Positions 1 through 32,267 of a DNA stretch of 32,267 bases are shown here, in pieces. Position numbers and translations under genes: made by a program. The stretch comes from Gemmatimonadota bacterium (GTDB lineage Bacteria > Gemmatimonadota > Gemmatimonadetes > Palauibacterales > KS3-K002), in the NCBI GenBank assembly GCA_020350785.1, contig CP070722.1, positions 3,121,504 through 3,153,770 of the forward strand, read 5' to 3'. The first letter of the stretch is position 1; every line of letters begins with the position of its first letter. The notes beneath the pieces are model-generated. The model ran no database searches. It worked only from the letters and a program-made list of their open reading frames with translations, and was not told where the DNA came from.

Positions 1-2648
1 ACCTCGGTTCCACGTGAGAAGGGCAGCGCGTAGGTTACGTAAGCATCGAACAGCGTGTAGGACTCGACGGGCCCGATGAAGACGCCGGAGTTCATCTGAA
101 ACCCCTCCACATACCGCCCCCTCAACTCCGCCGACAGGCCAAGCCGAGCGCTCCGATAGGCAGCGGCCAGCAGCGCCTTGTTCCTCGGCGCGTTGAGAGC
201 GATGTCGGCGAAGCTGGACACCTGCTCCCAGAAGTTCTTGCTGACATACGAGTAGGTGCCCGAGAAGCTGAGTTCGTCGGTCGCCAGGAAGGTGGCTCCC
301 ACTTCGCCGCCCCAGAAGTCTATATCACCCAGGTTCCTGACGGAGAGGATGATGTCCGCCGGAGTGTCGGGCCTGGGCGGCTCCGTCGGTGTGACGGTGG
401 CGACGGGAATGGAAGCCACCGCCTCGGTGAGGTCGGCGATATCGTCCGGCGTCAGCGGCAGCCCAAGCCGCGCGGCTTCCGAGGCAACGTAGGCGCCCAG
501 GCTGGCCGGCTCCATGAAGACGCTGGGCGTCACATCCAGCGTGCCGCTCATGAAGTCCTCGACCTCGGTGTAATAGACGTTGACACCCAGAAGCAGCCGG
601 TCACCTATCAGTCCTTTATAGCCGGCCTCCAACGTCGTGGTGATCGACGACTTGAGCGGTTTCACATCGAACGCGTCTCCCACTTCCTCCAGAGCGCCGG
701 TGGCCGGGTCGAGCTGCCGCATCAGCGTCCCGACCTGGCTGGCATCAGGCTGCTCCATCATCCCGAGGATGGCACCCACCTCCGGATTCGCCGCAGCGAC
801 CACCTGGACCGCCGCGTCCCAGAACAGGGTTGCGTCCAACGGAAAGTACTGAGCCGGGCCGCCAAGCCCCTCCGGGGTGAAAGGCGACCGCATACAGAGG
901 CCCGGCTCCACCAGCGGGCTGCTGCAATCGCGCCGGAAGGTGAAGCCGTCGCCGGGGGTTTCCGCCAGGATGGCGTAGGGAAGCCCGGCCAGCGTCGGAC
1001 TGGCGACGATGTCCACCGACAGCCGGGCGGTGGACGGCCGGTTGAACGAGCGGTTGTAGGTCAGCCGGAAGTTCTGCTCCGTGATGGGTTCGAACACCAG
1101 GCCGACGCGCGGCGAGAAGACCAGATCGTCGACCACCCGGCTGTGGTAGTCCAGGCGCGCGGCTGCGATGAGATCGAGCGCCGGCGAGAGCCTCGTTTCC
1201 GATTGCAGGTACCCGCCGATCTCGGTGACGTTGTCGTCGTCCTCGTTCCTGCCGTGGATCGTTCCGTCGGTGCGCGGGATGGTCTGAAAAAGATCGGCCC
1301 CGTAAGTGAACCGCTGTACGTCCCCCACGTTGGTGGCGTGCCGGACCTGACCCGCATAGAGCGATGAGTGATCGACCAGCCGATCGCCGGTGCGCAGCAA
1401 GTAGGTATCGTGCGTGTCGCTCCAGTTGACGTACAACTGCGCGAAAAGCTCGTTCAAAAAGAGGCGGCCCTGCACGTAGCTCGAGGACCACCCCAGCGCC
1501 TGGGCGGTGGTGGTGAGGGTCTGCTCCAAGCTGCTGGTCAGTCGATGGTATCCGCCCGACAGGCTCAGCTCCGACCGCTCGCTCGGCCGCAAGTCGATAC
1601 GCGCCTCGGCGCTGAAGCGGCCGGTATCGAAATCGCGGCGTCCGATCAGCAGCGTGTCGGGATCGGCGCCCTGAGAGATGGCGATATCCCGATTCAGCTG
1701 CTCCACGGGGTCCACGTACTTCCATTCGTCGCCCTGGAAGTAGAACCCTGAGACTTTGTAGCCAAGATTCTCGCCGATCAGGCCGGCGTGGCGGAGCGTC
1801 GTCTGGAACAGGTTGCGCTCGCCTCCGGTCACACTCACGCTGCTTCCCTGATGATCCAGGGGTGAGCGAGTAATGATGTGCAACACGCCGTTGGCGGTGT
1901 TCGGGCCGTAGACGGCCGAGCCCGGCCCCAGCACGACCTCGATCCGCTCGATGTCCTCGTCGGTTGCGGACAGCATGTTGAAGGCGTTGAGCCTGAGGCT
2001 CGGAACCGACGACTGCCGGTCGTCGATGAGGACCATGGTGGTGTAGTTGGCGACGCTGTTGAACCCTCGCAGCGCTACGGCGTTTCGGGCCATCCCGCTT
2101 TGCATCACATCCACCGCCGGGGCTTCGCGGACGTGCTCCACCGCCGTCGTCGCCGGCCGCTCCTCTATCCTGCGGGTCTCGACCGTGTAGACGGCGGCGG
2201 GCGCATCGAAGGCTCGCTCCTCGTCGCGGGATGCAGTGACGATGACCGGATTGAGCCGGAACGTTCGGGACGTCATCTCGACCTCTCCCAGCGAGACCGC
2301 CGCGTCACGTACCCGGATGCCGTCGATGCGACGCGTCTCGTAGCCGAACCGTGAGATGACGAGGGAGTACTCGCCCGAAGGGATGTTCGTCAGCCGGAAC
2401 TCGCCGGCATCGCCTGTGGTCGCCGAGCCTATGAGCCGGCCACCTCCGGTCACGATCTCCACGGTAACTTCCGAGAGCGGCTCGGCGACCTGCGCATCGA
2501 CCACTCGACCGCTGACGACGCCTTGCTGGGCCAGGCTTGCGTGTTGAGGGACCAGCGCCAGGGTGAACGCCAGGGTGCAACAGGCGAACAGCCGCCTGCA
2601 CAGGCGGCGGTAAGCGATAGGAAAGCCCGAGTCTGCGTCGACGACCAT
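1..2648 (-). CDS. TonB-dependent receptor with N-terminal carboxypeptidase-regulatory-like domain (3' end outside window)
   Basis: Outer-membrane, TonB/ExbBD-energised uptake receptor; the substrate cannot be read from the sequence. An open frame runs from ATG at 2648 to the window edge (882 codons, no stop). Upstream of the ATG, GAGAGGGGG at about 8 nt spacing is a good ribosome-binding site. The first ~42 residues form an Arg-rich start plus hydrophobic segment ending in SLAQQ, a signal peptide. A carboxypeptidase-regulatory-like beta-sandwich follows (about 43-125: VVSGRVVDAQ, GEYSLVISRFGYET). Next comes a plug domain (about 130-255: VIVTASRDEE, VALRGFN, IERIEVVLGPGSAVYG, NGVLHIITR). The rest is beta-barrel, with the typical barrel motif FRLTYNRSFNRPS. 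The last visible residues (YTLFDAYVTYALPF) look like late barrel strands, so probably few residues are missing. No SusD-like partner is visible. The family call is firm; specificity is unknown. Confidence 0.93.
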   Translation of the reverse strand, partial: MVVDADSGFPIAYRRLCRRLFACCTLAFTLALVPQHASLAQQGVVSGRVVDAQVAEPLSEVTVEIVTGGGRLIGSATTGDAGEFRLTNIPSGEYSLVISRFGYETRRIDGIRVRDAAVSLGEVEMTSRTFRLNPVIVTASRDEERAFDAPAAVYTVETRRIEERPATTAVEHVREAPAVDVMQSGMARNAVALRGFNSVANYTTMVLIDDRQSSVPSLRLNAFNMLSATDEDIERIEVVLGPGSAVYGPNTANGVLHIITRSPLDHQGSSVSVTGGERNLFQTTLRHAGLIGENLGYKVSGFYFQGDEWKYVDPVEQLNRDIAISQGADPDTLLIGRRDFDTGRFSAEARIDLRPSERSELSLSGGYHRLTSSLEQTLTTTAQALGWSSSYVQGRLFLNELFAQLYVNWSDTHDTYLLRTGDRLVDHSSLYAGQVRHATNVGDVQRFTYGADLFQTIPRTDGTIHGRNEDDDNVTEIGGYLQSETRLSPALDLIAAARLDYHSRVVDDLVFSPRVGLVFEPITEQNFRLTYNRSFNRPSTARLSVDIVASPTLAGLPYAILAETPGDGFTFRRDCSSPLVEPGLCMRSPFTPEGLGGPAQYFPLDATLFWDAAVQVVAAANPEVGAILGMMEQPDASQVGTLMRQLDPATGALEEVGDAFDVKPLKSSITTTLEAGYKGLIGDRLLLGVNVYYTEVEDFMSGTLDVTPSVFMEPASLGAYVASEAARLGLPLTPDDIADLTEAVASIPVATVTPTEPPRPDTPADIILSVRNLGDIDFWGGEVGATFLATDELSFSGTYSYVSKNFWEQVSSFADIALNAPRNKALLAAAYRSARLGLSAELRGRYVEGFQMNSGVFIGPVESYTLFDAYVTYALPFSRGTE

Positions 2649-2807
2649 GGCTGAGGCCCCCTCTCGAAAGGACACCATACGGCCTGGGCTAGTCCGGCAG
2701 GAGTGGGTTCAGTATGCGAAGGGTCCAGCGAAGGGGCAACCGATGGAGCGCGGCTGAGACCTCGATGAAGATCGCGCCCAGCCTGGGCCAGTGGTCAGAC
2801 CGCGGCG

Positions 2808-3371
2808 TCAGAGTCGGAGCGTGACCGAGACCGCGAGGCCGTCAGCACCAACCGGCGACGGGCCAACACGCAGTTGGTCTAACGGCACGTTCTCCCAACG
2901 GTCGGTCTTGCTCGTCAATCCTGCGAGCGCACCGATCCCGGCACCCAGGGCTACAGCGCCGACGCCAAGGACGACAGCGGCTGCGATAGCGAGACCATAC
3001 TGGTCGCCGGACGCCGAGGTACAGTTGTCGCCACTGCATATTGCGACCGCCAAGCCCAGTCCGATGGCCGTACCAAAGCCCGCCCCGATGAGTGCGCCTC
3101 TGCCGGCCATCGACTTCTGGCCACGATGGACCTCAAGCTTGGTGACATGTGCGAGCGGCACTCCCAGGGCGTCGGACCGGTCCTGGACATCGAAAACAAC
3201 CGTGTCGGTGTGCAACGCCGCTACGCTGCCGACGCTCTTGTTGAGGTCCATGCGCGGGGCGGTGACGCGCACCCGGTCGCCTGGCACGACGGATGTGTCG
3301 ACAACGTGTCCGCTGCAGGACCACGTTGTGATTGCAAGTGCGGCTAAGAAAGCAATCTTCGATCTGTCCAA
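2808..3371 (-). CDS. Glycine-zipper envelope protein, possible lipoprotein
   Basis: 187-residue exported protein of unknown function. The start is TTG at 3371; GGGAGAG lies 7 nt upstream and no ATG fits. The N-terminus (MDRSKIAFLAALAITTWSC) is a signal sequence ending in a cysteine. The bases of a lipobox are present, but Trp at -2 is unusual, so lipidation is uncertain. Residues about 20-85 look like a small beta domain. Residues about 88-150 hold two Gly/Ala-rich hydrophobic stretches (GRGALIGAGFGTAIG and VLGVGAVALGAGIGALAG) that form a glycine-zipper hairpin. The C-terminus carries DRWENVPLDQL, a motif I have seen in small envelope proteins of this kind. A degraded paralogue of the C-terminal half lies just upstream at 3512-3670. 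It may sit in or stiffen the outer membrane, but no function can be assigned. Confidence 0.75.
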   Translation of the reverse strand: MDRSKIAFLAALAITTWSCSGHVVDTSVVPGDRVRVTAPRMDLNKSVGSVAALHTDTVVFDVQDRSDALGVPLAHVTKLEVHRGQKSMAGRGALIGAGFGTAIGLGLAVAICSGDNCTSASGDQYGLAIAAAVVLGVGAVALGAGIGALAGLTSKTDRWENVPLDQLRVGPSPVGADGLAVSVTLRL

Positions 3372-3511
3372 CGGCTTACTCTCCCATAGAAAAGCGACCT
3401 GGTCAATCAGAGCACCATCCGGCGACGGGCGGCCACGAAGCTCGTTACGGTAAAGCCCGCACCTGAGCTTAGGTCGGTTCCAGGGCGCCGGTACGACCGG
3501 GCTCTTCTAAT

Positions 3512-3670
3512 TCAAAAGACGACCGAGGCAGAAACTGCAACCCGGTTTCTGCGGTCCACCTTCAGCCCCAATTGAATCTTGTCCAGCGGCACCTTCTCCC
3601 ACCTGTCGACCCTTGCACCAAGCCCAAAGAGAGCGCCTTGCCTTCGCGCTAAGGAGGTGGCCCAGTCGTG
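3512..3670 (-). pseudogene. Truncated paralogue of the glycine-zipper protein (C-terminal remnant)
   Basis: Fifty-two in-frame codons end in TGA (3512-3514) and are closed upstream by an in-frame TAA (3671-3673), with no start codon. The translation includes GALFGLGARVDRWEKVPLD and ends VAVSASVVF. It aligns with the C-terminus of the neighbour at 2808-3371 (GALAGL...DRWENVPLD...LAVSVTLRL). The signal peptide, beta domain and first glycine zipper are gone. This looks like a tandem duplication that decayed. A recent frameshift is less likely, because I found no matching N-terminal half in the other frames between 3674 and 3757. Confidence 0.6.
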
Positions 3671-3757
3671 TTACAGGCGAGGCCTCGGAGACCGACGCTG
3701 ACGTTCGACTGGGCGCACCTCAGATTCTTTATCGCTCGCGCCACTGCTTGCGGCCAG

Positions 3758-4168
3758 CTACTCGCGGCTTACCGAAAGACTGTAACCGGCGAGCGAAGTT
3801 CTCAGCGCGTTATTTCTGTCGGCTACCTCGGTTATAGTTGCGCTGTAGGAGGGCGCCGCGCCGACATCGGGCACCTCGAAGCTCACGAGCGCACCAGCTG
3901 CGATATCGCCCACCACAACCGCATTCATTGACGCAGTGCCTGTCAAACGGTGAAAGAGAAGGTTCGAGGCAACGACAGAAGTTGGGATATCGATGCCTCC
4001 GCCGCTGATCGAGAACAAGATCGCGCCGTCGTCGGCGTTGGGAGTCGTTAGCGTCAGCACCAGCGTGCCGGGCACGGCTGCTGTGGGCCCATCTTCGTCC
4101 CCGCAGGCGAGCGTGATGGCCAGGGCCATCACGGCCGCCGCCACTAACTGCCAGTGTCGCCGTTTCAT
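3758..4168 (-). CDS. Small secreted lipoprotein of unknown function
   Basis: 136-residue protein beginning MKRRHWQLVAAAVMALAITLAC. This is a textbook lipoprotein signal; the lipobox TLAC is followed by GDEDG, and Asp at +3 and later acidic residues favour outer-membrane sorting. The mature part is small and beta-rich (GTLVLTLTTPNADDGAILF, GGGIDIPTSV, ATITEVADRN). Its ATG overlaps the stop of the large PPC/NHL protein upstream in an ATGA junction, so the two are translationally coupled and probably work together at the cell surface. I do not recognise a catalytic motif. Small TPN-ADDGA lipoproteins of this kind seem common beside secreted dockerin-like proteins in Gemmatimonadota-type genomes; that is recollection, not a search result. 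Confidence 0.8.
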   Translation of the reverse strand: MKRRHWQLVAAAVMALAITLACGDEDGPTAAVPGTLVLTLTTPNADDGAILFSISGGGIDIPTSVVASNLLFHRLTGTASMNAVVVGDIAAGALVSFEVPDVGAAPSYSATITEVADRNNALRTSLAGYSLSVSRE

Positions 4169-6369
4169 TGTGCCCCCTTTCCGGAGTTCAGGCCGTGGTC
4201 GACCTTCCAGCTCTCCATCAGGGCGTGATCCGTCAACCTCGCGGCCGATCCGAGACCGCCCGTCGCTTCGAGGAAGGCACGAAAGTCACCTACGTCGAAC
4301 ACGCCATTGGAGTTACCGAGCAGGTCAAGATACCGCTCTTCATCCGGAGAGAGCACGCCATCGACTCCTAGGATCGCATTCACGACATCGGTCACCGCCA
4401 GCGTGGCTTCGGTCACCGTGATCGAGTAATCCTTCTCTCCAAAGCGGGCGCCGCTCTCAGCTCGAACCCTGAAGGCAAACGTCCCGGCCTCTGTCGGATA
4501 ATCCCCGAGGACACCCGTCCCCGAATCGAGACTGATCCCGGGCGGCAGTGCGCCTTCAATGACACTCCAAGTCGGCGTGACGCCTTGGTCCGTGACGGTG
4601 AGCAACGCTGTGTAGTCCGCGCCTACCACGCCGTCGGGAAGGGCATCTGGACTGACGACCAGGAGCTCGACGCCCACAGGCCATCCTGGAGCGCTAATCC
4701 CAGCCGGATTCATCTCGACTATTGCGCCAGCCCCAAAATCGGTCGCGAAGAGTCGTGCGTTGGTCGTACCATCGGCGTCCCGCCCAAACGCCAGCGCGAC
4801 CGGGCTCTGCACGGTCAAGGCGAACGGATCCTCGAGCACGGTTCCGTCGGCACCGTACAGAATGACCCGGCCTCTAATCTCGTTCGGTACATACAGGTTG
4901 CCGTTAACGTCGAAGGCAAAGCCTTCCAAGAACTGGTCACCCGTAAAGACGAGCTGGGGCTGCCCGGCGACGAGCTTGAAGACCGCGTTGGCGAAAGAAT
5001 TAGAGAAGTGCAATTCGCCCGCCGGTGAGAAGGCCAGGAAGCTGACCCCTCCGACACTGGACACGTCAAAACCTTCCTGCAAAGCGCCGAAGGCGTCGAA
5101 GCGGAAGATTCTGTCAGCGCAAATGTCAGATACCCAGATACTGCCATCGGGACCTGTCGCGATCCAAAACGGGCAGTCGACCTGCGTGAGAAACGCAGTC
5201 GAGACTCCTGTGTCCGATACCTTGTAGACAATCCCGTCGTTGCCAGCGACGAGCAGGTCACCAAATCCATCGAACGCTATACCGAGCGGCCCGGGAATGC
5301 CTGTCGCGAAGACCGATGCGCTTCCATCGGGAGTCACACGCCACAGCTGCTCTAAGAACAGGTCGGCAACGAACAGATTGCCGGCGCGGTCAAAGGCTAG
5401 GCCCGCCGGCGCATCGAAGCCCGAGGCGAAGACCGTCGTTGGGTCGCCGGGGCCCGGTACGAGAGTGCGGAAGTTGATGGCATAGAAGAAGTCCGGGCCG
5501 CCCCTGCCTCCTAGGTCGCTGATGGCAATGAAGTAGGTACCAGTGGCTTGCACCGTGTACTGTATGCGGCTATCAAGCCCATCGAAGTCATCGTTGGAGG
5601 CCAGGCTGGTTACGCCATCGGAGTCAAACAGTTCGAGAAACGAGTCAAGGGATGAGCCCACCGCCCACGCATCGACATCGATGTCGAGAGTCGTTCCCGC
5701 CGGAGCGGAGAACGACCAGTAGTCCACGTCTCCAGTGGCACACATCACTCCGGTGGCAACGTCACCCAGATTGACCGCGTCCGCTGAACCTGCTTCGTTG
5801 TTCGGTTCGGTCTCCAGGTATCCACTGTCATCGCAGACCAGCAGGTTGAAATTGATGGAATAGAAGTAGCCCGGGCCGCCCATGTCCGAAAAACCGCTGA
5901 TAGCCATGTAATAGTTGCCCGCGGCTTGCACCGTGTACTGTATCCGGCTGTCCAGGTCATCGTAGTCGTCGTTGAAGGCGAGGCTTGTCACGCCATCCGA
6001 AGCGAAGAGTTCGAGCATCGGGTCGAGGGGTGAGCCCACCTGACTTGCATCGACATCGATGTCGAGAATGTCCCCGGCTGCAGCAGAGAAGATCCAGTAG
6101 TCGATATCGCCACTGGGATCTACATCGCCCGTTCCCTGATCGCCCAGGCTCACGGCATCTGCACTCGCTGGACCGTCATTGGGCTCGCTCTCGTTCACTA
6201 CCGCAGCCGACAGCACGGGGCTGTGTTTCAACGTATGAGAGGGAGACCACTTATAGAACAGGCGGGCTCGTTCCTGGTTGGGGTCCTTTGTCGTTGGTTT
6301 CTGCGCCAGCGCCTCTCCCGCGTCTGCCATTCCGACAATCGCGGCGAGGCACAATAACCGTCTGAACAT
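4165..6369 (-). CDS. Large secreted PPC/NHL/Ig-like/dockerin-like multidomain protein
   Basis: 734-residue secreted protein. I chose ATG 6369 over 6396 because GGGAGG lies 7 nt before it and the signal peptide (MFRRLLCLAAIVGMADAGEALAQ) then starts immediately. Domains in order: two PPC (bacterial pre-peptidase C-terminal) beta-sandwiches at about 60-165 and 177-285, each with ESEPND or ETEPNN, GDIDYW or GDVDYW, and LDSRIQYTVQA. An NHL/SMP-30-like beta-propeller follows (about 295-560; repeated GLAFDRAGNLFVAD and GIAFDGFGDLLVA units). Then comes a putative Ig fold of He_PIG type (about 570-650; ALPPGISLDSGTG). Last is a dockerin/EF-hand-like segment (about 655-700) with LGNSNGVFDVGDFRAFL. No protease domain is visible, so this looks like a binding or scaffold protein. 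It is coupled by ATGA overlap to the lipoprotein at 3758-4168, a plausible anchor. The domain calls are firmer than the role. Confidence 0.85.
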   Translation of the reverse strand: MFRRLLCLAAIVGMADAGEALAQKPTTKDPNQERARLFYKWSPSHTLKHSPVLSAAVVNESEPNDGPASADAVSLGDQGTGDVDPSGDIDYWIFSAAAGDILDIDVDASQVGSPLDPMLELFASDGVTSLAFNDDYDDLDSRIQYTVQAAGNYYMAISGFSDMGGPGYFYSINFNLLVCDDSGYLETEPNNEAGSADAVNLGDVATGVMCATGDVDYWSFSAPAGTTLDIDVDAWAVGSSLDSFLELFDSDGVTSLASNDDFDGLDSRIQYTVQATGTYFIAISDLGGRGGPDFFYAINFRTLVPGPGDPTTVFASGFDAPAGLAFDRAGNLFVADLFLEQLWRVTPDGSASVFATGIPGPLGIAFDGFGDLLVAGNDGIVYKVSDTGVSTAFLTQVDCPFWIATGPDGSIWVSDICADRIFRFDAFGALQEGFDVSSVGGVSFLAFSPAGELHFSNSFANAVFKLVAGQPQLVFTGDQFLEGFAFDVNGNLYVPNEIRGRVILYGADGTVLEDPFALTVQSPVALAFGRDADGTTNARLFATDFGAGAIVEMNPAGISAPGWPVGVELLVVSPDALPDGVVGADYTALLTVTDQGVTPTWSVIEGALPPGISLDSGTGVLGDYPTEAGTFAFRVRAESGARFGEKDYSITVTEATLAVTDVVNAILGVDGVLSPDEERYLDLLGNSNGVFDVGDFRAFLEATGGLGSAARLTDHALMESWKVDHGLNSGKGAQ

Positions 6370-6857
6370 GGCACGCCTCCCTTGTTGAATGGGCACTTGG
6401 AGCTCAACCGACCTGTCGCAGCGAGCTGCCAGGACTATCGAATCTCAAATGCCACGGACGACTTTGTATGTAATCACCAGCGTCCCACGGTAGAACCAAC
6501 AATTGATGAACTACCAAGGTAGCGTGACCCAAGCGTGACCCCAGCGTGATCCCAGCGTGAGCCCGGCCCTCGTCTTGCACTTCTTGCTCCCGCGATTAGA
6601 GCGCACTCGGCCAACCGGCCATCGACTTGGGAAAAGCAAACCGTGCAGCAGAAATCGAGAACTACTATTGGAAGCTACTTCTGGATACGACGGGAACGAA
6701 CGAGAACCGCCGCAAGGCGAGCAGCCGCGATTCTCATGGAGGGGAAATGCGATTGGAACTGACAGTGGCCGACGCGGTGCGACTCCTTCGGTTCAGGTCT
6801 CAATTGTCAAAGGCGGGTCAGCTTCCTTGGAACCCATTCCGCACAGTCAGGGGCCTC
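6370..6857. other. 488-bp intergenic region between secreted-protein gene and S9 peptidase gene
   Basis: Both flanking genes are on the minus strand, so this holds the promoter and leader of the PPC/NHL gene and the 3' region of the S9 gene. The one clear structure is the 11-bp tandem repeat at 6521-6564. A plus-strand reading frame beginning near 6750 after GGAGGGG extends antisense into the S9 gene and lacks a recognisable family; I do not call it. No RNA gene was seen. Confidence 0.6.
6521..6564. repeat. Four tandem 11-bp repeats (AGCGTGAnCCN)
   Basis: Units start at 6521, 6532, 6543 and 6554: AGCGTGACCCA, AGCGTGACCCC, AGCGTGATCCC and AGCGTGAGCCC. The period is exactly 11 bp with AGCGTGA invariant. 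They lie about 150 bp upstream of the PPC/NHL gene start on the minus strand (read there as TCACGCT repeats). The helical-turn spacing would suit cooperative protein binding on one face of DNA. Simple slippage expansion is the alternative. Confidence 0.75.
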
Positions 6858-8999
6858 CTAGCGGTGCACCTTCGCCGCCGACGTGACCGCTTCCTTCTCC
6901 TCATCGCCCGGCGCCACCTCCCACTCGTACTCGCGGCCCATCACGTGGCGCTCGAACCAGTCCAGCTCGATGTTGGCCTTGAACAGCGCGTGCCGCAGCT
7001 CGCGCCAGCCGTGCGGCTCGCGCGGCGCGACATACAGATGCGTGGGCACGCCGTTCTCGCGCAGCGCCCGATACAGCTCCACCGACTGCGGCATTGGCAC
7101 CCGCACATCGTTCTCGCCGACCAGCACCAGCGTCGGCGTGGTCACCTTCGAGACATCGCTCAACGGCGAGTTCTCCCAGTAGACATCGATGGGCGCGTTC
7201 TCCTGCCAGGGCGTACCGCCGAACCACGGCGTCCGATAGATGCGCACGTCGCTCTGTCCGTACATCGAGACCCAGTTGGCGGCGCCCGCCCCGCTGGACG
7301 CCGCTTTGAAGCGGTCGGTGAAGGTGATGATCTTGTTGGTCATGTGGCCGCCGGCGCTCCAACCCATCTTCGCCATCCGCTCGCCGTCCACCAGGCCGCG
7401 CCCGATCAGGTGATCGACGCCCGCCATCACATCGAGGTGGGCGTTCTGGAAGTAGTGGCCCACCATGTCGCGCAGGAAGTCGTCGCCATAGCCTGTGCTG
7501 CCCCGGTAGTTGGGCTGCAGGACCAGGTAGCCCAGGTCGGCCAGCACCTGCACGTAATCCTGCGCCGAGCCGAAGCCGAACTTGTCGGACGACGCCGGGC
7601 CGCCGTGGGTCTGGACGACCAGCGGATAACGCCGGCCTTCCTGATAGTCCAGCGGATAGAACAGCAAGCCCTCGACGGTCACGCCGTCGGCGCCCTGCCA
7701 GGTGATCGCCTCCTGGCGCGGTAGCAGATACTTCTCATCCAGGTCGTCGAAGATCCGGGTCACCTGAACCGGTCGCGCCCCGTCTCGCTCGTCCAGCATC
7801 CAGATGTCGCCCGCGTTCGTGCGCTCGTAGACCTGGAAGACGTGTTTCCGGAGAGATGGGATGTACCTCCAGCCGGTGATTGTATGGTCCCCTCGCGTGA
7901 GTTGATCGTAGCGGCCGCTGGCGACCTCCAGGCGGAACAGTTCGCGCCTGACACCGGTGTTGGCCAGGAAGTAGATGTTGCGGCCGTCGCTCGACCAGGT
8001 CGCCGCATCCATCTCGTAGGGTGAGTCGGGCAGCAGAACCCGGGGATCGCCGCCGCCCACCGGGACGACGAAGATGTTGTCGTTGTAGTAGAAGTCGAAC
8101 GCCTGGTTGGCGGAGCTTCGGAAGAGGACGCGCCTGCCGTCCGGCGAGAGCTCGGCGCCGCTTTCGGGGATGCCGTTGTCGGTGAGCCGCCGGCTTTCCG
8201 CGCCTGCGGCGGTCATCAGCCAGACCTCGGAATCGCCCAGGTCGTTGAGTAACGGCGAGGGCGCGCGATGATAGACGATCAGCTCGCCGTCCCGCGAGAT
8301 CTCGTAGGCCGAGACGGAGAACTCGCCCTCGGTGAGGCGCTCCTCGTCACTCGTGGCGAGGGTCACGCGCCAGAGGTGCCGCTGCTGATAATTCTCGTCG
8401 AACGCGAAGACATCGTTCTTCGCTTTCTCCCGCGCCTTCTCCTCCTCCGATTTCTCATCGTCCGCCAGGAAATAGAGCCCACCGCCGTCCCGGGCCCACT
8501 CGATGCCCGACACGGCCGTCGCGTGCTCGGTCAGCGCGAACGCCTCACCGCCCGCCGTCGGCAGCAGATAGATCTGCGTGTGCTCATCGCCGGCACGCGT
8601 CGCCAGGAAGGCGATGTAGCGGCCGTCGGGCGACCAGCGGGGGTTCCTCTCACCGTCCTTCCCGTACGTCAACTGCACGGTTGCACGGCTCTCGACATCG
8701 ACGCGCCAGATATGGCTGATCCGCCTGTTACCCTCCCAATCGGCGTCGCTGCGCACGTAGAGCATCCGCGAGCCGTCCGGCGCGAGCTGCGGATCCCCGA
8801 TGCCGGGGACGTTGATCAGGTCGACGATCGTCATCGGGCGCCGCTCTTCCTGCGCGCCCGCGGCCGTCACGATCAGGGCGAGCAGGAGCAAGGCCTTCAA
8901 CGGCACGGCCCACGCACGAGCCGCCCGCGACACGAGCGCCGGCGTCCGCAGGGAGGCTGGCGTCGAGCGAAGACGGGGGTTCGTGATCGGAGTTGTCAT
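6858..8999 (-). CDS. Secreted S9-family (prolyl oligopeptidase/dipeptidyl aminopeptidase-like) serine peptidase
   Basis: 713-residue exported serine peptidase. The start is ATG 8999, with GAGAGG about 9 nt upstream. The frame stays open further upstream, but that part lies inside the symporter gene and is not used. A long Arg-containing n-region is followed by the hydrophobic core LKALLLLALIVTAAGAQ, a signal peptide. Residues about 60-430 are a WD40-like PD40 propeller (PQLAPDGSRMLYV, PRWSPDGRYIAFL, AELSPDGRRVLFRS). Residues about 440-690 are the alpha/beta-hydrolase domain with the triad Ser548 (GWSAGG), Asp631 (GENDVRVP) and His663 (EPHGW). It also has the oxyanion/N-loop QTHGGP and PNYRGSTGYG. 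It should release short peptides in the periplasm. The stop of the SSS symporter lies 50 bp upstream on the same strand, suggesting one operon for peptide hydrolysis and uptake. Confidence 0.93.
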   Translation of the reverse strand: MTTPITNPRLRSTPASLRTPALVSRAARAWAVPLKALLLLALIVTAAGAQEERRPMTIVDLINVPGIGDPQLAPDGSRMLYVRSDADWEGNRRISHIWRVDVESRATVQLTYGKDGERNPRWSPDGRYIAFLATRAGDEHTQIYLLPTAGGEAFALTEHATAVSGIEWARDGGGLYFLADDEKSEEEKAREKAKNDVFAFDENYQQRHLWRVTLATSDEERLTEGEFSVSAYEISRDGELIVYHRAPSPLLNDLGDSEVWLMTAAGAESRRLTDNGIPESGAELSPDGRRVLFRSSANQAFDFYYNDNIFVVPVGGGDPRVLLPDSPYEMDAATWSSDGRNIYFLANTGVRRELFRLEVASGRYDQLTRGDHTITGWRYIPSLRKHVFQVYERTNAGDIWMLDERDGARPVQVTRIFDDLDEKYLLPRQEAITWQGADGVTVEGLLFYPLDYQEGRRYPLVVQTHGGPASSDKFGFGSAQDYVQVLADLGYLVLQPNYRGSTGYGDDFLRDMVGHYFQNAHLDVMAGVDHLIGRGLVDGERMAKMGWSAGGHMTNKIITFTDRFKAASSGAGAANWVSMYGQSDVRIYRTPWFGGTPWQENAPIDVYWENSPLSDVSKVTTPTLVLVGENDVRVPMPQSVELYRALRENGVPTHLYVAPREPHGWRELRHALFKANIELDWFERHVMGREYEWEVAPGDEEKEAVTSAAKVHR

Positions 9000-9049
9000 G
9001 GCGGCATACCTCTCGGTGCAGCCGGCGGCAGCGCACGGCGGGTCTATGA

Positions 9050-10594
9050 TCAGAAGAAGACAACAAAAAGGGCGACGGTCAGCACTGCCACGCCGAGGCA
9101 CAGGATATCGAACAACCAGTCGCGACCCAGCAGCGCCGTCGTCGAGATCTCGCGCGCCGACTCCGTCATCGCCAGCTCGCGTTCCGGCTCGGGGCTGAGT
9201 CGCGAGATTAGAACCATGAAGAAGATCAGCGCAAGCCCGGCCAACCACATCTGGTCCAAGAACGTGGCGCCCGGCGTCAACAACTTCACGCCCACGGTTG
9301 CCGGCAGCGTTAGCGCCATGACCCAGGCCGCGGCCCGGGCGGTGGCCCGCCGCCAGAAGAGTCCGCCAAGGAATACGACGGCCACGCCCGGCGTGACCAG
9401 GCCCCAGAACTCCTGGATGTAGCTGAACACGCGCTCGAAGTTCAGCAGCACCGGGGCCCAGGCGGCAGCCACGACCAGAAAGATCACCGTGCTCAGCCGC
9501 CCGACCGCGATCAATTTCGCCTGCGAGGCCGCGGGACGAAGATGCCGTTGGTAGATGTCGACGGTGAAGATGGTGGCCGAGGAGTTCAGCATCGAATCGA
9601 GGCTCGACATGATGGCGGCGAGCAGCGCTGCGCAGATCAGACCGGTGAGCCCGCTGGGCAGCAGCCTTTGGATGAGCAGCGGATAGGCCATGTCCGAGCG
9701 CGTCAGCTCCTCGCTGTAGAGGGTCCAGGCGATGATGCCTGGAATCACTATGATGAAAGGGATGATCAGCTTGATATAGGCGGCGAACACGGCGCCGTAG
9801 AGCCCCTGCCGCACGTCCTTCGCCGCGAGCGTGCGCTGGGTGATGAACTGGTTGCAGCCCCAATAGAAAAGGTTAGCGACCCAGAGGCCGCCGAAAAAAA
9901 CTCCGAACCAGGGAAGCTCCGGGTGATCCAGCGGCAGCACCGTGTGAAACTTCTCGCCCGCCCGATGCCTCAGCACGTCCCAGCCGCCCACGGCGCGCAG
10001 GCCGACCACCGTGGTGATCGCGCCCCCCAACACCAGCATTGCACCCTGGACAAGGTCGGTCCAAACCACCGCCTTCAGGCCGCCGTAGGCGGTGTAGGCT
10101 CCGGCGAAGACGGCGAGCATGGTGATCCCCCAGCCCAGCGGCAGCCCGAAAATCGTCTGCAGCGCCAGGCCGCCGCCGAAGAGGACCGTCGCCATCGCCA
10201 CGAACACGTAGGCCAGGATCATGTAAAAGGCCAGGAAACCGCGCGACCTGACGTCGAACCGCTCTTCCAGATACTGCGGCATCGTGGTGATGCCCATCGA
10301 GAGGAACTTGGGCAGGAACCAACGGGCCACGACCACCAACGTGATCGCGGCCATCCACTCGTAGGAGGCGATCGCCAGACCGAAATCGACGCTCGAGCCC
10401 GCCATCCCCACGAAATGCTCCGTCGAGAGGCTGCTGGCGATCAGGCTGACCCCAATGACCCACCACGGCAGGTTGCGGCCCGCCAGGAAGTAGTCCGCCG
10501 CCTCTCTCTCGCGCCGGCCGGCGACCCCGGCGACGAACGCCACGATCAAGAAATAGCCGACGAACGCGCAGGTGTCGAGCGCTGAGAAGTTCAA
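9050..10594 (-). CDS. SSS-family sodium:solute symporter
   Basis: 514-residue inner-membrane transporter with about 13 hydrophobic segments, typical length for SSS (SGLT/PutP-type, LeuT fold). Family features include RNLPWWVIGVSLIASSLSTE in TM2 (family core), YEWMAAITLVVVARWFLP, TAYGGLKAVVWTDLVQG, YWGCNQFITQRTLAAK and LICAALLAAIMSSLDSMLNS. The SS-D residues of the last motif are where the Na2 site lies in characterised members. The start codon is TTG at 10594, with GGAAGAG about 7 nt upstream; no ATG gives a complete TM1. It precedes the S9 peptidase by 50 bp on the same strand, so the solute may be a peptidase product (amino acid or small peptide). The QFITQRTLAAK region resembles SGLT-like sugar carriers, so sugar is an equal alternative. 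Confidence 0.92.
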   Translation of the reverse strand: MNFSALDTCAFVGYFLIVAFVAGVAGRREREAADYFLAGRNLPWWVIGVSLIASSLSTEHFVGMAGSSVDFGLAIASYEWMAAITLVVVARWFLPKFLSMGITTMPQYLEERFDVRSRGFLAFYMILAYVFVAMATVLFGGGLALQTIFGLPLGWGITMLAVFAGAYTAYGGLKAVVWTDLVQGAMLVLGGAITTVVGLRAVGGWDVLRHRAGEKFHTVLPLDHPELPWFGVFFGGLWVANLFYWGCNQFITQRTLAAKDVRQGLYGAVFAAYIKLIIPFIIVIPGIIAWTLYSEELTRSDMAYPLLIQRLLPSGLTGLICAALLAAIMSSLDSMLNSSATIFTVDIYQRHLRPAASQAKLIAVGRLSTVIFLVVAAAWAPVLLNFERVFSYIQEFWGLVTPGVAVVFLGGLFWRRATARAAAWVMALTLPATVGVKLLTPGATFLDQMWLAGLALIFFMVLISRLSPEPERELAMTESAREISTTALLGRDWLFDILCLGVAVLTVALFVVFF

Positions 10595-10814
10595 GCCTCG
10601 TCTCTTCCGCTTTCCCGGTGAGCCTTCCGTCGTGAGGATTGTGGAGTCATCCAGGTCAGCCCGTCAACCGCGACGTCGTGTCAAAGCCAAGGGCTAGGCG
10701 CCCGGCGTGTCGGCAGCGTGCTGTAGCCGGGGCGAAACAGTACAATGGCCTCCCGGTGAAACAAGATTGAGCCTCAGTCTCATTCGTTGAGGACATCAGA
10801 AACTTCGCCCAGAT

Positions 10815-10862
10815 CGGGGCACATTGTCACATGCGTTCGCCCGCTCGGGGCCTAATTGTCAC
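10815..10862. repeat. Imperfect direct repeat TCGGGGC-n-ATTGTCAC (two copies)
   Basis: Copy one is TCGGGGCACATTGTCAC and copy two is TCGGGGCCTAATTGTCAC. The ATTGTCAC parts start 32 bp apart (10823 and 10855), close to three helical turns. They lie about 240-275 bp upstream of the first cytochrome-locus gene. They could be a tandem operator for a regulator of the locus or, less likely, terminal repeats of a lost element. Confidence 0.5.
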
Positions 10863-11035
10863 TCCTTACCTGAGATTCGGACCGCGGTCACCCACCTCAA
10901 AGGCCATCGAGGCCGCTTTTCCTTAGTCAAAATAGGAATGCTTCTTTGGCGATAGAAGGAACGACTTTTGCCATGTGCCTGATCCAAAGCCTTGCCGGCT
11001 GGGAGTAGTAATTCTCACTAGCAAGACTGAGGGCT

Positions 11036-11054
11036 GAAGCGGGCGACCCGCTTC
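11036..11054 (+). promoter_or_regulatory. Perfect 8-bp hairpin in the leader of the cytochrome operon
   Basis: GAAGCGGG, loop CGA, CCCGCTTC. It ends 43 nt before the ATG at 11098. No T-run follows, so it is not a simple terminator. If transcribed it would be a stable leader stem near the ribosome-binding region. Confidence 0.45.
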
Positions 11055-11097
11055 CTCACCGCCGATGAAGGCTATCCCCGGGATCGAGAGGGGGCTT

Positions 11098-12075
11098 ATG
11101 CAGGCACGATTTCACAAGTTCGTTCGCTTCCTTCCCGCCGCGATCGTATTTGTCGTGCTCGCCTCTTGCGAGGAACTTCCTGACGCCGCCTCCACTCACG
11201 AGCCTCGAGGCCTAACAGGCCTGCGGCCCGACCTGGTTTCGGTGGCGCCCGGCGAGATGCAGTCGCCCGTGCGGATCGCGCAAGACAAGCAAGGCCGCCT
11301 CTACGTCAGCGACTACCAGTCGCAGTCCGTGGTGATGCTGGATGCCGGAGGGGGCGGCGTCTTCGTAGCTGCCGCATTCACGGTGCCGGGTAATCCATTG
11401 GGGATCGAATGGGCGAAGGGGAACTTGCTTCTCGTAGGCAACGCCACGACCCGGACGGTGGACGTATACAGGACGACCAACGGGAAGTGGTTCTACTCGC
11501 TGGGCGGTGTGGGGGCGATCGGCGACCCCAGCGACATCGCTGCGGATTCCGACCGTGACCTGGCCTTTGTGGTCGACGGCGAGGCATTCGCGGTCAAAGT
11601 GTTCGACCTCAGGAACGGCGCCCTGCTGTACACGATCTCGGGTCCCGGGCCCGGCAGTTACTATCTGCAGAATCCGACCGCGATCGCCCTGGATCCGTCG
11701 CGCGGCGAAGTTCTGGTCAGCGACTTCGGCGATCCCGCTGTCTCCGGCTCTCCCCCCAGCGTCAAGATCTACACCTACGAGGGCGACCATGTGAAGACGC
11801 TCTCGGGGAAATCGGGGATGCTCGGCCAGAAGTTCTCACGGCCCCAGGGGCTGGCGGTCGACGCTCTCGGCCGAATCCTGCTGGTCGATGCCGTGGCCGG
11901 GGAGGTGCTCGTTCTCGACCGCCAGACCGGCAACGTGCTGGAAACGTACGGAACGCTCGGATCCGGACCCGGCGAGCTCTGGCTCCCCCTCGATCTGGTA
12001 GTCGACGACAACCAGATGCTCTACGTGACGAACAATCGGCCTCGCCGCGTCGAGGTCTTCAGCCTGGGAGGCTAG
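11098..12075 (+). CDS. Six-bladed NHL beta-propeller lipoprotein (first of two in the cytochrome locus)
   Basis: 325-residue envelope lipoprotein. ATG 11098 was preferred over 11065 because GAGAGGGGG lies just upstream and the signal peptide then starts at once. The lipobox is VLASC (Cys24) followed by EELPD. The mature protein is made of about six NHL-type blades (VRIAQDKQGRLYVSDY, LGIEWAKGNLLLVGN, SDIAADSDRDLAFVVD, AIALDPSRGEVLVSDFG, GLAVDALGRILLVDA, LVVDDNQMLYVTNN). This is consistent with a closed six-bladed propeller. Propellers of this type accompany multiheme cytochromes in Geobacter OmcS-type clusters, where their role is not settled; secretion, assembly or anchoring are proposals. 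The pentaheme cytochrome begins 4 nt after its stop, so the genes are cotranscribed. No catalytic residues are recognised. Confidence 0.87.
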   Translation: MQARFHKFVRFLPAAIVFVVLASCEELPDAASTHEPRGLTGLRPDLVSVAPGEMQSPVRIAQDKQGRLYVSDYQSQSVVMLDAGGGGVFVAAAFTVPGNPLGIEWAKGNLLLVGNATTRTVDVYRTTNGKWFYSLGGVGAIGDPSDIAADSDRDLAFVVDGEAFAVKVFDLRNGALLYTISGPGPGSYYLQNPTAIALDPSRGEVLVSDFGDPAVSGSPPSVKIYTYEGDHVKTLSGKSGMLGQKFSRPQGLAVDALGRILLVDAVAGEVLVLDRQTGNVLETYGTLGSGPGELWLPLDLVVDDNQMLYVTNNRPRRVEVFSLGG

Positions 12076-12079
12076 GTCG

Positions 12080-12694
12080 ATGAGGTGGCTACTCCTGATT
12101 CCGCCCCTGGCAGCGGCCGTGACGCTGGCCCTGCTCTTCGGATTGGAGAGCGGCGACGCCGCCTCGGCGGTCGCGCTCAACCCGAACCACGAGTGCAGTT
12201 TCTGTCACGGACTCCACGGTGGCAATACCAATCCTTTGCTCAGAGGGGCCAGCATCGAGGCGACGTGTCTGAGCTGCCACGGCCCGGCGGGCACGGCGAT
12301 TCTCGCGGATGTCCACAAGAACGACCCGACGGGCAACAGCTGCTGCGCCCCTTTCCGGGTCACTTGCATGGAGTGTCACGACCCCCACAGCAACCAGACC
12401 AACTGGCGTGGGAACGAGAACCTGAAGCTGGTCCGGGCTAACATCACCGGCGCGAACGGAACTCGCCCTGTCGTATTAGAGACCCGGAGCGGCGACTTCT
12501 CTTTTTGCGATCTCGAGGGACCGACCGGAGAAACCGGCTATCCCCAGGCGGTCGGCGAGTACGACAACGTCTGCGACGTTTGCCATGCCAACCCGGATCT
12601 CGCCAGACATCACCTGAACAGCGACAAGCAGCACCACCAAAGCCCAAATACATGCCCGAGCTGCCACACTCACGATAACGCTTTCAGTCCGTGA
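12080..12694 (+). CDS. Pentaheme c-type cytochrome (doubled-CXXCH type)
   Basis: 204-residue exported cytochrome starting 4 nt after the NHL gene. The N-terminus (MRWLLLIPPLAAAVTLALLFGLESGDAAS) is a signal peptide, possibly uncleaved. Heme-binding CXXCH sites are at 39-43 (CSFCH), 63-67 (CLSCH), 96-100 (CMECH), 165-169 (CDVCH) and 192-196 (CPSCH). Additional histidines that could be distal ligands include His46, His79, His103, His177-178 and His185-186, so bis-His ligation is possible. The DPHSNQTNWRGNENLKLVR-like stretch after heme 3 resembles other doubled-CXXCH cytochromes. An extra Cys pair (88-89) just before heme 3 is unusual and could form a disulfide. It probably acts in the periplasm or at the surface as an electron carrier for the locus. 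Confidence 0.9.
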   Translation: MRWLLLIPPLAAAVTLALLFGLESGDAASAVALNPNHECSFCHGLHGGNTNPLLRGASIEATCLSCHGPAGTAILADVHKNDPTGNSCCAPFRVTCMECHDPHSNQTNWRGNENLKLVRANITGANGTRPVVLETRSGDFSFCDLEGPTGETGYPQAVGEYDNVCDVCHANPDLARHHLNSDKQHHQSPNTCPSCHTHDNAFSP

Positions 12695-12843
12695 GCCTCG
12701 ACTCCGTGAACCGAGCTGAAACGATGCTGCAAGCCACGATAACGAATCCTTGCCTCCGCAGTTCGGGGCAGGCTGGCCCGCGAGTCGGTGGGACGCTATC
12801 GCGCGCGGGTCTTTCCACACAATCAACTTTAGGAGGGTACCCC

Positions 12844-13494
12844 ATGAAACGCTGTACTGGTATGCTGCTCGCCATGGTCTTCATGGCGACGACAGCAGCC
12901 CTGGCCCAGGGGCCGCAAGAAATCGCGGGCAGCGCCCACGACTTCCGGACCGAGGCTTGGGCAGGAAACACCGGCACGACGGCCACCGCCAACGGTGACC
13001 TGTGTGTGGTTTGCCACACGCCGCACAACGGAAATACCAGCGTTCTCAACGCTCCCCTTTGGAACCACGCAGTTTCGTCTGGGCCATGGGACCCCTACGT
13101 CGGCACCGACTTGCAGGCCACCGTTGGGGACCCCGACGGGAGCTCGGTCCTGTGCCTGAGCTGTCATGACGGCTCGGTCGCCCTGGATTCTTACGGCGGC
13201 CAGACGGGAAGCACGACCATGACCGGAGCTGCGTTTGTCGATACGGACCTGACCAACGACCACCCGGTATCGTTCGTCTTCAATGCCGCGCTTGCGGTTT
13301 CGGATGGTACCCTCTGGGATCCGGAGGTCACGAATAGCGGTCTCGGAGGCACCATCCAGGACGACATGCTCGACTCGGCCGACAAGGTGCAGTGCGCATC
13401 GTGCCACACCGTGCACAATGAGTCGACGCTTGACAAACTCCTGAAGAAGTCCAACGACGGAAGCGCTCTGTGCACCACTTGCCACGCGAAGTAA
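12844..13494 (+). CDS. Tetraheme c-type cytochrome, candidate OmcE-like extracellular filament subunit
   Basis: 216-residue exported cytochrome. ATG 12844 is chosen because AGGAGGG lies 7 nt upstream and a clean signal peptide (MKRCTGMLLAMVFMATTAALA, cleavage before QGPQ) starts there; this is the strongest ribosome-binding site in the locus. CXXCH sites are at 54-58 (CVVCH), 104-108 (CLSCH), 184-188 (CASCH) and 210-214 (CTTCH). Five other histidines (32 in SAHDF, 61 in CHTPH, 75 in PLWNH, 140 in NDHPVSF, 191 in CHTVH) are enough for bis-His ligation of all four hemes. The order S-HD, CHTPHNG, PLWNH, CLSCHDGS-A, D-HP, SCH-VH, LC-TCH near the end matches, from memory, the tetraheme family that includes OmcE-type filament cytochromes. 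A large hairpin follows the gene (13546-13580). Filament formation is inferred; the cytochrome identity is certain. Confidence 0.93.
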   Translation: MKRCTGMLLAMVFMATTAALAQGPQEIAGSAHDFRTEAWAGNTGTTATANGDLCVVCHTPHNGNTSVLNAPLWNHAVSSGPWDPYVGTDLQATVGDPDGSSVLCLSCHDGSVALDSYGGQTGSTTMTGAAFVDTDLTNDHPVSFVFNAALAVSDGTLWDPEVTNSGLGGTIQDDMLDSADKVQCASCHTVHNESTLDKLLKKSNDGSALCTTCHAK

Positions 13495-13545
13495 TTTGAT
13501 GAACTTAAGCGGCGTCCGACCGTTGGATCGAGGCGGCCGCCAGAC

Positions 13546-13580
13546 GTCAGGGGGCGCCGGGAGACGGCGCCCCCTCTGAC
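13546..13580 (+). terminator. Strong GC hairpin after the tetraheme gene (partial terminator or mRNA 3' stabiliser)
   Basis: The left arm GTCAGGGGGCGCCG (13546-13559) pairs with the right arm CGGCGCCCCCTCTGAC (13565-13580). This gives 10 bp plus 4 bp of stem around a 2-nt bulge, with a 5-nt loop. No U-tract follows (ATAGAGAGAG). It lies 52 nt after the tetraheme stop and about 40 nt before the next gene. It may cap a highly expressed upstream transcript while allowing some read-through. Confidence 0.65.
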
Positions 13581-13622
13581 ATAGAGAGAGGACGCTGCTA
13601 TCCATAAACGAAGGAGATGGTG

Positions 13623-14750
13623 ATGTTTAACCCGGTTGCTTCGCGAATCGCGGGCGCAGGTGTCGCGCTGGCGATCCCACTTCTGATCGCGGCCCTGACC
13701 GGCTGCGCTTCGAAGGCGGCAGTTGGCCCCGCGGAGCGACCGCTCGTAGTCTTCCCCCTACCACCCGACACACCTCGTGTACAGTTCCTCACCGCGTTCG
13801 GCACTTCCGAAGACGTCGAGGCGCCGAGGTCCCCTTCCTTCTGGGAACGGCTGTTGGGCGAGAAGGAAGAAAAGAAGCCCGTCGCAGCCATCATCAAGCC
13901 TTACGGCGTGACGATCCTCAACGGACGAATCTACGTCTGTGATACCGTCCTGGGCGGGATCAACGTGTTGGACGTCCGGTTGGGCCGCTTCGAGCAGTGG
14001 AAACCTACCGGGTTGGGGAAATTGGTGACGCCCGTGAACTGCCACGGTGATCCGCTGAGCGGAAAGTTGTACGTGGCCGACACCGGACGGGAGCAGGTGA
14101 TCGTATTCGACACCACTGGCGCCTACGTTACGTCGCTGGGCGAGCGAAAGGGGTCGCGGCCTGTCGACGTTTTCGTGCACGAGGATAGGATATGGGTAGC
14201 ATATTTCGGATTGCGAGAAGTCCGCAGTTACGCCATCGAGGATCATCGACTTCTCTCTACGCTTCCGAACCGGGATGCCCCGGTCGAGGAGCAGATCCGC
14301 GGCCCCACCAACATCTGGGTAGCAGACGACCAGGTATACGTGAGTGACTTCGGCGCGTCACAGGTGAAGATCTACACGACTGCTGGAGAGTTCGTGCGCG
14401 CCGTCGGTAGCTACGGGGATGCGCTCGGCCAGTTCGCACGGCCGAAGGGGATCGCGGTGGACCGCGACGCGAACCTTTTCGTCGTAGACGCGGCCTTTCA
14501 GAACGTGCAGATTTTCAACAATGAGGGGGCCTTGCTGATGTTCTTCGGCGGCCCTTACGAGGGACCCGGCACGATGTGGCTGCCCGCCAAGATCACCGTG
14601 GACTACGACAATCTCGATCTGTTCCAGAGTTACGTGGACAGGAATTTCGAGCTGCAGTTCCTGATCCTCGTGACGAATCAGTACGGGCCCGACAAGGTGT
14701 CGGTCTATGGTTTCGTCAAGGCGCGGCAGAGCGACGATGTACCGGGCTAG
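13623..14750 (+). CDS. Six-bladed NHL beta-propeller lipoprotein (second in the cytochrome locus)
   Basis: 375-residue envelope lipoprotein. ATG 13623 is preferred over ATG 13617 because the AAGGAG at 13611-13616 abuts the earlier ATG but is 6 nt from the later one. Signal and lipobox: PLLIAALTGC (Cys28). After a Pro-rich linker and a charged stretch (FWERLLGEKEEKKP), NHL-like blades follow: YGVTILNGRIYVCDTV, GDPLSGKLYVADTG, VDVFVHEDRIWVAYF, TNIWVADDQVYVSDFG, GIAVDRDANLFVVDA and a diverged last blade (KITVDYDN). It is longer than the first NHL protein and only generally similar, so the pair is not a recent duplication. Its 3' end overlaps the hexaheme gene by 14 nt, implying coupled translation. 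Likely role: structural or assembly partner for the cytochromes at the outer membrane; inferred from position. Confidence 0.86.
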   Translation: MFNPVASRIAGAGVALAIPLLIAALTGCASKAAVGPAERPLVVFPLPPDTPRVQFLTAFGTSEDVEAPRSPSFWERLLGEKEEKKPVAAIIKPYGVTILNGRIYVCDTVLGGINVLDVRLGRFEQWKPTGLGKLVTPVNCHGDPLSGKLYVADTGREQVIVFDTTGAYVTSLGERKGSRPVDVFVHEDRIWVAYFGLREVRSYAIEDHRLLSTLPNRDAPVEEQIRGPTNIWVADDQVYVSDFGASQVKIYTTAGEFVRAVGSYGDALGQFARPKGIAVDRDANLFVVDAAFQNVQIFNNEGALLMFFGGPYEGPGTMWLPAKITVDYDNLDLFQSYVDRNFELQFLILVTNQYGPDKVSVYGFVKARQSDDVPG

Positions 14751-15597
14751 GCTTCTCCTCTCGGCCGCCGCTGCCACGGCGATCTTCGCGGGCGCCAACT
14801 GCCGGAGTGCGGCGCAGGTCATTCTCGATCTGCCCGAACCGGAGCCACAAACCCAAATCGCCGCCCAGCCAGCCGCGGGCCCAGCGGCTGTACCCATCGA
14901 TACAGTACGTGCTCCTTCGCCCGCCGAGGCCGCTCAAACGCCGGACAGCGTGCTGGCGTTGCTTCCGCGGCACGCCTCCGGCGGCATCGACTGGGTTGCC
15001 GCGCTACGCCGCGGAGTCATCGGCGGCCGGCCTGCGGGTCCGAGATTCGGCTTCGACTTCTACTTCGGCGAGATGGAGGCCTACTTCCCGCACTCCTCAC
15101 ACACGGAGTGGCTTGGTTGCGAGAGCTGTCATCCTGCGATCTACCGGACACGCGGCTCATCCAAGACCAGCATGGCCGAGATCCAGGCCGGCGAATCGTG
15201 CGGCGTCTGTCACGGCAAAGTGTCCTTCGGGACCGAAGTCTGCGAGCGCTGCCACGAAGCCTTCCAGATGCCGGCGGACCGTATCGTCCCGCGCCTGGAA
15301 ACCGACCTGCTGCTGCCACGTGACAGCGCCGCCGGGTCGGAAGAGGATTTCCCGCCCTCGATCTTCGCGCATTGGCAGCATCGCATCCGCTATCTGTGTT
15401 CAGATTGCCACCCGTCTCTTTTCACGATGAAGAGGGGGGCGAACAAGATCACCATGCGCGCGATCCAGCAGGGCGAGTTCTGCGGCGATTGCCACAACGG
15501 CCGTCAGGCCTTCGGCGTTATCCAGTGCCTGCGTTGTCACCGCAGCCCACCGGACCCCGTCGAGCCGCCGAAGCCCGAGCCGAACGAGCCCGGGTAG
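14737..15597 (+). CDS. Hexaheme cytochrome with two c7-type triheme domains
   Basis: 286-residue exported cytochrome. ATG 14737 (MYRARLLLSAAAATAIFAG) is preferred over 14707 because the signal peptide then has a short n-region; it overlaps the NHL gene by 14 nt. After the signal comes a Pro/Ala-rich linker (about 30-75). Two copies of a class III (c7/c3-like) triheme domain follow. Domain 1 (about 117-173) has CESCH 128-132, CGVCH 155-159 and CERCH 169-173. Domain 2 (about 209-268) has CSDCH 221-225, CGDCH 249-253 and CLRCH 264-268. Each has the pattern F-H-H, C-CHP, K-M--I--GE-CG-CH, C-RCH typical of periplasmic triheme cytochromes. I recall a TIGRFAM model (nanowire_3heme) for this triheme type, not checked. 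It sits right before the barrel gene, so it could be the periplasmic or barrel-plug electron donor. The C-terminus is Pro-rich. Confidence 0.92.
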   Translation: MYRARLLLSAAAATAIFAGANCRSAAQVILDLPEPEPQTQIAAQPAAGPAAVPIDTVRAPSPAEAAQTPDSVLALLPRHASGGIDWVAALRRGVIGGRPAGPRFGFDFYFGEMEAYFPHSSHTEWLGCESCHPAIYRTRGSSKTSMAEIQAGESCGVCHGKVSFGTEVCERCHEAFQMPADRIVPRLETDLLLPRDSAAGSEEDFPPSIFAHWQHRIRYLCSDCHPSLFTMKRGANKITMRAIQQGEFCGDCHNGRQAFGVIQCLRCHRSPPDPVEPPKPEPNEPG

Positions 15598-15605
15598 ACC
15601 GACCG

Positions 15606-17531
15606 ATGTGGCTCAGGACCGTCCCCGCTCTTCTTGCCGTGCTGATCGCGCTTGGACCTCTTGCGCCCCAGACCTTGGCGCAGGGCTTCCAGATCAGGGA
15701 GGTGGACGGAGAGGTCGCGGTCACCCTCGACGGCTTCTGGGCCCAGTATCCGGTCAGGCCCGGTACCTCGGTGATTACCTGGCGGGAATGGCTGCTGCTG
15801 AAGCTGAACGGATTCGTGTCCGACCCCAGGCTTGTGAGTTTCAATCTTGCGGCCAGGCCGGTGCTGGGCCAACGCTCTTGGAGTGGGATAGGCGACACAC
15901 CGAACGGCGGAGACCAGATGCTGAACGGACTGGGGCGGATCGTCCTGCTGGGCGGCGCACCCCTGTCTTTCTCCGCCTGGTGGAGCCGAATCTCCGCTGA
16001 CCAGGACCTCCAGTTCGGAGCTCGCCAAGAGACGGATGGAACGGACTGGGAGCTGGAGGCGCGTTCCAGCTGGAGACCATTGCCGGCCCGTCTGTCCTAC
16101 TCGGGCCGTTCGCTGCAACAACTCTTCCGCCCAAACCCGGGTGTCATCAGCGCTCTGGATGAAGATCGCCAAACGCTCAGACTGTCAGCCAGCAACAGCA
16201 AGCTCCGAGTCGACGTCGAACGCCTCGACTACGAGAGTCGAACCAGCGACCTCGCTTTCGTTCGCACTCTCGTCGACACGGACCACACGCTCCGTTGGGG
16301 TAGGGGAAGCCGACTCACGTCGGGCTTTCTATATCTCAACACCTCGGGGAGAGGCGCGGTAGAACGGCTAAGCTGGAGACAATCGGCTCGGATCCGGCAT
16401 GTCCAATCGTTCTCTTCCAGTCTGGGCTATCAGCTGTTCGACGCAACCACGGCGTCCGATTTCAACCGAGGCTGGTCTGCGAGCTACTTGGGTAACTGGA
16501 ACCGTCGCCGCCACTTTACGATTGCCGTGGGAGGGGATGTCCGCTCGCGGTCGTTCCGTCTTGGGGCGCAGCGGTTCGCACGTGGACGCTCACGTGTCGC
16601 GTCCTCCGCCCGATTGCCTCTCGGTTTCGCCCTCGGTATCGACGGCGGGCTCGGATACGAGTTCTACAGGCAGTCACTCTCGGCGGACGACGGTTTCGGT
16701 ACGGTCGTCGACGAAAGGCAGGTGATCGACGCAAGCGGCACCTTCGTGCTCAACGAACCTCTGGCAGAACCGGCATCGGTGGTCATCACGAGCGAGGACG
16801 GCACGATCGTATTCACAGAGGGACTCGACTATCGCCTCGTGGAGTCAGCGGGACGCCTCGAAGTGTTCGCGCTTCCCGGGGGGCGCATGACAGAGGGCAC
16901 GGTAGTCCTAGTGGACTACCAGGTCCGACTTCTCGCGGAGGCCGAAGAAACAAGCTGGACCTACAGCTACGAGCTCAGACTAAGGAAGGGGCCTTTCACC
17001 GCCTACCACAGTCGCGCCGCGCGCAACTTGATCGAAAACGGCTCCCCGATCCCCAGCCCGACGTTCCGGGAATACGACGAAATCGCTGCGGGGATACGGC
17101 TAGCCGGAGTGGGTTCGATCGGATACCTGTCTCTAGCGGCGGACTATACTCGGCGCACACAGAACCCCGGCCGCCTCTCGAACCAGATGCAGGTGAAGGG
17201 CAGTTGGCGCTACGCTTTCGGCCCCGGACTCATGGCCAACTTGACAACGCGCTATACTTCTCGAACGAACGGGCGCAGGTTCCAGATCTTCGAGGGTACC
17301 GGAGGCGGCGAGTGGCGGGCTACCTCCAGACTGAAATTGTATTTGCGGCTTTCAGCGTATGATTGGCACGAGCGGGCCTTCCGGTCGGAGCGCTTCTTCG
17401 GTGCCGGCGTAGGAGGCGAATGGCTGGTGCGGCAGTTGTCTATGCGGTTGTCTTACGACAGGAACGCCTGGACCGAAGGTTTCGAGCGAACGGAGGACCG
17501 TCTCATCGCGCAAGTGACTCGGAGCTTCTGA
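15606..17531 (+). CDS. Cys-free outer-membrane beta-barrel protein of the cytochrome locus (porin-like)
   Basis: 641-residue outer-membrane protein. ATG 15606 starts a signal peptide (MWLRTVPALLAVLIALGPLAPQTLAQ) 8 nt after the hexaheme stop; the frame upstream of it lies inside that gene and is ignored. The body alternates hydrophobic and polar residues with many Arg and aromatic residues, in about 20 or more amphipathic strands (RLSYSGRSLQ, TLRWGRGSRLTSGFLYL, SLGYQLFDATTAS, LKLYLRLSAYDWHE). It ends in a terminal Phe (LIAQVTRSF), the BAM-recognised end of barrels. Residues about 375-443 look like an inserted small beta-sandwich (GTIVFTEGLDYRLVE, EGTVVLVDYQV). No cysteine occurs in the whole protein. 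MtrB-type conduit barrels are of similar length; here a hexaheme and a heptaheme gene flank it instead of a decaheme MtrA. I do not recognise the family by sequence; the conduit role is inferred. Confidence 0.8.
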   Translation: MWLRTVPALLAVLIALGPLAPQTLAQGFQIREVDGEVAVTLDGFWAQYPVRPGTSVITWREWLLLKLNGFVSDPRLVSFNLAARPVLGQRSWSGIGDTPNGGDQMLNGLGRIVLLGGAPLSFSAWWSRISADQDLQFGARQETDGTDWELEARSSWRPLPARLSYSGRSLQQLFRPNPGVISALDEDRQTLRLSASNSKLRVDVERLDYESRTSDLAFVRTLVDTDHTLRWGRGSRLTSGFLYLNTSGRGAVERLSWRQSARIRHVQSFSSSLGYQLFDATTASDFNRGWSASYLGNWNRRRHFTIAVGGDVRSRSFRLGAQRFARGRSRVASSARLPLGFALGIDGGLGYEFYRQSLSADDGFGTVVDERQVIDASGTFVLNEPLAEPASVVITSEDGTIVFTEGLDYRLVESAGRLEVFALPGGRMTEGTVVLVDYQVRLLAEAEETSWTYSYELRLRKGPFTAYHSRAARNLIENGSPIPSPTFREYDEIAAGIRLAGVGSIGYLSLAADYTRRTQNPGRLSNQMQVKGSWRYAFGPGLMANLTTRYTSRTNGRRFQIFEGTGGGEWRATSRLKLYLRLSAYDWHERAFRSERFFGAGVGGEWLVRQLSMRLSYDRNAWTEGFERTEDRLIAQVTRSF

Positions 17532-17533
17532 GC

Positions 17534-18439
17534 ATGGTTCGATCGATGCGGCACCCAACGGGTCGAGCGAAAGGACAGATCCGCCGTCGCCGGAGGGCCT
17601 GTTTGGCCGCCGCGCTGACAGCGCTTGCTCTACTGGCCGGTCCCGCACCGAGAAGGTTGCATGCCCAGCACGGCAGTGTCACAACCGGCGACCCAGCGGT
17701 GGGCGACTGCGCGCTCTGCCATACCTCGCACGATACCGGCTTCAATCAGGCAACGCTTAAGTTGGGCAACGTTGCGGGAATCGTGGTGGACGCGCCCGGG
17801 ATCGGACCGCTGTCACAGAGCTGCCTGCGATGTCACTTCACCGAGTCGCTCCGCGCGCAGCAGTCCGAGCTGCAAAAAGCCGAGCTCGCCGGCCAGACCG
17901 GTTTGTACATCGAGCGCGACCTGACGGACGACCACCCGCTCGGCAGATTCGATACCGGCAGGCTGCAGGCAACCAATCGCATCTCAGGCGCAAAATCAGC
18001 CGACCTCGGCCGCATGAGATCCAAAGTATTCGCACTCGATCAAGAGTCGGTTATCGAATGCACGACGTGCCACGACCCACATGATCAGCGCGGAGCAACT
18101 CCAGCGGTCGAGGAGGAGCGAGCGCTGTGCACAAACTGTCACGAGACCGGTCGCTACGCGTTCGTGGGCGGTCACGCGGATATCCCCTGCTCCGGGTGCC
18201 ACGTCATGCATGGTGGCTACGAATCGGAGCTGCTGGCGGAACGAAGCTCCAATCAGGTTTGTGCTGGCTGTCACGAGGGTAGCTGGGCCTCTGCCACGAC
18301 TGACCCGACATCCGCGGTGGCGCTACGGCGAGCCCTGATCCTCGCCACGATCGCGCCGCCTTCAGCGCAAGCGCATCTGGATCCGCCCCAAGGCGAGTGC
18401 GTGCAATGTCACGCGCCGCACACCGCGAGCAAGCACTAG
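17534..18439 (+). CDS. Heptaheme c-type cytochrome (doubled-CXXCH type)
   Basis: 301-residue exported cytochrome starting 2 nt after the barrel stop at ATG 17534. The start is Arg-rich (RAKGQIRRRRRAC), followed by the hydrophobic core LAAALTALALLAG and cleavage near LHAQ; a long but plausible signal peptide. CXXCH sites: 59-63 CALCH, 97-101 CLRCH, 176-180 CTTCH, 199-203 CTNCH, 219-223 CSGCH, 243-247 CAGCH and 289-293 CVQCH. Distal His candidates follow in pairs (CHTSH, CHDPH, CHVMH, CHAPH), the doubled-CXXCH pattern. DLTDDHPLGRFD after heme 2 echoes the D-HP element of the tetraheme protein. It is the last gene of the operon and ends 26 nt from the convergent GT4. It may be the surface or periplasmic partner of the barrel. 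Confidence 0.92.
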   Translation: MVRSMRHPTGRAKGQIRRRRRACLAAALTALALLAGPAPRRLHAQHGSVTTGDPAVGDCALCHTSHDTGFNQATLKLGNVAGIVVDAPGIGPLSQSCLRCHFTESLRAQQSELQKAELAGQTGLYIERDLTDDHPLGRFDTGRLQATNRISGAKSADLGRMRSKVFALDQESVIECTTCHDPHDQRGATPAVEEERALCTNCHETGRYAFVGGHADIPCSGCHVMHGGYESELLAERSSNQVCAGCHEGSWASATTDPTSAVALRRALILATIAPPSAQAHLDPPQGECVQCHAPHTASKH

Positions 18440-18465
18440 GGCCCAAACGCCAGCCCCATCCCGCG

Positions 18466-19572
18466 TCAGCCGAGAGAGCGTGGGGCCGGCGGAACACTCG
18501 CGCCCGACCGCCGGATCTCGCTGAGGATCCGGTCCCACGTCGCCACCGCGCTGGCGTACGCGTAACGCTCGCGAACCTGGACAGCGGCCTTGGACATCGC
18601 CGCCAACCTCCCCGGTTGTGAGAGTAGCTCCAGAACTCGACCTGCCATGGCCTCCCAGTCACCGATCTCGACCAGAAAGCCGTTCTTGCCGCTCTCGATC
18701 AGGTCCTCGACGGTCCCGCAGCGAGTCGAAATCGGCACACAACCGCAAGACATGGCTTCGATGAGCACGAGCGGAAGTCCTTCGCGCTCGGAGGCCAACA
18801 ACAACACACCGGCTTCTCCGTAGAATCGCTCGACGTCATCCCGATAACCTGCGAAGGTGACGGATCCTCGGATCCCCAACTCGCGCGCCAGGCCCTCGAG
18901 TCGAGTCCGCTCGGGCCCGTCGCCCAGCACAGTCAGTCGGGCTTCCTCGAACCGCTCACGGACACGCGCGAAAACCCTCAAAGCCAGATCGACCCGTTTG
19001 GATCTTATCAGCCGCCCAACGTAGAGCAGGTGCAGACCACGATCGTCCGCCGGAGTTTCCGAACGAAAACGCTCCACGTCGACAGCGTGAGGCAGGACGC
19101 GCAGTTTCCCGCGCGCCACGCCCCATGACGCCAGCTGATCGAGCATCGCCTTGCCGGTAACCGTCACCGCGTCCGCGCGTCTCAGGATCGCCCGCAACAG
19201 CGATCCGTACCAGGCAAAGCAGTGGACGTTGAAATCCGTGCCCAGCAGGCCCAGCACCACCGGCCGCCCGGTGGAGCGAGCCAGCAGCCAGGCGAGCAAG
19301 CCGTAGGGAATCAAGTAGAGGCCGACCAACACATCGACACTCTGGGCGCGGCTCACGGCCAGCCCGGTGCGAAATAGACGCAGCAGTCGCGGGAATCGGC
19401 GCCCGCGGCCGACGATATGGTACACGACCTTCTCCGACTCGATTCCCAAGGGCTCCTCGCGCACGACATGAAGCTGACCGACCTCGCCCGACAGGACGAG
19501 CGGCGTCAGATGCGTCGCAGCATTTCGACGGCTCAGCCGCAGAATGCTCAGTATCTTCGTATTCGCCATCAT
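18466..19572 (-). CDS. GT4-family glycosyltransferase
   Basis: 368-residue cytoplasmic GT-B glycosyltransferase (GT4). The C-terminal Rossmann domain carries the family landmarks LLYVGRLIRSKRVDLAL, LTVLGDGPERTRLE, FAGYRDDV and SEREGLPLVLIEAMSCG; the last holds the E-x7-E nucleotide-sugar-binding motif. The N-terminal domain contains LGLLGTDFNVH and ADAVTVTGKAMLDQL. The start MMANTK (ATG 19572) faces the DUF354 gene across 135 bp. It transfers a sugar from an NDP donor to a lipid-linked or glycan acceptor. The acceptor is unknown, but the neighbourhood (Wzx, sulfotransferase, other GTs) points to assembly of a surface polysaccharide or glycolipid. It lies convergently with the cytochrome operon, 26 bp apart. 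Confidence 0.9.
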   Translation of the reverse strand: MMANTKILSILRLSRRNAATHLTPLVLSGEVGQLHVVREEPLGIESEKVVYHIVGRGRRFPRLLRLFRTGLAVSRAQSVDVLVGLYLIPYGLLAWLLARSTGRPVVLGLLGTDFNVHCFAWYGSLLRAILRRADAVTVTGKAMLDQLASWGVARGKLRVLPHAVDVERFRSETPADDRGLHLLYVGRLIRSKRVDLALRVFARVRERFEEARLTVLGDGPERTRLEGLARELGIRGSVTFAGYRDDVERFYGEAGVLLLASEREGLPLVLIEAMSCGCVPISTRCGTVEDLIESGKNGFLVEIGDWEAMAGRVLELLSQPGRLAAMSKAAVQVRERYAYASAVATWDRILSEIRRSGASVPPAPRSLG

Positions 19573-19707
19573 CTAGAAGCGGTCATTCGGAATCGCTGCC
19601 CGGGCGATTCGCAGCCCGCAGTGGCACGTGGAAAGGGGCCCGGGTATAATAGGCACGCCCCCGGGAATCCTAATCCGGTTGCGAAACGAATCACAACTCT
19701 CGAGGCC
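19573..19707. promoter_or_regulatory. Divergent promoter region with CCCGGG palindromes around a consensus -10
   Basis: A perfect TATAAT lies at 19645-19650 on the plus strand, 58 bp before the DUF354 ATG. The -35 position (about 19622, TGGCAC) is poor. Two CCCGGG palindromes (19639-19644 and 19660-19665), 21 bp apart, bracket the -10. That is two helical turns and would suit repressor binding over the promoter. The divergent GT4 gene starts 73 bp to the left of the -10 element. Confidence 0.5.
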
Positions 19708-20754
19708 ATGAAGGTTCTGCTCGACATCCTGCACCCGGCACATGCCCACTTCTTCCGCCCCACTATCGGCCTCCTGCAGGCTGACGGTCACGAGGTGATG
19801 ATTGTCGCTCGGGACAAGGATATCAACCTGCAACTGTTGCGAGAGTTCGGCCTGCCTCACACCGTCATCAGCCGCGAAGCGACGACCAAGGGCGGGCTCG
19901 CCGCGGAGCTGCTGACTCGTGACACCAGGTTGTTTCGCATGGTACGCCGTCACCGGCCCGACGTGATGGCGAGTATCGCGGGCATCTCTACGGCACCGGT
20001 GGGCTTCCTGACGCGGACACGCAACCTGATCTTCTACGACACGGAGAACGCCACCCTTTCCAACCTGCTTTCCTACCCGTTCGCCACGGAGGTGATCACG
20101 CCGGACTGTTACCGTCGCCGCGTCTTGGGACGGCACGTCACCTATCCCGGCTATCACGAGTTGGCGTACCTGCATCCAAATCGATTCTCTGCCGACCCCT
20201 CCGTGCTGGAGAGAGCCGGGGTGGAGCCGGGAGAACCTTTTAGTATAGTGCGCTTCGTCTCGTGGCGCGCCTTGCACGACGCGGGCAAGGGCGGCGGCAT
20301 CTCGGACCAGAACAAACGAAGTCTAGTCGAACTTCTGCGACTCCATGGACGGGTGTTCATCACGGCGGAAAGCGGCCTGCCCGAAGATCTCGCCGATCTT
20401 CGCCTGCCCGTTCGATCGAGTCAGATACATCACTTGATGAGCTTCGCCAGCCTCTACGTGGGAGAAAGCTCCACGATGGCGTCGGAGAGCGCGATCCTCG
20501 GCACACCGGCCGTCTACATCGACGCTGTGGGAACTCCCTACACCGACGAGCTGGAGAACCGCTATGGTCTCTGCTTCAATTTCCGGCCCCGGCAAACGCA
20601 GGAATGGCTCTCGCGCTGCCGCGACATACTGGACGCTAACCTGAAGCGCGATAACGCTTTTCAAGCCCGGACGAGGCGCCTGCTGGACGAGAAGATCGAC
20701 GTTACCGCCTTCGTCTTCCGGAAGTTGACCGAGGCCGAACCTACCGATGCCTGA
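19708..20754 (+). CDS. DUF354 family protein (GT-B-like glycan biosynthesis protein)
   Basis: 348-residue protein. The N-terminus MKVLLDILHPAHAHFFRP and HEVMIVARDKDINLQLL are characteristic of DUF354 (PF04007), a GT-B-like family related to UDP-GlcNAc epimerase/glycosyltransferase folds and common in exopolysaccharide loci. Other family features: RRHRPDVMASIAGISTAPVG, FYDTENATLSN, VITPDCYRR, YPGYHELAYLHP, SIVRFVSWRALHD, FASLYVGESSTMASESAILGTP. ATG 19708 fits the start of the first Rossmann strand. It overlaps the flippase gene by 8 nt (ATGCCTGA), so the two are co-translated. No reaction is firmly established for the family; a glycosyltransferase-like role in building the exported glycan is the best inference. 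Confidence 0.88.
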   Translation: MKVLLDILHPAHAHFFRPTIGLLQADGHEVMIVARDKDINLQLLREFGLPHTVISREATTKGGLAAELLTRDTRLFRMVRRHRPDVMASIAGISTAPVGFLTRTRNLIFYDTENATLSNLLSYPFATEVITPDCYRRRVLGRHVTYPGYHELAYLHPNRFSADPSVLERAGVEPGEPFSIVRFVSWRALHDAGKGGGISDQNKRSLVELLRLHGRVFITAESGLPEDLADLRLPVRSSQIHHLMSFASLYVGESSTMASESAILGTPAVYIDAVGTPYTDELENRYGLCFNFRPRQTQEWLSRCRDILDANLKRDNAFQARTRRLLDEKIDVTAFVFRKLTEAEPTDA

Positions 20755-22099
20755 TCGGCCTGTGCCGGGCCTGAGATGGTTTATGGCCCAACTGGTAGGT
20801 GGCGGCCCGGCCGCCAGACTGGCCCGCGGCGCGGGCACGGCCTTCGCCGTGAGCGCAGCCGGGACCCTCGTCGTCTTTGCCAATCAGGCGCTGCTGGCTA
20901 GGGTGCTGGGCGCCGACGCGTACGGCCGCTACATCTACGCCGTGACCTGGGTGGGCCTGCTCGTCATCCTCTCGAACGCTGGGCTCGGTTCTGCCGCCGT
21001 CCGCTTCGTCTCGGAATACAGCTCCACAAACCGCTACGCCCTGCTGCGCGGGTTTCTTCGCCGAAGCACACAGGTCGTGCTGCTGTTGTCACTGATCTTG
21101 GCCGCTTTCCTGGCCGTGGCGGTGACGTTGATGCGCCCGCGAGTCGGCGATGAGTTGGCCCGAGTGTTTTGGGTCAGTTGCCTGCTCTTGCCCATCTGGT
21201 CGCTGCTCGAACTTCGCTCCGCGTCTCTACGTGGCTTCAAGAGAATCCTCGCAGCTCAAGGTCCTCCTCAGGTCCTGCGTCCGGTTCTGTTTGCGGTTGG
21301 GATACTGGGACTCTACTTCCTGAGGTCGGAGGGCGTGAGCGCACCGCTGGCCGTACTGGCTAACATCATGGCGACGGTGGTGAGCCTCGCTTCGGTCCAG
21401 GTTCTGTTGGGTCGCTCGTTGGCCGGCGAGAGGAGCGTCCAAGTCGAGACACGATCGAGGGAGTGGCTCGCCGTCTCGGTTCCGTTGCTGTTGATGGCGG
21501 GCTTTGGAGTGATCCTCCGATCGACCGATACCCTGATGTTGGGGTTCTTCAGGGGTACCACCGAAGCCGGTGTCTACGCGGTGGCGAGCCGGGCGGCGAC
21601 GTTCGTGCCGTTCATGCTGACGGCGGTAAACATCATGGCTGCTCCGATGATCGCCGAATACTATGCCGCCGGCGACCGACGCCGGCTGCAGCGTACGCTC
21701 AAGGTGGGTGCATGGGCGGCGTCTGCCTTCGCTCTCGTGGTCAGCGCCGCGCTGGCGATCGGGGGCCGCCCACTCCTCTCTGTCTTCGGAGCCGAGTTCG
21801 GAGTAGGATACGCACCGATGTTGATCTTGATTGGGGGACAGATCCTGAACTGCTTGGCGGGATCCGTTGGGAATCTGTTGACCATGACGGGGCATCAGAA
21901 CCACGCGATGGTCATCCTGGGCGCGGGCGCCGGATTGAACATCATGCTCAACGTCGTGCTCGTTCCGACGCTCGGCAGCACGGGTGCCGCGCTGGCGACG
22001 TCTACCAGCGTCCTACTCTGGAACGGTGGAATGCTGGTGGTGGTGGTCAAACGGCTGCGATTGAATCCCACCATACTGCCGCTCTCTATACGAGTATGA
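20747..22099 (+). CDS. Wzx-like polysaccharide/oligosaccharide flippase (MOP superfamily)
   Basis: 450-residue integral inner-membrane protein with about 12 hydrophobic helices. It belongs by pattern to the MOP-superfamily polysaccharide exporters that flip undecaprenyl-linked repeat units. Visible family features are the N-terminal FANQALLARVLGADAYGRYIY, the LSNAGLGSAAVRFVSEYSS stretch, the central RSTDTLMLGFFRGTTEAGVYAVASR motif and C-terminal VPTLGSTGAALATS. The start overlaps the end of DUF354 by 8 nt, and its stop overlaps the sulfotransferase start (ATGA). No Wzy polymerase or chain-length regulator is visible in the window, so the exported product may be a short oligosaccharide or be finished elsewhere. 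Confidence 0.9.
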   Translation: MPDRPVPGLRWFMAQLVGGGPAARLARGAGTAFAVSAAGTLVVFANQALLARVLGADAYGRYIYAVTWVGLLVILSNAGLGSAAVRFVSEYSSTNRYALLRGFLRRSTQVVLLLSLILAAFLAVAVTLMRPRVGDELARVFWVSCLLLPIWSLLELRSASLRGFKRILAAQGPPQVLRPVLFAVGILGLYFLRSEGVSAPLAVLANIMATVVSLASVQVLLGRSLAGERSVQVETRSREWLAVSVPLLLMAGFGVILRSTDTLMLGFFRGTTEAGVYAVASRAATFVPFMLTAVNIMAAPMIAEYYAAGDRRRLQRTLKVGAWAASAFALVVSAALAIGGRPLLSVFGAEFGVGYAPMLILIGGQILNCLAGSVGNLLTMTGHQNHAMVILGAGAGLNIMLNVVLVPTLGSTGAALATSTSVLLWNGGMLVVVVKRLRLNPTILPLSIRV

Positions 22100-23028
22100 C
22101 TTCGTCGCGCAGGCCCAACTTCTTCATCGTCGGTGCGCCCAAGTGCGGCACCACCGCTCTGAGCGAGTACCTGCGTGAGCACCCTAGCATCTTCATGAGC
22201 ACACCAAAGGAGCCGCACTACTTCGCCGCGGACTTCAACCCGTACGTTCGCCACTACGTTCACACGCTAGATGAGTACCTAGCGTTGTTCGAGGCGTGCA
22301 AGGAGCACCATCTCGCCGCAGGTGAAGCATCCGTCTTCTATCTCTATTCATCGACGGCGCTATCGAACATCAGGGCATTCGATCCGGACGCACGAATCAT
22401 AGCGATGGTCCGAAACCCGATCGACATGGCCTACTCGCTGCATTCGCAATACTGCTACAACCTGCGCGAGACCGTTCGAGATTTTCGCAGGGCCTGGGAG
22501 CTTCAAGCGGTTCGGCGAGAGGGAAAGGCCATCCCTTCGACGTCGCCCGTACCCGCATATCTACTCTACGAGGACGTTTGCTCACTGGGCAGCCAAGTCG
22601 AGCGGCTGCTACAACTGTTCCGGCGCGAGCAGGTCAAGATCGTCGTCTTCGACGATTTTGCCGAGCGCACGAAGGCGGCTTACGAGGACGTTCTGGCTTT
22701 CCTCGGCGTGCCGTCCGACGGCAGAGAGCGTTTTCCAAGGTTGAATCCGAACACACAGCTCTCATCGCGATGGATAAAGTGGCTGGAGTTGCAGGTGACG
22801 AATCTGGCTCGATTCAGGCCTCTCAACAACATAGTCTTGGCTACGAAGCGCACTCTCGGACTGAAGCGAAAGCGGATATTCGGAATCTCGCCGGAGCGTT
22901 ACACACGCTACGTCGAGCGACCTCCGCTCGACCCGGCATTCCGAGCGGAGCTCGCGAATACCTTCAGGCCCGAGATCGATAGGCTAAGTCGAGCACTGGA
23001 CAGGGACCTCAGCCACTGGTTGGAGTAG
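22096..23028 (+). CDS. Sulfotransferase (PAPS-dependent, carbohydrate type)
   Basis: 310-residue sulfotransferase, ATG 22096 in an ATGA overlap with the flippase. The frame is open further upstream but only as antisense-free overlap with the flippase. The 5'-phosphosulfate-binding loop is FFIVGAPKCGTTAL (about residues 9-22), with the Lys/Thr that contact PAPS. The 3'-phosphate-binding element is IIAMVRNPIDMAYSLHSQ (about 97-114). It resembles heparan/chondroitin-type bacterial sulfotransferases (SLREHP/KEPHYF, CDEDV-like YEDVCSLGSQVERL). It would transfer sulfate from PAPS to a hydroxyl or amine of the glycan or glycolipid made here. No PAPS synthesis genes are in the window. It makes a sulfated surface glycan the most likely product of the locus. 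Confidence 0.92.
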   Translation: MTSSRRPNFFIVGAPKCGTTALSEYLREHPSIFMSTPKEPHYFAADFNPYVRHYVHTLDEYLALFEACKEHHLAAGEASVFYLYSSTALSNIRAFDPDARIIAMVRNPIDMAYSLHSQYCYNLRETVRDFRRAWELQAVRREGKAIPSTSPVPAYLLYEDVCSLGSQVERLLQLFRREQVKIVVFDDFAERTKAAYEDVLAFLGVPSDGRERFPRLNPNTQLSSRWIKWLELQVTNLARFRPLNNIVLATKRTLGLKRKRIFGISPERYTRYVERPPLDPAFRAELANTFRPEIDRLSRALDRDLSHWLE

Positions 23029-23041
23029 CCGCGAAGCCAAT

Positions 23042-24202
23042 ATGAAGAGAAGATTCGCATATATCTACCTTATGGTAGGGCCAGCGCCTGGAGTCGAACA
23101 AAAGATCAACGACCAGGCTGTATCCCTCGATCGATCAGGCAACACCGATCTGCAGATCATTGTGATCAATCCCAGCCTGGAGCGAGAACGCGGAGCGCTC
23201 AAGCATGTCCGCGTGCCCCGCAACTCGCTGACAAATCGTCTCGGATACGCCTTGCGGCGATTCCGATTGATCGAAGACGCTATCGATTGTGATGCCTACG
23301 ACCTGCTTCTTCTCCGTTATCCGATGGCCGACGGCGAAGCGGCGAAATTTGCCGGCCGCCACAAGGTCGTCTCGGAGCACCATACCAAGGAGGTGGAGGA
23401 GCGGCGCGCTCAGCTCAGGAGCCACCTGCCATATCTGCAGCGACTTCACAAGAGAGTTTCGCTTCAGCAGGAGGTGCGCTATGGCCCGAGATATCTTGGG
23501 CGCTGCACCGGAATCGTTGCGGTCTCGGATGAAACCAGGCTCTATCAGCTCAACCGGTCAGGGAGTGACCTTCCCTCCCTCACCATGCCCAACGGCATCC
23601 TGGTCGATCGAGTCTCACACACCCGGTTTCGGCTGTTCGACGGCAGCACCCTGCACCTGGCATTCCTGGGCGGCCGAGGCAGCCCCTGGCACGGGACCGA
23701 CCGACTCCTACGCTCACTCTCAGCTTACCGTGGAAGGACACCCATCAAGGTGCACCTCTTAGGCGCGCTGCGGCCGCCCGTAGGAACATTGAATCTTCCC
23801 CAGAACGTGGATGTCGAATTTCACGGAACGCTATTGGGATCCGACGCGGACACGCTGCTGAGCCGGACGAATCTGGCGATCAGCAGCCTGGCGCTCTTCG
23901 AATGTGATCTGGGAGAGATCAGCACGCTCAAGACCAGGGAGTACACGGCGCGCGGACTACCGTTCGTCATCGGCCATGTCGATCCTGACCTTCGGCCAGT
24001 CCCAGAGGCGATGAAGTTCTTCCTCTCAGTTCCGAACGATGATTCGCTGATCGACATGGACGGCCTCATCGAGTTCGCCGAACGGATGGCAGCCCGCGAG
24101 CCAGAGGACAGAATCTCCGACTTCATGCGTGACTATGCCCGCCAGCACATGGAGTGGGGGCCGAAACTGCAGGGGCTCATCGAGTTCATGCGCGGACTAT
24201 AG
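23042..24202 (+). CDS. Glycosyltransferase, GT-B fold (GT4-like)
   Basis: 386-residue protein 13 nt after the sulfotransferase and likely in the same transcript. The fold reads as GT-B. The N-terminal half has VVSEHHTKEVEERR and GRCTGIVAVSDETRLYQL (a GT4-type AVSxxT element). The C-terminal half has LHLAFLGGRGSPWHGTDRLLRSL, IKVHLLGALRP and ISTLKTREYTARGLPFVIG. The last corresponds to the donor-binding E-x-R-G-P loop of GT4 enzymes. The E-x7-E motif is not canonical, so the assignment to GT4 is moderate. No ribosome-binding site stands out, so translation may depend on upstream ribosomes. It presumably adds a sugar to the same glycan; donor and acceptor are unknown. Confidence 0.78.
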   Translation: MKRRFAYIYLMVGPAPGVEQKINDQAVSLDRSGNTDLQIIVINPSLERERGALKHVRVPRNSLTNRLGYALRRFRLIEDAIDCDAYDLLLLRYPMADGEAAKFAGRHKVVSEHHTKEVEERRAQLRSHLPYLQRLHKRVSLQQEVRYGPRYLGRCTGIVAVSDETRLYQLNRSGSDLPSLTMPNGILVDRVSHTRFRLFDGSTLHLAFLGGRGSPWHGTDRLLRSLSAYRGRTPIKVHLLGALRPPVGTLNLPQNVDVEFHGTLLGSDADTLLSRTNLAISSLALFECDLGEISTLKTREYTARGLPFVIGHVDPDLRPVPEAMKFFLSVPNDDSLIDMDGLIEFAERMAAREPEDRISDFMRDYARQHMEWGPKLQGLIEFMRGL

Positions 24203-24239
24203 GCTCAAACACCGCGACCCTATTTTCACACAGAACAAC

Positions 24240-25235
24240 TCAAGCGAACATCCGCGCCGGCAAGCGTTTGCAGTGAGAGTCGAGCAGGAAGAAAAGGTTA
24301 TCGTGCTCCGGCAACTGCTCCGGCCCTTCGACCCGTATCAGCTTTGACGGAGCCCACTTTCCCCTTGCCAGCTTGTATACACGATAAGGGTTACTCTCGA
24401 GCAGAGAGCCGTAGATGTCGATCGGTTCACCGCCTTGCATGGGGTTCAGCCTGCTGTATTCGATGACGATGGCCGGCGCCTTTTCGCGCGACAGGAGCTG
24501 AACAGCGCCCCTCAGAACCTCCAACTCCCACCCTTCGACGTCGATCTTAACCACCGATACGAACGCCTGGCCACTCTGTTCAATCAACGCATCTAGAGAC
24601 GACATCGTCACCTCGTGAGCAGCCGAGGAGTCCGACGTCCTGACGAGCGAAGTCCCCACCCAACCAACACCGGGTCGCTCATACATCTTACCCATGCCCG
24701 GCCCGGATCCGAGCGCGCAACGATAAGTCCGTATGTTCTTTCGATCGTTCAGTGCTACGTTGTAGTTCAACACATCGTAATTGCGCGGCACCGGCTCAAC
24801 GGCCAGAACAGTACCCGTTTGACCGACCCAGAGGGAAGCTGCCAGGGTGATAAGACCGATGTTAGCCCCAACATCGACAAACACGTCTCCTTCCTGCAAC
24901 AACTCGCTCAGAACTCGTAAAGTCCCGGCCTCGTAGACGCCGAGCTCGAACAGGGGCCGTTCCAGGGTCGGGTCCGCCGTCGGATCAACGAGCATCGAGA
25001 CACCCAGGTTGGTCTTGACGACTGCGGGGCCGCTAACACGCGGCAACGGCGCCGCGAGTCTCGCAATCCGTCGAATCATTCCTGCGCCCGGAATCCCGTT
25101 CGCCTTCATCCAGGCGAGCGGCTTGTGCTCGAGCAGGTGCAGGAAGTTTAGCCGTTTGCTGGCCCTGAGATCGCTGTAAGCCGATGGGTGGTTCCCAAGC
25201 TGGTGAGCCGGTGCAAGATCAGAGCTAGAGTTCAC
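24240..25235 (-). CDS. FkbM-family SAM-dependent methyltransferase
   Basis: 331-residue methyltransferase. The SAM-binding motif I is VFVDVGANIGLITLAASLW, followed by the acidic strand end LAVEPVPRNYDVLNYNVALN. The family element SVVKIDVEGWELEVLRGA lies near residue 240. FkbM members O-methylate sugars, sulfonated or phosphorylated glycans and natural products. Here the glycan locus points to methylation of a sugar residue. The start is GTG at 25235, whose bases overlap the GT4 stop (GTGA), so it is translationally coupled and last in a four-gene minus-strand operon. The N-terminal ~70 residues before the catalytic domain are not assigned. It ends 37 bp from the convergent glycosyltransferase. 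Confidence 0.9.
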   Translation of the reverse strand: MNSSSDLAPAHQLGNHPSAYSDLRASKRLNFLHLLEHKPLAWMKANGIPGAGMIRRIARLAAPLPRVSGPAVVKTNLGVSMLVDPTADPTLERPLFELGVYEAGTLRVLSELLQEGDVFVDVGANIGLITLAASLWVGQTGTVLAVEPVPRNYDVLNYNVALNDRKNIRTYRCALGSGPGMGKMYERPGVGWVGTSLVRTSDSSAAHEVTMSSLDALIEQSGQAFVSVVKIDVEGWELEVLRGAVQLLSREKAPAIVIEYSRLNPMQGGEPIDIYGSLLESNPYRVYKLARGKWAPSKLIRVEGPEQLPEHDNLFFLLDSHCKRLPARMFA

Positions 25236-26407
25236 CGGCTGAGCACCTTCTCGTAAACGGCAGCCAACTGTTGCGCGACCTTGTGCGGTCCGAAGCGAGC
25301 CATCACATCGTTTCGCAGGTGCTCTGGGTCATAGGTGCCCGCGCTCGTGCGCATGTCGGTCAGTGCCGCCGCCAGACCCCCAACTTCGCCCGCCGCCACC
25401 AAGACACCGTTACGCTCATGGACGATCGACTCCGGGCCCCCGCAGCGTGTCGCGATCACCGGACGACCGACGGCGAGCGCCTCGATCAGAACTACACCGA
25501 AGGTCTCGAACAGGCTTGGCAGAACGAACATGTCGCACGCGGTCATCTCGGCCAGAACCTGTTCGCGAGAAAGGGGGCCTAAGAACCGCGCTTGCCCGCC
25601 GATTCCTAGCTGGCCCCCCAATCTACGCAAGTACTTCTCGCGAGGACCCCGGCCGCCCAGACGTAGCTCGCACCTCGAATCGCCGCCGAAGGCGGCTGCG
25701 AAAGCTCTAAGCAGCACCTCTTGACCCTTGACTGGGACGAAGTTGCCCACTGTAAGAACGCGAAAAGTACTGTCGGCAGCGGCGCCGACGTCGGGTATTG
25801 GCACCTCGAGGAATTGCCGTGACACACAGTTCGGTACTACGCGCCAACCGCCCGAGGGCAGCGGCAGGCGTAGCGCCAACATTTCTGCGAGGGCCGGACT
25901 CACGGCTATCGCGGCGCTCGCCTCGCGAATGCCGGCCGCCGCGATCCGCTGTCGGACCGGTCTGCCCGTACCCAAGGCGAGTCGAGACGTGTGCTCGGTT
26001 AGCACAAAGGGGACTCCGTGCCGAGATTTGATCTCTGCGGCGAGCAGCGCCGCCGGATCGGCTGCATGAACGTGGATGAGATCCGGCCGCTTCTCGACGC
26101 GCGAGTACTGCTCGAATACACCAAGCCCGAAGCGAACCCATGCGCTCAAGCGCAATCGGTTATAGCCCGGCCAATAGCGCCGCCAGTACCCTCGCACCGT
26201 TGCTACACCTTGGTCGTCTTCCCAGACGATGCCTTCCGGCCAGGCACCGGGACGCAACGGCTTCTGCCAAGGAGCTTTCTGGGGACAAGAGAGGACGCCC
26301 ACCCTGACACCGTAGTCGTGAAGCGCATGCGCTTGATCGCGGAAGAACGCCCCAGCGACCGGGTTCTGTGGCGTCGAATAGAAGGAAGGGATCAGAAGAA
26401 CATGCAC
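25232..26407 (-). CDS. GT4-family glycosyltransferase
   Basis: 391-residue GT-B enzyme. N-terminal domain: HVLLIPSFYSTPQNPVAGAFF with the acceptor-side loop, and DLIHVHAADPAALLA. C-terminal donor domain: FRVLTVGNFVPVKGQEVLL, LRLGGRGPREKYLR, FLGPLSREQVLAEMTACD, FVLPSLFETFGVVLIEALAVG and PVIATRCGGPESIV, giving the E-x7-E motif as E-TFGVVLI-E. The start is GTG 26407 with only a weak GGGGGT upstream. An ATG three bases away is out of frame. It starts 30 nt after the TMTC-like gene's stop and overlaps FkbM. It adds a hexose-like unit to a glycan or lipid-linked intermediate; specificity is unknown. Confidence 0.9.
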   Translation of the reverse strand: MHVLLIPSFYSTPQNPVAGAFFRDQAHALHDYGVRVGVLSCPQKAPWQKPLRPGAWPEGIVWEDDQGVATVRGYWRRYWPGYNRLRLSAWVRFGLGVFEQYSRVEKRPDLIHVHAADPAALLAAEIKSRHGVPFVLTEHTSRLALGTGRPVRQRIAAAGIREASAAIAVSPALAEMLALRLPLPSGGWRVVPNCVSRQFLEVPIPDVGAAADSTFRVLTVGNFVPVKGQEVLLRAFAAAFGGDSRCELRLGGRGPREKYLRRLGGQLGIGGQARFLGPLSREQVLAEMTACDMFVLPSLFETFGVVLIEALAVGRPVIATRCGGPESIVHERNGVLVAAGEVGGLAAALTDMRTSAGTYDPEHLRNDVMARFGPHKVAQQLAAVYEKVLSR

Positions 26408-26437
26408 CGAGAGCGACCCCCGAAAGACGCTTGTTCG

Positions 26438-28423
26438 CTAAGGGAGCGGCCGGCCGGCCCGCGATTCCAGCTCCAGAGCACGCCGCCCTGCCATCCGTGC
26501 AGTTTGCGAAAGAGACGGTGGCGCAATCTCCACGAACCGGCGGTACATCACCACTGCTTCCTCGAACTCTCGCGCCCGATCCAGCAACAGCGCCAGGTTG
26601 TAAACCGCCTGCGCGTTATTGGGCGCGTGCTCGACGGCGGCGCGATACTCGATGAGCGCCTGCTCGGTCATCCCTGCCATGCTATAGACGTTGCCCAGCG
26701 AGTTGTGCGCCACCGAGCTCGCCGGGTCCAGCGCCACCGCCCGGCGCAGCGGTTCCATGGCTTCGAAGGCCCGGCCCGCCATGCCACGCTGTGAACCGAG
26801 GTTCAGGTAATAGTGAAAGGCCTCTTCCGCCCGACCCTGGGCCTCGATTGCCTCGCCGACGGCGTACGCGGCCCTCGTGGCACTCGGCGAGAGCCTGACG
26901 GTCTCGCGGAACTCTGCCTCGGCCTCTTCCGGCCGGCCCATGTCCAGGTACAGCGCGCCAAGCGCGTAGTGCGTCGTCCACCGCCAAGGATCCAGCTCGA
27001 GTGATCGCCGGAACGCAGCCTCAGCCTCCTCGTACCGACCCGCGTTCCGATAGGCGACGCCCAGGTTCGTCTGCGGCCGCGGTTTCGCTGGCGACTTTTG
27101 CGCGACGTCGTAGGCAAACCGCACCGGATCGGACCATGTCTCGTTGCGCGCCCGCGTCGCGACGGCGAGTAGTAGGATGACGACGGCGGCGCCCGCCGGA
27201 ATCAAGATTCGCATCCGGCCACGCAGCCCGTTAATGACGGCAGCGAGCGCGACCGCCAACATCGTCATGGGCAGATACATTCGATGCTCGAAGACCATCT
27301 CGAGGCTGGCCGGTCCCGATTCGAGCGCGTGGAACTCGAAGTAGGCGAGCAGCGGGAAGCCCAGCAGCGGCCGCCGAACCGCCAGGTAGAACGCAAACGC
27401 CACCAAGAGCGCCAACGACAGCAAGGCGAACAACGTGGACGGCGGCTGCAACAGTCCGCGCGATACTATGAAATCGTAGTCCAGATTCAGACGGCCCGGC
27501 GACGGCCAGAGCAGAAGGCTGAGATAGAGCCAGTGGACGCGCGTCTGCGTGAGCATCCGCTCGATGCCATTGAAGCCGCGCCTGGGCCATTCATGAGTCA
27601 GGCTGAACGGATTGCCGCCAAAGAACGCGAGAAGCCCTCCCGTCAAGAGGCCGACGGCCGAGAAGGCGATGACGACCATCGCGACGCGCCGGTAAGTCGG
27701 CCCCGCCCAGACAGCGCCGAGCCGCTCGCGCCAGTAGGCCCGATGGAAGCACCATTCGTAGGTCAGCAGCACGAGAGGAAGAATCGCCACATTCTCTTTC
27801 GTGCCGAGGCCGAGCAACCAGAAGAGTGCCGATGCAGCGAGCCAGAGCCCGGCTTTCCTACCCAGGGTGCCCCTGCGCCCGGCCACGTACGTCGCGAGTG
27901 AAATAACGGCAAAGAAGGTCGACAAGGACGCCATGCGCTGGACGACGTACGTGACCGCCTGGGTGTTGAGCGGATGCACCAGAAAGATGGTCACGGGCAC
28001 GGTCACGCTGGCGAGCCTCTGCCAGTCCGGCGTCTCCGCGCCTTCCGAGCGCAGGTACACCCAGACCAGCAGGGCCAGAGCCGCTCCCGTGGCCAGGTGT
28101 ACGAGAATGTTGGCGAGATGGTACCCGGTGGGGTCGAGTCCGCCCGCCACATGGTTCAGCGCGAAGGACAGGTTGGCGACGACACGCCGCTTGAGCCAGG
28201 CGGATTCGAAGAGGCCGCGGAACCCGTCCCAGGAGACCCCTTCCCAGTGCAAGGCCGGGTTGTCAACGACGCTTGTTACGTCATCGAAGACGAAGCCCGC
28301 AGACAGCGCCGGCCAGTACGCCCAAGCGCTGAGAGCCGCAGCGATCGAACCGGCGGCGAGCGCACAGACTCGAACCGCCAACCGGTGCCGAGGCGTTGGG
28401 TCTGCTGAAGGAAGGTTGTTCAT
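26438..28423 (-). CDS. TMTC-like GT-C membrane glycosyltransferase with C-terminal TPR repeats
   Basis: 661-residue integral membrane protein. The N-terminal ~430 residues hold about 10-11 TM helices. The first periplasmic loop is FVFDDVTSVVDNPAL, carrying the paired Asp typical of GT-C catalytic loops. Other family landmarks are HPLNTQAVTYVVQRMASLS and FEHRMYLPM, which I associate with TMTC/DUF1736-type proteins. The C-terminal ~215 residues are five or six TPRs (NLGVAYRNAGRYEEAEAAF, ALGALYLDMGRPEEAEAEF, SLGNVYSMAGMTEQALIEY, NLALLLDRAREFEEAVVMY) in the periplasm. In eukaryotes TMTC proteins O-mannosylate proteins from dolichol-P-mannose. Here the ATGA overlap with a polyprenyl-phosphate sugar synthase just upstream supplies the matching donor enzyme. 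A bacterial acceptor (protein or glycan) is not known from this sequence. Confidence 0.86.
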   Translation of the reverse strand: MNNLPSADPTPRHRLAVRVCALAAGSIAAALSAWAYWPALSAGFVFDDVTSVVDNPALHWEGVSWDGFRGLFESAWLKRRVVANLSFALNHVAGGLDPTGYHLANILVHLATGAALALLVWVYLRSEGAETPDWQRLASVTVPVTIFLVHPLNTQAVTYVVQRMASLSTFFAVISLATYVAGRRGTLGRKAGLWLAASALFWLLGLGTKENVAILPLVLLTYEWCFHRAYWRERLGAVWAGPTYRRVAMVVIAFSAVGLLTGGLLAFFGGNPFSLTHEWPRRGFNGIERMLTQTRVHWLYLSLLLWPSPGRLNLDYDFIVSRGLLQPPSTLFALLSLALLVAFAFYLAVRRPLLGFPLLAYFEFHALESGPASLEMVFEHRMYLPMTMLAVALAAVINGLRGRMRILIPAGAAVVILLLAVATRARNETWSDPVRFAYDVAQKSPAKPRPQTNLGVAYRNAGRYEEAEAAFRRSLELDPWRWTTHYALGALYLDMGRPEEAEAEFRETVRLSPSATRAAYAVGEAIEAQGRAEEAFHYYLNLGSQRGMAGRAFEAMEPLRRAVALDPASSVAHNSLGNVYSMAGMTEQALIEYRAAVEHAPNNAQAVYNLALLLDRAREFEEAVVMYRRFVEIAPPSLSQTARMAGRRALELESRAGRPLP

Positions 28424-29424
28424 GCCTGTTCGTGCTGGACTCTCGCATCAGCTTTTCGTCCCGCGGTGTCTCTACCCTGACCGAACAGTACCTTCCTCTG
28501 CTGGTACAGCAAGCGTTCTTGATTCACACGCAATCGGTCGAGCATGTCGGCCAACAGGGCGAAGCCGAGTACGAGAATGCCCACCACGAGCAATGCCGTC
28601 CCCGTGAACCCGACAAACTTGTAAGGCGAGAAGCTGCCGGTGCGAAGCCAGTAAATGAGGAGCCAGAGGTCCAATGCTGCGCCAACTGCGAGCACGACCC
28701 CAGCGAAGATTCCGAAGAAACGAAGCGGCATGAAGTCCCGCGCCGTGCGGATGATGATTTTCAAGGCGTTTAGCCCGTAACGGATGAGATTCGAGGCGAC
28801 TCGAGACTTACGGTCTTGGAAGTATCGAACCGTGATCGGGATTTCCGTCACCCTCAGGCCCTTGAAGACGAGGTCGAATATCGACTCTTGAGTATAGGTG
28901 TGCTTGCCCAGAAGGTTCAGGTTCAGGATCGCCTCTAGTGAGTAGGCCCGGAAACCGCACGAAACATCGCGCAGACGCTCGCCCAGAAGCCAGTTCATGA
29001 GGGCCGAAAAGAAACGATTGCCCCAATACTTCGCTCGTGGCATTCCAGCGGGTCGCTTCCCACCCAGGAATCGGCTCCCGGTCACGAGATCGGCTTCACC
29101 GGCCACGATGGGTGCGATCAGATCGGGGATTTGCTGCGCGTCGAATTGGCCGTCGGCGTCGATGGTTACCAGGACGTCGGCACGGCACTCGAGAGCCTGG
29201 CCCACAGCCGTATTGAAAGCCCTACCAAGGCCAAGGTTGCGACGGTGGCTCACGACTCGCACACCCAGCTCACGCGCGACGTCGACGGTTCGATCGGTAC
29301 TGCCGTCGTCGATTACCACGACGTCGGTATGGTGGGCGCCGCCAAGCACTCGAGGCAGGTTCGCCAACACTGAACCGAGCGTGGCCTCCTCGTCGAAGGC
29401 CGGAATGGCTATGAGCACGTGCAC
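28420..29424 (-). CDS. GT2 polyprenyl-phosphate sugar synthase (DPM1/GtrB-like) with C-terminal membrane anchor
   Basis: 334-residue GT2 (GT-A fold) enzyme. Landmarks in order: VLIAIPAFDEEATLGSVL, VVVIDDGSTDRTVD, HRRNLGLGRAFNTAV, VLVTIDADGQFDAQQI (the DXD metal site), ADLVTGSRFLGG, DVSCGFRAYSLEAI and YTQESIFDLVFKG. These are typical of dolichyl- or undecaprenyl-phosphate mannose/glucose synthases. Two C-terminal TM helices follow (about 230-310). The start is GTG 29424, with only AAAGG about 11 nt upstream. It is first in the operon and overlaps the TMTC-like gene by ATGA. It would make polyprenyl-P-hexose on the inner face, which the GT-C partner uses on the outer face after flipping. Sugar identity is unknown. 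Confidence 0.92.
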   Translation of the reverse strand: MHVLIAIPAFDEEATLGSVLANLPRVLGGAHHTDVVVIDDGSTDRTVDVARELGVRVVSHRRNLGLGRAFNTAVGQALECRADVLVTIDADGQFDAQQIPDLIAPIVAGEADLVTGSRFLGGKRPAGMPRAKYWGNRFFSALMNWLLGERLRDVSCGFRAYSLEAILNLNLLGKHTYTQESIFDLVFKGLRVTEIPITVRYFQDRKSRVASNLIRYGLNALKIIIRTARDFMPLRFFGIFAGVVLAVGAALDLWLLIYWLRTGSFSPYKFVGFTGTALLVVGILVLGFALLADMLDRLRVNQERLLYQQRKVLFGQGRDTAGRKADARVQHEQA

Positions 29425-29512
29425 TTGAATCGGTACCTTTGCCGATCGGTTAGCGGGATGGCGCTCTCAATATTGCAGTCTCATCTTACCGCACAAGCCG
29501 CCACGGCAACTA

Positions 29513-30925
29513 CTACTCCACGGGGAAGTCCAGCACAGCCGCCCTCAGCACGTTCGCCTCACCGGTCGAATGCGTCCACAGACACGCCACGCGTCCGCCG
29601 TAGGCGCTGATGCCGTTGTAGTCGCCGAAGAAACGGCGCGTGTCCGGTACGAAGGGCTCGTCGCTGATCTTGTACTCCCGGAACGTGCGGCCGCCGTCCG
29701 TCGAACGAGCCAGATAGACGTGGACGCCGCGGCCGTCCCCTGCCCTGCGGTCGTAGTAGACGATGTTGACGCTGCCATCCACGGGATCGACGCTCATCCA
29801 GGTGAAGAACTGGTCGCGATCGTTGCCCAGCGGGTCCTGATTGACGCGCAGCGGCTCGCTCCAGGTCGCTCCGCCGTCGCTGGAGCGCGCCAGGAAGATG
29901 TCGGCGTCGCCGTCCAGGCCGTCGTTGTTGCGCAGGTCCGCCCAGTTGACGTAGACCGTGCCGCGATGAGGCCCGTCGGAGATGTCCGCCGCGGTGACCG
30001 GCATGCCGTTGGCCCGGCCCAACCCTTGGATCTCGATGTCCCAACCGCCCGGCTGATCGAGGATGGTGCGCGCTGCCTCCCACGTCGCGCCGCCGTCGGT
30101 CGAGCGGCTGAACTCGATCCCTCGCGGCCCGCTCCAGGCCATGTAGACCGTGCCGTCGGGGCCCGCCGCCGGCACCGCGCCTTCGACGGTGTTGTCGCCG
30201 TCCAGAGCGTCGCCGCCGCCGGCCGGCAGGCGCAGCGGCCGCGAGAACGTGCGCCCGCCATCCCGGGAATAGACCAGATAGATGAACGACGAGTCGTCCG
30301 GCGAGGGGCTGCCGTAACGCGTGAAGCGGGTCCAGGCCACGTAGACGCTCCCCCTGTAGGGGCTGTCCGCCGAGAGGTCCACTCCCGGGTAGGGCTTGTC
30401 CTCGAACGGCGTGATGCTGTTGATGTGATCGATGTAGGGCACCGCCGGCTCGTACGTGAGTCCGCCGTCGTTGGAGGCGGCCACGAACAGGCCCGTCTTG
30501 GGATGGACGCCACGCGGGTTCCGCAGGTGGGCGAACCCCATGAAGGAGCGGTAGACGCGGCCCTCGTGATCGATGACGACGGCGTCATCGCCCTGCACGC
30601 GGCCCTCCGGGTTGGGCATGGCCACCGCATCCCACGACCTTCCGCCGTCCCACGTGATGTAGGTGAAGTTGCTGATCCGGCGCACGCGGGGATCGCCGAT
30701 CGTGACGACCGCCGAGCCCACGATGTGGTCGAGGTTCGTCGGGTCGATGGCGATGGCGGTCTCGACGGCGCTGTGGGGTCCGTTGGTGACCGCGACCGGG
30801 GCGGGCAAATCCTGGCTGGCGCTGCTGGATTGCGCGCAGGCGACCGACGACAACCCACCCCTCAAGGATGCGTGCAGCGTTACGACGATCAACGCGCACA
30901 GGGGAGCCCGCAGCCTCACGATCAT
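29513..30925 (-). CDS. Secreted sialidase-fold protein with six Asp-box (BNR) repeats
   Basis: 470-residue secreted beta-propeller. ATG 30925 has AGGAGG 8 nt upstream. The signal peptide MIVRLRAPLCALIVVTLHASL ends near VACAQ. Asp boxes (S-x-DGG-x-[TS]-[WFY]) appear as TWDGGRSW, SNDGGLTY, SRDGGRTF, STDGGATW, SSDGGATW and STDGGRTF, one per blade of a six-bladed propeller. The Arg triad and Tyr/Glu pair of true sialidases cannot be placed with confidence. Many such proteins (exo-alpha-sialidase-like) are not sialidases. It could bind or cleave surface glycans. It follows the S9 peptidase gene by 86 bp, with a hairpin between them. Its 3' end is 88 bp before the GT2 start on the same strand. Confidence 0.88.
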   Translation of the reverse strand: MIVRLRAPLCALIVVTLHASLRGGLSSVACAQSSSASQDLPAPVAVTNGPHSAVETAIAIDPTNLDHIVGSAVVTIGDPRVRRISNFTYITWDGGRSWDAVAMPNPEGRVQGDDAVVIDHEGRVYRSFMGFAHLRNPRGVHPKTGLFVAASNDGGLTYEPAVPYIDHINSITPFEDKPYPGVDLSADSPYRGSVYVAWTRFTRYGSPSPDDSSFIYLVYSRDGGRTFSRPLRLPAGGGDALDGDNTVEGAVPAAGPDGTVYMAWSGPRGIEFSRSTDGGATWEAARTILDQPGGWDIEIQGLGRANGMPVTAADISDGPHRGTVYVNWADLRNNDGLDGDADIFLARSSDGGATWSEPLRVNQDPLGNDRDQFFTWMSVDPVDGSVNIVYYDRRAGDGRGVHVYLARSTDGGRTFREYKISDEPFVPDTRRFFGDYNGISAYGGRVACLWTHSTGEANVLRAAVLDFPVE

Positions 30926-30971
30926 CAGCTCAACCTCCTAGATTCTTTGACTCAACGCCGATTGCAGACAA

Positions 30972-31005
30972 AGCGCTCTTCCCCAGCAAGCCGGAGAAGA
31001 GCGCT
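30972..31005 (-). terminator. 10-bp perfect inverted repeat between the S9 and Asp-box genes
   Basis: AGCGCTCTTC (30972-30981) pairs perfectly with GAAGAGCGCT (30996-31005) around a 14-nt loop. It starts 6 nt beyond the S9 peptidase stop on the minus strand. No T-run follows in that direction (TTGTCTGCAAT), so it may be a weak or Rho-assisted terminator or an RNA 3' end stabiliser. Confidence 0.55.
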
Positions 31006-31011
31006 CGATCG

Positions 31012-32267
31012 CTAGTTGGTGCTCTGCGGCTGGGGGCCCGGCGGCATGTGCTCCAACAGGTAGTTCGTCAACAGCGTCCACAAGTGCATCGTGGTCCCGC
31101 GCCCCTCGAAGATGCCGTGCGACCGGTTGGGATAGGGCATGATAGTGAACTGCTTGTTGGCCGCGATCAGCGCGTTCATCAGGACTTCCGTGCCCTGATA
31201 ATGCACGTTGTCGTCGCCGGTGCCGTGCACGATCAGCAGGTTGCCCTTCAGATTCTCCGCGTAAGTGATCGGCGAGGACTCTCTGTAGCCTTCGGCGTTC
31301 TGATCGGGCATGCCCATGTAGCGTTCCGTGTAGATCGTATCGTAGAAGCGATCGTCCGGAACCGGCGCCACCGCCATGGCCGTGTTGTAGAGCTCAGGAT
31401 ATTGGAGAATCGCGTTCAGGCTCATGCTGCCGCCGTTGCTCCACCCCCACATGCCGATGCGATCGGCATCGATGTACGGCCACTCACGGATCACGCGTAC
31501 GGCGGCGGCCTGGTCGGCGGCCGCGATGGCGTTGCCGCGGCCATAGATGGCCTTGCGCCACTCGCGCCCGCGTGGCACCGGCGTGCCGCGATTGTCCACG
31601 CTCATTACGATGTAGCCCTTCTGGGTCAACATCAGATGCCAGAGGTAGTTGCCACCCGCCCAGGCGTCCTGGGCGGTCGCGCCCCAGGGGCCGCCATATG
31701 TATAGAACAACACGGGATACTGGTTGTTCGGATCGAAATCGGGCGGCTTCATCATCCAGCCGTCCAGCTCGACGCCGTCGCCGACGTCGACGCGGAAGAA
31801 CTCCGCCTCGCCCTTGGTCAACGTCGCGAGCTTGTCCTTGAGCTCGGCGTTGTCCGCCAGGGTGCGCACGACCTCGTGGCCCGGCAGCCGCACCAGCTCC
31901 ACCGCCGTCGGCACGCCGAAGCGCGAGTACCAGTGGAAGGCGTAGCGGCCGTCCTTCGAGATCTCGTAGCGGTGCGTTCCCGGCTGGTCGGCCGGCGTCA
32001 AGCGCTGCGCCTGGCCGCTGCCATCCAGCCTGGTGCGGAACAGATACAGCTGGGTGGGGTTCTCCGGCGCGGCCATGAAGTAGAACCAGCCGCCCTCCTC
32101 GTCGATGTGGAGGACCGTGTCCACGTCAAAGCCGCCGCCCGTGATCGGCCGCATCGCGCCATCAGAGCGCGAGATCCTATAGTAGCGCCGCCAGCCGTCC
32201 CGGTAGCTGGGCCAGGTGAAAGACGCGCCGTCGCCCAGCCAATACACGTCGTTGACCGCGTCCACCC
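31012..32267 (-). CDS. S9-family serine peptidase (DPP IV-like), N-terminus outside window
   Basis: C-terminal 417 or more residues of a prolyl oligopeptidase/dipeptidyl-peptidase-like enzyme; the start lies beyond 32267. The visible part begins in the beta-propeller (NDVYWLGDGASFTW, YEISKDGRYAFHW) as in DPP IV-type proteins. It continues into the hydrolase domain (VLFYTYGGPWG, VMSVDNRGTPVPRGREWRKAIYG). The nucleophile is Ser in GWSNGG (usually GWSYGG in DPP IV homologues). Catalytic Asp lies in HGTGDDNVH and His in NRSHGI. It would release dipeptides in the periplasm or outside. The enzyme differs from the S9 gene at 6858-8999 (different subfamily), so the two are not duplicates. The stop is TAG at 31012-31014. 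Confidence 0.93.
   Translation of the reverse strand, partial: VDAVNDVYWLGDGASFTWPSYRDGWRRYYRISRSDGAMRPITGGGFDVDTVLHIDEEGGWFYFMAAPENPTQLYLFRTRLDGSGQAQRLTPADQPGTHRYEISKDGRYAFHWYSRFGVPTAVELVRLPGHEVVRTLADNAELKDKLATLTKGEAEFFRVDVGDGVELDGWMMKPPDFDPNNQYPVLFYTYGGPWGATAQDAWAGGNYLWHLMLTQKGYIVMSVDNRGTPVPRGREWRKAIYGRGNAIAAADQAAAVRVIREWPYIDADRIGMWGWSNGGSMSLNAILQYPELYNTAMAVAPVPDDRFYDTIYTERYMGMPDQNAEGYRESSPITYAENLKGNLLIVHGTGDDNVHYQGTEVLMNALIAANKQFTIMPYPNRSHGIFEGRGTTMHLWTLLTNYLLEHMPPGPQPQSTN

Follow-up and report, generated by a model that had tools for sequence, protein, structure and literature searches.

How cytochrome nanowires leave the cell, how they are anchored and how they are loaded with electrons were called unresolved in a recent review (PMC12307469). 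A cluster of seven genes in a Gemmatimonadota bacterium raises the question of whether a predicted nanowire subunit, an outer-membrane barrel and several multiheme cytochromes are encoded there as one extracellular electron-transfer system. The genes, here named A to G, lie on the + strand at positions 11098-18439 of the window, i.e., the whole stretch of 32,267 nucleotides that was analyzed (Table 1). A preliminary description of this DNA had proposed an extracellular electron-transfer or cytochrome-nanowire locus in Gemmatimonadota, and the proposal is supported by gene C, which resembles OmcE in sequence and fold, by the model of F and by the nanowire_3heme match of E. We give a rough probability of 0.6 to the reading that the seven genes specify a system for electron transfer at the outer membrane in which an OmcE-type cytochrome forms a filament. 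The presence in Gemmatimonadota of an extracellular electron-transfer locus of the OmcE/Uet type is well supported, and no earlier report of this phylum as electroactive was met in the literature searched.

Table 1. Features of the seven-gene locus, with positions in the window and the evidence for each assignment.
Feature	Position	Strand	Evidence
Gene A: NHL β-propeller lipoprotein, lipobox VLASC	11098..12075 (ATG at 11065 possible)	+	Pfam NHL 1.4e-17
Gene B: 5-heme cytochrome	12080..12694	+	5 CXXCH; Paired_CXXCH_1 1.5e-7
Shine-Dalgarno region of gene C, containing TAGGAGG	12829..12840	+	Direct sequence reading
Gene C: tetraheme OmcE-family cytochrome, predicted nanowire subunit	12844..13494	+	OmcE 7tfs 3.9e-18, 9yuq 4e-20
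GC-rich hairpin 3' of gene C, no T-run	13545..13586	+	Fold of 13495-13616: -54.1 kcal/mol, z -3.73
Gene D: NHL β-propeller lipoprotein, LTGC lipobox	13617..14750	+	Pfam NHL 1.3e-9, DUF5128 2.3e-12
Gene E: six-heme lipoprotein-like cytochrome, two c7-type triheme domains	14737..15597 (ORF from 14707)	+	TIGR04257 3.2e-36, two stretches
Gene F: predicted outer-membrane β-barrel, ~28 strands	15606..17531	+	AlphaFold2 pLDDT 77; Foldseek
Gene G: seven-heme cytochrome, DmsE/MtrA-like, below cut-off	17534..18439	+	TIGR03508 1e-11

The locus is flanked on the left by an SSF symporter gene and on the right by a glycosyltransferase gene and polysaccharide genes, and its base composition is about that of the remainder of the window. 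All seven co-directional genes of the preliminary description are present, and the domains of its two NHL lipoproteins and four multiheme cytochromes were found again with Pfam and NCBIfam; the lipoboxes and signal peptides were assigned by eye, without a predictor. A recount of the heme motifs returned the same number, 22 CXXCH sites, distributed as 5, 4, 6 and 7 among B, C, E and G. The forward codon pattern for CXXCH occurs 22 times in the locus versus twice in the remainder of the window, and only 0.34 occurrences would be expected in the locus from the genome rate of 187 forward occurrences in 4.09 Mb (Poisson p ~1e-32). The genes had also been described as overlapping or a few bases apart, which holds for most of them (spacing of 2-8 bp or a 14-bp overlap) but not around gene C, which is set apart by gaps of 149 bp upstream and 122 bp downstream. 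Gene C is preceded by a strong Shine-Dalgarno sequence of its own, and the hairpin on its 3' side is possibly an mRNA stabilizer or attenuator. This separate ribosome site and the 3' hairpin are consistent with a filament subunit made in excess of the platform; the hairpin may set the level of the subunit.

The relationship of gene C to OmcE was examined in sequence and in predicted structure. In phmmer searches of the PDB, gene C aligned over its full length, with the four CXXCH motifs in register, to 9yuq, an entry of 16 chains named 'putative multiheme cytochrome c', and to 7tfs, titled 'Cryo-EM of the OmcE nanowires from Geobacter sulfurreducens'; a profile built from 66 gene C homologues matched 7tfs with an E-value of 5.4e-43. 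The AlphaFold2 model of C, built without heme, is of moderate confidence (pLDDT 72, poor over residues 41-73), and its sole PDB fold match in Foldseek was 7tfs (E 5.4e-8, TM 0.53-0.57). All 66 homologues contain four CXXCH motifs. Outside these motifs, every one of the 66 sequences has H32, H140 and H191, and 64 of them have H61; all four residues are matched in 7tfs and 9yuq in the PDB alignments. The pairing of four hemes with four additional conserved histidines is compatible with bis-histidine ligation, and from their number and conservation H32, H61, H140 and H191 are the likely axial heme ligands. It was reported that one heme per OmcE subunit is closed by a histidine from the neighboring subunit (PMC12954529). 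Gene C keeps the N-terminal histidine of OmcE and its CHxK end at the C-terminus. C resembles the OmcE nanowire of Geobacter sulfurreducens (GSU0618, 7tfs) in full length, in its four hemes, in the distal histidines and in the end after the last heme, and on its sequence it is a homolog of OmcE in which the heme-binding plan is kept. OmcE is a solved filament; for C, filament formation is a prediction. Homology to OmcE is not proof of polymerization, since relatives carry several OmcE-like copies and UetJ, discussed below, has an OmcE-like domain. In one related genome (G015), a second OmcE-like gene, without H61, is located near a second pair of NHL and multiheme genes (L010:3171-6985).

The remaining products of the locus are a predicted barrel and its putative partners. 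F has no Pfam match, yet its predicted model is a large β-barrel, in agreement with the outer-membrane β-barrel of the preliminary description. The fold matches of this model are outer-membrane barrels, among them MtrB (6r2q_B, 4.4e-6), which is one of many barrels so matched, and residues 378-442 form a small, conserved inserted domain. From the model we predict that F is a large barrel of the outer membrane. It is encoded beside multiheme cytochromes, as in the porin-cytochrome conduits (MtrAB, OmbB, Ext), from which the locus differs in that F has no sequence match in Pfam or the PDB, porins included, and in that G has 7 hemes, not 10. E scored 123 bits against the nanowire_3heme family TIGR04257 (cut-off 40) and is related to the solved structure 3ov0 (3.9e-40), and its lipobox-like cysteine is kept in relatives. 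The likeness of G and B to conduit cytochromes is weak, including that of G to DmsE/MtrA. In relatives, G homologs adjoin F and A homologs are paired with a multiheme cytochrome; B aligns to the N-terminal 180 residues of 14-15-heme proteins (blastp 1e-18 to 1e-24), and these also pair with an A homolog.

In the proposed mechanism, the six-heme lipoprotein E and the seven-heme G, positioned at barrel F or inside it, would pass electrons over the outer membrane and would link periplasmic carriers with the outside in either direction. The tetraheme C would be exported and stacked end to end as a filament, one heme of each subunit being closed by a histidine of the next, and the propeller lipoproteins A and D together with the pentaheme B may assist the export, anchoring or shaping of the filament at the cell surface. 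The genome encodes a NapC/NrfH-type multiheme protein, which could connect the system to the quinone pool, as well as genes for cytochrome c assembly. Electron uptake was linked to Uet (PMC12575090) and the reduction of insoluble acceptors to OmcE (PMC12307469), so that flow in either direction is conceivable. The probable function of the gene set is electron transfer across the outer membrane, either to the cell exterior or from it.

The closest known arrangement is the Uet (undecaheme electron transfer) cluster known from Ca. Tenderia and Gallionella, which includes the tetraheme UetA, the barrel UetC, the triheme c7 proteins UetDEG and the NHL proteins UetHI (PMC10734462), together with the prolyl isomerase UetB and the undecaheme UetJ (PMC10734462; PMC12575090). 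The comparison rests on gene content and on other loci arranged in this way; on these grounds, the two share a tetraheme cytochrome, a barrel and NHL proteins in one cluster. They differ in that two triheme c7 domains are here fused in one lipoprotein (E) adjoining the barrel, and in the extra 7-heme G and 5-heme B. A search of the same genome with a UetJ-like profile (A6) returned genes C and G only, and no UetB-like prolyl isomerase was found among the window genes scanned. Because the c7 part differs and UetJ and the prolyl isomerase are missing from the genome and the window, respectively, the locus is Uet-like but not a complete member of the Uet type. The preliminary description held that a filament gene and a barrel are combined in one locus; the combination is present in C, F and E, but it is not unique, as Uet already pairs a tetraheme cytochrome with NHL proteins and a barrel. 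We call the locus a Gemmatimonadota variant of the OmcE/Uet-type conduit, with a layout that is not new in kind.

The Uet system itself is tied to OmcE by the UetJ-like proteins, the first ~210-213 residues of which are an OmcE-like domain (profile E 1e-60); no statement of this link was met in the literature searched, the search being not exhaustive. In UetJ-like 11-heme proteins at L051:14906-16591, L072:8365-10062 and elsewhere, the OmcE-like domain is fused to a 7-heme part, and such a fusion, going by its sequence, is a possible filament base adaptor.

The distribution of the locus was surveyed within the class and beyond. Among the 394 class genomes surveyed, C was found in 13, E in the identical 13, and F in those 13 plus 3 others (16), a co-occurrence with a chance probability of ~1e-24 when kinship is ignored; the three F-only genomes have F at the edge of a contig, on a small contig or as a partial match. 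The locus is thus rare and patchy (~3-4% of class genomes) and was absent from the 7 other family members sampled. The comparison of synteny suggested in the preliminary description showed that the genes are kept together in relatives: all seven are clustered in G015, in the same order, and in G044, which belongs to another family, with two orientations, and clustering was seen in further families of the class too. Two layouts occur in the class, C-D-E-F followed either by G-A-B or by NHL and an 11-heme UetJ-like protein. The barrels of the 13 Gemmatimonadota-type loci form one clade (support 100), and their C genes do not in the best tree (5 changes; AU test p 0.17). A swap of the filament gene by transfer is not claimed, because the C tree is discordant with that of F but the AU test leaves room for a single C clade.

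Beyond the class, named genomes were scanned, and of the OmcE-like loci found, at least 556 in number, the best 80 were retained; the phyla represented are Calditrichota, Bacteroidota, Ignavibacteriota, Chlorobiota, Pseudomonadota, Thermodesulfobacteriota, Verrucomicrobiota, Sumerlaeota and others. Fifty-five of the best 80 had at least 6 kb of readable downstream sequence, and within 6 kb downstream of the OmcE-like gene a D-like NHL gene was present in 51/55 and an F-like barrel in 46/55; since the best 80 are the closest matches, these fractions may be lower among distant OmcE relatives. A strong match to E was found only in the Gemmatimonadota locus among the best 80. In named gammaproteobacterial and betaproteobacterial loci the order is C-D-F-NHL-11-heme. 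The core of C, D and F with cytochromes is, by these sequence comparisons, recurrent in many phyla.

Barrel and propeller genes beside the OmcE-type gene at most of the named loci, together with the genome-level co-occurrence in the class, provide a concrete candidate platform, and the question of nanowire export and anchoring becomes directly testable in cultured carriers, which include Aestuariivivens marinum (L074) and Carboxylicivirga marina (L091). Gemmatimonadota also joins the likely electroactive phyla. A broader proposal, which we put forward tentatively and regard as doubtful in this full form, is that an OmcE-type subunit, an NHL lipoprotein, a barrel of ~640 residues and barrel-side cytochromes constitute a dedicated platform in the outer membrane, present in about ten or more phyla, that exports or anchors OmcE-type nanowires and also charges them. 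The base adaptor of the filament would be the undecaheme protein in the Uet form, and in the Gemmatimonadota form E and G would take its place.

Instead of a conducting system, the barrel, the propellers and the small cytochromes may chiefly be an export and assembly machine for the C filament, with conduction by other proteins. Such a machine would be similar to the osc operon of Geobacter, for which it was proposed that OscH folds, OscE/OscF/OscG secrete and OscD shapes OmcS nanowires (Shen et al., 2025, as summarized in PMC13194489). The two would then share, going by that summary, a nanowire cytochrome whose neighboring genes are proposed to act in its secretion and morphology; OmcS, unlike OmcE, is a hexaheme protein with a different fold. 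In the abstract of the osc study, OscD is reportedly β-propeller-like and OscEFG channel-like. The NHL gene and the barrel are indeed the most constant neighbors of C, and the flanking cytochromes vary from 5 to 25 hemes. However, where the flanks of F could be read, one or more multiheme cytochromes other than C adjoin F at most loci, which would be needless for a pure export pore, and the window shows no counterpart of a prolyl isomerase, so this explanation is considered unlikely.

Somewhat less likely still is a porin-cytochrome conduit without a filament, in which C would be a surface or periplasmic carrier capping the barrel and electrons would travel via E, F, G and C. It agrees with the description of UetA as an extracellular tetraheme cytochrome only, not as a filament (PMC10734462), and with the almost constant company of a barrel and cytochromes around C, but it leaves aside that the match of C is specifically to OmcE, both in fold and in sequence, down to the N-terminal histidine and the CHxK end, and that the best PDB match, 9yuq, for which no paper was found, has a chain number compatible with a filament. 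A periplasmic respiratory complex of the nitrite, sulfur or DMSO type without any function outside the cell was rejected as highly improbable, because the NrfH, NrfB and DmsE profile matches that hint at it are weak and all far under cut-off, no catalytic subunit is encoded nearby, and a predicted barrel and an OmcE homolog are present. The family searches suggested in the preliminary description led to extracellular and conduit families, and neither of the two refuting outcomes named there was observed. The reading with an OmcE-type filament is preferred.

A partial inventory of further cytochromes in the genome includes a 19-heme protein whose membrane start is NapC/NrfH-like and which adjoins a 9-heme cytochrome (L109:6585-10179; G000:C1 ~2872584-2876178), possibly a quinol-linked entry to periplasmic cytochromes. 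A 19-heme DmsE-like protein of 963 residues has a heavy-metal P-type ATPase and an M28 peptidase as neighbors (L013:6769-9660; G000:C1 ~486768-489659), and adjoining 17-heme and 16-heme cytochromes are a second large multiheme pair in the genome (L110:8771-11649; G000:C1 ~3676770-3679648). A UPF0182 domain and a DNA polymerase III alpha subunit share a single open frame of 1835 residues, either as a real fusion or through a sequencing error (L015:3009-8516; G000:C1 ~2041008-2046515). In a membrane protein of 767 residues, seven CXXCH motifs are fused to TPR repeats (L111:7356-9659). In the window itself, the - strand at 4165-6396 encodes a protein with a PPC domain, a virginiamycin-B-lyase-like propeller and a putative Ig domain.
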